A stretch of DNA of 64,000 nucleotides from Magnetospirillum fulvum MGU-K5 (lineage in GTDB: Bacteria > Pseudomonadota > Alphaproteobacteria > Rhodospirillales > Magnetospirillaceae): contig NZ_AQPH01000010.1 in the NCBI RefSeq assembly GCF_000442515.1, positions 1 to 64,000 on the forward strand, read 5' to 3'. The translations under genes and the position numbers were made by a program. Below are positions 1 through 64,000 of this stretch, in pieces; position 1 is the stretch's first letter, and each line of letters begins with the position of its first letter. Under the pieces are notes generated by a model, which saw only the letters and a program-made list of their open reading frames with translations, did no database searches and had not been told where the DNA came from.

Positions 1-750
1 GAAGGTCTGGTTGGCGTCGCCGCCGAAGGCACCAAGGGCGTTGTTGTCGAAGTCAATGCCGAGACCGATTTCGTTGCCCGCAACGAGCAGTTCCAGAGCT
101 TCGTGTCCGCCGTCGCCCAGGTGGCGCTGGCCCAGGGTGATATCGAGGCGGTCCGCACCGCCGCGTTCCCCGGCTCGGACAAGAATGTCGGCGACCAGTT
201 GACCGCTCTGATCGCCACCATCGGCGAGAACATGTCGCTGCGCCGTTCGCTGCGCCTCGAAGTGACCGACGGCGTCGTTGCGTCCTATGTCCACACTGCC
301 GTTGCCCCCGGTCTGGGCAAGATCGGCTGTCTGGTCGCGCTCGAATCGACCGCCGATAAGGCTCGGCTGCTCGAACTGGGCCGTCAGGTGGCGATGCACG
401 TTGCCGCTGCCAACCCGCAGTTCCTTGACCCGACCTCGGTTGACACCACGGCGCTTGATCGCGAGCGCAATGTCCTGACCGAGCAGGCCCAGGCGTCGGG
501 CAAGCCCGCCAATGTCATCGAGAAGATGGTCGAAGGTCGTATCCGCAAGTACTACGAGGAAGTCTGCCTGAGCGAGCAGATCTTCGTAATCGACCAGGAG
601 AACAAGATCTCCAAGCTGCTCGAAATCAAGGGCAAGGAATTCGGTGCGCCGATCCGCCTGGCCGGTTTCGCGCGCTTCGCCCTCGGCGAAGGCATCGAGA
701 AAGAGCAGACCGACTTCGCCGCCGAAGTCGCCGCCCAGCTCGGGCGCTAA
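1..750 (+). CDS. tsf: Elongation factor Ts, 5'-truncated by the window edge
   Basis: This is the nucleotide exchange factor for EF-Tu; it binds EF-Tu-GDP in the cytoplasm and drives GDP release. The frame is open from base 1. It shows the EF-Ts core motif ([14 protein letters not shown] around codons 19-32) and then the dimerisation and C-terminal modules, ending [20 protein letters not shown]. The N-terminal UBA-like domain and the start codon lie before the window. It is the first visible gene of a + strand operon, and tsf followed by pyrH is the usual bacterial order (normally rpsB-tsf-pyrH-frr). Identification is secure; only the start is missing. Confidence 0.97.
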
Positions 751-767
751 CGCTCCTATCCGGTAAG

Positions 768-794
768 GGCCGCCCCTCTCCAGGAGGGGTGGCC
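768..794 (+). terminator. Strong GC hairpin between tsf and pyrH
   Basis: An 11-bp stem (GGCC, one G-T wobble, then CCCCTC paired with GAGGGG) closes a 5-nt loop, 18 bases after the tsf stop. No T-run follows, so it may be an attenuator, an mRNA-stability element or a Rho-assisted terminator rather than an efficient intrinsic terminator. The 171-bp tsf-pyrH gap is the longest in this operon, consistent with a control point. Confidence 0.5.
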
Positions 795-921
795 CCGTCC
801 GTGACAACAGGCGCGACAGGCTGGCTGAATAGTGTATGATCGCCGCCGCTCGGTCCTGTGTAAAAACCCACAGCCGACCGCGCTTCCCGGCCTTTGCGCC
901 ACCAAGCCCCAAAGGGAGCCT

Positions 922-1644
922 ATGGCCAGCAACGCTCAGTACCGACGCGTTCTTCTCAAAATTTCCGGCGAAGGCCTGATGGGATCGAAAGAGTATGGGC
1001 TTGATCCCGTCACTCTTGATCGGGTCGCAGGCGAAGTGCGATCGGTCCGCGATCTCGGCGTCGAAGTCTGTGTGGTTATCGGCGGCGGCAACATCTTCCG
1101 TGGCGTATCCGGCGCTTCGACCGGCATGGAGCGGGCTGCGGCCGACAATGTCGGCATGCTGGCGACCGTGATCAATGCCTTGTCGTTGCAGAATGCGCTG
1201 GAGAAGCACGGGGTCGAGACCCGGGTTCAGTCGGCGATCGTGATGCCGACGGTCTGCGAGTCGTTCATTCGCCGTCGCGCCATTCGTCACCTCGAAAAGG
1301 GGCGGGTGGTGATCTTCGCCGCCGGGACCGGCAATCCGTTCTTCACCACCGATACCGCCGCCGCCCTGCGCGGGGTCGAGATGGGCTGCGATGCCCTTCT
1401 GAAGGCCACCCAGGTTGATGGCGTCTATTCCGCTGATCCCAAAAAGGTCAAGGATGCGGTCCGTTACGATCGCCTGACCTTCAATGAGGTTCTGAGCCGC
1501 GATCTGGCGGTGATGGATACGTCGGCAATCGCGCTCTGTCGCGAAAACCGGATGCCCATCGTCGTGTTCGACCTGCACCGTCCGGGCGCTTTCGCTCAGG
1601 TGGTCACGGGTTGCGGACTCTTCACAACTATCGCGAACGATTAG
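922..1644 (+). CDS. pyrH: UMP kinase
   Basis: It phosphorylates UMP to UDP with ATP in pyrimidine nucleotide synthesis; the bacterial enzyme is a hexamer of the amino-acid-kinase fold. The 240-residue product has the N-terminal KISGE phosphate-binding loop (residues 13-17), the GGGNIFRG loop and the [13 protein letters not shown] motif typical of PyrH. ATG 922 is chosen because AAAGGGA lies just upstream and the protein then starts at the family's usual place; an in-frame upstream ATG at 832 would add 30 unrelated residues. It sits between tsf and frr, the conserved order. The frr GTG follows 15 bp after its stop, indicating co-transcription. Confidence 0.97.
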
Positions 1645-1659
1645 AAAAGGGGTTCGATC

Positions 1660-2232
1660 GTGTCTGTTTCGACCACCTGGAGCGATCTCAGGAAGGATAT
1701 CGTTCGGCGCATGGACAGCGCCGTCGAGGTTCTTAAGAAAGAATTTTCCGGCCTGCGTTCCGGTCGTGCCTCGGTTAATCTGCTTGATCCCGTCGTGGTC
1801 GAGGCCTATGGCCAGACCATGCCGCTGTCGCAATGCGGGACCGTCGGCGTGCCCGAACCCCGGATGCTGACGGTTCAGGTGTGGGACAAGGGACAGGTCA
1901 AGGCCGTTGAGAAGGCTATCGCCAATGCCGGTCTCGGCCTCAATCCGCAGGCCGACGGACAATTGATCCGGGTGCCGATCCCGCCGCTGAACGAAGAGCG
2001 TCGCAAGGAATTGCAGAAAGTCGCCGGCAAGTATGCCGAGGCGGCCCGCGTTTCCGTGCGCAACGTCCGTCGCGACGGTATGGACTCGCTGAAGAAGATG
2101 GAAAAGGATGGCCATCTTTCCGAAGACGAGATCAAGAAGCACGAAAAGGAAGTCCAGGTTGTCACTGACGAGATGATCAAGAAGATCGACGAGTTGCTGA
2201 CGAGTAAGGAAAAAGAGATCATTCAGGTCTGA
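1660..2232 (+). CDS. frr: Ribosome recycling factor
   Basis: RRF, with EF-G, splits post-termination ribosomes. The 190-residue product has the standard length and features: [14 protein letters not shown] in the N-terminal helix, [13 protein letters not shown] in the small domain, the [12 protein letters not shown] motif and a long charged C-terminal helix. The start is GTG 1660, preceded by AAAAGGGG. It lies directly downstream of pyrH and 5 bp before uppS, so it belongs to the same operon. Confidence 0.97.
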
Positions 2233-2237
2233 TCCCA

Positions 2238-2969
2238 ATGGAAACCTCGCCCCAAGCCGCCGAGCTGCCACCACCACCGGCCCATGTCGCCATCATCATG
2301 GACGGCAATGGGCGTTGGGCGCGCTCGCGGGGGCTGCCTCGAACCGCTGGACATAAACGCGGGGCGGAATCCGTCCGCCGCACGGTCGAGGCAGCACGGG
2401 AGATGGGGGTCTCCTATCTGACTCTGTATGGGTTTTCTTCTGAGAATTGGAAGCGTCCGGCCGGCGAAATCGCCGATCTGATGGGGCTGTTGCGCCTTTA
2501 TCTGCGCAATGAGGTTGCCAATCTGCATAAGAATGGCATCCGCCTCAAAGTGATCGGCGAACGCTCGCGGCTCGGACCCGATATCGTCCGCCTGATCGAA
2601 GACGCCGAGGCCCGGACCGAATCCAACGTCGCGCTGACGCTGGTTCTCGCTCTTTCCTATGGCGGGCGGCAGGAAATCGTCGAAGCGATGCGTTCCGTCG
2701 CCCGGTCGGTTGCCGCCGGGGCTCTGTCCCCGGATGGCGTCGATGAGACGATTGTCGGGTCTCATCTTTTCACCTCGGGCATCCCTGATCCCGACCTGAT
2801 CATCCGCACCAGTGGCGAAAAACGGATCAGTAACTTCCTGCTGTGGCAGGGAGCCTATGCCGAACTGGTGTTCATCGAGACCCTTTGGCCGGATTTCGGA
2901 CGCGCTGAACTGGAAACCGCCTTGCGCGACTTCCAGCAGCGCGACCGCCGCTTCGGCGGGGCGAGGTAA
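2238..2969 (+). CDS. uppS: Isoprenyl (undecaprenyl) diphosphate synthase
   Basis: This cis-prenyltransferase condenses isopentenyl-PP onto farnesyl-PP to make the C55 carrier for peptidoglycan and O-antigen precursors. Of 243 residues, the N-terminal MDGNGRWA motif carries the catalytic Asp (residue 22), followed by HKRGAE, YGFSSENW and the C-terminal RTSGE(K)R(I)SNFLLWQ signature. The first ~14 residues are proline-rich and variable. It starts 5 bp after frr and is followed 9 bp later by cdsA, linking lipid carrier synthesis with phospholipid synthesis. Confidence 0.96.
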   Translation: METSPQAAELPPPPAHVAIIMDGNGRWARSRGLPRTAGHKRGAESVRRTVEAAREMGVSYLTLYGFSSENWKRPAGEIADLMGLLRLYLRNEVANLHKNGIRLKVIGERSRLGPDIVRLIEDAEARTESNVALTLVLALSYGGRQEIVEAMRSVARSVAAGALSPDGVDETIVGSHLFTSGIPDPDLIIRTSGEKRISNFLLWQGAYAELVFIETLWPDFGRAELETALRDFQQRDRRFGGAR

Positions 2970-2978
2970 GTTGTTCAA

Positions 2979-3767
2979 GTGCTGAAAACACGCGCCCTAT
3001 CCGCCCTGGCTCTGGCTCCGCCAGCCCTGTTCGCCGCCTGGTACGGTGGTTATCCCTTTGCCCTGATGGTTGCGATCGCCGCAGCGCTGATGTGCTGGGA
3101 ATGGCACCGCATCACCTGTGGCGGTTACGGCTACGCCGCGCGCTCCGCTGCGTTTCTGTGCTTTACCGCCTCGCTGCTGGCGGTGACGGCACCGCACGCA
3201 GCGCTTTATATGGTGGCCGGGGCCTTTGTGGTTTCGGCTCTGCTGGTTTGCCCGGTTCCCGGCCGCCGGGTCTGGTCGGGGTTGGGGGCGCTTTATATCG
3301 GTCTGCCGTGTCTGGCCTTGGTCTGGCTGCGTGGCGATCCGGAATACGGCGCGGCGACGGTCTGGTGGCTTCTCCTGGTCGTCTGGGCCACCGATATCGG
3401 TGCCTATGCCTTCGGTCGCCTGATCGGCGGTCCGTTGCTGATGCCGCGGGTGAGCCCCAAGAAGACCTGGGCGGGTCTGCTGGGGGGGATGCTCTGCGCG
3501 GCCTTGGTTGGCGTCGCCGTCGCCTGGACCGAGCAGCTTGCCGGGCTGGCCTGGGTTGGCTTTGTCAGCGCACTTCTCGCTGTGGTGGCGCAGGCGGGCG
3601 ATCTGTTGGAATCCTGGGTCAAGCGGCGCTGGGGCGTCAAAGATTCAAGCAACATCATTCCCGGCCATGGCGGGGTCCTCGACCGCGTCGATGGCCTTTT
3701 GACTGCGGCAATCGTGGTGGCGGCGTTGACCTTCGCCACGGGCAAAGCGGTCCTGATCTGGCAGTAA
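2979..3767 (+). CDS. cdsA: Phosphatidate cytidylyltransferase
   Basis: An integral membrane enzyme making CDP-diacylglycerol from phosphatidate and CTP, the branch point to all phospholipids. The 262-residue product has about seven hydrophobic segments and the family signature near the C-terminus (SWVKRRWGVKDSSNIIPGHGG, then LDRVDG). The start is GTG 2979, 9 bp after uppS. The uppS-cdsA-dxr-rseP order is widespread in proteobacteria, so operon membership is well supported. Confidence 0.95.
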   Translation: MLKTRALSALALAPPALFAAWYGGYPFALMVAIAAALMCWEWHRITCGGYGYAARSAAFLCFTASLLAVTAPHAALYMVAGAFVVSALLVCPVPGRRVWSGLGALYIGLPCLALVWLRGDPEYGAATVWWLLLVVWATDIGAYAFGRLIGGPLLMPRVSPKKTWAGLLGGMLCAALVGVAVAWTEQLAGLAWVGFVSALLAVVAQAGDLLESWVKRRWGVKDSSNIIPGHGGVLDRVDGLLTAAIVVAALTFATGKAVLIWQ

Positions 3768-3790
3768 GCTGAAGAGTGAGTGGGGGGGTT

Positions 3791-4951
3791 ATGAGCGCAA
3801 GGCGTGGGGTTACGATTCTCGGCTCGACCGGTTCGATCGGCTGTAACACCGTCGAATTGGTCGAGGCTAGCCCTGACCTTTACCGGGTCGAGGCGCTGGT
3901 AGCCAATTCCCGGGTCGATATCCTTGCCGATCAGGCGCGCCGTCTCAAGGCACGTCTGGCCGTCGTTGCCGATGAAACCGCCTATCCTGCCCTGAAGGAC
4001 GCTTTGGCCGGCACAGGGATCGAGGTTGCCGCCGGGGCCGCCGCCGTCGCCGATGCCGCCGATCTTCCCGCCGATTGGGTGATGGCGTCGATCGTCGGTG
4101 CCGCCGGTCTGGCTCCGACCCTCCGGGCGATCCGCCGCGGTGCCACCGTCGGCCTCGCCAACAAGGAAGTGCTGGTCTGTGCCGGGCAGTTGATGATGGC
4201 CGAGGTGAAGACCCACGGTGCAACCCTGCTGCCGGTCGATTCCGAACATTCGGCGATCTTCCAGGTTCTCGACGTCAAGCAGCACGATCAGGTTGAAAAG
4301 ATCATCCTGACCGCCTCGGGCGGGCCGTTCCGCGGCAAGACCCGTGAATTCATGTCCTCGGTCACGCCTGAGCAGGCGGTCGCCCATCCTAATTGGTCGA
4401 TGGGAGCGAAGATCTCGGTCGATTCCGCCAGCATGTTCAACAAAGGGCTGGAACTGATTGAGGCGTATCATCTTTTCAACATGCCTGAAGAGAAGATCGA
4501 CATCGTCGTCCATCCCCAGTCGGTGATCCATTCGCTGGTCGCTTATACCGATGGTTCGGTTCTGGCGCAGTTGGGGTCGCCCGACATGCGTACCCCGATC
4601 GCCTATGCGCTGGGCTGGCCCAATCGCATTCCGGCTCCGGTCCCCCGCCTTGATCTGGCGTCGATCGGAACCCTGAAGTTCGAAGCCCCGGATCAAACGC
4701 TGTTCCCGTCGTTGCGTCTGGCCCGCGAGGCCCTGCGCGCCGGTGGATCGGTTGCCGCCGTGCTGAACGCCGCTAATGAAGTGTCGGTTGCCGCCTTCCT
4801 GGCGCGTAAGATCGGTTTTCTTGACATCGCCCGCGTGGTCGAGCGCACCATTGAAGGTGTTAACCACCGCGAGCTTCTTTCGATCGACGACGTTCTGGCC
4901 CAGGATCAGGTGGCGCGGCGCTTTGCCGAGTCGGTGATCGGGCGCCTTTAA
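3791..4951 (+). CDS. dxr: 1-deoxy-D-xylulose 5-phosphate reductoisomerase
   Basis: It converts DXP to MEP with NADPH, the committed step of the MEP isoprenoid pathway, and so feeds UppS and hopanoid synthesis encoded nearby. The 386-residue product shows the NADPH-binding GSTGSIG motif right at the N-terminus, the NKE segment, the DSEHSAIFQ metal/substrate motif, the ASGGPFR loop and the NAANE(V) helix. ATG 3791 is preferred because a G-rich ribosome site (GTGGGGGGGTT) lies just before it; GTG 3776 would add five residues. Confidence 0.96.
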   Translation: MSARRGVTILGSTGSIGCNTVELVEASPDLYRVEALVANSRVDILADQARRLKARLAVVADETAYPALKDALAGTGIEVAAGAAAVADAADLPADWVMASIVGAAGLAPTLRAIRRGATVGLANKEVLVCAGQLMMAEVKTHGATLLPVDSEHSAIFQVLDVKQHDQVEKIILTASGGPFRGKTREFMSSVTPEQAVAHPNWSMGAKISVDSASMFNKGLELIEAYHLFNMPEEKIDIVVHPQSVIHSLVAYTDGSVLAQLGSPDMRTPIAYALGWPNRIPAPVPRLDLASIGTLKFEAPDQTLFPSLRLAREALRAGGSVAAVLNAANEVSVAAFLARKIGFLDIARVVERTIEGVNHRELLSIDDVLAQDQVARRFAESVIGRL

Positions 4952-4966
4952 CCGGTTCGGAGCCTC

Positions 4967-6124
4967 ATGGACCTGTCTCTTCTGCTCTCCAACGTCCTTC
5001 ATGGCGTGTGGTATTACGTGGTGATCTTCCTGGTCATCATCACCGTGGTTGTGTTCGTCCACGAACTCGGACACTTCCTGATCGCCCGCGCCAACGGGGT
5101 CAAGGTCGAGGTGTTCTCGATCGGCTTTGGCCCGGAAGTGTGGGGGCGGACCACTTCGGCCGGGACGCGCTGGCGGATCGCTCTGATCCCGCTCGGCGGC
5201 TACGTCAAGTTCTATGGCGATGCCGACGCCGCGTCGGCGACCCAGAGCGACCAGCCGATGAGCGACGAAGAGAAATCCTGGTCGTTCCAGCACAAGCGGG
5301 TGGGGCAGCGTGCCGCGATCGTTGTCGCGGGTCCTGCGGCTAATTTTGTGTTCGCGATTCTGGGCTTGGCCGGGCTGTTCATGGTCCTGGGGCAGCCGGT
5401 GACCGAGCCGGTGATCGGCGGGATTTATCCCGGCACCGCCGCCGAAGAAGTCGGACTGAAGACCGGCGACCGCATCCTGGCAATCAACGGCCGCTCGGTC
5501 GATCGCTTCCAGGATATCCAGCGAGTGGTCCGCCTTGAGATCGAACGTCCGCTGGAGATGACGATCAAACGGGGCGATGAGACCTTCACGATCCAGGCCC
5601 AGCCCCGGATTGATACGCGCAAGGGCCTGTTCGGCGATTTGGAGAAGGTGCCGGTCCTCGGTGTGTCTGCTGATCCGGCCAGCACCCGGATCATTCATCA
5701 CGGCCCGGTATCGGCCCTGGGTGAGTCACTGGCCGAAACCGGCAGCATGATCCGCTCGACCTTCGTCGGCATCGGTCAGATGATTAGCGGAACCCGCAAT
5801 TCAGACGAACTGGGCGGTCCGATCCGCATTGCCAAAGGAGCGGGTGAAGCGGCGCAACTGGGTATCAGCAGCGTTATTTATTACACGATCCTGTTGTCCT
5901 TGAATCTTGGGTTGATCAATCTTTTCCCAATCCCGGTCCTCGATGGCGGGCACCTTCTCTTTTATGCCTTCGAAGCGATCCTTGGCCGCCCCCTGGGGGA
6001 AAAGGCACAAGAATTTGGTTTTCGAATTGGGCTGTTTCTGGTATTGGCGTTGATGGTCTTCGCGACTAGAAACGATATCGTGGCCCTGCCGGTCTGGGAC
6101 GCTGTGGTACGCATGTTCTCGTGA
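4967..6124 (+). CDS. rseP: Site-2 intramembrane zinc metalloprotease RseP
   Basis: An inner-membrane S2P protease that cleaves anti-sigma factors and remnant signal peptides. The 385-residue product has a first transmembrane helix carrying HELGH (residues 32-36, zinc ligands plus catalytic Glu), one clear PDZ domain at about residues 125-205, and a C-terminal membrane motif NLFPIPVLDGGH containing the third zinc ligand Asp. It sits between dxr and bamA, its conserved position, where it links envelope stress signalling with outer-membrane assembly. Confidence 0.95.
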   Translation: MDLSLLLSNVLHGVWYYVVIFLVIITVVVFVHELGHFLIARANGVKVEVFSIGFGPEVWGRTTSAGTRWRIALIPLGGYVKFYGDADAASATQSDQPMSDEEKSWSFQHKRVGQRAAIVVAGPAANFVFAILGLAGLFMVLGQPVTEPVIGGIYPGTAAEEVGLKTGDRILAINGRSVDRFQDIQRVVRLEIERPLEMTIKRGDETFTIQAQPRIDTRKGLFGDLEKVPVLGVSADPASTRIIHHGPVSALGESLAETGSMIRSTFVGIGQMISGTRNSDELGGPIRIAKGAGEAAQLGISSVIYYTILLSLNLGLINLFPIPVLDGGHLLFYAFEAILGRPLGEKAQEFGFRIGLFLVLALMVFATRNDIVALPVWDAVVRMFS

Positions 6125-6167
6125 CCCTGGACCGGGTTGGTACACTGGGCTGACGTGGGGGGACCCG

Positions 6168-8435
6168 ATGCGATTCTTGCAGTGGACCGGTCTGGCAGCA
6201 GGTCTTTTGGCTGTCTCGACCGCCGCCTGGGCGCAGGATGCCGGACGTGTGCGTTCCGTTATCGTCCAGGGTACCCAACGTATCGAAGCCGATACCGTCA
6301 AATCCTATATGACGATCACCGAGGGTGACCTGTTCGACACCGAACGGGTCAACCGCTCGCTGAAGGCTCTGTTCAATACAGGTCTGTTCGCCGACGTCGC
6401 GATCCGGCGCGAAGGAGATCAGTTGGTGGTGCGGGTTGTAGAAAACCCGATCATCAACCGCATCGCCTTCGAGGGAAACCGCAAGATCAAGGAAGAGCAG
6501 CTTTCATCGGAAGCCCAGTTAAAGCCGCGAACGGTTTATACCCGGTCCAAGGTTCAGTCCGACGTTAAGCGCATCCTCGATCTGTACCGCCGCAATGGCC
6601 GGTTTGCCGCTACGGTTGAGCCCAAGATCATTCAGCTTGAACAGAACCGCGTCGATCTGGTCTATGAAATCGTCGAAGGTGATCCGACTTATGTCCGCCG
6701 GATTTCCTTCGTCGGCAACCGTCGTTACGATGAAACCAAGCTGCGCGAAACCCTTCAGACGAAGGAAGAGCGCTGGTATCGCTTCCTCACCACCGACGAC
6801 ACCTACGATCCCGATCGGGTCACCTATGACCGCGAATTGCTGCGGCGGTTTTATCTGAAGCACGGCTTCGCCGATTTCCGGGTGGCATCGGCGATTGCCG
6901 AATTGACGCCTAATCGCGAAGGCTTCTTCATCACCTACACGATTGAAGAAGGGGAGCGTTACAAGTTCGGCAAATCGACGATCAATGCCGGTTTGCGCGA
7001 TCTGAAGCCCGAAGAACTTGAGCCGATCATCGTCAGTCGCGAGGGCGATTGGTACAATGCCGATCAGGTCGAGGATATCGTCCAGAAACTGACCGATGCG
7101 GTCGGAACCAAAGGCTATGCCTTCGTCGATATCCGCCCGCAGATCAACCGCAATCGCGAGACCAAGGTCATTGATGTCACCTATGACATCCAGGAGGGAC
7201 CACGGGTCTTCGTCGAGCGGATCGACATCACCGGAAACGTCCGGACCCTCGACAAGGTCATCCGGCGCGAATTCAGGCTGGTTGAAGGCGATGCCTTCAA
7301 CACCGCGAAGTTGCGGCGGTCGCGCCAGCGTTTGAAAGACCTCAACTTCTTCGAGAAGGCCGAGGTGACCAATGTGCCGTCCGAAACGGCACCCGACCGG
7401 ACGGTCATCAAGGTCGAGGTTCAGGAGAAATCGACCGGCGAGTTGAGCTTTGGCGTGGGTTGGTCGAGCCAGATCGGTCCGATGATTGAGGCCTCGATCC
7501 GCGAACGCAACCTGCTTGGTCGGGGCCAGGACGTCGTGTTGTCCTCGACGCTGGCCAGCAAGCGGACCCAGTTGAACTTCTCCTTCACTGAACCGTATTT
7601 CCTCGATCGCGAGATCGCGGCGGGCTTTGATGCCTTCGCGATTACCCGCGATCTCAGCAATTACAGTTCCTATGATTCCGAGACGATCGGCGGCAGCCTG
7701 CGTCTGGGCTATCAGATCACCGATCCTTTGCGTCAGGACTGGAAATACACCCTGAAGCAGGACAAGGTGTCGAACGTCACCAGCACCTCACGCTATATCC
7801 TGGATCAGGTGGGGTCGCGGGTGACCTCGTCGATCACCACCGGCTTAACCTACGACAAGCGTGACAGCCGGATCGAACCGGGCGAAGGCTATTTCGTTCG
7901 AGTTGCAGCGGAAGGCGCAGGCCTTGGTGGTGATATCCATTTCGTTCGTGGAACGTTGTCCGGCGGTCAGTACTTCACCCTCGACGATCAGGTTGTTCTG
8001 GGCCTGACGACCAGCAATGGCTACATCGTCGGGTTGGGCGAGCGCGTTCACATTACCGATCGTTTCTTCGTCGGCGGGGATACCCTTCGCGGCTTCGAGA
8101 CGGCGGGTATCGGTCCTCGCGATATTGCCACCGACGATTCGCTGGGGGGTGTCTGGATGTTGACTGGGTCGGCCCAGGTTCGCTTCCCCATCGGTCTGCC
8201 CGACGAGTTCGGTGTTTCCGGTCAGGTCTTCACCGATGCCGGTACGGTCGGTTCGTCCGATATCGAAGATTCGACAGGGGTACGCCAAAGCAGTTCGTTG
8301 CGCCTGTCGAGCGGCGTCGGCGTGTCGTGGAAGTCGCCGATGGGACCGGTTTCTCTCGATATCGGTGTGCCTCTGTTAAAAGAGAGCTATGACAAGACGG
8401 AATTGCTGAAATTCAACTTCGGCACCAAGTTCTGA
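6168..8435 (+). CDS. bamA: Outer membrane protein assembly factor BamA
   Basis: The essential Omp85 protein that folds beta-barrels into the outer membrane. The 755-residue precursor begins with a signal peptide cleaved near AWA-QDA (about residue 22), followed by five POTRA domains (about 24-345) and a 16-strand barrel that ends in a C-terminal Phe (KFNFGTKF), the BAM recognition signature. The barrel includes the VRGF-like loop motif (LRGFETAGIGPRD). It starts 43 bp after rseP and is followed by skp and the lpx genes, the classic outer-membrane biogenesis cluster. Confidence 0.96.
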   Translation: MRFLQWTGLAAGLLAVSTAAWAQDAGRVRSVIVQGTQRIEADTVKSYMTITEGDLFDTERVNRSLKALFNTGLFADVAIRREGDQLVVRVVENPIINRIAFEGNRKIKEEQLSSEAQLKPRTVYTRSKVQSDVKRILDLYRRNGRFAATVEPKIIQLEQNRVDLVYEIVEGDPTYVRRISFVGNRRYDETKLRETLQTKEERWYRFLTTDDTYDPDRVTYDRELLRRFYLKHGFADFRVASAIAELTPNREGFFITYTIEEGERYKFGKSTINAGLRDLKPEELEPIIVSREGDWYNADQVEDIVQKLTDAVGTKGYAFVDIRPQINRNRETKVIDVTYDIQEGPRVFVERIDITGNVRTLDKVIRREFRLVEGDAFNTAKLRRSRQRLKDLNFFEKAEVTNVPSETAPDRTVIKVEVQEKSTGELSFGVGWSSQIGPMIEASIRERNLLGRGQDVVLSSTLASKRTQLNFSFTEPYFLDREIAAGFDAFAITRDLSNYSSYDSETIGGSLRLGYQITDPLRQDWKYTLKQDKVSNVTSTSRYILDQVGSRVTSSITTGLTYDKRDSRIEPGEGYFVRVAAEGAGLGGDIHFVRGTLSGGQYFTLDDQVVLGLTTSNGYIVGLGERVHITDRFFVGGDTLRGFETAGIGPRDIATDDSLGGVWMLTGSAQVRFPIGLPDEFGVSGQVFTDAGTVGSSDIEDSTGVRQSSSLRLSSGVGVSWKSPMGPVSLDIGVPLLKESYDKTELLKFNFGTKF

Positions 8436-8502
8436 CCCCGCAGGGAAGGCTCCTCCGCAACATTGGAATGGAGCGGGGCGTCTCGAAAGGGGTTTGACAC
8501 GG

Positions 8503-9168
8503 ATGAGTATGAGCAGAGGGCGAGGATCAATGGGGGGCTTGTCCAGGCTTGGCCGGGCCAGACACTGGGTGAGCTGTTGTGGGATGGTGGTTGCTTTGGC
8601 CATGGCCGCTTCCGTGGTCAGCGCTGCCGACGCTCCGGCGGCCAAGAAAGCCGCCGCAGCCCCCGCCACCATCATCATTGTTGTTGACGTCCAGCAGGCC
8701 CAACGGGACTCCCAGGCCGGAAAGGCCCTGATCACTCAGCGCGATCATTACCAGCAGAGCTTCCAGAACGATTTCAATTCGGCGCGCCAGCGTCTTCAGG
8801 TCAGCGATCAGGATCTGGCCCGGCAGAAGGGAACGATGTCCCAGGAAGCCTATGACCAGAAGGTCAAGGACCTGGAGCAACAGGTCGTCGCCTTTCAGCG
8901 GCGAACCCAGATGGCGGTTCGGGCGCTGGAGAAATCGACTGACACGGCCGCCACCGAACTGATGAACGTCATTTTGAGCATCACTGGGGAAATCGCGGGC
9001 GAGATGGGGGCAACCCTGGTTCTGCCCAAGCAGCAAGTCGTCCTGCATGAACCCAGCATGGACGTGACCAGTCTCGTGATCGAGCGGGTTAATCGTCGGC
9101 TGCCGACTGTTTCTTTTCCTGTACCGGTGGTCGAGGATACGCCGCCGGCCAAACCCGGTAGAAAGTAG
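8503..9168 (+). CDS. skp: OmpH/Skp family periplasmic chaperone
   Basis: Skp trimers hold unfolded outer-membrane proteins in the periplasm and deliver them to BamA. The 221-residue product has a long basic n-region, a hydrophobic signal segment ending ASVVSA-AD, an Ala/Lys-rich linker, the VVDVQQAQRDSQAGKAL opening strand and a charged coiled-coil of about 100 residues (two tentacle helices). ATG 8503 is chosen for its AAAGGGG ribosome site; TTG 8494 overlaps that site. Sequence conservation in this family is low, so the call rests on fold pattern plus position between bamA and lpxD. Confidence 0.88.
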   Translation: MSMSRGRGSMGGLSRLGRARHWVSCCGMVVALAMAASVVSAADAPAAKKAAAAPATIIIVVDVQQAQRDSQAGKALITQRDHYQQSFQNDFNSARQRLQVSDQDLARQKGTMSQEAYDQKVKDLEQQVVAFQRRTQMAVRALEKSTDTAATELMNVILSITGEIAGEMGATLVLPKQQVVLHEPSMDVTSLVIERVNRRLPTVSFPVPVVEDTPPAKPGRK

Positions 9169-9174
9169 AGAGCC

Positions 9175-10194
9175 ATGGCCGATTCACGTTTCTTTACGGT
9201 CGCGGGGCCGTTCACTCTTGAGGCTTTGGTCGGTATCTCTGGTGCCGTCGCGGGCGGTGAGGCTTCGGCCGAGGCCGTTTTCGTCGATGTTGCCCCGCTC
9301 GATACCGCCGGTCCCGAGCACGTTTCCTTTCTTGATAACCGCAAGTATCTCGACGCCTTCCAGGCGAGCCGGGCCGGTCTGTGCGTTGTCGCCCCGGCGA
9401 TGGCTGCCAAGGCCCCGAAGGGAATGGCGTTGCTGTTGGCCGACGATCCCTATCGCGCTTATGCCCGGATCGCCCAGGCATTCTACCCCGTGCTGCCGCC
9501 CGAACCGTGGCTGGCTCCGACCGCCTGGGTCGACCCGACCGCCACCGTCGGCGAAGGATGCCGGATCGAACCTGGCGCGGTGATCGGCGCTCGGGCTGAA
9601 ATCGGCCAGCGCTGCCGCATCGGCGCCAATGCCGTCATTGGCGATGGTGTTGTGCTCGGTGACGATTGCGCGATCGGAGCTGGAGCCACCGTCACTCACG
9701 CCTTGGTGGGCCGCCGTGTTTCGATCTATCCCGGCGCCAGGATCGGCCAGGATGGATTTGGCTTTGCGATGGGGCCCCAGGGGCATTTGAAGGTCCCGCA
9801 ATTGGGCCGGGTCGTGATTGGCGATGGCGTTGAAATCGGCGCGAATGCGACGATCGACCGCGGAGCTGGTCCAGATACCGTCATCGGCGCTGGCTGTATG
9901 ATAGACAACCTCGTCCAGATTGGGCACAACGTCCATCTCGGCCGCGGCTGCGTCTTGGTGGCGCAGGTTGGCGTCTCCGGTTCGAGCCATCTTGGCGATT
10001 TTGTTGCCGCCGGTGGTCAGGCCGGGCTGACCGGCCATCTGCATATCGGGGCAGGGGCGCGGATTGCCGCTCAGTCCGGGGTAATGCGCGACATTGCTCC
10101 CGGCGAGACTGTCGGGGGCTCGCCCGCCGTCCCGATGGCCGACTGGCTGCGTAGCTCGGCTTTGTTGAGCCGGATGATCCGCCGCAAGGGCTAG
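9175..10194 (+). CDS. lpxD: UDP-3-O-acylglucosamine N-acyltransferase
   Basis: It adds the second hydroxyacyl chain to UDP-3-O-acylglucosamine in lipid A synthesis. The 339-residue product has an N-terminal uridine-binding domain ([11 protein letters not shown] segment) and then a left-handed beta-helix of hexapeptide repeats (about residues 110-300) with the catalytic-His region [14 protein letters not shown]. It begins 6 bp after skp. The spacing to fabZ (71 bp) is larger and contains a separate ribosome site. Confidence 0.96.
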
Positions 10195-10265
10195 AGAACG
10201 GAAAATACATGGGTTGCCGGCTCCTTTGCCGGCCAGGGAAGGTTAGAAAGAGGGCAGGGATCGAT

Positions 10266-10730
10266 ATGGACACCACCGTCACCGACCGGGGTAAGGTCAT
10301 CGACATCAACCGGATCATTCAGATGATCCCGCATCGCTATCCGTTCCTGATGGTGGACCGGGTGATTGATGTCGTCGCCAACGAAAGCGCTGTCGGCATC
10401 AAGAACGTCACTATCAACGAACCGTTTTTCCAGGGGCACTTCCCCTCTCGTCCGGTTTTCCCGGGCGTTCTGATCGTCGAGGCGATGGCGCAGACCGCCG
10501 CCGTCTTGGTGGTCGAGACGCTGGGTCCATCGGCCGAAGGAAAGCTGGTCTATTTCATGAGCGTCGACACCTGCCGCTTCCGCAAGCCGGTGGGGCCGGG
10601 CGATCAGCTGATGATCCACGTTTTCAAGGAACGTAGCCGCGCGAATGTGTGGAAGTTCCGCGCCGAGGCCAAGGTCGCCGGAACCCTGGTCGCCGAAGCG
10701 ACGTATGCCGCCATGATTTTGGACGAATAA
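10266..10730 (+). CDS. fabZ: 3-hydroxyacyl-ACP dehydratase FabZ
   Basis: It dehydrates 3-hydroxyacyl-ACP in fatty acid elongation, competing with LpxA/LpxD for the same hydroxyacyl-ACP pool. From ATG 10266 the product is 154 residues, with the hot-dog core [13 protein letters not shown], catalytic His58 in [11 protein letters not shown] and Glu72 in VEAMAQ. The start is supported by AAGAGGGCAGGGA immediately upstream; an in-frame ATG at 10209 would add 19 unrelated residues. Its TAA stop overlaps the lpxA ATG (TAATG), indicating translational coupling. Confidence 0.96.
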
Positions 10731-11533
10731 TGACCCAAATCCATCCCAGCGCCGTCGTCGATCCCAAAGCCGAACTCGCCGCGTCGGCGGTGGTCGGCCC
10801 CTTCTGTATGGTTGGTCCCGACGTTGTCTTGGGCGACAATGTCGAACTGCTGTCCCATGTCGCTATCGCGGGGCGGACGCGGATCGGGTCCGGTACGCGG
10901 ATTTTTCCGTTTGCCTCGATCGGTCACCGTCCGCAGGATTTGAAGTACAAAGACGAGCCCTCGGTGTTGGAAATCGGGTCCAACAACCAGATTCGTGAAC
11001 ATGTCACGATGAATCCCGGCACTGAAGGCGGCGGGATGGTGACCCGGGTCGGCGATAATTGTCTGTTCATGGCGAGCGCCCATGTTGCCCACGATTGCAT
11101 CCTGGGCAACAACGTCATCATGGCCAACAATGCCACCCTGGCCGGGCATGTTTCCGTCGGCGATTACGCCTTTCTGGGCGGCTTATCGGCGGTTCATCAG
11201 TTCGTCCGCATCGGCAAGCACGCGATGATCGGCGGCATGTCGGGGGTCGAGGCCGACGTCATTCCCTTTGGTGTCGTCATTGGCAACCGCGCCCATCTGA
11301 ACGGACTGAATATCGTCGGGTTGAAGCGTCGTGGCTTTTCACGCGACGACATTCATACCCTGCGGAACGCCTACCGTCTGCTGTTCGCTCCCGAAGGGAC
11401 GTTGCAGGAACGGCTGTCCGACGTCGAGGATCAGTTCCAGGGAAATGCGGTGGTGATGGAAATCGTCGCCTTCATCCGCTCGGACACCTCGCGGTCGCTC
11501 AGTACGCCGAAATTCACCGGCGATGGCGTCTAA
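10730..11533 (+). CDS. lpxA: UDP-N-acetylglucosamine acyltransferase
   Basis: First enzyme of lipid A synthesis, transferring a 3-hydroxyacyl chain from ACP to UDP-GlcNAc. The 267-residue product opens IHPSAVVDPKAEL, continues as hexapeptide repeats of a left-handed beta-helix, and contains HVAHDC (catalytic His) and the GLNIVGLKRRGFSRD helix-boundary motif, followed by the C-terminal helical domain. The start overlaps the fabZ stop by one base and the 3' end overlaps lpxI by 11 bp. Confidence 0.96.
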   Translation: MTQIHPSAVVDPKAELAASAVVGPFCMVGPDVVLGDNVELLSHVAIAGRTRIGSGTRIFPFASIGHRPQDLKYKDEPSVLEIGSNNQIREHVTMNPGTEGGGMVTRVGDNCLFMASAHVAHDCILGNNVIMANNATLAGHVSVGDYAFLGGLSAVHQFVRIGKHAMIGGMSGVEADVIPFGVVIGNRAHLNGLNIVGLKRRGFSRDDIHTLRNAYRLLFAPEGTLQERLSDVEDQFQGNAVVMEIVAFIRSDTSRSLSTPKFTGDGV

Positions 11534-12353
11534 CCGCAAGCTCGGTATTATTGCGGGCGGCGGTTGCCTTCCCGGGTTGATCGCCGCTGCGTGCCGGGCC
11601 GAGGGGCGACCGGCCCATGTCCTCGCCCTGACCGGCCATGCCGATCCGGCGGTGATTGCCGCCGCCGATTTGCCGACCGATTGGATTCGTCTGGGCGAAG
11701 CCGGAAGTGGGTTCGCCAGCCTGCGCCAGGCCGGAGTCTCAGACGTGGTGATGGTTGGCCCTGTCCGCCGACCATCGCTGTCTGAACTGGCTCCCGATTT
11801 GCGCACCGCCCGCTTTTTTGCCCGCATCGGGTTGAAGGCGCTGGGCGATGACGGATTGCTGCGGGCCGTCGTGACCGAACTTGAAAGCGAAGGCTTTCAG
11901 GTTGTCGGGATTGATCAGGTCCTTGCCTCCTGTCTTGCCAGGCCGGGTCTCTATGGCGGCCCAGCCCCGGACGCCCAGGCTGAAGCCGATATTGCCCGTG
12001 GAATCGAAGTTGCCCGAGCGCTTGGCGCGGTCGATGTCGGACAATCGGTGGTGATCCAGCAAGGGATTGTGTTGGGCGTTGAGGCGATTGAGGGAACCGA
12101 CCGCCTGCTGGAACGGTGCGGTCTTCTCGCTCGCGACGGCGTCGGCGGTGTTCTGGTTAAACTGAAGAAGCCCGGTCAGGATCGCCGGATCGATCTTCCC
12201 GCAATCGGCACCAACACGGTGACCGCTGCTGCTTCTGCCGGTTTGCGCGGCATTGCCGTCGAAGCTGGCGCTGCCTTGGTATTGGGACGCGAGGCGGTTG
12301 CTGCCGAAGCCCGTCGCCTTGGTTTGTTCGTTATTGGAATCGCGCCATTATGA
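11523..12353 (+). CDS. lpxI: UDP-2,3-diacylglucosamine pyrophosphatase, LpxI type
   Basis: LpxI hydrolyses UDP-2,3-diacylglucosamine to lipid X and replaces LpxH in alphaproteobacteria. The 276-residue product has the DUF1009 features: KLGIIAGGGCLPGLIA at the N-terminus, MVGPVRRP, GDDGLLRAV in the middle, and a C-terminal domain with VLVKLKKPGQD, RIDLPAIG and GIAVEAG. Its position between lpxA and lpxB is typical. It overlaps lpxA by 11 bp and lpxB by 4 bp (ATGA). Confidence 0.93.
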   Translation: MASNRKLGIIAGGGCLPGLIAAACRAEGRPAHVLALTGHADPAVIAAADLPTDWIRLGEAGSGFASLRQAGVSDVVMVGPVRRPSLSELAPDLRTARFFARIGLKALGDDGLLRAVVTELESEGFQVVGIDQVLASCLARPGLYGGPAPDAQAEADIARGIEVARALGAVDVGQSVVIQQGIVLGVEAIEGTDRLLERCGLLARDGVGGVLVKLKKPGQDRRIDLPAIGTNTVTAAASAGLRGIAVEAGAALVLGREAVAAEARRLGLFVIGIAPL

Positions 12354-13525
12354 CCGTCGCCGTTCCTCTAATCTACCTGATCGCGGGAGAGCCGTCGGGC
12401 GACCTGCTTGGTGCCAGACTGATGGCTGCCCTCAAACAGCAAACCGGAGGGGCTGTTCGTTTTGCTGGTATCGGCGGCGAGGAAATGCGCGCCGAAGGGC
12501 TGGACTCGCTGTTCCCCATGGCCGACCTGTCGGTGATGGGACTGGTCGAGGTGTTGCCGCGGTTGCCACTGATCCTCCGTCGGATCCGCGAGACTCTTTC
12601 CGATATCGAAACAAAAGTCCCGAGCGCAGTGGTCACAATTGATTCCTGGGGCTTCTGCGGGCGGATTCACAAGGGGTTGAAAGAACGTCAGTCCCGCGTT
12701 CCGCGTATTCATTACGTTGCCCCAATGGTTTGGGCGTGGAAAAAAGGCCGGGCCAAGACGTTGGCTCAGGTGCTTGACCTGCTGTTGACCCTGTTTCCCA
12801 ATGAACCGGCATGGTTCGAGAAGGAAGGGCTCCGCTCGATCCATGTCGGCCATTCGGTGATCGAGGGCGGGGCAGGGCGGGGGGACGGGGCGGCATTTCG
12901 TGCCCGGCATGGACTGGTTGCCGATCAACGGATTCTCTGCCTGCTGCCGGGCAGCCGACGGTCGGAAACATCGCGCCTGTTGCCGGTGTTTGCCGCCACT
13001 CTGGACCAGCTTGCCGTCCGTTATCCCGATTTGGTAGTGGCAGTGCCCACGGTCGAAACCGTTGCGGACGAAGTTGCCGCCGCTGCCGCTGGGTGGACGC
13101 TTCCCACATTGGTACTGCGCGGCGCGGCCGAACGTTTTGATGCCTTTGCCGCCGCCTCGGCTGCTTTGGCCGCATCGGGAACGGTGGCGCTGGAGCTGGC
13201 GATGGCCGGAGTTCCCGCCGTGATCGCCTATCGGGTTTCACCGGTATCGGCCTTCGTTGCCACCCGCTTCCTCGGCCTGGACTTGAAATTCGTCTCGTTG
13301 GTCAACATCCTGGCGGAACGCCAGGTGATGCCAGAACTGCTTCAGGACGATTGCCGCCCCGATCGACTGGCGGAGGCGGTGAGCCAGTTGCTGGATGATC
13401 CCGATGCGGTTGCCGACCAACATCGCGGTGAACGCGAGGCGCTGACCCGTCTGGGATGGGGAGAAACCAGCCCCAGCGCTCGGGCTGCCGCGACGATCCT
13501 GACTTTCATTGGAGAACAGCAATGA
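12350..13525 (+). CDS. lpxB: Lipid-A-disaccharide synthase
   Basis: A GT19 glycosyltransferase joining lipid X and UDP-diacylglucosamine to form the lipid A disaccharide at the inner membrane. The 391-residue product has the N-terminal AGEPSGDLLGA motif, HYVAPMVWAWKKGR, LLPGSRRSE and the C-terminal donor-binding region SGTVALELA with AYRVSP. Start and stop both overlap neighbours by ATGA (lpxI upstream, glyoxalase downstream), so expression is coupled. Confidence 0.95.
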   Translation: MTVAVPLIYLIAGEPSGDLLGARLMAALKQQTGGAVRFAGIGGEEMRAEGLDSLFPMADLSVMGLVEVLPRLPLILRRIRETLSDIETKVPSAVVTIDSWGFCGRIHKGLKERQSRVPRIHYVAPMVWAWKKGRAKTLAQVLDLLLTLFPNEPAWFEKEGLRSIHVGHSVIEGGAGRGDGAAFRARHGLVADQRILCLLPGSRRSETSRLLPVFAATLDQLAVRYPDLVVAVPTVETVADEVAAAAAGWTLPTLVLRGAAERFDAFAAASAALAASGTVALELAMAGVPAVIAYRVSPVSAFVATRFLGLDLKFVSLVNILAERQVMPELLQDDCRPDRLAEAVSQLLDDPDAVADQHRGEREALTRLGWGETSPSARAAATILTFIGEQQ

Positions 13526-13932
13526 GCACAACGCCCGACACCAAAGGCTGGCGCTTTCTGCACACGATGATCCGAGTCGGCGATTTGGACCGCTCGATTG
13601 CGTTTTACACCAATCTGTTGGGAATGCAGCTTCTGCGCCGCACAGACTATCCCGAGGGACGGTTTACCCTGGCCTTTGTCGGTTATGGAGCAGAAAGCGA
13701 GCAGACCGTGGTGGAACTGACCTATAATTGGGACACGCCCTCCTATGATCTGGGGGCTGGGTTCGGGCATCTTGCCTTGGGTGTGCCGGATATTTACGCT
13801 GCCTGCGATGCTTTGGATCAAGCCGGGGCCAAGATCGTTCGGGCTCCCGGACCGATGAAGCTTGGCAACACGATCATTGCGTTCGTCGAAGACCCCGATG
13901 GATACCGGGTCGAATTGATCCAGGTTTCATAA
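13522..13932 (+). CDS. gloA: Lactoylglutathione lyase (glyoxalase I)
   Basis: It isomerises the methylglyoxal-glutathione hemithioacetal to S-lactoylglutathione. From ATG 13522 the product is 136 residues, one VOC-fold domain pair with the expected metal ligands: His14 (FLHTMIRV), Glu in VVELTYNW, His in FGHLALGV and Glu in YRVELIQV. The GloA signature RSIAFYTNLLGMQLLRR is clear. The start overlaps the lpxB stop (ATGA), so it is the last gene of the lipid A operon, an unusual place for a detoxification enzyme. Confidence 0.94.
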   Translation: MSTTPDTKGWRFLHTMIRVGDLDRSIAFYTNLLGMQLLRRTDYPEGRFTLAFVGYGAESEQTVVELTYNWDTPSYDLGAGFGHLALGVPDIYAACDALDQAGAKIVRAPGPMKLGNTIIAFVEDPDGYRVELIQVS

Positions 13933-13962
13933 AAAATCCCATTCGCGCCCATCGCCACCCAG

Positions 13963-14012
13963 TTTGTAAGCGTTTTGTAACAGTGGGGCGGGTTTGTATC
14001 CGCCTGTTACAA
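13963..14012. promoter_or_regulatory. Phased TTTGTAA repeats and inverted repeat before the HpnI-like gene
   Basis: Two direct TTTGTAA repeats start exactly 11 bp apart (13963 and 13974), a third near-copy TTTGTAT starts at 13993, and an inverted copy lies at 14004-14012 (CTGTTACAA, perfect complement of TTGTAACAG at 13975-13983). The inverted pair also encloses a GGCGG/CCGCC inner stem. An 11-bp-phased direct repeat is the usual footprint of OmpR-family response regulators, so this is a candidate activator or repressor site; the regulator is unknown. Confidence 0.5.
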
Positions 14013-14038
14013 TTCGCTGGCGTTTGGGGTGGGAAGCG

Positions 14039-14060
14039 TATAGTTAGTCTCAAAACTATA
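14039..14060. promoter_or_regulatory. TATAGTT/AACTATA inverted repeat at a likely -10 region
   Basis: A perfect 7-bp inverted repeat with an 8-base spacer lies 16 bp before the start codon of the HpnI-like gene. Its left arm contains TATAGT, a reasonable -10 hexamer, but no good -35 lies 17 bp upstream. This fits an activator-dependent promoter or a short operator overlapping the transcription start. Inference only. Confidence 0.35.
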
Positions 14061-14076
14061 TGCTAAAGGGGTGGGT

Positions 14077-15243
14077 ATGGCCTTTTGGAACGTTGAAGCG
14101 GTTGACCTTGGTTTGGTTCTGACCGCCTCGACCGGGTGGGCTTTTTTAGGACTAAGCCTCCGTCAGGCCTTGAATTTCAAGGAACGCCGCAAGGCCCCGG
14201 CCAATGGCGAAACCCCTCCGGTTTCTGTGATGAAGCCGCTGTGCGGAAGCGAGCCTCGACTCTATGAGTGCCTCCGCTCGTTCTGCGATCAAGACTATCC
14301 CGAGTATCAGATCGTCTTTGGCCTTCACAAGGCTGATGATCCCGCTGTTGCGGTGGTTGATCGCCTTCGTGCCGAATTCCCCGATCGCGACATCACCCTG
14401 GTCTGCAATGATGCCGTGCATGGCAGCAACCTTAAGATCAGTAATCTGATCAATATGATGTCGGCCTGCCGCCATGATTATCTCGTCGTGTCCGACAGTG
14501 ATGTCAAAATTGGCCGGGACGGATTGCGCTCAATTGTCGATCCGATGGTTAAGGATGACGGAATCGGAGCGGTCTCTTGCCTCTATACCGGCCAAGCGAC
14601 TGCGGGCTGGGTATCGCGACTGGGCGAACTCAACATCAACGGGTGGATCATTCCGTCTGTTCTGCTCGACAAGTCAATCAACAATATCGATTGCGCGTTG
14701 GGTGCAGTGTTGCTTCTGCGGCGCAGAGCGTTGGAGTCGATCGGCGGCTTTGCCGCCGTCACCGATCATTTAGCCGACGATCATGAGATTGGCGATCTGA
14801 TGACCCGGGCGGGATGGCGGGTTCATCTGTCTCATTTTACCGTCGCGACAATGGTTGACGAAACCAGTCTGCTCGCCTTGATCCGCCATGAAATCCGCTG
14901 GGCACAGACCGTCTGGGTCACCCGCCCGCTTGATCATGTCCTGTCGGTGGCCACCTGCCTTTTGCCGATCTATCTGCTGCAACTGGCACTGTTTCCCTCG
15001 ATTGTCGGGGCCGTTGCGGTCGTTCTGTACTTGTTGCTGCGATTTATTTTGACCGCGACGCTGAACCGTCGCATCTCGTTCGCGCGACCGATGCCGCTGT
15101 GGCTTGTGCCTGTGCGGGAGTGCCTGTGCTTCGTGGTGTGGGCGGCCTGCATGACCAGTCGTAAAATCGTTTGGAGGGGGCAGTCCTTCCGCCTTCTCGG
15201 CTGCGGGCGTCTCGTTCCCGCCTATGAGGCCAAACAGGGCTGA
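14077..15243 (+). CDS. hpnI: HpnI-like (ceramide-glucosyltransferase family) glycosyltransferase
   Basis: A membrane-bound GT2/GT21 enzyme; HpnI homologues transfer an N-acetylhexosamine to bacteriohopanetetrol in composite hopanoid synthesis. The ~388-residue product has an N-terminal membrane helix, VSVMKPLCGSEPRLYECLRSF, HGSNLKISNL, the metal-binding SDSDVKIG, ADDHEIGDL and the acceptor-side RHEIRW motif, then C-terminal membrane helices. ATG 14077 is favoured by the AAAGGGG ribosome site; GTG 14071 is also possible. hpnC and hpnE lie about 19 kb away, which supports a hopanoid role; a glucosylceramide-type product cannot be excluded. Confidence 0.78.
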   Translation: MAFWNVEAVDLGLVLTASTGWAFLGLSLRQALNFKERRKAPANGETPPVSVMKPLCGSEPRLYECLRSFCDQDYPEYQIVFGLHKADDPAVAVVDRLRAEFPDRDITLVCNDAVHGSNLKISNLINMMSACRHDYLVVSDSDVKIGRDGLRSIVDPMVKDDGIGAVSCLYTGQATAGWVSRLGELNINGWIIPSVLLDKSINNIDCALGAVLLLRRRALESIGGFAAVTDHLADDHEIGDLMTRAGWRVHLSHFTVATMVDETSLLALIRHEIRWAQTVWVTRPLDHVLSVATCLLPIYLLQLALFPSIVGAVAVVLYLLLRFILTATLNRRISFARPMPLWLVPVRECLCFVVWAACMTSRKIVWRGQSFRLLGCGRLVPAYEAKQG

Positions 15244-15260
15244 CATTGGCCACGTCCTTG

Positions 15261-15297
15261 AAACGCTCCCAACCCGTTGGGTCGGGAGCGTTTTTTT
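15261..15297 (+). terminator. Intrinsic terminator after the HpnI-like gene
   Basis: AACGCTCCC pairs with GGGAGCGTT around an inner AACCC/GGGT helix and is followed by seven T on the + strand. It lies 17 bp after the glycosyltransferase stop, in the convergent gap with trmFO. The complementary strand lacks a comparable T-run, so it mainly serves the + strand gene. Confidence 0.9.
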
Positions 15298-15309
15298 GAG
15301 GATCGGCGG

Positions 15310-16677
15310 TTAGTCTCGGGTGGAGGGCAGGGTCTCCAGCCAGGGAGCAATATCGTTGCGCGCCCGGATTGAATAGAGCTTCTTGCGCTCGCGCCCCTTG
15401 ACCCGGCGCCCATTTTCATCGCGTTCGGGCGGCGGCGGGAACAGGCCAAACGTGACATTCATCGGTTGGAAGGTGTCGGCCATCGCTCCGCCGGTAACGT
15501 GCCCGAGCAAGGCCCCCAGGGCGGTGGTCAGCGGAGGCGGAGACAACGTCCGCCCTAGCGCCTCCGCGGCGGTGAAGCAGCCCGCCAGCAAGCCGATTGC
15601 CGCACTCTCGACATAGCCTTCGCAGCCGGTGACCTGTCCCGCCAGACGCAGGCGGGGCTGGGCTTTCAGCGTCAGATCGCGGTTCAGCACGCGCGGTCCG
15701 TTGACGAAAGTGTTGCGGTGCAGTCCGCCCAGCCGGGCGAATTCGGCGTTCTCCAGCCCCGGAATCGTCCGGAACAAGCGAACCTGTTCGCCATGGCGCA
15801 GTTTGGTCTGGAAGCCGACCATGTTGTAAAGCGTGGCTAGGGCATTGTCCTGGCGCAACTGGACCACGGCGAACGGCTTGGGCCCATTCGGGTCGGTCAG
15901 GCCGACCGGCTTCATCGGACCAAAGGCAAGCGTGCCGCGCCCGCGCGAGGCCATCACCTCGATCGGCAGACAGCCTTCGAAATAGGGGGTGTCTTTTTCC
16001 CAATCATGGAATGGGACGGTTTCGCCGGACAGCAGGCCGTCGATGAAGGCATCGTACTGCTCACGCGACAGCGGACAATTGATGTAATCCGAGCCGTCGC
16101 CCTTGTCGTAGCGCGACTGGAACCAAGCCTTCGAGAAATCGATGCTTTCGCGCACCACGATCGGAGCGATCGCATCAAAGAAGGAAAGAGAATCAATCCC
16201 GGTCAGGCCTGCCAGCGCCTCGGCCAGCGGAGCCGAGGTCAACGGCCCGGTCGCGACGATGACCCGCTCCCACTCCTCCGGAGGCAGCCCCGTCACCTCC
16301 TCACGCCGGATGGTGACGTTGGGGTGGTTGGTCAGGGCGGTCTGGACATGGGCGGAGAACGCGTCGCGATCAACCGCCAAAGCCCCTCCCGCCGGGACCT
16401 TGCAGGCATCGGCGGCGGCCAGGATCAAAGAGCCCGCCCGCCGCATTTCTTCATGCAGCAAGCCAACGGCATTGTGGTCGGCATCGTCCGAACGCAGCGA
16501 GTTCGAGCAGACCAGTTCCGCCAGCCCGTCGCTGTGATGGGCTGGGGTTTGGCGCCTGGGGCGCATTTCATGGAGGATGACGGGGAGGCCGGCCTGCGCG
16601 AGCTGCCAGGCCGATTCCGACCCTGCCAGCCCGCCGCCGACGACGTGAATTGGTTTTTCGCTCATACCCACCGACAT
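15310..16677 (-). CDS. trmFO: Methylenetetrahydrofolate-tRNA-(uracil-5-)-methyltransferase
   Basis: A folate- and FAD-dependent enzyme forming ribothymidine at position 54 of tRNAs. The product (about 451-455 residues) begins [14 protein letters not shown], the FAD-binding motif, followed by [28 protein letters not shown], the [18 protein letters not shown] segment with a conserved Cys, and the [12 protein letters not shown]-terminal motif. The start could be ATG 16677 or ATG 16665; the second gives the usual family N-terminus. TrmFO is the common solution in alphaproteobacteria, replacing TrmA. It converges on the HpnI-like gene. Confidence 0.95.
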
Positions 16678-16720
16678 AGCCGCTTCGACGGCTTCTGTCC
16701 AGGGGTGGGGTAAGCCGGTG

Positions 16721-16975
16721 CTACCCCATCTTCTGCTGCGCCGTCATTTGGGTCAGCCAGCCGATGCTGCCGCCGGTTGCCGCCGCGATTGAATTGGTTC
16801 CGGTCACGGCCTTGCCATCGGTGACGCTTTTACCGTCGGAGGTATCGAGCGGTCCAAAAGCGTAGGTCGCGAATGCGCTAGATGGCCCGGTCTTTTCCGA
16901 GTTGGAGGAATGGCTGCTGGGCTCGTCCTTACGGTTCAGCAAAAGATGGCTGGGGATCGATGAGACAGATTGCAT
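16721..16975 (-). CDS. Small protein of unknown function
   Basis: An 84-residue frame, Ser/Thr/Ala/Gly-rich, that I do not recognise. It has no signal peptide or membrane segment. The C-terminal half ([19 protein letters not shown], then SIAAATGG) is low in hydrophobics and may be disordered. ATG 16975 is preceded by GGAG at a good distance; a GTG at 16984 is also possible. It lies 43 bp upstream of trmFO on the same strand, so the two may be co-transcribed. Only the ribosome site and an uninterrupted frame support it. Confidence 0.5.
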
Positions 16976-17162
16976 GGCACACACTCCATGGCCTTAACAT
17001 GTTGCGATAAGGACATGCAGACTTCGTGCCACGGTCTAATCGGCCAAGATCAGGGCCTTGGCGCGGGAAGACATCGGCAGATTTTGCCGTGCACTTACCG
17101 GCCGGATCATTTCTTCCCAGTCTGATTTTGGGTATAAGCGGAGAGTTGACCCAGGAGGGCAT

Positions 17163-17576
17163 ATGGCCAGGACATATTACGTCGTCGGCGGCGAATACGC
17201 CGACACCACGTTTACCACTCTCGCTCCCGGCCAGTCCGAAGAGACCTTCGGGCCATTCGAGGAACGTCAGGCTCATGAATGCTGGCGCGCTCTGACCGGC
17301 AAGACCGTCGACAATGCCATGGTGCGCTATTTCATTCGCGAGACTGGCCCGGAGACCGGGGAGGGGGGCTGGTACGTCGTCGGCGGCGAATATACCGGGA
17401 CCGATTTCACCACCATCGCGGCGGGCAGTCCGGCCCAGGTGTTGGGTCCGTTCGATCGCCAGACCGCCCTTGCGACGTGGCGCGACCTGACCGGACGCAC
17501 GGTCGATAGCGCGCTAACCCGCTTCGATCTGAGCACCGAGGCCGAACTGAAGCGGCGCGGTCTGCTCGTGGGATGA
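17163..17576 (+). CDS. Tandem-duplicated DUF4170-like protein
   Basis: A 137-residue protein made of two ~54-residue copies of one module (residues about 4-58 and 69-123). Each opens with YVVGGEY, continues through TFTT or DFTT and GPF, and ends with (R)LTG(K/R)TVD. This resembles the small alphaproteobacterial DUF4170 family, normally one copy of about 75-80 residues; that assignment is from memory of the motif. No signal peptide is seen. The start is firm: AGGAGG lies at 17152-17157. Function unknown. It converges on the parvulin gene across a GC hairpin. Confidence 0.82.
   Translation: MARTYYVVGGEYADTTFTTLAPGQSEETFGPFEERQAHECWRALTGKTVDNAMVRYFIRETGPETGEGGWYVVGGEYTGTDFTTIAAGSPAQVLGPFDRQTALATWRDLTGRTVDSALTRFDLSTEAELKRRGLLVG
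17178..17392 (+). repeat. Direct repeat within the DUF4170-like gene
   Basis: An identical 20-mer beginning TACGTCGTCGGC occurs at 17178-17197 and 17373-17392, offset 195 bp (65 codons), in register with the protein repeat. Nucleotide identity retained across the unit start suggests an internal in-frame duplication rather than convergent evolution. Confidence 0.8.
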
Positions 17577-17589
17577 TCTAGGCGGAAAG

Positions 17590-17616
17590 CGGAGCGGGGG
17601 ACACGCCCCCGCTCCG
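17590..17616. terminator. Symmetric GC hairpin between convergent genes
   Basis: A perfect 11-bp stem (CGGAGCGGGGG paired with CCCCCGCTCCG) with an ACACG loop lies between the stop codons of the DUF4170-like gene and the parvulin gene. No T-run follows on either strand, so its terminator strength is uncertain, but its position between convergent ends fits a bidirectional barrier. Confidence 0.6.
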
Positions 17617-17623
17617 ACCCGAC

Positions 17624-17944
17624 CTATTCGACGCGATGGATCAGGTGATAGCCGAACGGGGTTTCGACCACGCCACTGACCTCGCCCACAGCCAGGGCGA
17701 ACGCGGCCCGGTCGAAATCGGGAACCATCGCTCCGGGACCGAAATGACCGAGATCGCCGCCTTCCTCTGCCGACGGACAGTCGGAATATTCCTTGGCCAT
17801 CTGGCCGAAATCAGCGCCTTCACGAATTTCGTCAAGAATCTCGGTGATAGCCGACAGCGCCTCGTCCTTGGTCCGGGTCGACTGGGACCGCATCGAGCCC
17901 TTGTACATCAGCAGGATATGGGCGGCGCGAATCTGGGCGGACAT
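17624..17944 (-). CDS. Parvulin-type peptidyl-prolyl isomerase (cytoplasmic)
   Basis: A single stand-alone rotamase domain of 106 residues without a signal peptide, like Par10/PpiC. The family pattern is visible: [11 protein letters not shown] at the N-terminus, a basic [10 protein letters not shown] loop, [24 protein letters not shown], then [12 protein letters not shown] at the C-terminus. ATG 17944 is chosen because GGAG precedes it and because upstream residues are not part of the domain. The gene diverges from the RluE-like gene across a 50-bp promoter region. Confidence 0.9.
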
Positions 17945-17994
17945 GGGATGCTCCGAATTTTGAAAAAGGCCGACACTGTAACCGAGCTTTTCCG

Positions 17995-18540
17995 ATGCCG
18001 CCACGGGTGATCCTGTTTAACAAGCCGTTCGATGTGCTGTGCCAATTCACCGATCGTGAGGGTGGACGGCGCACGCTCAAGGATTATATCGACCAGCCCG
18101 GAGTGTATCCGGCCGGACGGCTTGACCGCGATTCCGAGGGGTTGCTGGTCTTATCCGATTCCGGACCGCTGATTGCCCGGATCGCCGACCCCCGCCATAA
18201 AATGGCAAAGACCTATCTGGCCCAAGTCGAGGGAATCCCCACCCCGGCGGCGCTGGCCGCGCTACGCAAAGGGATCGTGCTGAAGGACGGTCCGACCCGT
18301 CCGGCCGGAGCCCGGATGATCGCCGAACCCGAAGGGCTGTGGCAGCGGGATCCGCCGATCCGGAGCCGTGCCGCCATTCCCACCAGTTGGATCGAGCTGA
18401 TTCTACGCGAGGGCCGTAACCGCCAGGTGCGCCGGATGACCGCCGCGGTCGGCTTCCCGACCCTGCGGCTGATCCGCTGGGCGGTGGGGGATTGGAGTTT
18501 GGATGGTCTGGCGTCGGGTCAGTGGCGCGCTTTGCCATAA
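17995..18540 (+). CDS. RluE/RsuA-family rRNA pseudouridine synthase
   Basis: A 181-residue enzyme isomerising uridine in rRNA. It lacks the S4 domain of RsuA/RluB and therefore resembles RluE (23S rRNA U2457 in E. coli). Motifs are [13 protein letters not shown] near the N-terminus, the catalytic-Asp motif [14 protein letters not shown], the KTYLAQVEG strand and [10 protein letters not shown] near the C-terminus. ATG 17995 gives a standard N-terminus. The open frame of the OmpA-like gene runs antisense across the last ~140 bp of this gene. Confidence 0.9.
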
Positions 18541-19509
18541 AAACGTCACCGAACTGACCGCTTTATCGCCACGATCCATCGTCATGATCCGGCACGAAGT
18601 CGGATGGGGGCGCGACGATCCGGCTTTGCTCTGAGACAGCGCCGACGGAAGTGGACGATGGGACGGAAATACAAGGGCGACATCATGCGGTTTGACGACG
18701 AGACTCTGATCGAGTCCCGGGATGAGGCCGTTCTGCCCACCGCCTTGCAAGACAGCCCGCGGGGACTTGATCCCGAAACCTGCCGCCGCGCTCATGCCGT
18801 CGCTCTTCGTCAGATCCAGGCGCGGATTCCCAGTTTTTACTGAGGTTGATATCACATTGTCAACTTTGGTTGACGTCAGGTTGGTCCGAGCTACCCCGTC
18901 AACCAAAGTTAACCCCTGCGGAGACGGCCCCGTCATCGCACTATCGACCGGACCCCAGGTGATTTCGACCCGGCGCTCGTCATGGCGTGCCTGAGGCGAT
19001 GACGGCGAAAGTGCGGCGCGGTCGTCCGCACCTTTGCCAACGATCTCGATCGTCGGGGCTGTTACCCCCAGTTTGACCAATTGCTTGGCCACCGACCGGG
19101 CACGCCGTTCCGACAAGGCTTGGTTATAGGCTTTGGGGCCACGGGAATCGGTGTAGCCATAAATCCGGATTTCATCAGGCTTGGCGGCCTTCAGAGCCGG
19201 GGCCGCATCCCACAGCCGCTGCATCGTCGAAGCGGTGATCTCGTCTTTGTTGAAGGCGAACGTCAGCACGATCGGCTGCGCTGTCCGCTCGACCGGAGGA
19301 GCCTCGGTGACCATTGGCTGATCCTCTGGCTGCGAGGGCGGACTGACCGGAGGAGGGGCTGGCACCGTGGCGACGACGGGGGGAGGTGGGGAGAGAGTGT
19401 CTTGACCCGCCCCATAGTCGGACGACGTGGATGAGCAGGCAGCCAGTCCGGTTAGCCCGGACAAGGCAACCAGAACCCGGATGAACCGTAAGGGGCGAAC
19501 CGTCAGCAT
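18403..19509 (-). CDS. OmpA-like peptidoglycan-binding lipoprotein with a long atypical C-terminal tail
   Basis: The N-terminal ~190 residues make a convincing envelope lipoprotein: basic n-region, hydrophobic stretch and lipobox (LAAC, Cys near residue 26), a Pro-rich linker, then an OmpA/MotB domain with [35 protein letters not shown] and [11 protein letters not shown]. Such proteins anchor the outer membrane to peptidoglycan. After the domain the frame continues about 175 codons (from about 18945 down to 18403), antisense to the small gene at 18658 and into the RluE-like gene. That tail has no recognisable domain, so a lost stop or frameshift is likely. ATG 19509 is the start; TTG 19512 is possible. 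Confidence 0.75.
18658..18843 (+). CDS. Small acidic protein of unknown function
   Basis: A 61-residue frame with plausible composition ([15 protein letters not shown] in the middle, a basic [17 protein letters not shown] tail) that I do not recognise. Two starts are possible, ATG 18658 with GGAAG upstream and ATG 18685 (52 residues) with AAGGG upstream. It overlaps antisense with the tail of the OmpA-like frame; both cannot easily be fully coding. Its upstream neighbour is the RluE-like gene on the same strand. Confidence 0.45.
   Translation: MGRKYKGDIMRFDDETLIESRDEAVLPTALQDSPRGLDPETCRRAHAVALRQIQARIPSFY
18859..18913. repeat. 16-bp inverted repeat just past the OmpA domain end
   Basis: GTCAACTTTGGTTGAC (18859-18874) and GTCAACCAAAGTTAAC (18898-18913) are complementary at 15 of 16 positions around a 23-base loop. 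It lies about 30 bp beyond the last codon of the recognisable OmpA domain, where a stop codon would be expected. It could be a relic of an insertion, a stem-loop in the mRNA, or an operator. It is not followed by a T-run. Confidence 0.65.
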
Positions 19510-19525
19510 CAAGACATCACGCTAA

Positions 19526-19552
19526 AGACAGTTTGATCTATACACACTGTCT
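19526..19552. promoter_or_regulatory. AGACAGT/ACTGTCT inverted repeat upstream of the OmpA-like gene
   Basis: A perfect 7-bp inverted repeat with a 13-base spacer, 17 bp upstream of the ATG on the - strand. The core GACAGT...ACTGTC recurs with a 12-base spacer at 19609-19632. It is an operator-like dyad in the 5' leader; the regulator is unknown. Confidence 0.5.
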
Positions 19553-19597
19553 CAAGATAAAATATCGCTGTAAAGCGAGTTTTTACTTGTGTTGTTA

Positions 19598-19647
19598 AGT
19601 CAAGGTTGACAGTCGACCCCTGCACCACTGTCATCTTAGGTTGACTT
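19598..19647. promoter_or_regulatory. Nested inverted repeat with second GACAGT dyad
   Basis: Outer arms AAGTCAA and TTGACTT enclose inner arms TGACAGT and ACTGTCA around a 12-base loop. The inner dyad shares its GACAGT/ACTGTC half-sites with the element at 19526-19552, 82 bp away. It lies about 90-140 bp upstream of the OmpA-like start in an AT-richer stretch, consistent with a regulatory region. Confidence 0.5.
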
Positions 19648-19689
19648 GATTTAATGGATTCGCTTGAGCCCGCTCAGCGCTAGCGGGCG

Positions 19690-19722
19690 AAAAAGTATAA
19701 AAAAGAAGGGGTTACCCCCTTC
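19690..19722 (-). terminator. Intrinsic terminator of uvrA
   Basis: Read on the - strand, GAAGGGG pairs with CCCCTTC around a 4-base loop and is followed by TTTTTTATACTTTTT. It begins about 50 bp after the uvrA stop and is correctly oriented for it. Confidence 0.85.
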
Positions 19723-19772
19723 CCTTTCATACCCGACATTGAGAGTCTGAGGCCGGATCTGACGGTAAACGC

Positions 19773-22628
19773 CTAGAAGCGACCGGGATCACCCGTTCCG
19801 ACATGGCGGGCCAAAATTGGGGCAAGATGCTGGCCGGTATAGCTCTGCGAGCAGGCAGCAACATCTTCCGGCGTTCCCGCGACAACGACGCGACCGCCGC
19901 CATCGCCCCCTTCGGGACCAAGATCGACGATCCAATCGGCGGTTTTGATCACTTCCAGGTTATGCTCGATTACGACGATGGTGTTGCCGGTATCGACCAG
20001 GGCACGAAGCACTTCGAGCAATTTGCGGACATCCTCGAAATGCAGCCCGGTAGTCGGCTCGTCGAGGATATAGAGGGTCCGCCCGGTGGCCCGGCGCGAC
20101 AATTCCTTGGCCAGCTTGACCCGCTGAGCCTCGCCGCCGGACAGGGTGGTGGCCTGTTGCCCCAGATGGATATAGCCAAGCCCAACCCGTTGTAGGGTTA
20201 CCATCCGGTCACGGATCGCGGGAACCGCCTTGAAAAACTCGGCCGCCTCCTCGACGGTCATGTCGAGGACGTCGGCAATGCTTTTGCCGCGGAAGGTAAT
20301 TTCCAACGTTTCGCGGTTATAGCGCCGTCCCTTGCAGACGTCGCATTGGACGTAGACGTCGGGCAGAAAGTGCATCTCGATCTTGATCAGCCCGTCGCCT
20401 TGGCAAGCTTCGCAGCGTCCGCCTTTGACGTTGAACGAGAACCGACCGGGCTTGTAGCCGCGTGCTTTCGCTTCGGGCAGTTCGGCGAACCAGTCGCGGA
20501 TCGGGGTGAAGGCTCCGGCATAGGTCGCGGGGTTCGAGCGGGGAGTCCGGCCAATCGGGCTCTGATCGATATCGATAATCTTGTCGAGATGTTCGACCCC
20601 TTCGATCCGGTCGAACGGGGACGGCTGTTCCCGCGCTCCCATCAAGCGGCGGGCCAGGGCCTTGTACAGCGTTTCGATCACCAGGGTCGATTTGCCGCCC
20701 CCCGACACCCCGGTGATGCAGGTGAGCGTCCCGAGCGGGACGGTGAGGGTAACATCCTTCAGATTGTTGCCGCGTGCGCCGATCAGAGACAAGACCGCGC
20801 CGCTGCCGGGACGGCGCTGCGTCGGCAGCTCGATCCGCGTCTGTCCGGTCAGGTAGCGGCCGGTCAGGCTGGCCGGATTGACCATCACTTCGGCCGGGGT
20901 GCCCTCGGCAACGACCGAACCGCCGTGAATTCCGGCCCCCGGTCCCATATCGATCAGGTAATCTGCGCTGCGGATCGCGTCTTCGTCATGTTCGACGACG
21001 ATCACGGTATTGCCGATATCACGCAGCCGACGCAGCGTTGCCAGCAGACGATCATTGTCGCGCTGATGCAGGCCAATCGAAGGCTCATCCAGAACGTAAA
21101 GAACGCCGGTCAGACCCGATCCGATCTGGCTCGCCAGCCGGATGCGCTGGCTCTCGCCCCCCGACAACGAACCGGAGCCACGCCCAAGGGTGAGATAATC
21201 GAGGCCCACATCGACCAGGAAGCCCAGACGGTCGTTGATCTCACGCAAAATACGCCGGGCGATCTCGCGGTCCTTGGGCTTCAGATGTTGGTCGAGCTCA
21301 CCGAACCAGTCGCGCGCCGCGACAATCGACATTTCGGCGGTCTGGCTGATATGCAGTCCGCGAATTTTAACCGCCAGCGCTTCGGGCTTCAGACGCGCGC
21401 CGCCGCAGGCTTCGCACGGGGCCGTGCCTTGGAACCGCGATAATTCCTCGCGCACCCAGGCCGAATCCGTCTCGTGGAAGCGGCGATCCATGTTGGGGAT
21501 GACCCCCTCGAACGATTTCTTGGTGTGGTAGCCGCGAAAGCCGTCCTCGTACTCGATCGTAATCTCTTCGGTGCCCGATCCGTACAAGATCACCTCGCGC
21601 ACTCGCTCCGGGAGCGCCGACCAGGGGAGGTCGAGGCCAAAGCGGTAATGCGCCGACAGGCCCTGAAGGGTTTGCAGGTAATATTGCGAGGTCGACCCGG
21701 CCCAGGGCGCGATCGCGCCTTCTCGCAACGACAAATCGGGGTTCGGGATGACCAGTTCGGGATCGAAATAAAGTTTGACGCCGAGTCCGTCGCAGGTGGG
21801 GCAGGCCCCAAACGGGTTGTTGAACGAGAACAGCCGGGGTTCGATTTCCTCGATGGTAAAGCCCGAGACCGGGCAGGCGAACTTGGCCGAGAAAATCGTG
21901 CGCTCGCCGGTTCGGGCATCCTCGGCAATGCACAGCCCGTCCGAAAGGCCGAGAGCGGTCTCGATCGAATCGGCCAGCCGGTTGCCCAGGCCGGACTGGA
22001 TCACCACGCGGTCGACCACCACGTCGATATCGTGCTTCTTTTTCTTGTCGAGGGTCGGGACGGCGTCGATCTCATACAAGGTGCCGTCGACCTTGACGCG
22101 CTGGAACCCCTTCTTTTGCAGGTCGAGCAGGTCCTTGCGGTACTCGCCCTTGCGACCGCGCACATAGGGGGCGAGCAGATACAGCCTGGTTCCCTCGGCC
22201 ATCGTCTCGACGCGATCGACCATCTGGCTGACCGTCTGGCTTTCAATCGGCAGACCGGTTGCCGGTGAATGCGGTACGCCGACGCGCGCCCACAGCAGGC
22301 GCATGTAATCGTAGATTTCGGTGACGGTGCCGACGGTCGAGCGCGGATTGCGCGAGGTCGTTTTCTGTTCGATCGAGATCGCCGGGCTCAGTCCCTCGAT
22401 GCTTTCGACATCGGGTTTTTGCATCAGTTCAAGGAACTGACGGGCATAAGCCGACAGCGACTCGACATAGCGGCGCTGACCCTCGGCATAAATCGTATCG
22501 AACGCCAGCGAAGACTTGCCCGACCCTGACAGGCCGGTGATCACCACCAGTTTGTCGCGAGGAATGTCGATATCGACGCTTTTCAGATTATGTTCGCGGG
22601 CTCCACGAACCCGGATGACGCCGCTCAT
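19773..22628 (-). CDS. uvrA: Excinuclease ABC subunit A
   Basis: The damage-recognition ATPase of nucleotide excision repair, acting as a UvrA2-UvrB complex on DNA. The 951-residue product has two ABC modules: Walker [10 protein letters not shown] near residue 32 and GVSGGGKST in the second half, signatures [14 protein letters not shown] and [15 protein letters not shown], and zinc-finger modules ([14 protein letters not shown] with CDVCKGRR). The first finger reads CPVSG, lacking one Cys of the usual CPxC; I recall this as common in alphaproteobacteria. Standalone gene with its own terminator. No clear alphaproteobacterial SOS box was seen upstream. Confidence 0.97.
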
Positions 22629-22731
22629 TGTCGATCAGCCTTCGTCAAACTGTGAACCGGCGGCGGATGGTAGAGGGTTTCCCGGGTGGGATAAAGCCCT
22701 CCGTCACGCCATCCTCCGTCGGCAAAATCAC

Positions 22732-24411
22732 TCAGGCCCGAACGCTGTCGAGGAACGTTCCGACTTCCTTGTTGAGACGCTGTGACTGCGTTTCCAACTC
22801 GTGCGACGCCGTCAGAACCCCGTTCGATGTCTCGCCCACCTCGCCGACGGCCGAGGCCAATTGGGTCAGATAATCGGTGACCTGACGGGTTCCTTCCGAC
22901 GCCTGCTGGATGTTACGCGAGATTTCGGCGGTCGCGGCGTGCTGCTCCTCGACGGCGGCTGCGATACCGGCCCCGATCTCGTCGATCCGACCGATGGTGC
23001 CGCCGATAATGCTAATCGCGCCCACCGCCTCGGTGGTGGCGGCCTGGACCGCACCGATCTGGGCCCCGATTTCCTCGGTCGCCCGCGCGGTCTGGTTGGC
23101 GAGATGTTTGACCTCGTTGGCGACGACGGCAAAGCCCTTACCCGCCTCACCGGCCCGAGCCGCCTCGATGGTGGCATTCAGCGCCAGCAAATTGGTCTGG
23201 GCCGCGATGTCGTTGATCAGACCGACGACATCGCCGATCTTGCCCGCCGCTTCCGCCAGTCCTTTAACCAAGTGATCGGTCCGTTGCGCCTCGGATACCG
23301 CCTCGGCCGACATTGTCGCCGATTGCTGGACCTGACGGCTGATTTCGCGGATCGACGCCGACAATTCCTCTGATGCCGCGGCAACTGTCTGGACGTTGGT
23401 TGACGCCTCTTCCGCCGCAGCGGCAACCGAGGTGGCTTGCGACGAGGTCTGGCGGGCGACATCGGTCAGACATTCCGCCGCACTTTTCATGCTTCCTGCC
23501 GAGGCGGCGATAACGTCGGAAACCTGCTTGACGCTGCTTTCGAACGAATCCGCCATCCGCATTGCGGAAGCCCGACGTTCTTCCTCGGCACGCAATTTCG
23601 ACATTTCCTGCTCGCGGCGCAATGATGCCGCTTCGCGGGCGGCATCGCGCAAGGTGCGGATCGAAACCGCTAGCGAACCGATTTCATCGGTACGGTCGAT
23701 CTCGGTGACGACAGTATCGTAATCCTGATTGGCGAGGCGGTTGGTGATCGTGGACAGCCGCTTTAACGCATTGGCGATGTGACGAGCCACACCAAGCGCC
23801 AGAGCCCCGCACAGCAGGGTAACCAGTAAGACCAGACCGGCGAAATGGAGTGCCTTATCCCAGAAAATTTCCTGGATATCGTCGATATAAATCCCGGTGC
23901 CCATCATCCAGCCCCAGGGCGCGAACAGATTGGCGTAAGACAATTTGTCGATGGCCACATCCGAGCCGACGCGGGGGAACTGATAAAACAGCGATCCGCC
24001 ACCGGCCTGGGCCAGTTCGATCAGGCGGCGAATGATAAAGATGCCGTTAGAGTCCTTTGTTTCCAAAGCGCTTTGGCCTTCGCGCTCGGGATGCCCGGGA
24101 ATCATTACTCCCGTTCCATCTACGGCATAGATGAAAAAGTATTCGTCCTTATCATAGCGAAGGTCGCGCAAAATGTTGCGAGTCAGTCTTTGTGCCTCGG
24201 CTTGATCGAATTCTCCCTTTAAAGATCTGTTGTAGTTGTCTTGCGCAATCCCCTGGGCAACTTCAACTAAGTTGTGCAACTTAGCGACACGATCCTCGAC
24301 CATGATCGAGCGTAAGAAGAACATCGCTAAGGCAGCAACCACAACAAAGCCGAAGATACTGCCCGCAACGACGATCAGCAACTTTCCGGAAATTCCCATT
24401 TTAGGGATCAT
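22732..24411 (-). CDS. Methyl-accepting chemotaxis protein with single Cache domain
   Basis: A transmembrane chemoreceptor of 559 residues: TM1 (about 9-33), a periplasmic Cache domain containing [20 protein letters not shown] and [20 protein letters not shown]2 (about 187-210), a HAMP domain ([14 protein letters not shown] onward) and the cytoplasmic signalling hairpin with tip [20 protein letters not shown]. It ends FLDSVRA with no CheR-tethering pentapeptide. ATG 24411 has GGAG upstream. It is a close paralogue of the receptor at 25374-27050, with the exporter gene between them on the opposite strand. The ligand is unknown; this Cache type often binds small carboxylates. Confidence 0.93.
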
Positions 24412-24550
24412 GTCACATCTCCACCCATAACCAACAGGTGCAATCAATCCGAAGACATATGCACCCCTATGCTAATTTTCCAGATTGTTCCAAAGAAATA
24501 CCTGAACCGCAAACGAGCTTGCGTATAAGAAGCCATGCATTTACGGTGTG

Positions 24551-24670
24551 CGCCGTCATTGGGGAGTAGCCTCTCTCGGCCTGATCCGAGAGGGATGCGT
24601 CAACAGACTTGAGCTGCACAGCTCATGGCGCATTCGGCAAGAGTCGCTTGGCGAGACCTTTGGCTTGGCG
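24551..24670 (+). promoter_or_regulatory. yybP-ykoY (manganese) riboswitch
   Basis: The sequence carries both conserved loop strings of the yybP-ykoY class: TTGGGGAGTAGCC (24559-24571) and GGCGAGACCTTTGGC (about 24650-24664), plus GCGTCAACA between them. The closing stem can form from CGCC (24551-24554) and GGCG (24667-24670), and the arm CTCTCTCGG/CCGAGAGGG forms a hairpin. It lies 71-190 bp upstream of a UPF0016/GDT1-type exporter gene, the class of gene this riboswitch is known to control in response to Mn2+. A covariance search was not run. Confidence 0.85.
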
Positions 24671-24680
24671 TCCGACACCA

Positions 24681-24730
24681 GGGGGGTGGGCGGGGCGCAA
24701 AGCCATTGGTTTTCTATCCGCCCAGCCCCC
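24681..24730 (+). promoter_or_regulatory. Candidate riboswitch expression platform (hairpin abutting the ribosome site)
   Basis: GGGGGGTGGGCGG (24681-24693) can pair with CCGCCCAGCCCCC (24718-24730) at 12 of 13 positions. The right arm ends directly before AAAGG (24731-24735), the ribosome-binding site of the exporter gene. Formation or melting of this hairpin would alter access to the site, suggesting translational control. Inference from pairing only. Confidence 0.55.
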
Positions 24731-24740
24731 AAAGGTTATT

Positions 24741-25325
24741 ATGGACGCGCTGTTTATTTCCGCCGCGATTGTGGCGATCGCCGAGATCGGCGACAAAACT
24801 CAATTGCTGGCTTTGGTTCTTGCCGCTCGTTTCCGACGGCCGATTCCGATCATTCTGGGCATCCTGGTCGCGACCCTGGCCAATCATGGCCTTGCCGCCT
24901 GGGCCGGAACTGCGGTCGCCGACTGGCTGGGAGGAGAGACGATGCGCTGGGCGCTGGGTCTGTCGTTTCTGGCGATGGCGGTCTGGATTCTGGTGCCTGA
25001 CAAGATCGACGATGACGCTCCTGGCATTGGGGAACGGTTTGGCCCCTTCCTCGCCACCCTGGTGGCGTTCTTCCTGGTCGAGATCGGCGACAAGACCCAG
25101 ATCGCGACAGTGGCCCTGGCGGCGCGCTTCGATGACCTGCTGCTGGTGACCCTGGGCACTACGCTGGGGATGATGGCCGCCAATGTCCCGGCCGTTTTGC
25201 TGGGCGAAGCGGCGGCAACCCGGATTCCGTTGCGACTGGTTCACATCGTTGCAGCGATCCTGTTTGCTATCATGGGTATTCTGACGCTGAGCGAGGTCGG
25301 GGCCGATCTGGTCCGTCACCTGTAA
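24741..25325 (+). CDS. UPF0016/GDT1-family Mn2+ (or Ca2+) exporter
   Basis: A small inner-membrane cation transporter of 194 residues with six predicted helices in two homologous halves. Each half has the family motif E-x-G-D-(K/R)-(T/S): AEIGDKTQ near residue 16 and VEIGDKTQ near residue 116. Homologues (MneA, MntX-like, TMEM165/Gdt1) move Mn2+ or Ca2+ out of the cytoplasm. ATG 24741 follows AAAGG and opens the first membrane helix; upstream in-frame codons lie in the riboswitch. A yybP-ykoY riboswitch upstream argues for Mn2+ export. It sits between two chemoreceptor genes on the other strand. Confidence 0.9.
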   Translation: MDALFISAAIVAIAEIGDKTQLLALVLAARFRRPIPIILGILVATLANHGLAAWAGTAVADWLGGETMRWALGLSFLAMAVWILVPDKIDDDAPGIGERFGPFLATLVAFFLVEIGDKTQIATVALAARFDDLLLVTLGTTLGMMAANVPAVLLGEAAATRIPLRLVHIVAAILFAIMGILTLSEVGADLVRHL

Positions 25326-25337
25326 TCGGCGAGGGAT

Positions 25338-25367
25338 GAGGCTGATATCGTTTTGGATATCAGCCTC
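25338..25367. terminator. Bidirectional hairpin between the exporter and chemoreceptor genes
   Basis: A perfect 12-bp stem (GAGGCTGATATC with GATATCAGCCTC) and a GTTTTG loop lie between the convergent stop codons at 25325 and 25374. T-runs are short, so efficiency is uncertain, but the symmetry and position fit a shared terminator. Confidence 0.7.
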
Positions 25368-25373
25368 TTATCG

Positions 25374-27050
25374 TCAGGCTCTAATGCTGTGGAGGAACGA
25401 ACCGACTTCCTTGTCCAATCGTTTCGATTGTTCGGTGAGGGTGTTCGAGGCCGTCAGAACGCCACCCGATGTCGTCTCGACATCGGCGATCGCCCCCGCC
25501 AGCGCGGCAAGGTAATCGGTCACCTGACGGGTTCCGGCAGAGGCCTGCTGAATGTTGTGCGAAATCTCGGTGGTAGCGGAATGTTGCTGTTCCACCGCTG
25601 CCGCAATCGCGGCCCCAATCCCATTGATTCGCCCAATTGTTCCGCCAATATTACGGATCGCCACCACCGCTTCGGACGTGGCGTTCTGGACCGCGTTGAT
25701 CTGGGTCGCGATATCCTCGGTCGCCTTGGCGGTCTGGTTGGCGAGATTCTTAACCTCACCGGCGACGACGGCAAAACCTTTGCCCGCTTCTCCCGCCCGC
25801 GCCGCCTCGATTGTCGCGTTCAAGGCCAGCAGGTTGGTCTGCGAAGCGATATCGTTGATCAGATTGACCACCTCGCCGATCCGCCCGACCGCATCGGCCA
25901 GACCTTGAACCAGATGATCGGACCGTCCTGCCTCGGCCACCGCATCCGAGGACATCGTTGCCGAATCCCGAACCTGGCGACTGATTTCCTGAATTGATGC
26001 TGACAATTGCTCCGAGGCGGCCGCCACGGTCTGCACCTTGGATGACGCTTGGTCAGCCGCCGCCGCGACTTCGCCGGCTTGGGCCGAGGTCTGATTTGCC
26101 ACCCCGGTCAGGCTCTGGGCGGCATCGCGCATGCTATGAGCTGACGTGGCGATAACGTCGGTGACCTGTTTGACGCTGCGTTCGAAGGAATCCGCCATCG
26201 CCAGGGCAGCCCGACGGTGTTCGTCTTCGACCTGCCGCTTGACTTGTTCCTGAGCATCGCGCAGAGACTGGGCTTCACGGGCGATGTCGCGCAGGGATCG
26301 GATCGAGTTTGCCAGGGAGCCGATCTCATCGCCGCGCTCGGTCTCGGTCACCTCGGTCGCGTAATTCTGGTTGGCCAACTGAGTGGTGGCTTCGGTCAAT
26401 CGCTTCAGCGGCAGGGCAATGTGGCGGGCGACCGCCATCACCAGGATCGTGGTCAGCAAGGTGATCAGCAGAACGATTCCGGAGAATTTCAGCGCGGCGG
26501 AGCGGAATTCGGCTTCAATGTCGTCGATGGCGACGGCAGAGCCGATCATCCAGCCCCAGGGGGCGAAGAACTGGGCGTATGAGCCTTTTGGAACCGGGAT
26601 TTCCGAGCCGGGGCGGGTGAATTGATAGAACACGGCACCACCGCCCGCCTTGGCGACCTCGATCATCCGGGCGATGAAGGGCAGGCCGTTGATATCCCTG
26701 ATCCCGAGCGCGTTTTTACCTTCGCGCTCGATCCGGCCGGGGCTGAGCATGCAGGTCCCATCCTCGGCATAGATGAACAGGTATTCTCCCCCGTCATAAC
26801 GAACGGCGCGCAACTGATCGCGGACCCGCTTTTGCGCCTCGTCCTGCGAGAATTCGCCTCTGACAGCGCGGTCGTATTCTGCCTGCGTCAGGGTGCGGGC
26901 GATGTCGGTGACACTGCGCAGTTTGGCAATGCGATCCGCTATCATCGATTCATGGAGGAAGACCATCCCTAGACTCGCGACCAGAATGAACCCGACGACG
27001 CTGGCCGCGACAACGATCAGCATTTTTCCCGAAAGACCCAACCTCGGCAC
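25374..27050 (-). CDS. Methyl-accepting chemotaxis protein with single Cache domain (paralogue)
   Basis: A 558-residue chemoreceptor laid out like its neighbour: TM1 (about 9-33), a Cache domain with [21 protein letters not shown] and [20 protein letters not shown]2, HAMP ([13 protein letters not shown]) and a signalling hairpin with [20 protein letters not shown]. It ends FLHSIRA without a pentapeptide tether. The two receptors match almost residue for residue in the signalling tip but differ more in the sensor, suggesting duplication followed by ligand divergence. Its start lies 156 bp from the ssb terminator region and it appears to be a single-gene unit. Confidence 0.93.
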
Positions 27051-27205
27051 GGTGTATTCCCCTCAAATGAAACTGGAACGCGATGCGTCTGCCGCATATA
27101 TCCGGGTCGGATGGCGAGCCAGAATGGATAAAAAGGGACCTCTGCCCTTCGCGCCTCCCGATAGGCTATCGCCCGGTCAGAGTCCAGGTCGTTATCCATC
27201 GCGCA

Positions 27206-27240
27206 AAGAAAAACGGGAGGCTCCTGGTGGAACCTCCCGT
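27206..27240 (-). terminator. Intrinsic terminator of ssb
   Basis: On the - strand ACGGGAGG pairs with CCTCCCGT and is followed by a run of T (TTTTTC). It starts about 30 bp after the ssb stop. Confidence 0.9.
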
Positions 27241-27268
27241 CGAATGAACAGCTTGGAACGATCGTCGG

Positions 27269-27772
27269 TTAGAACGGAATCTCGTCATCGAGATCGGCCG
27301 GGGGCTCCCAGCTCTGCCCACCGCCCTGGCGGCCGCCGCCACTCTGACGGGGCGGGGCGTCGTCATATCCGCCACCAAACCCGCCGCCAGATCCACCACC
27401 ACCGGCCGAGCCACCGCCATCGCGGCCACCCAGCAGGGTCAGTTCACCCTTGAACCGCCCGATCACCACTTCGGTGGTGTAACGCTCCTGACCGGATTGA
27501 TCTGTCCATTTGCGGGTTTGAAGCGCCCCCTCGATATAAACCGAGCTGCCCTTGCGCAGATAGCGCTCGGCAACATCGGCAAGGTTCGGGTTGAAGATCA
27601 CCACCCGATGCCACTCGGTCTTTTCCTTACGTTCACCGCTGGCGCGGTCTTTCCAGGATTCCGAGGTGGCGATGTTGAGAGAGACGATCTTCGCCCCGTC
27701 CTGCGACGTCCGCACCTCGGGGTCACGTCCCAGATTGCCGACAAGAATGACTTTATTGACGCTGCCAGCCAT
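27269..27772 (-). CDS. ssb: Single-stranded DNA-binding protein
   Basis: The tetrameric ssDNA-binding protein of replication and repair. The 167-residue product has an N-terminal OB-fold ([18 protein letters not shown], then [29 protein letters not shown]), a Gly-rich disordered linker, and the acidic tip DDEIPF that recruits partner proteins. ATG 27772 gives the standard N-terminus; the frame remains open 40 codons upstream without similarity. It diverges from gyrA across about 230 bp. Confidence 0.96.
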
Positions 27773-28000
27773 GGCGCATTGTCCCCGCGAATGATCAAGG
27801 CGGCGCACATTATCGCATGGGACCGGGCGGCGGAAGGGGCACTTTTCTCGCCCGGGCAGAGGAAAGATGGCCGCGCGGTTGTCGCACTGCACGATATCTG
27901 GTAGCGTGCGCCTCCATAGCCGACCGGTCGCCGCAACCCCTGGTTGTCAGCGCCGGTGTGGTCATGTCCGAAGTCCTGTGCAACCGATGGGAAGACATCG

Positions 28001-30757
28001 TTGACCACCCCTCCTGTGTCGCCACAATTCGATATCACCCCGGTTACCATCGAAGATGAGATGAAGCGGTCTTATCTCGATTACGCGATGAGCGTGATTG
28101 TGAGCCGGGCCCTTCCCGACGTCCGCGATGGCTTGAAACCGGTCCATCGACGTATTCTGTTCGCGATGAAAGAGGCCGGTTACGACTTCAATAAACCGTT
28201 CCGTAAATCGGCGCGCATCGTCGGTGACGTCATGGGTAAGTATCACCCCCATGGCGACAGTGCGATCTATGACGCCATGGTCCGGATGGCCCAGACGTTT
28301 TCGATGCGGCTGCCGCTGATCAACGGGCAGGGCAATTTCGGATCGATGGACGGCGATCCGCCCGCGGCGATGCGTTATACCGAGGCCCGTCTGGCCCGTG
28401 TCGCCCACTCGCTGATCGAGGATATCGACAAGGAAACGGTCGATTTCCAGGCCAATTACGACGAATCTTCATTCGAACCGACGGTGCTTCCGGCGCGGTT
28501 CCCCAACCTGCTGGTCAATGGCGCTGGCGGTATCGCCGTCGGCATGGCCACCAACATCCCGCCGCATAATCTGGGCGAGGTGATCGACGCCTGCTGCGCC
28601 TATATCGACGATCCCGAGGTGACCCCGGACCGGCTGACCGAACTGGTGCCGGGCCCGGACTTCCCCACCGGTGGCACCATCCTCGGCCGCGCCGGTATCC
28701 GCGCCGCCCAATTAACCGGGCGTGGCTCGGTGATCTTACGCGCCCGCGTCCATTTCGAGGAAATCCGCAAGGATCGCGAGGCGATTGTCGTCACCGAGAT
28801 GCCGTATCAGGTCAACAAGGCGCGGATGCTCGAGCAGATTGCCGAGTTGGTCCGCGACAAGAAGATCGAAGGCATTTCCGACCTGCGCGACGAGTCCGAC
28901 CGCGATGGCGTGCGGGTGGTGATCGAGCTGCGGCGTGACGCGATCGCCGAAGTGGTGCTGAACCAGCTCTATCGCTTTACCCCGCTCCAGACCAGCTTCG
29001 GGGTCAATACCCTGGCGCTGAATGGCGGCCGTCCCGAGATGATGACCTTGAAGGACATCATTGCCGCCTTCGTCACCTTCCGGGAAGAGGTGATCACCCG
29101 CCGCACGATCTTTGAGCTCGGCAAGGCTCGCGACCGTGCCCACGTCTTGGCCGGTCTGGCGATCGCCGTCGCCAATATCGACGAAGTGATCCGGTTGATC
29201 CGCGCCGCGCCCGATCCCGGCACCGCCCGTGAGCAATTGATGGCGCGTGCCTGGCCGGTCGGCGATGTCGATTCGCTGATCCGTCTGATCGACGAGCCGG
29301 GACGGGGGATTGAGGACGGGACCTATCGTCTGTCGGAAATCCAGGCCAAGGCGATCCTTGATCTGCGTCTGCACCGTTTGACCGGGCTTGAACGCGACAA
29401 GATCGGCGACGAACTGCGCGAGATCGGGGCTCAGATCGTTGAATTCCTTGAAATCCTGTCGTCGCGGACGCGGCGTCTTGAGGTGATGAAGGAAGAACTG
29501 GCCGAAATCCGCGAGCAATTCGCGACTCCGCGCCGGACGATGATCGAAGAAAACGAGTTCGAAGCCGATATCGAAGACCTGATTGCCCGCGAGGACATGG
29601 TGGTGACGGTGACCAACACCGGCTACATCAAGCGGGTGCCGCTGTCGGCCTATCGTGCCCAGAAGCGAGGCGGCAAGGGCCGCTCGGGGATGAACATCAA
29701 GGAAGAGGATTTCCTCAATCAGGTGTTCGTCGCCAACACCCATGCGCCGATGCTGTTCTTCTCCTCGGCGGGTATTGCCTACAAGCTGAAGGTCTACCGT
29801 CTGCCGCTCGGCACGCCTCAGGCGCGGGGCAAGGCGATGGTCAATCTGCTTCCCCTTGACGAAGGCGAGACGATCTCGACCATCATGCCGTTGCCCGAGG
29901 ATGAAGCGGTGTGGGGCGATCTGCATGTCATGTTCGCGACCTCGCGCGGCGACGTCCGCCGCAACCGGCTGTCGGATTTCGCCGAAGTGCGCGCCAACGG
30001 CAAGATCGCGATGAAGCTGGGCGAGAACGAACGGCTGATCTCGGTTCAGACCTGCTCGGCCGAAAGCGACGACGTGCTGCTCGCCACCCGGATGGGCAAG
30101 GCGATCCGGTTCGCCGTTCAGGAAGTCCGCGAGTTCAAGGGACGCGATTCGACCGGCGTGCGCGGAATGCGGCTGGAAGAGGGCGACGAGGTGATCTCGA
30201 TGTCGATCCTCGCCCACGTCGATTACGACAGTGAAACCCGCGATGCCTTCTCGCGGGGCGAATTGTCGATCGAGCAGACCGAGCGGATGCGGGCGGAAGA
30301 GCAATTCATCCTGACCGTCACCGAAAACGGCTTCGGCAAACGGACCTCAGCGTTCGAATACCGCATCACCGGACGAGGCGGGCAGGGTATCGCCAATATC
30401 GACATGACCGCCAAGACCGGGCCGGTGGTGGCATCGTTCCCCATCGCCGACGAAGATGAAATCATGCTGGTCAGCGATGGTGGTAAATTGATCCGAATGC
30501 CGGTCTTCGATATTCGGATTGCCGGTCGCAAGACCCAGGGCGTGACGCTGCTGCGCACGGCCGAGGGCGAACGGGTGGTGTCGGCGGCCCGGCTGTGCGA
30601 TCTGGGGGGGGACCCGGCGACGGCGAAGGGGAAAGCGACGACGACACCGAAAATGCTGAGGGCGAGGCTCCGCCCCTGTCTGGAGGAGACGCGGCATGAC
30701 CACACGGGTCGGACTCTATCCCGGCACGTTCGACCCGGTGACCAACGGTCACCTTGA
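28001..30757 (+). CDS. gyrA: DNA gyrase subunit A (3' end apparently frameshifted)
   Basis: The breakage-reunion subunit of gyrase, which introduces negative supercoils. Starting at TTG 28001 (GGGA upstream), the N-terminus reaches the family motif [20 protein letters not shown] at the usual distance. Catalytic Tyr is residue 126 (AAMRYTE), the quinolone region is [10 protein letters not shown] with wild-type Ser87 and Asp91, and the gyrase-specific box reads QKRGGKG. Six C-terminal blades follow, to about codon 870. At a G8 run (30604-30611) the frame enters a basic 48-residue tail overlapping coaD by 62 bp; a one-base insertion there would restore an acidic Asp/Glu tail ending at TGA 30697. 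Confidence 0.95.
30604..30611 (+). other. gyrA: G8 homopolymer, probable frameshift point in gyrA
   Basis: In the frame as sequenced, codons after this run encode a basic, unlikely tail ending at 30757 inside coaD. In the frame reached with G9 (or G6), the next 29 codons encode a Gly/Asp/Glu-rich acidic tail, which is what GyrA tails normally look like, and stop at TGA 30697-30699, overlapping the coaD ATG as ATGA. This points to an indel in the run (true, population-variable, or a sequencing error). Confidence 0.75.
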
Positions 30758-31208
30758 TATCGTCGCCCGAGCCGCCGGTCTGGTCGATCACCTGATCGTC
30801 GCGGTGGCGGCAAACGCCGGAAAGGGACCGCTCTTCACTCTGGAAGAGCGGGTGGAGATCGTCACCGCCGAAATGGACGATCTATCCGCCCAACTTGGCA
30901 CCAGTATCGAGGTGCGGCCGTTCGACTCGCTGCTGATGAATTTTTGCCGGGAATGCGGCGCCAATCTCATCGTGCGGGGCCTGCGCGCCGTCTCGGATTT
31001 TGAATATGAATTTCAGATGGCGGGTATGAATGCCCGCCTTGCCCCTGATATCGAAACCATCTTCCTGATGGCGTCGGAACGCTGCCAGTTTATTTCGTCG
31101 CGTTTCGTCAAAGAGATCGGTCGTCTGGGGGGGGATATTTCACAATTTGTCAGCCCGGCTGTAAAGTCCAGGCTGGATGCCAAGTTCGGCTCGGGGGACC
31201 GGCCATAA
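30696..31208 (+). CDS. coaD: Phosphopantetheine adenylyltransferase
   Basis: Transfers AMP from ATP to 4'-phosphopantetheine, the penultimate step of CoA synthesis. The 170-residue product has the nucleotidyltransferase motif [10 protein letters not shown] (TNGH at residues 16-19), [17 protein letters not shown] and [17 protein letters not shown] lies 8-14 bases before ATG 30696. If the gyrA frame is corrected, the genes overlap by ATGA, so translation would be coupled. Confidence 0.96.
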
Positions 31209-31222
31209 GAGGGGAGGAAGGC

Positions 31223-31714
31223 GTGGACAGCGAGAATATTCTGCACCTGGAGCTTAAGGGGGGACGGGTCGTCATCGAACTGCGTCCGGATCTGGCGCCG
31301 AATCATGTCGCTCGTCTTAAGGATCTGGTGCGGCAGAAATTTTATGACGGGCTGAAGTTCCATCGGGTGATCGAGGGCTTCATGGCGCAGACCGGGTGCC
31401 CGAAGGGGAACGGCACCGGCGGTTCGGGGGTCAAGCTGAAGGCCGAATTCTCGGCGGAGAAGCATGTCCGCGGCACCTGCTCGATGGCCCGCGCCAGCAA
31501 TCCCGACAGCGCCGATTCGCAATTCTTCATCGTCTTTGAACCGGCTGCGCATCTGGACGGCCAATATACCGTCTGGGGGCAGGTGATCGAAGGGATGGAG
31601 CATGTTGGTGCCATCAAGAAAGGCAGCGTTCTGCGCAATGGCAACGTCGACAATCCGGACACGATCCTCAGCCTGCGGGTCGCTGCGGATGCCGCCGAAG
31701 ACGCCAATCCGTGA
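31223..31714 (+). CDS. Cyclophilin-type peptidyl-prolyl isomerase, cytoplasmic
   Basis: A 163-residue cyclophilin lacking a signal peptide. Active-site motifs are FHRVIEGFMAQTGCPKGNGT (catalytic Arg in FHRVI), the SMARASNPDSADSQFFIVF strand and HLDGQYTVWGQV. The start is GTG 31223 with GGGGAGGAAGG upstream. It is followed after 12 bp by a second, exported cyclophilin that shares most core motifs, so the two arose by tandem duplication and serve different compartments. Confidence 0.93.
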   Translation: MDSENILHLELKGGRVVIELRPDLAPNHVARLKDLVRQKFYDGLKFHRVIEGFMAQTGCPKGNGTGGSGVKLKAEFSAEKHVRGTCSMARASNPDSADSQFFIVFEPAAHLDGQYTVWGQVIEGMEHVGAIKKGSVLRNGNVDNPDTILSLRVAADAAEDANP

Positions 31715-31726
31715 GGTGATGAAAGA

Positions 31727-32275
31727 ATGTCTGTTTTGAAGGGTGCCGCCGCTGCGGTATTTCTGCTGTTTGCTACCCTGGTGTCGGCCTCTGCCGCCAC
31801 GCCCGAAGATACGCTGTTGCTTGACCTCGCCACCGGAACGGTGACGGTCGAGTTACGCCCCGATCTCGCACCGAACCACGTTGCCCGCATCAAGGAATTG
31901 GTGCGCAAGGGTTTCTATGACGGCACCCCCTTTCATCGGGTGATCGCGGGCTTCATGGCGCAGGGGGGCGACCCAACCGGCACCGGCACCGGCGGGTCTG
32001 GCACCAAGCTGCGGGCCGAATTCTCGGGCGAGCCGTTTGTGCGCGGCGTGGTCGGCATGGCCCGCGCCAACAGCCCGGACAGCGCCGATTCACAGTTCTT
32101 CATCATGCTCGGTTCATCCCCCAGCCTGGATGGTCGCTACACGATCGTTGGCACCGTGTTGGAGGGAATGGATCTGGTCGACCGGATCAAGAAGGGCGAT
32201 CCCAGCGACAACGGCATCGTCAGCAAGCCGGATAAGCTGGTCCGTGCCCGCATTTTGGCCGACGTTAAGAAATAG
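31727..32275 (+). CDS. Cyclophilin-type peptidyl-prolyl isomerase, exported
   Basis: A 182-residue paralogue of the preceding gene carrying an N-terminal signal peptide (hydrophobic AAAAVFLLFATLV, cleavage near SASA-ATP), so it should act in the periplasm. The cyclophilin core shows ELRPDLAPNHVARIKELV, PFHRVIAGFMAQGGDP, GMARANSPDSADSQFFIM and SLDGRYTIVGTV. It is the last protein gene before tRNA-Lys and is followed by an intrinsic terminator. Confidence 0.93.
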   Translation: MSVLKGAAAAVFLLFATLVSASAATPEDTLLLDLATGTVTVELRPDLAPNHVARIKELVRKGFYDGTPFHRVIAGFMAQGGDPTGTGTGGSGTKLRAEFSGEPFVRGVVGMARANSPDSADSQFFIMLGSSPSLDGRYTIVGTVLEGMDLVDRIKKGDPSDNGIVSKPDKLVRARILADVKK

Positions 32276-32305
32276 TCGGCCAAAGATGAAAACAGGAGAT
32301 TGACG

Positions 32306-32339
32306 AAGGGCGCTCTCCTGAATATGGTGAGCGCCCTTT
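32306..32339 (+). terminator. Terminator after the exported cyclophilin gene
   Basis: AAGGGCGCTC (32306-32315) pairs with GAGCGCCCTT (32329-32338) around a 13-base loop, with TTT at its end. It separates the cyclophilin transcript from tRNA-Lys. Confidence 0.75.
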
Positions 32340-32344
32340 GGTGA

Positions 32345-32420
32345 GGGCCCGTAGCTCAGTTGGTAGAGCAAGCGACTTTTAATCGAGAGGTCCCGGGTTC
32401 GAGTCCCGGCGGGCCCACCA
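32345..32420 (+). tRNA. tRNA-Lys (anticodon TTT)
   Basis: A 76-nt cloverleaf with encoded CCA. The acceptor stem GGGCCCG/CGGGCCC is perfect, the D arm is GCTC/GAGC, the anticodon loop is CTTTTAA (anticodon TTT, Lys) and the T arm is CCGGG-TTCGAGT-CCCGG. Only the three loop-proximal pairs of the anticodon stem form: AGCGA faces TCGAG, leaving G28-A42 and A27-G43 mismatched. All other arms are intact, so it is probably functional. A TTCG-loop terminator follows. Confidence 0.92.
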
Positions 32421-32424
32421 AATG

Positions 32425-32465
32425 AAAAGCCCCCAGGAAATTTCGATTTCCTGGGGGCTTTTTCG
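32425..32465. terminator. Very stable terminator with TTCG tetraloop after tRNA-Lys
   Basis: A 17-bp perfect stem (AAAAGCCCCCAGGAAAT and its complement) closes a TTCG loop and ends in TTTTT on the + strand and TTTT-equivalents on the - strand. It lies between tRNA-Lys (+) and the lysozyme gene (-) and can serve both. Confidence 0.93.
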
Positions 32466-32494
32466 TTTTCCGACGAGGCACCTTATCCCCGAGT

Positions 32495-32962
32495 CTATGC
32501 CAACCGATTCGTGTTGCTGAGAAACAGCGTCCGCTCGGCCTCGCGGCGACGGGTCAGACCGGCCAGAACCTGTCCATTAACTTTGTTCCAGCGCAGGAAC
32601 TCGTCAGCAGCACCAAAGATATCGTTTGCGTTCAGCTTCTTCAGCAGGGTCGAGCCGTAAAAATTTCCGGCCCCCAGATTGAACACAAACGATACCAGCG
32701 CGGAAAACTGGTTGTCGGTGATCGTAACGCTGACCGCACCAACAATCGCTTTCTCGGCGGCGACCAGATCCCGAGAGAGCAGGGTGTTGGCGTCCTCTTC
32801 GGTGATCGTCATTCCCGTTTTGACGTCAGGCCCGGTGTGGCCATAGCCTATGGTCAATTTCCCCGCCGGACAAAGATAGGCTTTCAGCCGCAATCCCTCG
32901 CACTGGCGAATGATATCCTTTCCCGCTTCATTGCAGGATCGGATCGACGTGGTTGCACTCAT
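32495..32962 (-). CDS. GH24 phage-type lysozyme (endolysin-like), orphan
   Basis: A 155-residue muramidase of the T4/P22 endolysin family. The catalytic triad pattern E-x8-(D/C)-x5-T is present as Glu22, Cys31 and Thr37 (motifs QCEGLRLKAY, CPAGKLT), followed by IGYGHTG, ALVSFVFNLG and RRREAERTLF. No signal peptide or SAR anchor is seen and no holin, spanin or phage structural gene lies nearby. It is either a domesticated endolysin or the lone remnant of a lytic cassette. A 15-nt palindrome lies 20-35 bp upstream of the start. Confidence 0.9.
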   Translation of the reverse strand: MSATTSIRSCNEAGKDIIRQCEGLRLKAYLCPAGKLTIGYGHTGPDVKTGMTITEEDANTLLSRDLVAAEKAIVGAVSVTITDNQFSALVSFVFNLGAGNFYGSTLLKKLNANDIFGAADEFLRWNKVNGQVLAGLTRRREAERTLFLSNTNRLA

Positions 32963-32982
32963 CTCGGAAGCCCCCCGCGAAC

Positions 32983-32997
32983 GATCTTAGTAAGATC
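32983..32997. promoter_or_regulatory. Perfect palindrome upstream of the lysozyme gene
   Basis: GATCTTA-G-TAAGATC, two 7-bp arms with a single central base, lies 20 bp before the lysozyme ATG on the - strand. The size and placement fit a repressor operator; no regulator gene is adjacent. Confidence 0.4.
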
Positions 32998-33067
32998 ACG
33001 TTTTGTTCCTTACCCTTATAAGCTGATTCCTGAAAGATTGGCAATCTCAGGGATGTTGTCGCCCATG

Positions 33068-33099
33068 AAAAACCCCCTGGAAGGGTTACTTCCAGGGGG
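33068..33099 (-). terminator. Intrinsic terminator of sodB
   Basis: On the - strand CCCCCTGGAAG pairs with CTTCCAGGGGG around a 5-base loop, followed by TTTTT. It begins about 28 bp after the sodB stop. Confidence 0.93.
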
Positions 33100-33127
33100 G
33101 CAGGGCAGTCGAAACAAAACCGGACGG

Positions 33128-33724
33128 TCAGCCCAGGTTCGCCTCGACGAAGGACCAGTTGACGAGGTGATCGAGGAAGGCCTGAACAAAGTCCGGGCGG
33201 CGGTTCTGCCAGTCGAGGTAATAGGCGTGCTCCCACACATCGACGGTCAGCAGCGCCTTCTGGCCGTGCGCCAGGGGAAGGTCGGCATTGGCGGTCTTGG
33301 TGATCTTCAGCTTGCCGCCGTCTTCGACCAGCCACGCCCAGCCCGAACCGAACTGAGTCACCGCAGCATTCTTGAACTCGGTCTTGAACGCCTCAAAGCT
33401 GCCGAAATCAGCCTCGATTCGTGCCAGCAGGCTCGGGCTGGGCTGACCGCCGCCGCCCTTGGTCAGGCTGTTCCAAAAGAACGTGTGGTTCCACACCTGG
33501 GCGGCATTGTTGAAGATGCCTTGCTTGGCCGGCAGATCGGCGGCGGCAATATGGATCAACTCTTCGAGCGATTTGGACGCCAGATCGGTGTCCTTGATCA
33601 GGCCGTTCAGATTGTTGACATAGGCTGCGTGATGCTTGCCGTGATGAAACTCAAGGGTTCGCGCCGAGATATGCGGCTCCAGCGCATCAATGGCAAACGG
33701 AAGCGGCGGAAGCTCGAAGGCCAT
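33128..33724 (-). CDS. sodB: Superoxide dismutase, iron type
   Basis: It dismutates superoxide in the cytoplasm. The 198-residue product has the Fe/Mn-SOD ligands: His in LEFHHGKHHAAYV, His in AAQVWNHTFFWNSL, and Asp/His in DVWEHAYYLDW. The AAQVWNH context, with active-site Gln in the N-terminal half and GGGG after the second motif, favours iron over manganese. It lies downstream of hpnE but has its own 97-bp leader with a GAGGT ribosome site. Confidence 0.95.
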   Translation of the reverse strand: MAFELPPLPFAIDALEPHISARTLEFHHGKHHAAYVNNLNGLIKDTDLASKSLEELIHIAAADLPAKQGIFNNAAQVWNHTFFWNSLTKGGGGQPSPSLLARIEADFGSFEAFKTEFKNAAVTQFGSGWAWLVEDGGKLKITKTANADLPLAHGQKALLTVDVWEHAYYLDWQNRRPDFVQAFLDHLVNWSFVEANLG

Positions 33725-33821
33725 GGGATACCTCGCTCTCTCAGAATGTTCTCGTTAGGCTTAGAAGGGATCTAAACCATCCTGGGAAAGATAGGCATTT
33801 ATTGGAGAGATGTGAAGGGTC

Positions 33822-35045
33822 TTACCGCCCAAAGGATAGGGTCTTTTGTCCCAATGCCCGTTGAGCTGCGTATAATCCACTGCTTATCGCGGCTTCAATC
33901 GTGCAAGGCCAAGACGAACGAAGCCAGTCCCCGGCAAGATAAACGCCGGGGATCGACGTCTCGGGACCGGGGCGACGACGGATGGTGGCGGGATCGTGGG
34001 CGAGGGTAGCCCGGCGTTCCTTGATCACCCGCGCAGGAGGGACATCCGCAGCAGAGAGTCCGATCGCACTGGCGGCTTCGCCCCACAAGATCGCGGCGAT
34101 CTCGTCAGCCGGGCGATCAACCAATCCCTCCGCCGCCGATACCGTCACCGACAGCACGTCACCACGCGGAAACAGCCAATGACCATAGCCGTTGACCAGC
34201 CCCAGGAATGGAACGCCCTGGGGCAGAATCGCGGGATGAGCGAGGCGGAAATGAGCATTGACGATGGTGCGGGTCGGCAATGTCAAATCCCAACCGGGGA
34301 GAACCGATCCCATCGCCCACGGCGGCAGGGCCAGGATCACCCGGTCATGCGGGCCGAGGATGACCGAGCGATCCTCGTCAAAATCGAGCCGACCTGCCGT
34401 AACACCGATCAGGCGATGCCGGAATTGGATTTCAGCACCGAAACTGCCTAGCGTGGCCAGGGCAGGGGCGACCAGAGCCGCCGACAGCCCCAACGGAAAG
34501 GTCCAGGGGGATAAGGCGGGCGCACCGCCCAGCAGCGCGCGGCGCATCGTCCAAGAAAACATCCGCGCCGATGATTCCTCGGGCGTGGTGTTCAAGATCG
34601 CTTCGCACAACGGTTTCCAAAAGCGGGCGAAGCCTGGACTCTGTCCCAACCGGTCGGCGACACTGGCCTCAGCCCCAGTCCAGGGCAAGCCCAGCGCCCG
34701 CAAAATCTCCCCCAATCCGGCGGGCAGACGGGTCGGACTGACGGTCCAGCGCGATTGGTCGGCCAGATCGAAGAAATCGAACCGGCGCGGGGCAGGGACC
34801 ATCGCCTCGATCCCGCCAGTGGCGCGGGCATAGCTCAAGGCGATCTTGTTCGCGCCCAGCAGGAGGTGGCTGCCATTGTCGATCAACCGGTCAAGCTTGT
34901 CGTCAAAGAACGAGCGGCACCGTCCGCCGGCATGGCTGGCAGATTCATAGAGACAGACCCGAATTCCGGTCCGGGCGGCCGCAGTGGCGGCGGCCAGACC
35001 GGCCAGACCGGCACCGACAACGTGAAGAGTCGTGGGATGGGGCAT
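33822..35045 (-). CDS. hpnE: Hydroxysqualene dehydroxylase
   Basis: An FAD enzyme of the amine-oxidase/phytoene-desaturase fold that reduces hydroxysqualene to squalene in the HpnCDE route. The 407-residue product opens with the dinucleotide motif VVGAGLAGLAAATAAARTG, then GGRCRSF, NGSHLLLGAN, and ends with PGVYLAGDWLRSSWPCTIEAAISSG. It begins 14 bp after the hpnC stop on the same strand, so they form an operon. Confidence 0.93.
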   Translation of the reverse strand: MPHPTTLHVVGAGLAGLAAATAAARTGIRVCLYESASHAGGRCRSFFDDKLDRLIDNGSHLLLGANKIALSYARATGGIEAMVPAPRRFDFFDLADQSRWTVSPTRLPAGLGEILRALGLPWTGAEASVADRLGQSPGFARFWKPLCEAILNTTPEESSARMFSWTMRRALLGGAPALSPWTFPLGLSAALVAPALATLGSFGAEIQFRHRLIGVTAGRLDFDEDRSVILGPHDRVILALPPWAMGSVLPGWDLTLPTRTIVNAHFRLAHPAILPQGVPFLGLVNGYGHWLFPRGDVLSVTVSAAEGLVDRPADEIAAILWGEAASAIGLSAADVPPARVIKERRATLAHDPATIRRRPGPETSIPGVYLAGDWLRSSWPCTIEAAISSGLYAAQRALGQKTLSFGR

Positions 35046-35059
35046 CAGACCGTCGCCTT

Positions 35060-35923
35060 TTAGACCGCTAAACCGCGTGCCACGCCGACAACGACGACAC
35101 CGGCATAATCGAGCGGAGACAACTTGACCCGGGTGGCGAGCGGATCGCCGCTGCGCAGGCGCTTGGACAGCACTTCCGCGACCCGGACGGTGATCGACGT
35201 CTGGAGCCGCAGCCGAACGTCGCGGATTTTCCCAACCAGGGGGCGGGCGTCGGCAATCAGTCCATCGGTCAGGTCGAGCATCTGATCGAGTACCGTCCGC
35301 AATGCGGCCGGGCTGGAGGGTTGCCGCAGTACCTCACGGGTCAGGCCGGCAGCGTTCAGCAGATCGAGCGGAATATAGACCCGATCCAGCTCGCGCAGAT
35401 CCTTGCCGCAATCTTGAAGATGATTCAGCACCTGCAAAGCGGCGCACAGCGCATCGTTGGCGGGAAAGGTCTCGGCCGATTCACCGTGCAGGGTCAGCAG
35501 GAAACGGCCGACCGGAGCCGCCGAAGACTGGCAATAGCTCAGAAGATCGGCCCAATCAGCGCAGTAATTACGCAGCGCATCGCGACGAAACGCGTTCAGC
35601 AATTCGGCGGCAGTGTCGATCAGGGCAAGATCGCCGGACACGGCGGCGCGGTAGGTCAGGGCAGTCGCCAGCTCTGGCGCCTCCTTCGTCCCGCGCAGCG
35701 CGGCCTCAAGCGCGTCGAGAGCCGCGACCTTCTGCACCCCGGTCAAGGCGGCAGAATCCGCGACATCGTCGGCATGACGGGCAAAATGGTAATAGGCCAT
35801 CACCGTACTGCGGCGTGATTTATGCAGCAGAAGCGACGCGACCGGGAAATTCTCCTCGTTCGCGGTCTTGCTGGCAGCGGCAGACAAAGGGGCTGCGGCG
35901 CGGGTCACGGCGAATCCTTCCAT
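35060..35923 (-). CDS. hpnC: Squalene/presqualene-type synthase HpnC
   Basis: A trans-prenyltransferase-fold enzyme; HpnC converts presqualene diphosphate to hydroxysqualene. The 287-residue product matches HpnC rather than HpnD at the N-terminus (KTANEENFPVASLLL) and has the first Asp motif HADDVAD, the second motif NHLQDCGKDLRELDR with YIPLDLL, and the C-terminal KRLRSGDPLATRVKL. It is followed directly by hpnE. The expected hpnD between them is absent, which is odd because HpnD makes the substrate of HpnC. Confidence 0.9.
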   Translation of the reverse strand: MEGFAVTRAAAPLSAAASKTANEENFPVASLLLHKSRRSTVMAYYHFARHADDVADSAALTGVQKVAALDALEAALRGTKEAPELATALTYRAAVSGDLALIDTAAELLNAFRRDALRNYCADWADLLSYCQSSAAPVGRFLLTLHGESAETFPANDALCAALQVLNHLQDCGKDLRELDRVYIPLDLLNAAGLTREVLRQPSSPAALRTVLDQMLDLTDGLIADARPLVGKIRDVRLRLQTSITVRVAEVLSKRLRSGDPLATRVKLSPLDYAGVVVVGVARGLAV

Positions 35924-35981
35924 AGACGTATCGGTGAGGAGGCCGCATATATGACACGTCTTGCACGGAAGGGACAGACCC

Positions 35982-36815
35982 TTGCCACCTCTGAAAACCG
36001 GCCTGTCTTATGCCGCCACTCTGGTGCGCCAGTATGATCGCGAACGCTTCGTCACCGCCTTGTTCGCACCGGCGGACCGTCGCGACGATCTGTTCTCACT
36101 CTATGCGCTGAACGTTGAATTAACGAAAATCCGGGAACAGGCTCGCGAACCTCTGGCCGGGCTGATCCGCCTGCAATGGTGGCGTGACGCGCTGCTGGCC
36201 GGGCAGGGTGGGGCCGGTCATCCCCTGGTCGAGCCGCTGCGTCTGGCAATTGCCCGGCACCAACTCGACCCAGAGCAGATCGACGAGATTCTGATCGCCC
36301 GCGAACACGATTTCGATCCTGATCCGCCCGCCGATCTCGACGCGGCGGAACGTCTGGCCGCGGCCGCGCCGGTCGGTGTCGGAATGCTGGCTTTGTCGAT
36401 CCTTGGCAGCGATGGCGAGGCGGACCGAGATTGCGTTCGCGCCATCGCGACCGCCTGGGGAATTTTGGGGCATCTGCGCTCGATTGCCTATCATGCCGCC
36501 CTGGGTCGGGTGACTTTACCGGCCTCGCTGTTGCCGGAAGACGGAGCCGACGCGATTCTGGCCGGACGAGCGACTGGCGAGGATTTGACTGCCGCAGCCC
36601 GAGCAATGATGGACCGGGCCGACCACTGGCTGGTTCAAGGGCGAGGCATCCGCGTGACGCGAACGGCGCTTCCTGCTGTGTTGGCTGCGGTGCAAGCCAA
36701 GGCTCATCTGGCCGCGCTGCATCAGGCAAACGGCAATCCATTCGCGCCAGGGATTGTCCGCAGCCACCCACGACCACTCGCCCTGGCCTGGACAGCGTGG
36801 CGCGGACATCTTTGA
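35982..36815 (+). CDS. Squalene/phytoene synthase-like protein (NDUFAF6-type)
   Basis: A 277-residue protein of the isoprenoid-synthase fold resembling the alphaproteobacterial/mitochondrial NDUFAF6 (complex I assembly) branch. It has SYAATLVRQYDRERF, ADRRDDLFSLYALNVELTKIREQ and RLQWWRDALLA, but lacks the first DxxxD metal motif, so prenyl-transfer activity is doubtful. Start choice is TTG 35982, preceded by GGAAGGGA; TTG 35961 would add seven residues. It diverges from hpnC across about 60 bp. An early-carotenoid or squalene role is possible but less likely than an assembly-factor role. Confidence 0.8.
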   Translation: MPPLKTGLSYAATLVRQYDRERFVTALFAPADRRDDLFSLYALNVELTKIREQAREPLAGLIRLQWWRDALLAGQGGAGHPLVEPLRLAIARHQLDPEQIDEILIAREHDFDPDPPADLDAAERLAAAAPVGVGMLALSILGSDGEADRDCVRAIATAWGILGHLRSIAYHAALGRVTLPASLLPEDGADAILAGRATGEDLTAAARAMMDRADHWLVQGRGIRVTRTALPAVLAAVQAKAHLAALHQANGNPFAPGIVRSHPRPLALAWTAWRGHL

Positions 36816-36881
36816 TATCACGTGAAAAGAGAGCGGGAAGGGTGGTGTTGCCCCGAAGGGAGGCTATAAATGCCAACACCC

Positions 36882-36915
36882 GATTGTCGCATAATGTATA
36901 TTATGGCGATAATCA
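36882..36915. repeat. AT-rich imperfect inverted repeat between convergent genes
   Basis: GATTGTCGCATAAT and ATTATGGCGATAATC face each other around GTAT, with one mismatch and one bulge. It lies in the gap between the NDUFAF6-like gene (+) and the kef gene (-). It could be a transcription barrier or a protein site; the TATATTAT core also resembles a -10 element for + strand (antisense) transcription. Confidence 0.4.
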
Positions 36916-36943
36916 GGAGGGGGGCCAGGATATGCAATACCGA

Positions 36944-38662
36944 TCAGTCCAGAGTGACCGTCTTGTCGTCTCGCGGCACGGGTCCCAATGGCAAATCGAC
37001 GCTGTGGCGCTGGCGGCGCAACGTCTGCTCCACAGCGTCGGGATCGATACCGGTCGATCGCAACACCAGACCGGCCAGCTGCAAGCTGGCTTCGATTGTC
37101 TCGGGCACAACGGCGGTTGCACCGGCGTTGCCCAGAATTTCTTTCTGAGCCAGATCGTGCGCCCGGGCAATGATGATCAGACCGGGGACCGTCTGACGGA
37201 TTTGGGCCACGGCCCGTTCGGCGGCCCGAGGTTTGTTGACCGTGATCACGGCCGCCCGCGCCCGCTCGATTCCGACCGACCGCAGTACGCCGACCTGCCC
37301 CGCATCGCCATAATAAACCTGCAATCCGTTCGCCCGCGCCTTGGCCACCCGGTCGATGTCGAGATCGAGCGCGAGGTAATCGATATCGTGTTCCGACAAA
37401 ATCCTAGCGACTGCACGTCCAATTCTCCCATATCCGGCGATGACGACGTGGCCGCTTTTCCCCTCGGCAGCAGACGGAAACATCTCTCGGGCCGTTTTCT
37501 TGCGCCAGAACAGCGTCACGGCCCGTCCCAGCCCGGCCAGCGCGGGCGTCAACGCCATCGACAGCACCACGGCGGCCACCAGGGTCTGAGACTGCTCGCG
37601 CTCAAGCAGGTTCAATTGGTCGGCGCGGGAAAACACGACGAAGGCGAACTCGCCGGTTTGAGCCAGCAGAACCCCAACCCGAAAGGACTGTATCCTCCCA
37701 ATCCCGATAGCGAGTCCACACAGCCCGATCAGAACCGCCTTCACGAAAACGAGGCCAAACGTCAGTCCTGTGACCGTCATCAGATGACCGGTGACATAGG
37801 GCAAGTCGATCGACATCCCCACCGTCATGAAGAACAATCCGAGTAACAGACCGCGAAATGGCTCGATATCGGCTTCGACCTGATGACGATAAGGTGAATC
37901 CGCTACCAGCAGACCGGCGAGAAACGCCCCCAGCGCCATCGACATTCCGGCCTGGGCGGTCAACCAGCCGACTGCGAGCACCAGCAACAGGTTGGCGGCG
38001 GTGAACACCTCGGCATTGCGAATCCTGGCGATGTAGCGATAGGCCGGACGCAGGATCACCCGCCCAACCAGATAGATCGCGAGAATTGCCAGCACAGCCT
38101 TGATCCCGGCCAGTTCCAGGGCCGAGGCCATCCGGTCCGGGGCGCTGGCCAGCAGCGGCAACAACACCAACAACGGGACCACCGCCAGATCCTGAAGGAT
38201 CAGAACCGAGATCGCGATGCGGCCGTGATGGCTGACCGCTTCGTTGCGTTCGACCAGGATCGCGAGCACGGTTGCCGTCGAGGAAAAAGACAGCGTCACC
38301 CCGACGACCAACGCAGCGTGAGGCGACAGACCGAACGCGAGGCCCAGACCGTAAAACACTGCTCCACACAAGACGACCTGCGTAATTCCCAGGCCGAAAA
38401 TCAGCCGTCGCAAGGTTCGCAGCCGGGCAAATGGCAGGTCGAGACCAATCGCGAACAACAAGAACACCACCCCAAGCTCGGCCAGCGGGCGGGTAATCTC
38501 GGCATTGATCGAAACCGGGCCGGGGTTATACGGCCCCAGGGCAATCCCGGCGACCAGATAACCCAGCACCGAGGGAATCCCCAGGCGCTGAAACAAAGGC
38601 ACCACCAGAACCGCACCCAGCAGCAGAATCAGCACCACCACCTGGGGGTCGGTTACGGGCAT
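36944..38662 (-). CDS. Kef-type K+/H+ antiporter with RCK domain
   Basis: A monovalent cation:proton antiporter-2 family protein of 572 residues. The N-terminal ~385 residues carry about 12 membrane helices with GIPSVLGYLVAGIALGP, LGVVFLLFAIGLDL, LSFSSTATVLAIL and LILQDLAVVPLL; a cytosolic TrkA-N/RCK domain follows with VVIAGYGRIGRAVARIL. There is no TrkA-C domain of full length. The start overlaps the preceding metallohydrolase gene by 10 bp, so translation is coupled. Glutathione-gated K+ efflux is the family role; the exact ion is not determinable here. Confidence 0.9.
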   Translation of the reverse strand: MPVTDPQVVVLILLLGAVLVVPLFQRLGIPSVLGYLVAGIALGPYNPGPVSINAEITRPLAELGVVFLLFAIGLDLPFARLRTLRRLIFGLGITQVVLCGAVFYGLGLAFGLSPHAALVVGVTLSFSSTATVLAILVERNEAVSHHGRIAISVLILQDLAVVPLLVLLPLLASAPDRMASALELAGIKAVLAILAIYLVGRVILRPAYRYIARIRNAEVFTAANLLLVLAVGWLTAQAGMSMALGAFLAGLLVADSPYRHQVEADIEPFRGLLLGLFFMTVGMSIDLPYVTGHLMTVTGLTFGLVFVKAVLIGLCGLAIGIGRIQSFRVGVLLAQTGEFAFVVFSRADQLNLLEREQSQTLVAAVVLSMALTPALAGLGRAVTLFWRKKTAREMFPSAAEGKSGHVVIAGYGRIGRAVARILSEHDIDYLALDLDIDRVAKARANGLQVYYGDAGQVGVLRSVGIERARAAVITVNKPRAAERAVAQIRQTVPGLIIIARAHDLAQKEILGNAGATAVVPETIEASLQLAGLVLRSTGIDPDAVEQTLRRQRHSVDLPLGPVPRDDKTVTLD

Positions 38663-39429
38663 GGCACCTCAAGGATCATGCCGTCATAGGCAGGTTCGAT
38701 TCCTTCGGGCAGCCGCGCCCGCAGGGATTGGTAATCCAGACGCGACCCTAAATGGGTCAGCACGGTGCGGCGCGGCCGTAGGGTTTCAACCCATTCCAGT
38801 ACGCGACCGACATGGGCGTGGGTGGGATGAGGCTCATCGACCAGACAGCCGACGATCAGCAGATCGAGGCCACGCAACGCGGCAAATGACTGCGGGGGAA
38901 AGGCAACGACATCGGTGCAATAGGCGATATCACCAAAGCGTAGACCCAGCGAGCGGCAATAGCCGTGATCCTGATCCAGCGGCAGGACATCGATGTAGCC
39001 GACCTGAAACCGGTCGGTGATCGGTTTGGCATCCAGCAACGGACGAAAGATCGGTCCGGAGATATCGCCGATCGGCTCGAAGGCATAGGGAAAGCGCCCC
39101 CTTACCGCGTCAAGCGTTTCGGCAGTCGCCCACACCGGAAGAGCACGGCGGATAATACGGTTGATTTCGCGCAGATCGTCGAGACCGTGCAGATGGTCGG
39201 CGTGATCGTGGGTATAGATCACGGCGTCCAGGCTGCGCACCTGAGCCGACAGCAATTGCTCGCGCAGGTCGGGAGAGGTATCGACCAGAATCCGGGTCGG
39301 ACCGCTCTCGACCAAAATCGAGGAGCGCAGGCGACGATTGCGCGGCTCTGCCGGATCGCACCTGCCCCACCCCATTGAAATCCCGGGAACCCCGGCAGCA
39401 CCGCCGCAGCCCAGGATCGTGATTTTCAT
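38653..39429 (-). CDS. MBL-fold metallohydrolase (PhnP/RNase Z-like)
   Basis: A 258-residue metallo-beta-lactamase-fold enzyme with the dinuclear-metal motif HDHADH (His74, His76, Asp78, His79), an N-terminal GCGGAAGVP loop, YCTDV and VLTHLGS near the C-terminus. It resembles PhnP-like cyclic phosphodiesterases; homologues commonly sit after tatD in alphaproteobacteria. It overlaps tatD by ATGA and kef by 10 bp. Substrate unknown. Confidence 0.9.
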   Translation of the reverse strand: MKITILGCGGAAGVPGISMGWGRCDPAEPRNRRLRSSILVESGPTRILVDTSPDLREQLLSAQVRSLDAVIYTHDHADHLHGLDDLREINRIIRRALPVWATAETLDAVRGRFPYAFEPIGDISGPIFRPLLDAKPITDRFQVGYIDVLPLDQDHGYCRSLGLRFGDIAYCTDVVAFPPQSFAALRGLDLLIVGCLVDEPHPTHAHVGRVLEWVETLRPRRTVLTHLGSRLDYQSLRARLPEGIEPAYDGMILEVPCP

Positions 39430-40202
39430 CGCCCGACCTTTGTGAACAGGCGCAAAAAGTTCGCGGTGGTCGCTTCGGCCAGTGCGGCGGGGGAAATTCC
39501 CCGGATTTCGGCCAGACGGGCGGCGGTCAGAGCGACATAGGCCGGTTCGTTGCGCTTGCCCCGATGCGGCAGTGGCGCCAGATAAGGCGAATCCGTCTCG
39601 ACCAGCAGCCGGTCAAGCGGCACCGATGCCAGGGTCTCGCGCAGGCTGTCGGCGGTCTTGAAGGTCATGATCCCTGATGCCGACAGATACAGCCCCAACC
39701 GCAACGCCGTGGCGGCAAAGTCGGGTCCAGCGCTGAAGCAATGGATCAGACCGGTAAAGGCCCCCTGCCCCATCTCCTCTTCGAGAATTGCCGCCATGTC
39801 GGCATCGGCGTCGCGGGTATGGATGATCACCGGCAGACCAGCGCGGCGGGCAGCTTCGATGTGAATCCGAAACGACTCTCGCTGCCGGTCGCGCGGGCTT
39901 TTGTCGTAGTAATAATCGAGCCCGGTCTCACCGAACGCGACCACCTTGGGGTGCTCTGCCAAGGCCAGCAGAGTCTCGACCGTCGCTGCCGGTTCGGTCC
40001 CCGCTTCGTGAGGGTGAATGCCGACGCTGCAATAGACCTGCTCAAACCGCTCGGCGATCGCCAGCACCTGGGGATGGCGGGTAATGTGGGTGCCGATGCT
40101 CAGCATCACCCCGACATCTGCCCGTCCGGCTCGCGCGACGATCTCATCAAGATCGTCGGCAAAATCAGGAAAATCCAAGTGGCAGTGACTATCGACCAGC
40201 AT
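39426..40202 (-). CDS. tatD: TatD-family deoxyribonuclease/hydrolase
   Basis: A metal-dependent TIM-barrel hydrolase with reported 3'-5' exonuclease activity. From ATG 40202 the product is 258 residues: DSHCHLDF at the N-terminus (metal ligands His6, His8), GIHPHEAG, AFGETGLDYYYD, IHTRDAD and ETDSPYLAP. The start follows the metG stop by 1 bp (TGACATG). It is coupled to metG upstream and to the MBL hydrolase downstream. Confidence 0.94.
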   Translation of the reverse strand: MLVDSHCHLDFPDFADDLDEIVARAGRADVGVMLSIGTHITRHPQVLAIAERFEQVYCSVGIHPHEAGTEPAATVETLLALAEHPKVVAFGETGLDYYYDKSPRDRQRESFRIHIEAARRAGLPVIIHTRDADADMAAILEEEMGQGAFTGLIHCFSAGPDFAATALRLGLYLSASGIMTFKTADSLRETLASVPLDRLLVETDSPYLAPLPHRGKRNEPAYVALTAARLAEIRGISPAALAEATTANFLRLFTKVGR

Positions 40203-40203
40203 G

Positions 40204-41757
40204 TCAGTCCGCCGTTTCCTCGACAAAGCGGGGGAACACCCCCTGTGGCGCGGGCAAGGCAGTCCCAGGAACCAGACGCCCGGCCTCCCCCAGACGGGCA
40301 AAGACCCGACCGTCCGCGGCAATCGCCAACTGGTCGAGCATCCGATCGGCTGATGTCGGCATGAACGGATGCAACAAAGTGGCAACGGTCCGGATCGTTT
40401 CGGCCAGCACGTACAGAACGGTCTCCATCCGGGCCGGATCGGTCTTGCGCAACGCCCACGGAGCCTGACGGTCGACATAGCCGTTGGCGGCGCGGATCAC
40501 CACCCAGATCGTCTCCAGCACCTCGTTGAAGGCCTGACGGTCGATCAGCGGACGCACGGCGGCCAGCAGCCCATCGGCCGCGCCCAGCATCGCGCAATCG
40601 TCCTCGGTCCGTTCGGCTTGAGGCGTCGGCACCTTGGCGCCGCAATTCTTGCCGATCATCGACAAAACCCGCTGGGCCAGATTGCCAAGATCGTTGGCCA
40701 ACTCGCTGTTCATCCGGCCGATCATGGCGCGGTGGCTGAAATCGCCATCATTGCCGAACGGGACTTCGCGCAGCAGGAAGAAACGCAACTGATCAAGGCC
40801 ATAGGTATCGATCAGTCCCAACGGATCGATCACATTGCCGACCGATTTCGAAATCTTCTGGCCTTCGTTGGTCCACCAGCCATGAGCGAAAATCCGCTTG
40901 GGCGGGGGCAATTGCGCCGCCATCAGCAGCGCAGGCCAATAAACGGCGTGGAAGCGGACGATATCCTTGCCGACGACATGGATCACTTCGGGCCAGAAAC
41001 GGGCGAACTCACCTTGCGTATTGGGATAGCCAACCGCCGTCATGTAATTGGTCAGGGCGTCGAGCCAGACATACATGATGTGGTTCTCGTCGCCGGGAAC
41101 CGGGATGCCCCACTTGAAGCTGGTGCGGGAAACCGACAGATCCTGCAAGCCACCAGCAACGAAGCTTCTGACCTCGTTCAGGCGCGAGGCCGGAGCCACC
41201 GCGTCGGGATTGGCCTCGTACCAATCGAGCAGCGGCTGTTGCCACTTCGACAGACGGAAGAAATAGCTGGGTTCCTTGACCCATTCGACCGGCGCGCCGG
41301 TGGGGGCAAGGCGGGCACCGCCCGGACCAGAGATCAGTTCATCCTCGGCATAGAATGCTTCGTCGCGGACCGAATACCAACCTTCGTAATGGCCAAGGTA
41401 AATCTCGTCACGGCGGATCAGCTCGTTCCACAAGGCCTGGCAGGCGACATGATGCCGCTCTTCGGTGGTGCGGATGAAATCGTCGTTGGAGCAACCGAGA
41501 CGGCGGGCCAACTCGCGGAAATTGGCCGAATTGAGATCTGCCAGGGCCTGCGGAGTGATCCCGGCCACTTCGGCCGATTTCTCGACCTTCTGACCATGCT
41601 CGTCGGTGCCGGTCAGGAAGTGGACGTCATACCCGTCAAGACGCTTGAACCGGGCCATGACATCGCAGGCCAGAGTGGTATAGGCGTGGCCGATATGGGG
41701 CTTGTCGTTGACATAATAAATCGGTGTCGTGACATAAAAGGCTGCGGCCCCGGTCAT
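40204..41757 (-). CDS. metG: Methionyl-tRNA synthetase
   Basis: Class I aminoacyl-tRNA synthetase charging tRNA-Met. The 517-residue product has TPIYYVNDKPHIGHAYT (HIGH motif), FLTGTDEHGQK and the KISKS loop, followed by the alpha-helical anticodon-binding domain. It lacks the zinc-knuckle cysteines and the C-terminal EMAP-like dimerisation domain, the short bacterial form common in alphaproteobacteria. It lies between holB and tatD, a conserved neighbourhood (holB-metG-tatD). Confidence 0.97.
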   Translation of the reverse strand: MTGAAAFYVTTPIYYVNDKPHIGHAYTTLACDVMARFKRLDGYDVHFLTGTDEHGQKVEKSAEVAGITPQALADLNSANFRELARRLGCSNDDFIRTTEERHHVACQALWNELIRRDEIYLGHYEGWYSVRDEAFYAEDELISGPGGARLAPTGAPVEWVKEPSYFFRLSKWQQPLLDWYEANPDAVAPASRLNEVRSFVAGGLQDLSVSRTSFKWGIPVPGDENHIMYVWLDALTNYMTAVGYPNTQGEFARFWPEVIHVVGKDIVRFHAVYWPALLMAAQLPPPKRIFAHGWWTNEGQKISKSVGNVIDPLGLIDTYGLDQLRFFLLREVPFGNDGDFSHRAMIGRMNSELANDLGNLAQRVLSMIGKNCGAKVPTPQAERTEDDCAMLGAADGLLAAVRPLIDRQAFNEVLETIWVVIRAANGYVDRQAPWALRKTDPARMETVLYVLAETIRTVATLLHPFMPTSADRMLDQLAIAADGRVFARLGEAGRLVPGTALPAPQGVFPRFVEETAD

Positions 41758-41802
41758 TCGGCGGTCCCTCCGTCTTTGGTCTTGTGAACGCCCGACTAAC
41801 GG

Positions 41803-42894
41803 CTAGCGAGACGCGCGGCGCGCCAAACGCTCCACGGTCAAGAAGGCCCCCAGCAAAACTTGCTTGCGGTCGAGATGAACGGCCTCTGCTCGGGCGAACA
41901 TGAGGCTGATCTTTTCCCATACCTCCAGCCATTGTTCAAGAGAGGCCGCCGCCAGCAAGCGATCGATCAGCGCGGATTCTCCTGAAACCACCTCGGTTAC
42001 CCTGCCCTCACCGGCCCGGCCCCCATTGCGAACCATCCGGGCCAGCCACCAGCACAGCAATTCGGAGACGGTGGAAAACAGCTCGCCCGCCTCGGGCCGC
42101 GCCACCCGATCGGCAAAGGCATGAACCGCAGGCAGATCAAGCCGCGGCAGCGTCAACAGAAGGTTGACGATCTCGCGATAGAGATCGAGACCACCCGCCT
42201 CGGCCAGCGACAGCGCCTTGCCGATGCTGCCTTCCCCCAGGCGCGACAAAGCGGCGCGGTCGTCCTCGGTCAGGTCGGGACGGTGGTGAGCCAGAAGCTG
42301 GGTTACGATCTCTTCGGGAAGCGGCCGTAAAGTGAGGCGGCGGCAGCGCGACCGGATCGTCGGCAACAGCCGACCCGGAGAGTGAGAGATCAATATCATC
42401 AATGCGTTGCGGGGCGGTTCCTCAAGTACTTTCAGAACCGCATTGGCAGCATTGCGGTTCATCTCGTCGGCTGAATCGATGATGACGATTCGCCAGCCAC
42501 CCTCGGCCGGCGTCAGCGACAGAAACGATCCGATGCCGCGGGCATCCTCGACCACGATCTCGGAGCGCAATCGGGTTTGGCGATCGTCGGCCCAGCCACG
42601 CTCGACGACATCAAGGTCAGCATGACCCCGCGCCGCCACCCGCCGAAACACGGGATGATCGGAAGAAATCGCCAGCGAGGACGGCGCATCGCCGAACAGA
42701 CTTGGCCCGCCGCCGCCTGCCAGGACGAACCGGGCCAGACGATAGGCCAGGGTCGCCTTGCCAATCCCTTTGGGGCCGCAGATCAGCCATGCATGGGGGA
42801 AGCGGCCGGACGACCACGCGTCAAGCAGGACCTGTTCCGCCGCTTCGTGGCCGAAAAGCTCGGCGGACTCGCGCGGCGGCGGGACATCGCTCAT
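41803..42894 (-). CDS. holB: DNA polymerase III clamp-loader delta' subunit
   Basis: Part of the DnaX complex that loads the beta clamp. The 363-residue product has an AAA+ domain with a Walker-A-like GPKGIGKAT, IDSADEMNRNAANAVLKVLEEPP, and an SRC motif (IRSRCRRL), then the helical collar domain. ATG 42894 overlaps the tmk stop (ATGA); further upstream codons fall inside tmk. tmk-holB-metG-tatD is a common operon. Confidence 0.93.
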   Translation of the reverse strand: MSDVPPPRESAELFGHEAAEQVLLDAWSSGRFPHAWLICGPKGIGKATLAYRLARFVLAGGGGPSLFGDAPSSLAISSDHPVFRRVAARGHADLDVVERGWADDRQTRLRSEIVVEDARGIGSFLSLTPAEGGWRIVIIDSADEMNRNAANAVLKVLEEPPRNALMILISHSPGRLLPTIRSRCRRLTLRPLPEEIVTQLLAHHRPDLTEDDRAALSRLGEGSIGKALSLAEAGGLDLYREIVNLLLTLPRLDLPAVHAFADRVARPEAGELFSTVSELLCWWLARMVRNGGRAGEGRVTEVVSGESALIDRLLAAASLEQWLEVWEKISLMFARAEAVHLDRKQVLLGAFLTVERLARRASR

Positions 42895-43535
42895 GGTGGA
42901 GACAGCCGCGCTTCGACCGTCGCGAGGATAGCGCGATGCACGATATCCGGGGCCTGACCGGCATCGATCACGGCGCACCGACGCGGATTATCGGCGGCAA
43001 TGCCCAGGAAGCCCTGGCGCAAGCGTTGATGAAAGCCCAGTCCCATCCGCTCGTAACGGTCTTCGGCTCCTCCCCGACTCCCGGCCCGCTTCAATCCGTC
43101 CTCGACCGGCAGGTCCAGCACCAAAGTCAGATCGGGCGCGAAACGACCAACGGCGATCCGGTACAGGCTGCCAATCGTCTCGGCCGACAGACCATGACCG
43201 AAGCCCTGGTAGGCCAGAGTGGAATCGGCGAAGCGATCGCAAATCACCCACTCTCCACGCTCCAGCGCGGGCCAGACGGTGCGCAGCAAATGGTCGCGCC
43301 GGGCGGCAAAATGGAGCAAAGCCTCGGTAATGCCGTCCCAACGGCTGGTTTCTCCCGAAACCAACAAGGCGCGGATCGCCTCGGCTCCCTCCGAACCGCC
43401 GGGTTCGCGGGTGGTGACAACAGTCACCCCACGCGACCGCAGCGCTTCGGCCAGCAAGGCGACCTGAGTCGACTTGCCAGCCCCCTCGCCGCCTTCAAAG
43501 GTAATCAACCGGCCCGGTTTCGGCGGCAAAGTCAC
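42891..43535 (-). CDS. tmk: Thymidylate kinase
   Basis: Phosphorylates dTMP to dTDP. The 214-residue product has a P-loop GGEGAGKST, TTREPGGSEGAEAIR, the DRFADSTLAYQG motif and a LID region with AGSRGG. GTG 43535 is chosen because GAGGT lies just before it and because it starts after the dacA stop. It overlaps holB by 4 bp. Confidence 0.95.
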   Translation of the reverse strand: MTLPPKPGRLITFEGGEGAGKSTQVALLAEALRSRGVTVVTTREPGGSEGAEAIRALLVSGETSRWDGITEALLHFAARRDHLLRTVWPALERGEWVICDRFADSTLAYQGFGHGLSAETIGSLYRIAVGRFAPDLTLVLDLPVEDGLKRAGSRGGAEDRYERMGLGFHQRLRQGFLGIAADNPRRCAVIDAGQAPDIVHRAILATVEARLSPP

Positions 43536-43539
43536 GATT

Positions 43540-44703
43540 CTACCTCTGCGAACCCGAGAAGAAGCTGCGGATGGTTTCGACCAGACGGCCGCCAAAGCCG
43601 AGTCGGGGAACATCGGCGACGGCTACCAGCGGCATTTCCAACGCCGAGAGGCCGGGCGCAGTGACAACGACCTTGCCGATTTCGGTTCCGGCCTTGATCG
43701 GAGCCGGAATCGGACCGTTGAATACGACCGAGACCTTCATATCCGCTCGCGCCCGACGCGGCAACGTCACTGCCAGATCCGATTTCGCCGCCAGGGTAAT
43801 GGTCCGGGCCTCGCCCATCCATACCGGGGCGTCGGGAACCACCACTTCGCCAGCGCGGAACAGCGGATAGCGATCCCACTCGCGGAAGGCCCATTCGGCC
43901 AGACGGCGGGATTCATCGGCACGCTGCTGCATGCTGCCCAGGCCGTTCAACACCATGATGATGCGGCGGTCGCCGCGCTTGATCGACGCGGTCAGCCCGA
44001 ACCCGGCGGCCTGGGTGTGGCCGGTTTTCAATCCGTCGGCGCCGGGGGTGCCGTACAGCAGCGGATTGCGGTTGCCCTGACGGATGCCGTTGAAGACGAA
44101 CTCCATCTGGCTGAACAGCGGATAATAATCGGGGAAATCGGCGATCAAATGACGGGCCAGCACCGACAGATCGCGGGCGGTCATCATGTGGTCTGGTTCG
44201 GGCCAGCCACTGGCGTTGCGGAAGGTCGAGCGGGTCAGACCGATCTGACGGGCCCGGCGGGTCATCGCTTCGGCAAATGCTTCCTCGCTGCCGGAATGGG
44301 CTTCGGCCAGCACCGAGCAGGCATCGTTGCCCGACTGGATCACAACACCCTTCAGCAATTCGTCGACGGTCGCGGTCGAATTGACCGGCAGAAACATCAT
44401 CGAGCCTTCGGATTTGTAATGGCGTTTCCAGGCGGTCTCGCTGACCGGCAGGGCGTCGTCGGGCTTCCAAGCCCCCGATTTCAGCTTCTCGAAGACCATG
44501 AATACGGTCATCAGCTTGCTCATCGACGACGGCACCATCAACTCGTCGGCGTTCTTTTCCATCATCACCGTTCCGGTATCGAAATCAGTGATGATCGCCT
44601 GACGGGCGGCGGTATCGATGGACTGGGCGGACGCGACATTGTCCAGGCCCAGACCGGCGGCGATTGCGGCCGCAAGCAGCGACCGGCGGAAAAGCGGGAG
44701 CAT
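43540..44703 (-). CDS. dacA: D-alanyl-D-alanine carboxypeptidase (PBP5/6 type)
   Basis: A periplasmic penicillin-binding protein trimming pentapeptide side chains. The product (387 residues from ATG 44703, up to 402 from ATG 44748) has a signal peptide ending NVASA-QS, the SxxK motif in PSSMSKLM, SGN in VIQSGNDACSVL, and KTG in DGLKTGHT, followed by the C-terminal beta domain and an amphipathic tail that anchors it to the inner membrane. It lies between rlpA and tmk on the same strand. Confidence 0.94.
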   Translation of the reverse strand: MLPLFRRSLLAAAIAAGLGLDNVASAQSIDTAARQAIITDFDTGTVMMEKNADELMVPSSMSKLMTVFMVFEKLKSGAWKPDDALPVSETAWKRHYKSEGSMMFLPVNSTATVDELLKGVVIQSGNDACSVLAEAHSGSEEAFAEAMTRRARQIGLTRSTFRNASGWPEPDHMMTARDLSVLARHLIADFPDYYPLFSQMEFVFNGIRQGNRNPLLYGTPGADGLKTGHTQAAGFGLTASIKRGDRRIIMVLNGLGSMQQRADESRRLAEWAFREWDRYPLFRAGEVVVPDAPVWMGEARTITLAAKSDLAVTLPRRARADMKVSVVFNGPIPAPIKAGTEIGKVVVTAPGLSALEMPLVAVADVPRLGFGGRLVETIRSFFSGSQR

Positions 44704-44808
44704 CTTCAACGTCTTCGACCTGTCAGTTGGTAACGGAACAAAGCGCATCGGAACCGTGATGCGCGGGAGAAGAATGGTCTGTCCAGTCCGATGCGGACAA
44801 AAGCAGCG

Positions 44809-45786
44809 TCAGTCGACCACCACCCGGGCGTCGGTCTGGCCGACGGCGACGACGGCGTCAAGCATCCGGTCGGCCTCCTCGACATTGGCGAGCGGGCCGA
44901 GGCGAACACGATAGACAGTGCGTCCCTGCACCGTCGCCTGCTGAATCTGAGACCTACCAACGGTAGAAAGGCGGGCAGACAGGCGGAGCGCATTGTCGTG
45001 ACGACCAAACGAGCCAGCCTGGACATAAAGGCTGGTCGGATGAGTGGGAACGGTGCTCACGACCTGATTGGACAAATCGGCTTCCGCCGCCGCGACTTCG
45101 CTCCGGGGCGGAGGGGCCGAAGCCGCAGGCTGATCGGCACCAGGACGCGCCGCGACACCGGGAGGCGGCGGCAGAGTTTCGGCGGTCACCGAGCCCCGCG
45201 GGGCTGCCGTAGCCACTTTCGGCTCGTTTCCGGTCGAATCCGGCTTCAACTTTCCGGCCAGAACCCGACTTTCCTCGTTTAAGACCTCAACCCGCACTTT
45301 CGCGGTGCCCTTGCCCTCCATCCCCAGCAACTGCGCCGATTTGCGCGACAGGTCGATGATGCGGCCATTGACGAAGGGGCCGCGATCATTGATCCGCAGG
45401 ATAATCGAGCGGCCGTTCTCCAGGTTGGTGACCCGGGCGATGCAGGGAAGCTGAAGGGTCTTGTGGGCGGCGGTGACAGCGTTCTGGTCGAACACCTCGC
45501 CGTTGGCGGTCAGCTTGGCGTGGAAGTCGGGACCGTACCACGAGGCGATGCCGGTTTCGTCGTAATCGAAATCTTCCTGGGGGTAATACCACACCCCGGC
45601 GACCTGATAGGGCTTGCCGATTTTGTAATTCTGCACCGCCGAGGATGAGATGGCAGGCGAATCGCCCGACGACATCGCCGATTTCGCCGCATGGCCGAAC
45701 AAATTCGTCTCAGCGCAGCCGCCAAGCGAAACCCCCGACGCGATCAGCAGGGCGAGTATCGAAGCCTGCCGCGCGTTTCGCATCAT
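44809..45786 (-). CDS. rlpA: RlpA-like septal lytic transglycosylase lipoprotein with SPOR domain
   Basis: RlpA cleaves denuded peptidoglycan at division septa. From ATG 45786 (GGGAA upstream) the 325-residue product has a lipoprotein signal (VSLGGC lipobox), a double-psi beta-barrel domain with TGIASWYGPDFHAKLTANGE and RINDRGPFVNGRIIDLS, a Pro/Ala-rich linker, and a C-terminal SPOR domain (LYVQAGSFGRHDNA to the end) that binds glycan strands. It follows mltB by 43 bp. Confidence 0.93.
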   Translation of the reverse strand: MMRNARQASILALLIASGVSLGGCAETNLFGHAAKSAMSSGDSPAISSSAVQNYKIGKPYQVAGVWYYPQEDFDYDETGIASWYGPDFHAKLTANGEVFDQNAVTAAHKTLQLPCIARVTNLENGRSIILRINDRGPFVNGRIIDLSRKSAQLLGMEGKGTAKVRVEVLNEESRVLAGKLKPDSTGNEPKVATAAPRGSVTAETLPPPPGVAARPGADQPAASAPPPRSEVAAAEADLSNQVVSTVPTHPTSLYVQAGSFGRHDNALRLSARLSTVGRSQIQQATVQGRTVYRVRLGPLANVEEADRMLDAVVAVGQTDARVVVD

Positions 45787-45829
45787 CTGGTCAATTCCCA
45801 CGGCCATCCACACACATCAATTTTGAATC

Positions 45830-46936
45830 TTAACGGTCGCCGATCCGGTCTGCAAGATGACCGACGGCCAGGGCGAAGAAGGTCGAGCGATTCCATTTCA
45901 TGATCGTTCTGAAATTGTCATAGACCAGAAAGGGCGGCCCCTTGCCCGGCTCGGCCAGCACCAGCGAAGCGCGGAGATCGCGCTGGGGCAGTGGCTTGCC
46001 GTCAGCGGCGCGCAGCCCCAACCGCGACCATTCCGCAAGGGTCCGTGTCTTGTCCAATCCGGCCAGATCCAGCGACAAACCGTCTGGAATCTGAACGGCC
46101 CGGCCCCAGGTCTGGTCGTCCTTCCATCCTTCCGACGACAGATAATTGGCGGCAGAGGCCAAGGCATCGGCGCGGTTGCGCCAGATATCGCGGCGACCGT
46201 CGCCGTCCCAATCGACCGCAAATTTGACGAAGGTCGAGGGCATGAACTGGCATTGCCCCATCGCTCCGGCCCACGACCCGACCATGGCCGACGGGGTGAT
46301 GTGGCCCTGATCGAGAATTCGCAACGCCTGCATCAATTCAGTGCGGAAATAGGCCGAGCGACGCCCGTCATAGGCCAGAGTCGCCAGAGAGGAAATCACC
46401 GACATCCCACCAGTATTGCGACCGAACCCGGTCTCGATCCCCCACAGCGCGACGACGAAGCGGGGCTGAACCCCAAAGCGCTGTTCGATCGCGGTCAGCA
46501 GCGCGCGGTTTTCCTCCAGCTTGCGCTTTCCTTCGGCGATTCGGGCCGGGGTGACGATCCGCTCGAGATAGGTGTCAAAGCTGAGAGAAAATTCCGGCTG
46601 CTTGCGGTCGAGTTCTATCACCCGATCGATATGGGTGACCCCGGCCAGTGCGGCGTCAAGCGTCGTTGGCTTCACCCCGGCGGCGAGGGCATCAGTGCGT
46701 ACGCCCGAAAGAAAGCTGTCGAAGCTCTCGGCCCGAGGCGGCGGTGCCACCGTCGCTTCGGCGGCAGCGGACGGCGGCGGGGCGACCGTCACCGCGGCCG
46801 GCTGGGTCTCATCGGTCGCCGCCTGGCCATCAGTGGCACCGACACAACCGGGCAGCGCCAGCAATCCCAGGGATACCGACATTGCCAGCCAAGATTTCGA
46901 TGGTCTCGCCATTGCGATACCCCAAGATGTGGTCAT
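45830..46936 (-). CDS. mltB: Membrane-bound lytic murein transglycosylase B
   Basis: A family-3 lytic transglycosylase cleaving peptidoglycan glycan strands. The 368-residue precursor (ATG 46936, AAGGAAG upstream) has a lipobox LLALPGC, a Pro/Ala-rich linker, then the catalytic domain: VALWGIETGFGRNTGG with the catalytic Glu, YDGRRSAYFRTEL, MGQCQFMPSTF, DWDGDGRRDIW. With rlpA and dacA it forms a peptidoglycan-remodelling set. Confidence 0.93.
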   Translation of the reverse strand: MTTSWGIAMARPSKSWLAMSVSLGLLALPGCVGATDGQAATDETQPAAVTVAPPPSAAAEATVAPPPRAESFDSFLSGVRTDALAAGVKPTTLDAALAGVTHIDRVIELDRKQPEFSLSFDTYLERIVTPARIAEGKRKLEENRALLTAIEQRFGVQPRFVVALWGIETGFGRNTGGMSVISSLATLAYDGRRSAYFRTELMQALRILDQGHITPSAMVGSWAGAMGQCQFMPSTFVKFAVDWDGDGRRDIWRNRADALASAANYLSSEGWKDDQTWGRAVQIPDGLSLDLAGLDKTRTLAEWSRLGLRAADGKPLPQRDLRASLVLAEPGKGPPFLVYDNFRTIMKWNRSTFFALAVGHLADRIGDR

Positions 46937-47007
46937 ATCCGGTCTTCCTTTTGCCACGAATCCGGGTTCAATCGCAATGGCGGCCATCCCCTTGTCGTCT
47001 GGAGCGA

Positions 47008-48213
47008 TCAGTGCCGTTCGATATTCGCGGCAAGAACCCGTTCCATCGCCGCCATACCAGCGGGCGGGTCGACCCGTCCCCCGGCCACCCGCATCCCCGC
47101 CCCCAGCGCATGCAGCGTCCGCGACAGATTATGGGTCCGGCTCTGTTCGCCCATCTGACCGATCCGCAGAATGTTGAGGCCAAAAGCCCCCGAAATTTCA
47201 ACCCGGTACATCTCGGACATGATGTGGCGAATCCGGTCGGCGGAGACCCCGTCGGGAACGCTGATTCCCACCACGGAATTCAGCCGCGCTTCAGCCGGGA
47301 TCAGCAATTCCAGCCCCATCGCCTCGATCCCCGCCTGCAAGGCGGCGGAACAGACGGCGTGACGGCGGAAGCGGGCCGGCAGGGTTTCTTCGCAGATCAA
47401 CCGTAGCGCCTCGTGCAGCGCCAGAACACCCGAAACCGGGGCGGTGTAGTGATAGGATTTCTGATTCCAGAATTTATCGGCGAGACGGGCATCGAGACAC
47501 CAATGCGCCATCGGAGCATTGCGCTTTTCGATCCGGGCCCAGGCATCATCGGAAAAGGCAATCAACGAGACGCCGGGAATCGACGACAGCCCCTTCTGGC
47601 CGCCGGTGATGACGGCATCGACGCCCCACTCGTCCATTTCCATCGGCATCGTCGACAGGGTACAGACGGTATCGACGACGTTGAGACAGCCATAGGCCTT
47701 GCCCAACCGACAGATTTCGGCGAGATCGCGGTTCCACACCGTGTTCGAAGTCTCGCCCTGCACCACCGTCAGCACCGAGAATCCGCCGGTCTTCAGCATG
47801 GCCTCGACCGCTTCCGGGCTGACCGATTGCTTGTCAGGAACCTCAAGGATCGTGACGTCGCCACCGACCCGGGTCGCCATCTCGGCGAGACGGCCGCTGA
47901 ACAGGCCGTTACGGATACTCAACACCTGAGTCCCCGGCTCGACCAGATTACAGATCGCCATCTCCATCGCCGCCGAAGCCGGTCCGGACACGCCCAGGAC
48001 ATGACCCGAATTGGTCTGGAAGACATAGCGGGACATCACCTTGACCTGCTCGACCACCTGACTCATGGTCTCGCCCAGATGATTGATCACCACCGAATTT
48101 GCGCTGGCGACCTTGTGCGGAATCGGCACCGGACCGGCACCCATCATCAGCAACGGTTCGTCGGGCAGGATATTGTCGAGCGGGATCACGCCGGGGGGCT
48201 TGGGGTATTTCAT
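47008..48213 (-). CDS. Class V aminotransferase (alanine/serine-glyoxylate or pyridoxamine-pyruvate type)
   Basis: A PLP enzyme of 401 residues with fold type I motifs: GPVPIPHKV near the N-terminus, GVSGPASAAMEMAI in the phosphate-binding region, NVVDTVCTLSTMPMEMDEWGVD (PLP Asp), and the Schiff-base Lys in TGGQKGLSS. The glyoxylate/pyruvate acceptor type is inferred from family resemblance; the amino donor cannot be decided from sequence alone. It lies between mfd and mltB on the same strand with a 45-bp gap to mfd. Confidence 0.85.
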   Translation of the reverse strand: MKYPKPPGVIPLDNILPDEPLLMMGAGPVPIPHKVASANSVVINHLGETMSQVVEQVKVMSRYVFQTNSGHVLGVSGPASAAMEMAICNLVEPGTQVLSIRNGLFSGRLAEMATRVGGDVTILEVPDKQSVSPEAVEAMLKTGGFSVLTVVQGETSNTVWNRDLAEICRLGKAYGCLNVVDTVCTLSTMPMEMDEWGVDAVITGGQKGLSSIPGVSLIAFSDDAWARIEKRNAPMAHWCLDARLADKFWNQKSYHYTAPVSGVLALHEALRLICEETLPARFRRHAVCSAALQAGIEAMGLELLIPAEARLNSVVGISVPDGVSADRIRHIMSEMYRVEISGAFGLNILRIGQMGEQSRTHNLSRTLHALGAGMRVAGGRVDPPAGMAAMERVLAANIERH

Positions 48214-48258
48214 CTCATGTCCTGGGGTTGAATGACGTTCGGCTGAACTTCACTAAAA

Positions 48259-51200
48259 TTACGCCCGGGCCAGTTCAGCCAGTTTGGCGATGACGGATCG
48301 CAAGCCTTTGACCCGCTTGGCCGGGTCGTCCCAGTCACGCAGGAAGACCAGCTTGTGGTCTGGACGTATTTTGCAGGACCCGGCGGCACGGCTGACATAC
48401 TGCACCAGTCCGGCGGGATTGGCGAAGAGGTTCCCCCGCAGGGTTACCACCGCGCCCTTGGGCCCGGAATCGACTTTTTCGATTCCGGCCTGCTTGCACA
48501 AAGCTTTAATTGCAACGACTTCGAGCAGGTTTTCTACCTCGGGCGGCAACTTGCCGAAGCGGTCGATCAATTCGGCGGCCAGCGCGTCAAGGTCGGCCTG
48601 TTCATCCAGTTGGCCGATCCGGCGATAAAGCGACAGGCGGACCGAGAGATCGGCAACATAGGTTTCCGGGATCAGGACCGGGCTGCCCAAGGTGATCTGC
48701 GGCGACCATTCCTCAGCTTCATCGCTGGACAGACCGCCCTTTGCCGCTGCCACCGCTTCTTCGAGCATCTGCTGGTAAAGCTCGATTCCGACCTCGCGGA
48801 TATGGCCGGATTGCTCGTCGCCCAGCAGATTGCCCGCACCGCGGATATCAAGATCGTGGCTGGCCAACTGGAACCCCGCCCCCAGCGAATCCAGCGTCTG
48901 CATCACCTGCAACCGCTTCTCCGCCGCCTTCGACAACACCTTGTCGTTGGGCAGGGTGAAATAGGCATAGCCACGCACCTTTCCCCGCCCGACCCGGCCG
49001 CGCAACTGATAAAGCTGGCCAAGGCCGAACATATCGGCGCGATGGATAATCAACGTATTGACGCTGGGCATGTCGAGACCGGATTCGACGATGTTGGTCG
49101 ACAGGAGAACGTCATACTGCCGATCGCCGAAGGCGACCATCACTTCTTCCAGTTCACTGGGCGACAGGCGGCCATGTGCAACAGCCGTCTTGACTTCAGG
49201 GACCAGTTTCGCCAGTCGGTCGGCGACATGGTCGATGTCGGCCAGACGCGGGCAGACATAGAACACCTGTCCGCCGCGATAGCGTTCGCGCATGATCGCT
49301 TCGCGCAGCACCACCGGGTCATAAGGCAGGATGAAGGTGCGCACCGCCAGCCGGTCGACCGGGGGCGTCGCAATCACGCTCATTTCCTTCACCCCCGACA
49401 ATGCCAGTTGCAGGGTGCGCGGGATCGGCGTCGCGCTCAGGGTCAGGACGTGAATATCGGCCTTGAGCTGCTTCAGCCGTTCTTTATGGGCGACACCGAA
49501 ATGCTGCTCTTCGTCGATGATCAGCAGCCCCAGTCGCTTGAAATTGATCGACTTCGCCAGCAAGGCATGGGTACCGACGACGATGTCGAGGGTGCCCTGA
49601 GCCAGTCCCGCCCGTGTCTCGGACGCCTGCTTGGCGGTGACCAACCGGGACAATTGTTCGATCCGCACCGGCAGCCCCTGGAAGCGGTCGCGGAAGGTGC
49701 GGTAATGCTGGCGGGCCAGCAGGGTGGTCGGCACCACCACCGCCACCTGCAAGCCCTGGAGCGCGGCGACGAAGGCGGCCCGCAACGCCACCTCGGTCTT
49801 GCCGAAGCCGACATCGCCGCAGATCAAGCGATCCATCGGGCGGCCGGATCCCATGTCGGCGATGGTTTCCTCGATCGCCCGTAACTGGTCTTCGGTCTCG
49901 GCCCAGGGGAAGCGGCCGCAGAATTCGTCGTACAGACCCTCGGCCGGAACCAGACTCTCGCTCTGGCGCAGTTGACGCAGCGCGGCGACCTGGATCAATT
50001 GGTCGGCGATATCGCGAATCCGCTTTTTCAATCGGGCCTTGCGCGCCTGCCAGGCGGTACCGCCCAGCTTGTCGAGCGCGACCCCGCCCTGATCCGAGCC
50101 GAAGCGGGTCAGAACCTCGATATTTTCGACCGGAACGAACAGCTTGTCGCCGCCATCATAGATCACCCGCAGGCAATCGTGCGGGGCTCCGGCGACCTGA
50201 AGCGCGACCAGACCGTCGTAACGGCCGATGCCATGCTCGACATGGACGACCAAATCGCCTTCGGACAGCGCTGAGGCCTCGGCGATAAACTGGGCACCCT
50301 TTTTCTTCTTGCGCGCTGGACGGGCGAGACGGTCGCCCAGGATATCCTGTTCGGTGATCAGGGCCAGATCGGGAGTGACGAAGCCGTGATCGAGCCCCAG
50401 CACCAAGGCGGCAACCTGCTTCGGCCCAAGCGTCTGCGCCTCGGCCCAGCTTTCGACGGTCTCGATTCCCTTTAAGCCGCGATCTTTCAGCACCGCACCA
50501 AGGCGGTCGCGTGATCCCGAGGTCCAGGCGGCGATCACCACTCGGCGTCCGCCCTTGATTTCAGCGTCGATCCGCTCGCGAACGCCGTCATAGAGATTGG
50601 TGCCAGGGCGGGTCCGGATTTCACCGAAATCGAGGCCGATCCGTCCCTTCATGTCGATTACGGCGCTGGACTCGGCCTCGACCGAATCGAACGGCGACAG
50701 CAGCAACACCGGGCACGCCGCCAAGTGCCGGGTCCATTCCTCGGTTTCAAGATAGAGCAGAGGCGGCGGCAGCGGGTGATAGACCATCCCGGATTCGACC
50801 TGCCCCGACCCGTCAATGGTCCGGCGGGCATCGTAATATTCCAGCACCAGTTCTTGGCGCGCCGATAACGCCTGATCGGTCTGGGGATCAAGCACCGCCA
50901 CCGCGTCGGGCAGATAGGCGAACAGGGTATCGAGACCGTCGTGGAACAGCGGCAGCCAATGTTCCATCCCGGTGAATTTGACTCCGGCCGAGATGCTTTC
51001 GTACAGCGGATCGGCCCCCTGCACCACTCCGAACAACTCACGATAACCGGCGCGGAAGCGGGCGATCGATGTTTCGTCCAGGGTCAATTCGCTGACCGGG
51101 CGGCAGACAAAGCCATCGACCGGGCCGGTGGTGCGCTGGCTCATCGGATCAAAGGCGCGAACCGCCTCAATCTCGTCGCCAAAAAAATCCAGGCGCAACG

Positions 51201-51744
51201 GCTCGGGGGATCCCGGCGGGAACAGATCGACGATACCGCCGCGCACGGCGTACTCGCCCGCTTCCATCACGGTATCGGAGCGAACATAGCCGGTATGTTC
51301 GAGAAACGAGATCAGCTTGCTGAGCGGCACCCGGGCCCCGGCCCGAGCGGTCAGGCTGGCGCGGGAGAGCGATTCGCGAGGCGGCACCCGCTGCGCCAGG
51401 GCAGCGACATTCGTCAATACCACCACACCCGGCGCCCCTGGCGACCGTTCGGCCAGCCGGGCCAGGGTATCGACCCGCCGGGCCACCACATCGACATGGG
51501 GCGACACCCGGTCATAGGGCACGCAATCCCAGGCGGGAAAATCAAGGATCGTCAGATCGGGTGCAAAAAAGGCCAGCGCCTCAACCATCCGCGCCAACCG
51601 CCCATCATCACGGGCGACGAACAGAAAATCGCGGTCGGGGTGGGCGCGGGCCAGTGCGGCCAAAGCGAGGGCATCGCTGCCCTCGGGCGTTCCCGCCAGA
51701 GTGATCCGCCCCGGTCCCGACAGAAAGGACTCCGGCAGGGTCAA
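48259..51744 (-). CDS. mfd: Transcription-repair coupling factor
   Basis: An SF2 translocase that displaces stalled RNA polymerase and recruits UvrA (encoded at 19.8 kb). The 1161-residue product has an N-terminal UvrB-like module, an RNAP-interaction domain of the CarD type (LVVHVEHGIGRYDGL), helicase motifs with Walker A GDVGFGKTEVALRAAF, DEEQHFG and TATPIPRT, the Mfd/RecG TRG region (GRVGRGKVRGYAYF) and a C-terminal regulatory domain. TTG 51744 is chosen because it overlaps the sdhE stop (TTGA); the frame upstream is antisense-like or lies in sdhE. Confidence 0.96.
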   Translation of the reverse strand: MTLPESFLSGPGRITLAGTPEGSDALALAALARAHPDRDFLFVARDDGRLARMVEALAFFAPDLTILDFPAWDCVPYDRVSPHVDVVARRVDTLARLAERSPGAPGVVVLTNVAALAQRVPPRESLSRASLTARAGARVPLSKLISFLEHTGYVRSDTVMEAGEYAVRGGIVDLFPPGSPEPLRLDFFGDEIEAVRAFDPMSQRTTGPVDGFVCRPVSELTLDETSIARFRAGYRELFGVVQGADPLYESISAGVKFTGMEHWLPLFHDGLDTLFAYLPDAVAVLDPQTDQALSARQELVLEYYDARRTIDGSGQVESGMVYHPLPPPLLYLETEEWTRHLAACPVLLLSPFDSVEAESSAVIDMKGRIGLDFGEIRTRPGTNLYDGVRERIDAEIKGGRRVVIAAWTSGSRDRLGAVLKDRGLKGIETVESWAEAQTLGPKQVAALVLGLDHGFVTPDLALITEQDILGDRLARPARKKKKGAQFIAEASALSEGDLVVHVEHGIGRYDGLVALQVAGAPHDCLRVIYDGGDKLFVPVENIEVLTRFGSDQGGVALDKLGGTAWQARKARLKKRIRDIADQLIQVAALRQLRQSESLVPAEGLYDEFCGRFPWAETEDQLRAIEETIADMGSGRPMDRLICGDVGFGKTEVALRAAFVAALQGLQVAVVVPTTLLARQHYRTFRDRFQGLPVRIEQLSRLVTAKQASETRAGLAQGTLDIVVGTHALLAKSINFKRLGLLIIDEEQHFGVAHKERLKQLKADIHVLTLSATPIPRTLQLALSGVKEMSVIATPPVDRLAVRTFILPYDPVVLREAIMRERYRGGQVFYVCPRLADIDHVADRLAKLVPEVKTAVAHGRLSPSELEEVMVAFGDRQYDVLLSTNIVESGLDMPSVNTLIIHRADMFGLGQLYQLRGRVGRGKVRGYAYFTLPNDKVLSKAAEKRLQVMQTLDSLGAGFQLASHDLDIRGAGNLLGDEQSGHIREVGIELYQQMLEEAVAAAKGGLSSDEAEEWSPQITLGSPVLIPETYVADLSVRLSLYRRIGQLDEQADLDALAAELIDRFGKLPPEVENLLEVVAIKALCKQAGIEKVDSGPKGAVVTLRGNLFANPAGLVQYVSRAAGSCKIRPDHKLVFLRDWDDPAKRVKGLRSVIAKLAELARA

Positions 51745-52016
51745 GGGACTGACGCTTCGGTCTGAACGAAGGTCCGGATCATCGCCATCACGTCGTGATC
51801 GAACTCGGCGGGGACCGGACTTTTGCCGGTGACCCAATCGAACAGATCGCTGTCGGTCTGGCCCAACAGGAGCTCGAAGCGGTCAAGCTGTTCCGGCGTG
51901 AAGCTGGACAGACGGCGCGCGGCGAAACGGCCGAAGAGAATGTCGTTCTCGTTCGAGCCCATGTGATGGGCGCGGAACAAAAGGCGCTTAAATCGTGACT
52001 GGCTGGGTTCGGACAT
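51741..52016 (-). CDS. sdhE: Succinate dehydrogenase assembly factor SdhE/Sdh5
   Basis: A 91-residue protein promoting covalent flavinylation of SdhA. The fold pattern is clear: RLLFRAHHMGSNENDILFGRF, then LDRFELLLGQTDSDLFDWVTGK. The conserved RGxxE surface motif reads MGSNE here, so the Gly and Glu are kept but the Arg is Met. It overlaps mfd by 4 bp and diverges from recG; sdhE-mfd and recG-sdhE-mfd arrangements are typical of alphaproteobacteria. Confidence 0.9.
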   Translation of the reverse strand: MSEPSQSRFKRLLFRAHHMGSNENDILFGRFAARRLSSFTPEQLDRFELLLGQTDSDLFDWVTGKSPVPAEFDHDVMAMIRTFVQTEASVP

Positions 52017-52087
52017 CGTGTTCCGGCATTGCGTCGGGATCAGAGCCGGTTAGGATAGAACCCTTCTTCGCCGCTGTCAGCCGTCCG

Positions 52088-54172
52088 ATGCGCCCTCAAT
52101 GTCTGTTTCCGCTGTTCGCCCCGATCACCGCGTTGCCAGGAGTGGGGCCACGTCTTGCCCCTCTGTATGAAAAGCTGGTGGGGGCCAAGGTCGTCGATCT
52201 GCTGTGGCATCTGCCGTCCTCAGTGGTTGACCGCCGCTTTTCGCCCAATCTGATCGACGCCCCACCCGGTCAGGTGGCGACGGTGACGGTCCGAGTCGAA
52301 GCTCATTTTCCCGGCGATGGCCCCAGGCGGCCGTATCGGGTCCGCGTCGCCGACGACACCGGGTTTGCCCATCTGGTGTTCTTCCATGGACGCGAAGATT
52401 GGTTGCGCCGCCAGTTGCCCGAGGGCGAGATCCGGGTCGTCAGCGGACTGGTCGAACATTTCAACAACGAAATCAATTTCCCCCATCCCGACCACATCGT
52501 TCTCCCAGAGCGCAAAGCCGAGGTGATGGTGGTCGAGCCGGTCTATCCCCTCACCGCCGGCCTAACCCAGCGACCGCTGGCCAAGGCGGCAGCGGCGGCG
52601 CTGGCCCGCGCTCCTGATTTGCCGGAATGGCAAGACCCGGCCTGGCTGGCGCGGCAGACCTGGCCGTCGTGGCGGGCGGCGCTGCTGGCGGTCCATCGCC
52701 CCGACGATGCCGGAGCCTTGAACCCGGATGGTCCGGCCCGTCGTCGCCTCGCCTACGACGAATTGCTGGCGACCCAGCTTGCCCTCGCACTGGTCCGCGC
52801 CAATCTGCGGCGGCAAAAAGGGCGCTCACTGGCCGCCCCCGCCGGGGTCTTACGGGCCAAGGTGATGGCGGCCCTGCCCTTCCGCCTGACCGGTGCCCAG
52901 GAACGGTCATTGTCCGAAATCGATGCCGACATGGCCGAACCGTTGCGGATGCTGAGGTTGCTTCAGGGCGATGTCGGCAGCGGCAAGACGGTGGTGGCCC
53001 TGCTGGCGATGCTGACCGCGATCGAGGCGGGCACTCAGGCGGCACTGATGGCCCCGACCGAAATCCTCGCCCGGCAACATCTGGCCACCCTGGCCCCGCT
53101 GGCCGAAGCCGCCGGAATTCGGCTTGCACTGCTGACCGGCCGCGATAAGGGCAAAGCGCGGGAGAAGCTTCTCGCGGCGCTGGCGGCGGGCGAAATCGAT
53201 CTGCTGATCGGCACCCACGCCTTGTTCCAGGACGACGTCGCCTTCCGTGACCTCGGGCTGGCGGTAATCGACGAGCAACACCGCTTTGGGGTTCATCAGC
53301 GTCTCGATCTGGCGGCGAAGGGCTTCGCCGTCGATATGCTGGTGATGACCGCGACCCCGATCCCGCGCACCCTGCTGCTCAGTGCCTATGGCGACATGGA
53401 TGCCTCGCGGCTGGACGAGAAACCGCCGGGGCGTCAACCGATTGACACGCGGGTGGTGCCGCTGGCCCGGCTTGACGAGATGGTGACGGCGGTTGGCCGT
53501 GCCGTCGCTGGTGGGGCGCGGGTTTATTGGGTCTGCCCGCTGGTCGAGGAATCCGAACAGCTTGACCTTGCCGCCGCCGAGGAACGCCACCTGACCCTAA
53601 CCGAACGGTTCGGCGACCGGGTCGGGTTGGTCCACGGACGGATGAAAGGCCCGGCCCGCGATGCGGTGATGGAGCGCTTTGCCGCCGGAGACCTCGACAT
53701 CCTGGTCGCCACCACCGTGATCGAGGTCGGCGTCAACGTCCCCGAAGCAACGGTGATGGTGGTCGAACACGCCGAGCGCTTTGGCCTCGCCCAGTTGCAC
53801 CAATTGCGCGGGCGGGTGGGCCGTGGAACCGGGCGGTCGAGTTGCCTGCTGCTCTATGGCCATCCCTTGGGTGAGGTCGCCAAAGCCCGGCTGGAAATCC
53901 TGCGCGCCACCGAAGACGGATTCGTCATCGCCGAGGAAGACCTCCGCCTGCGCGGCGGTGGTGAAATCCTCGGCACCCGCCAAAGCGGCCTGCCCGAATT
54001 CCATCTCGCCGATCTCGACCGTCATGGCGACCTGCTTGAGGTCGCCCGCGACGATGCCCGCCTGATCCTTGACCGCGATCCCGACCTGACCGGAAAACGC
54101 AGCGAGGCGCTACGGGTTCTGCTCTATCTGTTCGAACGCGATGCCGCGATCCGGACGCTGCGGTCGGGGTAG
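52088..54172 (+). CDS. recG: ATP-dependent DNA helicase RecG
   Basis: A branch-migration helicase that remodels stalled forks. The 694-residue product has the N-terminal wedge/OB domain (PYRVRVADDTGFAHLVFF), Walker A GDVGSGKTVVALLAM, the DEQH box in VIDEQHRFG, TATPIPRTLLLSAYGD, and the RVGRGTGRSSCLLL TRG region. ATG 52088 opens the family-typical FAPITALPGVGP helix-hairpin segment, although no strong ribosome site is seen; an upstream in-frame GTG is possible. It diverges from sdhE across 71 bp. Confidence 0.95.
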   Translation: MRPQCLFPLFAPITALPGVGPRLAPLYEKLVGAKVVDLLWHLPSSVVDRRFSPNLIDAPPGQVATVTVRVEAHFPGDGPRRPYRVRVADDTGFAHLVFFHGREDWLRRQLPEGEIRVVSGLVEHFNNEINFPHPDHIVLPERKAEVMVVEPVYPLTAGLTQRPLAKAAAAALARAPDLPEWQDPAWLARQTWPSWRAALLAVHRPDDAGALNPDGPARRRLAYDELLATQLALALVRANLRRQKGRSLAAPAGVLRAKVMAALPFRLTGAQERSLSEIDADMAEPLRMLRLLQGDVGSGKTVVALLAMLTAIEAGTQAALMAPTEILARQHLATLAPLAEAAGIRLALLTGRDKGKAREKLLAALAAGEIDLLIGTHALFQDDVAFRDLGLAVIDEQHRFGVHQRLDLAAKGFAVDMLVMTATPIPRTLLLSAYGDMDASRLDEKPPGRQPIDTRVVPLARLDEMVTAVGRAVAGGARVYWVCPLVEESEQLDLAAAEERHLTLTERFGDRVGLVHGRMKGPARDAVMERFAAGDLDILVATTVIEVGVNVPEATVMVVEHAERFGLAQLHQLRGRVGRGTGRSSCLLLYGHPLGEVAKARLEILRATEDGFVIAEEDLRLRGGGEILGTRQSGLPEFHLADLDRHGDLLEVARDDARLILDRDPDLTGKRSEALRVLLYLFERDAAIRTLRSG

Positions 54173-54485
54173 ACCGAGGACATGTCCCTTTCATTCGCGG
54201 CACCCGCCCCGCACAGTAATCGAAAATCATAATCCAACCGGATCGCAAACCGTGATGACCCGGATGGAACACGGACAGATGCGGGGGCGTGTCTGCCGAT
54301 CTTGCACGCCTTACAGGGGATAATACGCCTCTGTCGATGCCGAGGCGGCGCCGCATTTGGCCTGGGCCGCTGGAACGGGACCGGGCCGATAAGCAATTTT
54401 TACATTTCAGTTCACAAAAACGTTTTCTTGAGATTTTACCGAACGTCGGGGCACATACGACGTCGCTCAAGGGAGAAAGCAGACC
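54173..54485. other. 313-bp gap between recG and the MFS transporter gene
   Basis: No convincing gene is seen. The right third (54395-54450) is AT-richer with TTTTTACATTTC and CTTGAGATTTTACC, plausible promoter sequence for the transporter, but no confident -10/-35 pair can be assigned. There is no clear terminator after recG. Confidence 0.5.
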
Positions 54486-56135
54486 GTGACCCAACAGACG
54501 TTGACCGCCCCGCCTGGATTTTTGACGCGGGAGCGGACGATCGCGCCCCCGGGCTATAACCGCTGGCTGGTGCCGCCCGCTGCTCTGGCGATTCATCTGT
54601 GCATCGGCATGGCCTATGGATTTTCGGTGTTCTGGTTGCCGCTGTCACGGGCGGTCGGCATCACCGAACCGGTGGCCTGCCCGCGCGATTACAGCTTCCT
54701 CCAGGAGGTGCTCGCCACTGGCTGTGACTGGAAGATTTCTCTGCTGGGCTGGATGTACACCCTGTTCTTCGTCTTCCTTGGCTCGTCGGCGGCATTGTGG
54801 GGCGGCTGGCTCGAACGGGCCGGTCCGCGCATGGCCGGAATCGTTTCCGCCTGCTGCTGGTGCGGCGGTCTGTTGATTTCGGCGCTGGGGGTCAAGACCC
54901 ACCAGATCTGGCTGATGTGGCTGGGATCGGGAGTGATCGGCGGAATCGGCCTTGGGCTCGGCTATATCTCGCCGGTTTCGACCCTCATCAAATGGTTTCC
55001 CGACCGGCGCGGGATGGCCACCGGAATGGCGATCATGGGCTTTGGCGGGGGCGCGATGATCGGCGCGCCCCTGGCCGACCAGTTGATGCGCGCCTTCGCC
55101 ACCCCGAGTTCGGTCGGGGTGTGGGAAACCTTCGTCGCTCTGGCCATGATCTATTTCGTCTTCATGATGGCCGGGGCACTGGGCTATCGCGTTCCGGCCG
55201 AGGGGTGGACGCCCGCCGGGTGGTCTCCGTCAGCCGATCGCGGCCGGAACGGGCTAATCACGACGCGCCACGTCCATCTCGACGTAGCCTGGAAAACCCG
55301 GCAATTCTGGCTGGTATGGGCGGTGCTGTGTCTTAACGTCACCGCCGGAATCGGCATCCTCGGCATGGCCTCGCCGTTGTTGCAGGAGGTGTTCGGCGGT
55401 CATCTGATCGGCCTCGATCTCGGTTTTGCCGAATTGTCCACCGCACAGAAGGCCCAAATCGCCGCTGTCGCGGCCGGCTTCACCGGGCTGTTGTCGCTGT
55501 TCAACATCGGCGGGCGATTCTTCTGGGCCTCGCTGTCCGACCGGATCGGGCGCAAGCCGACCTATGCCATCTTCTTCGTGCTGGGCATCCTGCTTTACGG
55601 TGCGGTGCCATGGACGGCGCAGAGCGGCAGTATGGCTCTGTTCGTCGTCGCTTTCTGTCTGATCCTGTCGATGTATGGGGGCGGTTTTGCTGCCATTCCG
55701 GCCTATCTCGCCGACATGTTCGGCACCAAAATGGTGGGAGCGATCCATGGCCGCCTGCTGACCGCCTGGGCCACCGCCGGGGTGCTGGGGCCTGTGCTGG
55801 TCAATTATATCCGCGAATACCAGCTCGAGCAGGGCGTCCCCCGCGCCGAAGCCTATACGGTGACGATGTATATCCTGGCCGGTCTGCTGGGGCTTGGCTT
55901 CCTCTGCAACGCAATGATCACCTCGGTCCATCATCGTCATCACATGACGGAGGAGGAACTCGCCGAGAAACAAGGTGCCGACGATACCCACCAGCATTTC
56001 GTCACTGACGTCGCCGCGTTGGGCGAAGAGGTCCGCCATTCCTGGAAGGTGACGCTGGCCTGGGCAGCGGTATGGATTCCGATCGGATGGGGGGTATGGA
56101 TGACGATGCGCAAGGCGGTGTTACTGTTCCAGTAA
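54486..56135 (+). CDS. MFS transporter, oxalate/formate antiporter (OFA) family
   Basis: A 549-residue inner-membrane carrier with about 12 helices and a long periplasmic loop after TM1. Motifs: HLCIGMAYGFSVFWLPL in TM1, the MFS-type loop WFPDRRGMATGMAIMGFGGG, SLSDRIGRKPTYAIFF, and MYGGGFAAIPAYLADMFG, characteristic of OxlT-like proteins. The start is GTG 54486, preceded by AAGGGAG. Substrate is likely a small organic acid; it is not neighboured by oxalate or formate genes. It converges on dnaE with an 18-bp gap. Confidence 0.88.
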   Translation: MTQQTLTAPPGFLTRERTIAPPGYNRWLVPPAALAIHLCIGMAYGFSVFWLPLSRAVGITEPVACPRDYSFLQEVLATGCDWKISLLGWMYTLFFVFLGSSAALWGGWLERAGPRMAGIVSACCWCGGLLISALGVKTHQIWLMWLGSGVIGGIGLGLGYISPVSTLIKWFPDRRGMATGMAIMGFGGGAMIGAPLADQLMRAFATPSSVGVWETFVALAMIYFVFMMAGALGYRVPAEGWTPAGWSPSADRGRNGLITTRHVHLDVAWKTRQFWLVWAVLCLNVTAGIGILGMASPLLQEVFGGHLIGLDLGFAELSTAQKAQIAAVAAGFTGLLSLFNIGGRFFWASLSDRIGRKPTYAIFFVLGILLYGAVPWTAQSGSMALFVVAFCLILSMYGGGFAAIPAYLADMFGTKMVGAIHGRLLTAWATAGVLGPVLVNYIREYQLEQGVPRAEAYTVTMYILAGLLGLGFLCNAMITSVHHRHHMTEEELAEKQGADDTHQHFVTDVAALGEEVRHSWKVTLAWAAVWIPIGWGVWMTMRKAVLLFQ

Positions 56136-56153
56136 TCGTTTGCCTGTGCCCGG

Positions 56154-59100
56154 CTAAATCTCCTCGACTTCGGCGATCCCAGCGATCGAACGCAGCGACA
56201 GCATGAAGGCCGGGGTGATCGCGATTGTCGATTTCAGCCCCATTTCGACCTCGCGCCCATCGATCCGGGCGACGATCGCGACACGGTTGCGGCCACGTCC
56301 CACACCGTCGATCAGGTCGCGTAGCGCCGGAATCGCGGCATCGTCTTCGAGGAAGACACGGATTCCGGCGGCGGCCTTGGCCGCTTCCTGATCGAGTGAG
56401 GCAATGCGCTGGCAGGTCATCCGCAATTGCTCTTCTTCAAGCTTGGCGTCAACCTCCAGCAGCAAGGCTCCGCCCGCCTCAAGCAACTCGCGTGCGGCGG
56501 CCAAAGTCTCGGAAAAGCAGGTGACCTCGAACAGGCCTGAGGAATCCGAAAATTGCAGGAAGGCATAGCGCGACCCCTTGGCCGAGACCCGCTCCTGTTT
56601 CGACAGCAACGACCCGGCCAACCGCACCCGCCCCTTGCCCCCGGCCATCAGGTGACGCGGCAATTCCGCGACCTTCAGGACGTTGAGGCGCTTCAGACTC
56701 TTGGCGAACGCGTCGAGCGGATGGGCGGAGAGATAAAATCCGACCGACTCGAACTCCATGTTGAGCTTCTCGTGCGGCGACCAGTCGGGACCAGCCTCCA
56801 GCTTCAGCGTCGGCTGATCGGTTCCCCCTAACAAACTCATCTGGCTGCTGTTGCGGTCCTCAGCGGCTTGGGCGGCGGTGCGGACCAGGGTGTCGGCATT
56901 GCGGAACAGACGTCCCCGATTACGGTCGATCGAATCGAACACGCCCGCCTTGATCAGGTTTTCGAGTTGGCGGCGATTGATCAGGCGGGCATCCATTCGG
57001 GCGACGAAATCGGACAGATCGCGGAAACGCTCGCCGCGATCACGCTCGTCGATCAGTGCCTTCATCGCCCCTTCGCCGACATTCTTCAGCGCGGCCAGGG
57101 CATAACGCACCGCCGAACGACCATCGGCAACCCGCTCGACCGCGAAATCGGCGCGCGAGGTATTGATATCGGGCGGCAACAGCGGAATGCTTAACCGATC
57201 CAGCTCCTGGCGCAGGCCGTTCAGCTTGTCGGTGTTGTTCATGTCATAGGTCATCGTCGCGGCCATGAACTCGGCCGGATAATTGGCCTTCAACCACGCG
57301 GTCTGATAGGCAATCAGGGCATAGGCGGCGGCGTGCGATTTGTTAAAGCCGTATTCGGCGAACTTCGCGACCTTGTCGAAGATCATCGAGGCCTGAGCTC
57401 CGTCGACTCCCCGCGCCACCGCGCCATCGACGAATTGCTTGCGCTGGGCTTCCATCTCCTCGCGGATTTTCTTACCCATCGCTCGGCGCAACAGATCGGC
57501 GCCGCCCAGCGAATAGCCCGACAGGACCTGGGCGATCTGCATCACCTGTTCCTGATAGACCATGATCCCGAAGGTTTCGGTCAGAATCGGTTCAAGCAGC
57601 GGATGCATGTAATCCGGCGTCTCGGTGCCGTGCTTACAGGCGATGTAACGCGGAATCTGGTCCATCGGGCCGGGGCGGTACAGCGCCACTACCGCGATTA
57701 GATCCTCCAGACGGTTCGGTCCCATCTTGCGCAGCACGTCGCGCATGCCCGAACTTTCCAACTGGAACACACCGGCGGTATCGCCCCGTGTCAGCATCTC
57801 GTAGGTGCGGGTATCGTCCAGAGGAATCGCGGAAAGATCGACCTCTATCCCACTGGTATTCTTGATGTGTCGGACGGCGGTCTGCATCACCGACAGGGTT
57901 TTAAGGCCGAGGAAGTCGAACTTGACCAGACCGGCGGATTCCACCCACTTCATGTTGAACTGGGTCACCGGCATGTCCGAGCGCGGATCGCGATAGAGCG
58001 GAACCAACTCGTCCAGATGGCGGTCGCCAATCACGACACCGGCGGCATGGGTCGAGGCGTGGCGGAACAATCCCTCGAGCTTCATTGCCAGATCAAGGAG
58101 TTGCCCGACAGTCTCGTCACGCTCCTTCATCTCTTTCAGCAGCGGCTCGCTCTCCAGCGCCTGTTCCAGCGTGACCGGATTGGCTGGATTATTGGGCACC
58201 AGCTTGCACAGGCGATCAACCTGCCCATAGGGCATCTGCAACACCCGGCCGACGTCGCGCAGCACGGCGCGGGCCTGGAGCTTACCAAAGGTGATGATCT
58301 GGGCGACCTGGGCGTAGCCGTAACGCTCCTGGACATAACGGATCGTCTCTTCGCGGCGGTCCTGACAGAAATCGATATCGAAGTCAGGCATCGAGACGCG
58401 TTCGGGGTTCAAGAACCGCTCGAACAGCAGCCCCCAGCGCAGCGGATCGAGATCGGTGATGGTCAATGCCCAGGCCACCACCGAACCGGCACCGGACCCA
58501 CGGCCCGGCCCGACCGGAATCCCATGCGCTTTCGACCATTGAATGAAGTCGGAAACGATCAGGAAGTAGCCGGGAAAGCCCATCTGATTGATGATGCCCA
58601 GCTCGTATTCCGTCCGCTCGCGATAGGGCCGGGCGATCTCGGCGCGTTCCTCGTCGGTCATGCCGGGGCGGAAGACATGCTTCCACATCCGCTTTTCCAG
58701 ACCGTCCAAGGTCATTTTGCGCAGCACTTCCGGCTCGGTCAGTCCATCCATATGAAAGGGAGGCAAGATCGGCTTGCGCTTGGTCACCATGAAGGCGCAG
58801 CGGCGCGCCACCACCAGAGTGTTGTCGATCGCCTCGGGGAGATCCTGGAACAGCTCCCGCATCTCGGCAGGCGACTTGAAATAATGCTCCGGGGTCAGGC
58901 GGCGTCGATTATCCTCGGCGACATAGGTACCGTCGGCGATGCAGATCAGGGCGTCGTGAGCCCGATACATGCCGCGATCGACGAAATAGGGCTCGTTGGT
59001 GGCGACCAGGGGCAGATCGAAACGATAAGCCAGATCGATCAGGGCCGGTTCGATCCGGTCCTCGACCTCCAGACCATGGCGCATCACCTCGACATAAAGC

Positions 59101-59618
59101 CGCCCGGAAAAGGCTTGTGCGAGCCGGTTCAGCAGGGCCTCGGCCTTCTCGCCCTGCCCTTCGGCCAGCAAGCGTCCAATCGGCCCGGCCGGGCCGCCGG
59201 TCAGGCAGATCAACCCGCCCGATCGCTCCTCCAGGTCTTCGACCGCGACCTGGGGAATTTCGCCGCCCTCGGTCTCCAGGAACGCCTTCGAAACGAGTTT
59301 CAGGAGGTTGAGGTAGCCCGCCTCACTCTGGCACAGCAACACCAGCGGGTCGGGATCGGGCCGCCGTCCGTCGCGGGTGGGCGCGGCATCCTCGCGGCGG
59401 ATCGCCAGTTGCACCCCGATGATCGGCTGGATGCCAGCATCGGCGCAATAGGTCGAAAATTCCAACGCACCGAACAGATTGCCGGTATCGGTGATCGCCA
59501 CCGCTGGCATCGCCATCTTCTCGCACGCCTTGACCAATTGCTTGATCTTGATCGCACCTTCCGACAGCGAATAGGCGGTATGAACGCGAAGGTGGACGAA
59601 ATCGGCACACGCGGCCAC
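56154..59618 (-). CDS. dnaE: DNA polymerase III alpha subunit
   Basis: The replicative polymerase catalytic subunit. The 1154-residue product has an N-terminal PHP domain (VHLRVHTAYSLSEGA, AITDTGNLFGALEF), the family C palm with the catalytic Asp pair in MPDFDIDFC, GRGSGAGSVVAW, fingers with FNKSHAAAYALIAYQTAWLKA, tandem HhH, and an OB domain toward the C-terminus. The start is GTG 59618 with CGGAGA upstream. It is the last gene of proS-lolF-lolD-dnaE, 51 bp after lolD. Confidence 0.97.
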   Translation of the reverse strand: MAACADFVHLRVHTAYSLSEGAIKIKQLVKACEKMAMPAVAITDTGNLFGALEFSTYCADAGIQPIIGVQLAIRREDAAPTRDGRRPDPDPLVLLCQSEAGYLNLLKLVSKAFLETEGGEIPQVAVEDLEERSGGLICLTGGPAGPIGRLLAEGQGEKAEALLNRLAQAFSGRLYVEVMRHGLEVEDRIEPALIDLAYRFDLPLVATNEPYFVDRGMYRAHDALICIADGTYVAEDNRRRLTPEHYFKSPAEMRELFQDLPEAIDNTLVVARRCAFMVTKRKPILPPFHMDGLTEPEVLRKMTLDGLEKRMWKHVFRPGMTDEERAEIARPYRERTEYELGIINQMGFPGYFLIVSDFIQWSKAHGIPVGPGRGSGAGSVVAWALTITDLDPLRWGLLFERFLNPERVSMPDFDIDFCQDRREETIRYVQERYGYAQVAQIITFGKLQARAVLRDVGRVLQMPYGQVDRLCKLVPNNPANPVTLEQALESEPLLKEMKERDETVGQLLDLAMKLEGLFRHASTHAAGVVIGDRHLDELVPLYRDPRSDMPVTQFNMKWVESAGLVKFDFLGLKTLSVMQTAVRHIKNTSGIEVDLSAIPLDDTRTYEMLTRGDTAGVFQLESSGMRDVLRKMGPNRLEDLIAVVALYRPGPMDQIPRYIACKHGTETPDYMHPLLEPILTETFGIMVYQEQVMQIAQVLSGYSLGGADLLRRAMGKKIREEMEAQRKQFVDGAVARGVDGAQASMIFDKVAKFAEYGFNKSHAAAYALIAYQTAWLKANYPAEFMAATMTYDMNNTDKLNGLRQELDRLSIPLLPPDINTSRADFAVERVADGRSAVRYALAALKNVGEGAMKALIDERDRGERFRDLSDFVARMDARLINRRQLENLIKAGVFDSIDRNRGRLFRNADTLVRTAAQAAEDRNSSQMSLLGGTDQPTLKLEAGPDWSPHEKLNMEFESVGFYLSAHPLDAFAKSLKRLNVLKVAELPRHLMAGGKGRVRLAGSLLSKQERVSAKGSRYAFLQFSDSSGLFEVTCFSETLAAARELLEAGGALLLEVDAKLEEEQLRMTCQRIASLDQEAAKAAAGIRVFLEDDAAIPALRDLIDGVGRGRNRVAIVARIDGREVEMGLKSTIAITPAFMLSLRSIAGIAEVEEI

Positions 59619-59669
59619 GGGCGTATCTCCGCACGTTGAAGATGGAAGCGGGACGGGAGGCGGAGGCCC

Positions 59670-60359
59670 TTATCCCGCGACCAACTGGCCGTCCCGGAGC
59701 GTCACCACCCGATCCATCCGTTGGGCCAGATCGGGATTGTGGGTAGCAATCAACGCCGCGACCCCGGTTCCGCGCACCAGGGCGATCAGTTCGGCAAAGA
59801 CGGATTCGGCGGTATGGGGATCGAGATTGCCGGTCGGTTCGTCGGCCAGCAGAACCCTGGGCCCGTTGGCAAGGGCACGACAGATCGCCACCCGCTGCTG
59901 CTCGCCGCCGGACAATTGGCCGGGGCGATGATCGGCGCGGTTGGCCAGCCCCATCCGGTCGAGCAGGTCCATCGCCTTCTCCCGCGCCTGCCCCTTGGCG
60001 ATTCCGGCAATCATCTGCGGCAGGATCACGTTCTCGACGGCGGAAAATTCCGGCAGCAGGTGATGGAACTGATAGACAAACCCAAGATGGAGCCGACGCA
60101 GACGGGTCCGCTCGGCCTCGCTTTGGTCTCCAGCGGAAATCCCGGCCAGGAAGACCTCGCCCTGATCGGGGTGCTCCAGCAACCCGGCGATGTGCAGCAG
60201 GGTCGACTTCCCTGCCCCCGATGGCCCGACCAGGGCGACGATCTCGCCGCTCTGGATTTCGAGATCGGCCCCGCGCAGCACATCAAGGACGTCTTTGCCC
60301 TGGCTGAAGCGGCGACGGATGCCGGACAGCCGCAATCCCTCGGTCAGGGCCTTACTCAT
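59670..60359 (-). CDS. lolD: Lipoprotein-releasing ABC transporter ATPase LolD
   Basis: The ATPase that powers extraction of outer-membrane lipoproteins from the inner membrane toward LolA. The 229-residue product has Walker [10 protein letters not shown], the Q-loop [16 protein letters not shown], signature [15 protein letters not shown], Walker [13 protein letters not shown] and H-loop ATHNPDL. It overlaps lolF by 8 bp. Confidence 0.95.
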
Positions 60360-61599
60360 AGCGCAATGCCTCCACCGGATCGAGCCGCGCCGCCCGCCAG
60401 GACGGATAGATCGTCGCGGCGAACGACAGTCCCAACGCCATCAGCACCACCGTGACCACCTCGCCGGTTTCGACGCGGGCGGGAAGTTGGGTCAGGAAGT
60501 AGATTTCGGCGGCGAACAGCTCGCGACCGATGATCGATTGAATGAACTGACGGATCGCCTCGATATGGGTGGCGAACCAGACACCCAGAACGGTACCGAA
60601 CACGGTCCCGGCTACTCCGACCGAGGCCCCGGACAAGAAGAAGATGCGCATGATCATCCCCCGCGTCGCCCCCATCGTCCGCAGGATCGCAATGTCGCGT
60701 CCCTTATCCTTCACCAGCATGATCAGGCTGGAGATGATGTTGAACGCGGCGACCAGGATAATCAGGGTCAGGATCAGGAACATCACATTGCGTTCGACCT
60801 GAACCGCATTGAAGAAATTGGCGTTGGATTGCTGCCAGTCATAGATGCGGGCGGAGCCGCCGGTCAGTTCGCTCAATTCGCGCCGGGTCGTCGGCACCCG
60901 GTCGGGCTCGTCAAGGAACACTTCAATCTGGGTCACCGCGTCAGGCAGGCGGAAAAAGGTCTGCGCCGCAGGCAACGGCATGAAGACAAAGCCGGAATCA
61001 TATTCGAACATCCCGACGTTGAAGGTCCCCGCGACACGATAGCCGCGCATCCGGGGCACGGTGCCAAAGGCGGTGGCGCTGCCCTTGGGCGAGATCAGGG
61101 TCACGGTATCGCCGATCGCCACCCCCAGCTTCTCCGCCAGTCGATAGCCGAGCACGACCGAATCCTCTCCGGTGAACTCGGACGGAGCGCCGCGCCAATT
61201 GCGCGAGAAAATCTGGCGGGCCAGCAAGTCTTCGGGCCGGACGCCGCGGACAATCGCGCCGGTGCCGCCACCGCCGGGCGACGAGGCGAACACCTGTCCC
61301 TCGACGGTGGGAATCACCATGGTGACGCCGGTCAATGACCGAATTCGATCCGTCAACGAATCGAATTCGGTCAGCGGAGCCGATGCGCCATAGACCCCGA
61401 TATGGCCGTTGATGCCCAGGATGCGGCCCAGCAATTCATGACGAAAGCCATTCATCACCGCCATCACCACGATCAAGGTGGCGACGCCCAGCCCGATTCC
61501 CGCCAGCGAAAAACCGGCAATGACCGAAATGAAGCCTTCCTTGCGCCGGGCTCGGAGGTAGCGAAACGCGACCATCCGCTCGAACGAACCAAAGATCAT
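60352..61599 (-). CDS. lolF: Lipoprotein-releasing ABC transporter permease LolC/E (LolF type)
   Basis: A four-helix FtsX-like permease of 415 residues: TM1 ([24 protein letters not shown] region), a large periplasmic domain, then three C-terminal helices ([22 protein letters not shown], and two more) with [17 protein letters not shown] at the end. Only one permease gene accompanies lolD, so this is the homodimeric LolF arrangement known from many proteobacteria rather than LolC plus LolE; a second copy elsewhere is not excluded. Confidence 0.9.
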
Positions 61600-61621
61600 C
61601 GGGGACTCCCAAACAGTGGCC

Positions 61622-62911
61622 TTATTCGGCCAGACGGGCCAGAGCCGATTCGGCCGACAGTTCGACCCGCTCGCCGGTCGCGCGGTTCTTCAGTTCGACG
61701 ATCCCGGCGGCAACGCCCTTGGGTCCGACCACCACCTGCCAGGGCAGGCCGATCAGGTCCATATCGGCGAACTTGACCCCGGCACGGTCGTCGCGGTCGT
61801 CGTACAGAGTGTCGATCCCCGCCTTCGCCAACTTGGCGTAAAGGTCGTCGCAGACGGCGTCACAGGCGGCATCGCCGCTCTTCAGATTGATCAGGCCGAC
61901 CTGGAACGGCGCGACCGAGGCGGGCCAGATGATGCCGCGTTCGTCATGGTGGGCTTCGATGATCGCGCCGACCAGACGCGACACGCCGATCCCGTACGAT
62001 CCCATTTCGACTGCGACGGGCTCGCCGTTCGGGCCCTGCACCACTGCATTCATCGCCTTGGAATATTTGGTGCCGAAATAGAAAATGTGACCGACCTCGA
62101 TCCCGCGCGCTTCACGCAACCGTTCCGCAGGCGGAACGCCGGGAGCGCCGGGAACGTGCTTTTCGTCGGTGGCGGCATAGAGGCGGTCAAGCGCTTCCAG
62201 ATCGATTTCGCCCTTCGCCGCCAGTTCGTCATAAGCGACGTCATAGAACACGCCGCTTTCGCCGGTCTCGGCCAGGATGTGGAATTCGTGGGTGAGATTG
62301 CCGCCGATCGCCCCGGAATCCGCCCGCATCGGGATCGCGGTCAATCCCATTCGCTTGAAGGTCTTCAGGTAGGCGGTGAACATCGTCTCGTAAGACTTTT
62401 TCGCGCCTTCGAAATCCAGATCGAAGGAATAGCTGTCCTTCATCAGGAATTCGCGGCCGCGCATCACGCCAAAGCGGGGGCGGACCTCGTCGCGGAACTT
62501 CCACTGGATGTGATAGAGAATCTTCGGCAGGTCGCGGTAGCTCTTGACGTTGTCGCGGAACAGCTGGGTGATCAACTCTTCGTTGGTCGGTCCAAACAGC
62601 ATCTCGCGGTCGTGACGGTCGCGGATGCGCAGCATCTCCTTGCCATAGGCGTCATAGCGCCCGCTCTCGCGCCAGATGTCGGCCGACTGGATCGTCGGCA
62701 TCAGCAATTCCTGAGCACCGGCAGCGTCCTGCTCCTCGCGCACGATCCGTTCGATCCGGCGCAGCACCTTCAGGCCTAACGGCAGCCAAGAATAGATGCC
62801 CGCGGCCGACTGGCGGACCATTCCGGCCCGCAGCATCAGCCGGTGCGAAGCGATCTGAGCCTCGGACGGAGTCTCCTTCAGGGTCGGCAGGAAAAAGCTG
62901 GAACGGCGCAT
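61622..62911 (-). CDS. proS: Prolyl-tRNA synthetase (short bacterial form)
   Basis: A class II synthetase charging tRNA-Pro. At 429 residues it lacks the ~180-residue INS editing domain of the E. coli enzyme, the usual alphaproteobacterial form (deacylation of mischarged tRNA is then done by separate proteins). Motif 2 ([16 protein letters not shown]), the TNEE loop in GPTNEELIT and motif 3 ([14 protein letters not shown]) are present, and a C-terminal anticodon domain follows. First gene of the proS-lolF-lolD-dnaE operon. Confidence 0.96.
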
Positions 62912-63028
62912 GACGGTCCTCTGGAATCGGGAAAGGCAGGAAAGCGCGGACTTTAGCCCGGATTTCCCGGCCTGTCACGAACCGGGCTGGTCTTTTCCGA
63001 GAATGACGGACGCTGAACCGGCATGACG

Positions 63029-63529
63029 TCAACGCACACCCCGTCGCGCACAAGCCGCAGCCAGAGCGCGCTGGTCATCCAACATCATCGGCTGGTCGTT
63101 GAAGGTAAAGGTATCGCGGGCAAAGTCGTACTTGACCGTGCCGATCTTCGATTGGGTCAGCCCCAACCCCTTGGCGATCCCTTGCGGTGTCGTGATGCCC
63201 TGGCGTTCTTTGTTATAGGTCAGCGGATTGATCGTGATCGGGATTTCCAGCACGTCGGGAACGACACGACGGGCGAAATCGGCCGCGACCGGATCGAGAT
63301 CGGCGGAAACAACCGGACGGCCATGCACATCGACGCCAGGACGATAGGCGACGTCGGCATCGGGGATATGGCGGACCAGTCGCGAACAATCCGGCTTGGA
63401 AATCGTAATCACCAGGGGCGTGTCCGGCATCAGTCGGGTGGGCGCACCGGCAGAAGGCTCCGCCGCCAATGCCGAAGCGGAAACCGAGGCAGCGATGGAG
63501 ATGAACAAGGCCAGCAGACAGCGGAACAT
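63029..63529 (-). CDS. Small exported protein of unknown function
   Basis: A 166-residue protein with a good signal peptide (MFRCLLALFISIAASVS, cleavage near ALA-AEP). The mature part has TPLVITISKPDCSRLVRHIPDADVAYRPG, DPVAADFARRVVPDVLEIPITIN and ends TFNDQPMMLDDQRALAAACA. I do not recognise the family, though it reads like a conserved periplasmic protein. The start is well supported by AAGGAGGG 11 bp upstream of ATG 63529. It is upstream of proS on the same strand, 118 bp away, with no obvious terminator between. Confidence 0.85.
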   Translation of the reverse strand: MFRCLLALFISIAASVSASALAAEPSAGAPTRLMPDTPLVITISKPDCSRLVRHIPDADVAYRPGVDVHGRPVVSADLDPVAADFARRVVPDVLEIPITINPLTYNKERQGITTPQGIAKGLGLTQSKIGTVKYDFARDTFTFNDQPMMLDDQRALAAACARRGVR

Positions 63530-63757
63530 CGCGGAAACCCTCCTTGCATCCTCTGAGCTTGAGGCTTCGACTCTTTCACCTTCGACCGGACTGATAGAAT
63601 ATAAAACAAAAAAAATGAGTGACGATCGGAACAAAGTTGCGTAGCTTTGCCGCCAAGCCCGGTCAACGGGCAAACCATCCAAATCGATGGCCGGTTTTTC
63701 GCTCGGCCCTGGGTTCGGAAGGAAACGTCCCCTGATACGATAGCGGAACCAGGTTAA

Positions 63758-63795
63758 GAAAAAGCGGCGGAATCGGTCTCCCGGTTCCGCCGCTT
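63758..63795 (-). terminator. Intrinsic terminator of the inositol-monophosphatase-family gene
   Basis: On the - strand AAGCGGCGGAA pairs with TTCCGCCGCTT around a 12-base loop and runs into TTTTCTT. It begins 25 bp after the stop at 63820. Confidence 0.9.
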
Positions 63796-63819
63796 CCGTT
63801 ATCGGACATAGGCTTCTGC

Positions 63820-64000
63820 TTACCCGACCAGCAAGGCCCGCAATGACGACCAGCAATCCTGGTCGGGTGCCAACAGCAATCCCCCATGATCGAGCCGGGG
63901 GCGATAGGGATGTCCATCGATCAGACGACCATAGCCGCCTGCTTCAGCGTGGATCAGAACGCCGGCAGCGTGATCCCACGGCATCAGCCGGTGGAAATGG
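63820..64000 (-). CDS. Inositol monophosphatase family protein, 3' end only
   Basis: The last 59 codons of a gene whose start is beyond the window. The visible part contains the family motif PWDHAAGVLIHAEAGG, in which the Asp is a metal ligand, then the C-terminal RLIDGHPYRP segment and GGLLLAPDQ. Members include SuhB/IMPase, CysQ and histidinol-phosphatase (HisN); the fragment does not discriminate. Its stop TAA is at 63820-63822 and an intrinsic terminator follows. Confidence 0.85.
   Translation of the reverse strand, partial: HFHRLMPWDHAAGVLIHAEAGGYGRLIDGHPYRPRLDHGGLLLAPDQDCWSSLRALLVG

Follow-up and report, generated by a model that had tools for sequence, protein, structure and literature searches.

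In the 64,000-nucleotide stretch of Magnetospirillum fulvum MGU-K5 DNA analyzed here (the window), a putative manganese exporter gene is preceded by a leader in which a GC-rich hairpin adjoins the ribosome-binding site. The original prediction, made from the letters of the sequence, recognized a manganese aptamer upstream of this hairpin and took the hairpin as a gate on translation. The locus raises the question of how the aptamer could communicate with the hairpin and whether the hairpin belongs to the form of the leader that silences the gene or to the form that allows its expression.

Aptamer and exporter gene

The leader is assigned to the yybP-ykoY class of manganese riboswitches (RF00080) and, by analogy with that class, is expected to bind Mn2+. 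The covariance-model search proposed with the original prediction returned a forward-strand match at 24549-24723 with a score of 74.3 bits (E = 1.5e-17; gathering score, 45), which covers model positions 1 to 177, the full model length, and is the only RF00080 match found in the whole 3.77-Mb genome. The class assignment is upheld by this match, and both loop strings on which it had been based are present (GGGGAGUAGCC at 24561-24571 and GCGUCAACAgACUUG at 24597-24611). In addition, the 221-nt leader folds with a z score of -3.71 relative to dinucleotide shuffles, none of 200 shuffles being equally stable. The switch adds one more member to a well-known riboswitch class and occupies the position usual for that class, before a gene of the manganese exporter type. 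It shares aptamer sequence, fold, and location with RF00080, and the downstream structures described below, hairpin A and helix B (the A/B platform), lie outside the Rfam model. The 3' part of the RF00080 match is aligned mostly without convincing pairs downstream of the P3 arm and is no model of the A/B platform at this leader.

The end of the aptamer was placed with the published Xanthomonas oryzae (X. oryzae) aptamer as a guide (PMC6754395, in the part of the report drawn on here). On the pairing derived in this way, the aptamer proper is predicted to end at 24664, and the expression platform to occupy 24665-24740. By its ACA-N-ACU context, A24605 is the candidate counterpart of A48, the Mn-sensing adenosine of the X. 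oryzae aptamer. The two aptamers are also alike in the Mn-stabilized switch helix P1.1; they differ in that the competitor discussed in the available text of the X. oryzae report is a terminator. As expected of the class, the P1.1 switch helix has a downstream competitor, here hairpin A. The string CTTGGCRAGACC, located 3' of the region paired in Rfam, was considered as an undescribed conserved motif and dropped, since comparison with the same portion of PMC6754395 led to its being read as the end of the aptamer, where the 3' strands of P1.2 and L1 enter P1.1.

The exporter with two EIGDKT motifs that had been read downstream of the aptamer was confirmed by the PF01169 profile, the motifs being the two ExGDK(S/T) repeats of the GDT1/UPF0016 family. 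Judging from this family, the product of 24741-25325 is probably a manganese exporter. The genome contains two GDT1 matches, both in this frame, and none elsewhere; the best score in a genome search with the MntP profile was 20.6 bits, below the cut-off of 24.4. Two similar long frames on the minus strand, 22732-24447 and 25374-27050, flank the GDT1 gene; their translations have the look of methyl-accepting chemotaxis proteins. Inspection by eye also revealed a perfect inverted repeat of 12 bp at 25338-25367 (GAGGCTGATATC-GTTTTG-GATATCAGCCTC), in the gap that separates the GDT1 gene from the gene converging on it. It is perhaps a shared terminator; a terminator scan requiring a T run did not list it.

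Promoter-like boxes recognized by eye would place the transcription start at about 24552-24555, a few bases from the P1.1 5' strand. At the promoter position of 24 related leaders, CTTGC was found in 15, TTG in 22, and TA[TC]GGT in 14, and a sigma-70 scan detected no promoter at 24519-24547. Nucleotide 1 of the Escherichia coli alx leader, in the mapped numbering, is also the first base of UGCAAAGG.

Table 1. Features of the leader and its gene, with positions in the window
Feature	Position	Strand	Evidence or remark
Predicted promoter: -35 TTGCGT (24519-24524), 17-nt spacer, -10 TACGGT (24542-24547)	24519..24547	+	By eye
Manganese aptamer proper (predicted), closed by P1.1	24555..24664	+	RF00080, 74.3 bits; P1.1 pairing on alignment A1
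P1.1 5' strand, GUCAUUGG	24555..24562	+	Partner strand, 24657-24664; two U.U mismatches within the helix
L1/P1.2 5' consensus, GGGGAGUAGCC	24561..24571	+	RF00080 alignment; invariant in 24 rows of A1, the string GGGAGTA itself having been used to collect leaders
L3 consensus, GCGUCAACAGACUUGA	24597..24612	+	RF00080 alignment
P1.2 3' (GGC) and L1 3' (GAGA), together GGCGAGA	24650..24656	+	Conservation among leaders, noticed before G[AG]C[AG]AGAC became a requirement for collecting them
Hairpin A 5' arm	24656..24673	+	Pairs with 24693-24710
P1.1 3' strand, CCUUUGGC (exchange strand)	24657..24664	+	Alternative partners: 24555-24562, 24702-24709, 24729-24735
Helix B 5' arm, GGGGGGUGGGCGG, within the A loop	24681..24693	+	Covariation
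Hairpin A 3' arm	24693..24710	+	Includes the P1.1 5' mimic GCCAUUGGU (24702-24710)
Helix B 3' arm, CCGCCCAGCCCCC, C-rich, adjoining the Shine-Dalgarno sequence	24718..24730	+	Covariation; placement in 102 leaders
CCAAAGGU around the Shine-Dalgarno sequence	24729..24736	+	Perfect 8-nt complement of 24656-24663 (ACCUUUGG)
Shine-Dalgarno sequence, AAAGG	24731..24735	+	Anti-SD duplex, -3.4 kcal/mol
GDT1/UPF0016 exporter (putative), 194 aa, ATG start	24741..25325	+	PF01169, 149 bits in two stretches

Hairpin A and helix B in proteobacterial leaders

Leaders for comparison were drawn from searches at E ≤ 0.001 that, with the M. fulvum genome included, found RF00080 in 22 of 60 near relatives and, at the level of order, class, and phylum, in 59 of 297, 57 of 385, and 129 of 398 genomes, respectively; the sets overlap, stricter filters were applied, and the best-scoring loci, at most 30 per search, were taken. 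From the 169 loci so listed, 130 leaders were obtained by a sequence pattern and an open frame, 128 of them distinct. The pattern requires G[AG]C[AG]AGAC, and the sample is therefore one of leaders carrying that string. In total, 114 leaders had a start codon at a usable distance, and 102 remained after L035, L057, L106, and L136 were removed by hand (motif or start misassigned) together with L108, L110, L144, L150, L159, L161, L163, and L167, in which the distance from hairpin A to the start codon exceeds 45 nt. Related leaders within the sample are not independent, and both A and B were first seen in the same leaders that were used for the tests, for which shuffles and tail swaps served as controls.

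The six pairs of P1.1 are formed in 97.9% of cells in the MAFFT alignment of 24 leaders (A1). The P1.1 3' strand can also enter hairpin A, whose 3' arm, GCCAUUGG, resembles the P1.1 5' strand; this likeness of the mimic amounts to 6.0 of 10 letters over the 102 leaders, versus 4.7 in shuffled sequences. Twelve pairs of hairpin A (24656-24670 with 24696-24710) were tested. On A1, 78.9% of cells were paired, and covariation was 0.196, versus 0.143 in shuffles, of which 1 in 500 was as high; pairs changed on both sides numbered 6 versus 4.0, a value reached by 31 of 500 shuffles. In 21 other leaders of the beta/gamma type, 94.2% were paired, with covariation of 0.170 versus 0.098 (0 of 500 shuffles as high). 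Hairpin A, which the original prediction missed, competes with P1.1 and is the link between the platform and the aptamer.

Helix B, the GC hairpin by the ribosome site described in the original prediction, lies exactly where it had been placed, with 12 of 13 pairs between 24681-24693 and 24718-24730 and a single G.G mismatch, and it is conserved. On A1, 91.0% of its cells were paired, and covariation was 0.234 versus 0.170 (0 of 500 shuffles as high). Cells changed on both sides numbered 15, versus 4.4 in shuffles (0 of 500 as high); these changes are confined to 2 pairs, which is not above the shuffled value of 2.1. The beta/gamma alignment gave a weak result for helix B, with 64.6% of cells paired as aligned and 77.4% one column over, which indicates that MAFFT lost the register of B, and it was not counted as support.

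Three definitions of helix B were used across the larger sample. Under the first, hairpin A was free to take all pairable bases, which left B undefined in many leaders and weak in others (median z, -1.05; z < -2 in 12 of 114). Restriction of A to the P1.1 3' strand and the next bases, adopted after that result, gave a median z of -2.1 relative to dinucleotide shuffles, with z < -2 in 59 of 114 leaders. The third is a gapless score for the best pairing of the A loop with the stretch upstream of the start codon, which averaged 27.1 in the 102 leaders versus 17.4 with shuffled tails. Helix B surpassed the best length-matched aptamer window (windows taken every 4 nt) in 92 of 102 leaders, and a leader's own tail ranked in the best 5% relative to the tails of other leaders in 26 of 102. 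It ends a median of 12 nt before the start codon (quartiles, 10 to 14 nt; 102 leaders), and its end position has a spread of 4.1 nt, versus 7.0 nt in shuffles. Where the Shine-Dalgarno (SD) sequence is clear, helix B ends about 1 nt before it; among these 64 leaders, the end lies -1 to +5 nt from the SD sequence in 50 and overlaps it by at least 2 nt in 14. Helix B is thus a positioned element rather than an accident.

Hairpin A and helix B are interleaved: the A loop contains the 5' arm of B, and the 3' arm of B follows A. Coexistence of full A and full B as a pseudoknot was considered and rejected, because the median gap of 1 nt from the A 3' arm to the B pairing (10th to 90th percentile, 0 to 6 nt; 114 leaders) is too short to span a helix of at least 12 pairs. 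A partial A/B pseudoknot is possible. From the sequences compared, the platform appears to be conserved among the proteobacterial leaders examined.

Fold energetics, precedents, and the direction of the switch

In nested folding of whole leaders, a model that leaves manganese binding energy, tertiary structure, and pseudoknots outside, A ensembles lay below P1.1 ensembles in 97 of 102 leaders with nothing else imposed (median, 9.6 kcal/mol) and below B ensembles in 82 of 102. Once P1.1 was imposed, B dominated in 72 of 102. A ligand that stabilizes P1.1 should therefore shift most leaders from A to B. The M. fulvum leader is exceptional in that P1.1 already lies below A (-105.7 versus -102.7). 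Folding of a somewhat longer stretch with nothing imposed gave B as the lowest state (-112.0, versus -104.2 for A), and B is favored even without P1.1. Since P1.1 and B both lie below A here, A could win only kinetically, during transcription, as it is made earlier than the 3' arm of B.

The sign of the switch is left unsettled by nested folding alone. Mean openness of the SD zone over the 102 leaders was 0.37 in A, 0.39 in P1.1, and 0.38 in P1.1 with B. Relative to the A state, formation of P1.1 opened the SD sequence further in 19 of 102 leaders and closed it further in 36. When the B 3' arm was masked, SD openness increased by more than 0.1 in 31 of these leaders and decreased in 18. When the P1.1 3' strand was blocked, SD openness increased in 8 and decreased in 30 of 114. 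In the M. fulvum leader, the state with P1.1 and B (-107.3 without manganese binding energy) is predicted to leave the SD sequence 0.61 and the start codon 0.40 unpaired, and the form with B makes no mean difference to the SD sequence over the 102 leaders.

In this leader, the P1.1 3' region is also complementary to the SD sequence, a feature missed in the original prediction. The z score of this pairing is -4.8, and 48 of 200,000 shuffles of this tail contain the complement, which recurs in the related leader L010. The combined state of this anti-SD helix and B has an energy of -109.1, with the SD sequence 0.00 unpaired. Across the 102 leaders, the median z for such pairing is -0.08, with only 9 below -2, and the P1.1 3' strand was rejected as a general anti-SD element; its anti-SD role is retained as a local supplement for this leader and L010.

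The direction of the switch can be approached through characterized leaders. The alx leader of E. coli has been probed in the laboratory and is treated in that study as a pH-responsive element (PRE) controlled by pausing (PMC3874183, in the sections drawn on here). Its inactive form holds hairpin C and its active form stem C/D. In the K-12 sequence with the numbering of that report, which was anchored on A131 and agrees with K-12 at all 16 lettered positions tested (the anchor among them), hairpin C corresponds to hairpin A in 8 of 8 pairs and stem C/D to helix B in 9 of 11. Like hairpin A, hairpin C takes the P1.1 3' strand, and stem C/D pairs the loop of C with a downstream strand as B does, giving the order A5', B5', A3', B3'; the M. 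fulvum leader is laid out in the same way, its P1.1 3' strand forming part of a hairpin whose loop can pair with a strand closer to the ribosome site. The mutation G134A, which alters a base of A, is reported to yield the active form almost exclusively. Unlike the leader studied here, alx has an extra hairpin D with a terminator and a different gene (alx, not GDT1), and its B equivalent, which overlaps A, is at a greater distance from the start codon.

E. coli mntP, the subject of PMC11647493 and PMC9603457 (in their available portions), is reported in the former to be induced by manganese. Its leader has the same aptamer end and a long, clear hairpin A, together with a short B whose end lies upstream of the start codon by 12 nt and of the SD sequence by 1 nt. 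It differs from the M. fulvum leader in that its B has 7 pairs and a score of 17, versus the shuffled-tail mean of 17.4, its gene encodes MntP rather than GDT1, and a large insert lies within the A loop. In Vibrio parahaemolyticus (V. parahaemolyticus), mneA, a UPF0016 family gene with a predicted yybP-ykoY riboswitch upstream, is reported to be induced by manganese (PMC13274385, in the part available).

The reading that we favor, at somewhat better than even confidence, is a manganese ON-switch of the yybP-ykoY class that works by exchange of one strand, with helix B as part of the ON state. Binding of manganese would close P1.1 (24555-24562 with 24657-24664) and so bar hairpin A; helix B would then form, ending just before the SD sequence, which would stay open for synthesis of the GDT1 exporter. 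Without manganese, the freed P1.1 3' strand would pair with its mimic at 24702-24709 in hairpin A, excluding B, and expression would drop. Alternatively, in this lineage, 24656-24663 may pair with 24729-24736 with B nested inside, which would hide the SD sequence and lower expression as well. Helix B is placed in the ON form because it mostly stops before the SD sequence and because of the alx layout and the manganese induction of mntP and mneA; manganese binding, the sign, and the readout, whether through ribosome access, Rho termination, or both, would follow by analogy with such systems. Counting against this reading are the position of the M. fulvum leader among the few with P1.1 already below A, the lineage-specific nature of the anti-SD helix, and an mntP helix B that is no better than shuffles.

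Ribosome access is plausibly the simplest readout, with a Rho gate as a serious alternative or partner. Under such a gate, hairpin A without manganese would leave the C-rich strand 24711-24730 single-stranded for Rho loading, and helix B would hide that strand when manganese is present; we entertain this only tentatively as the main account, and it may act in combination with an effect on the ribosome. In 84 of 102 leaders, C outnumbers G in the strand from A to position -9 (C, 0.41; G, 0.26), and in M. fulvum strikingly so, although this richness may simply reflect a G-poor stretch upstream of the SD sequence, and the length exposed has a median of only about 20 nt (102 leaders). In the part of the mntP study drawn on here (PMC11647493), manganese abolished Rho termination during in vitro transcription and, in cells with Rho inhibited, added little or nothing to an mntP reporter, whose level was comparable to that with inhibition alone; direct inhibition of Rho binding is one of two routes named by its authors. 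However, the Rho control shown for E. coli mntP would extend to the M. fulvum leader by analogy, and RNA sequencing in V. parahaemolyticus is reported to give no coverage drop at the predicted riboswitch (PMC13274385, available part).

The view of the original prediction, in which helix B itself keeps the gene off by occluding the ribosome site until it is opened by manganese, is unlikely. Helix B adjoins the SD sequence, and the minimum-energy fold extends it by pairing ACC (24677-24679) with GGU (24734-24736) and pairs 24668-24674 with 24742-24748 around the start codon. The predominantly lowered SD openness after blocking of the P1.1 3' strand also agrees with this view. However, P1.1 and B do not compete, imposed P1.1 favoring B in most leaders; of the 64 leaders whose SD sequence is clear, 50 have a B that stops at or before it; and the alx equivalent of B sits in the active form (PMC3874183, in the sections drawn on here). 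Control at the ribosome site, as originally proposed, remains plausible, whereas a lone hairpin gate is disfavored by these same points. That helix B is a constitutive or chance hairpin with no tie to the aptamer is very improbable: the region is GC-rich and B is the lowest state here with or without P1.1, but its position is conserved, it shows covariation, and it is carried by leaders before GDT1, MntP, and Na_Ca_ex genes. Least credible of all is a manganese OFF-switch in which manganese makes B and B represses, as nested thermodynamics read plainly would have it, since repression of an exporter by its own substrate makes little sense and both the induction of mntP and mneA and the alx precedent, in the parts of those reports available, speak against it.

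Spread and meaning of the platform

The strand-exchange ON-switch favored above would employ a platform that precedes exporters of several families. Among ten chosen downstream proteins that were scanned, four matched GDT1 (L165, L162, L166, and L168), three matched Mntp (L156, L132, and L103), and three matched Na_Ca_ex (PF01699; L169, L150, and L124). The L162 protein also matched TauE above the cut-off, and L150 lies outside the 102 leaders, with A 71 nt from the start codon. The riboswitches upstream of the three Na_Ca_ex genes suggest that these exchangers are manganese or manganese/calcium exporters. In L081 and L034, which lie upstream of GDT1 genes, the 3' half of the aptamer is kept by eye and GGGAGTAG was not found within 450 nt; these are perhaps degenerate or variant aptamers. 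One genome (G691) contains two equal-scoring manganese riboswitches about 20 kb apart on contig C2 (152205-152377 and 172457-172629) and a third on another contig.

More broadly, Proteobacteria may use a single conserved platform before unrelated exporters (GDT1, MntP, and Na/Ca exchanger-like proteins), in which the P1.1 3' strand is exchanged three ways, with its aptamer partner, with the mimic of that partner, or locally with the SD sequence, and an interleaved helix B ends about 1 nt before the SD sequence, gating ribosome entry and Rho loading. We regard this generalization as a conjecture with less than an even chance of holding. The open-access literature searched contained no description of such a platform; the founding 2015 work lies outside that scope and may describe it. 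One worked example of the platform, alx, is already known.

The switch itself is of a textbook class in its usual place, and the interest may lie in the platform. The comparison suggests that the competing hairpins of alx are the same device as in about 100 other manganese leaders. If this is true, manganese riboswitches that lack an obvious terminator could be brought under one testable rule of action, and the reported influence of manganese on Rho termination at mntP would have a structural explanation.
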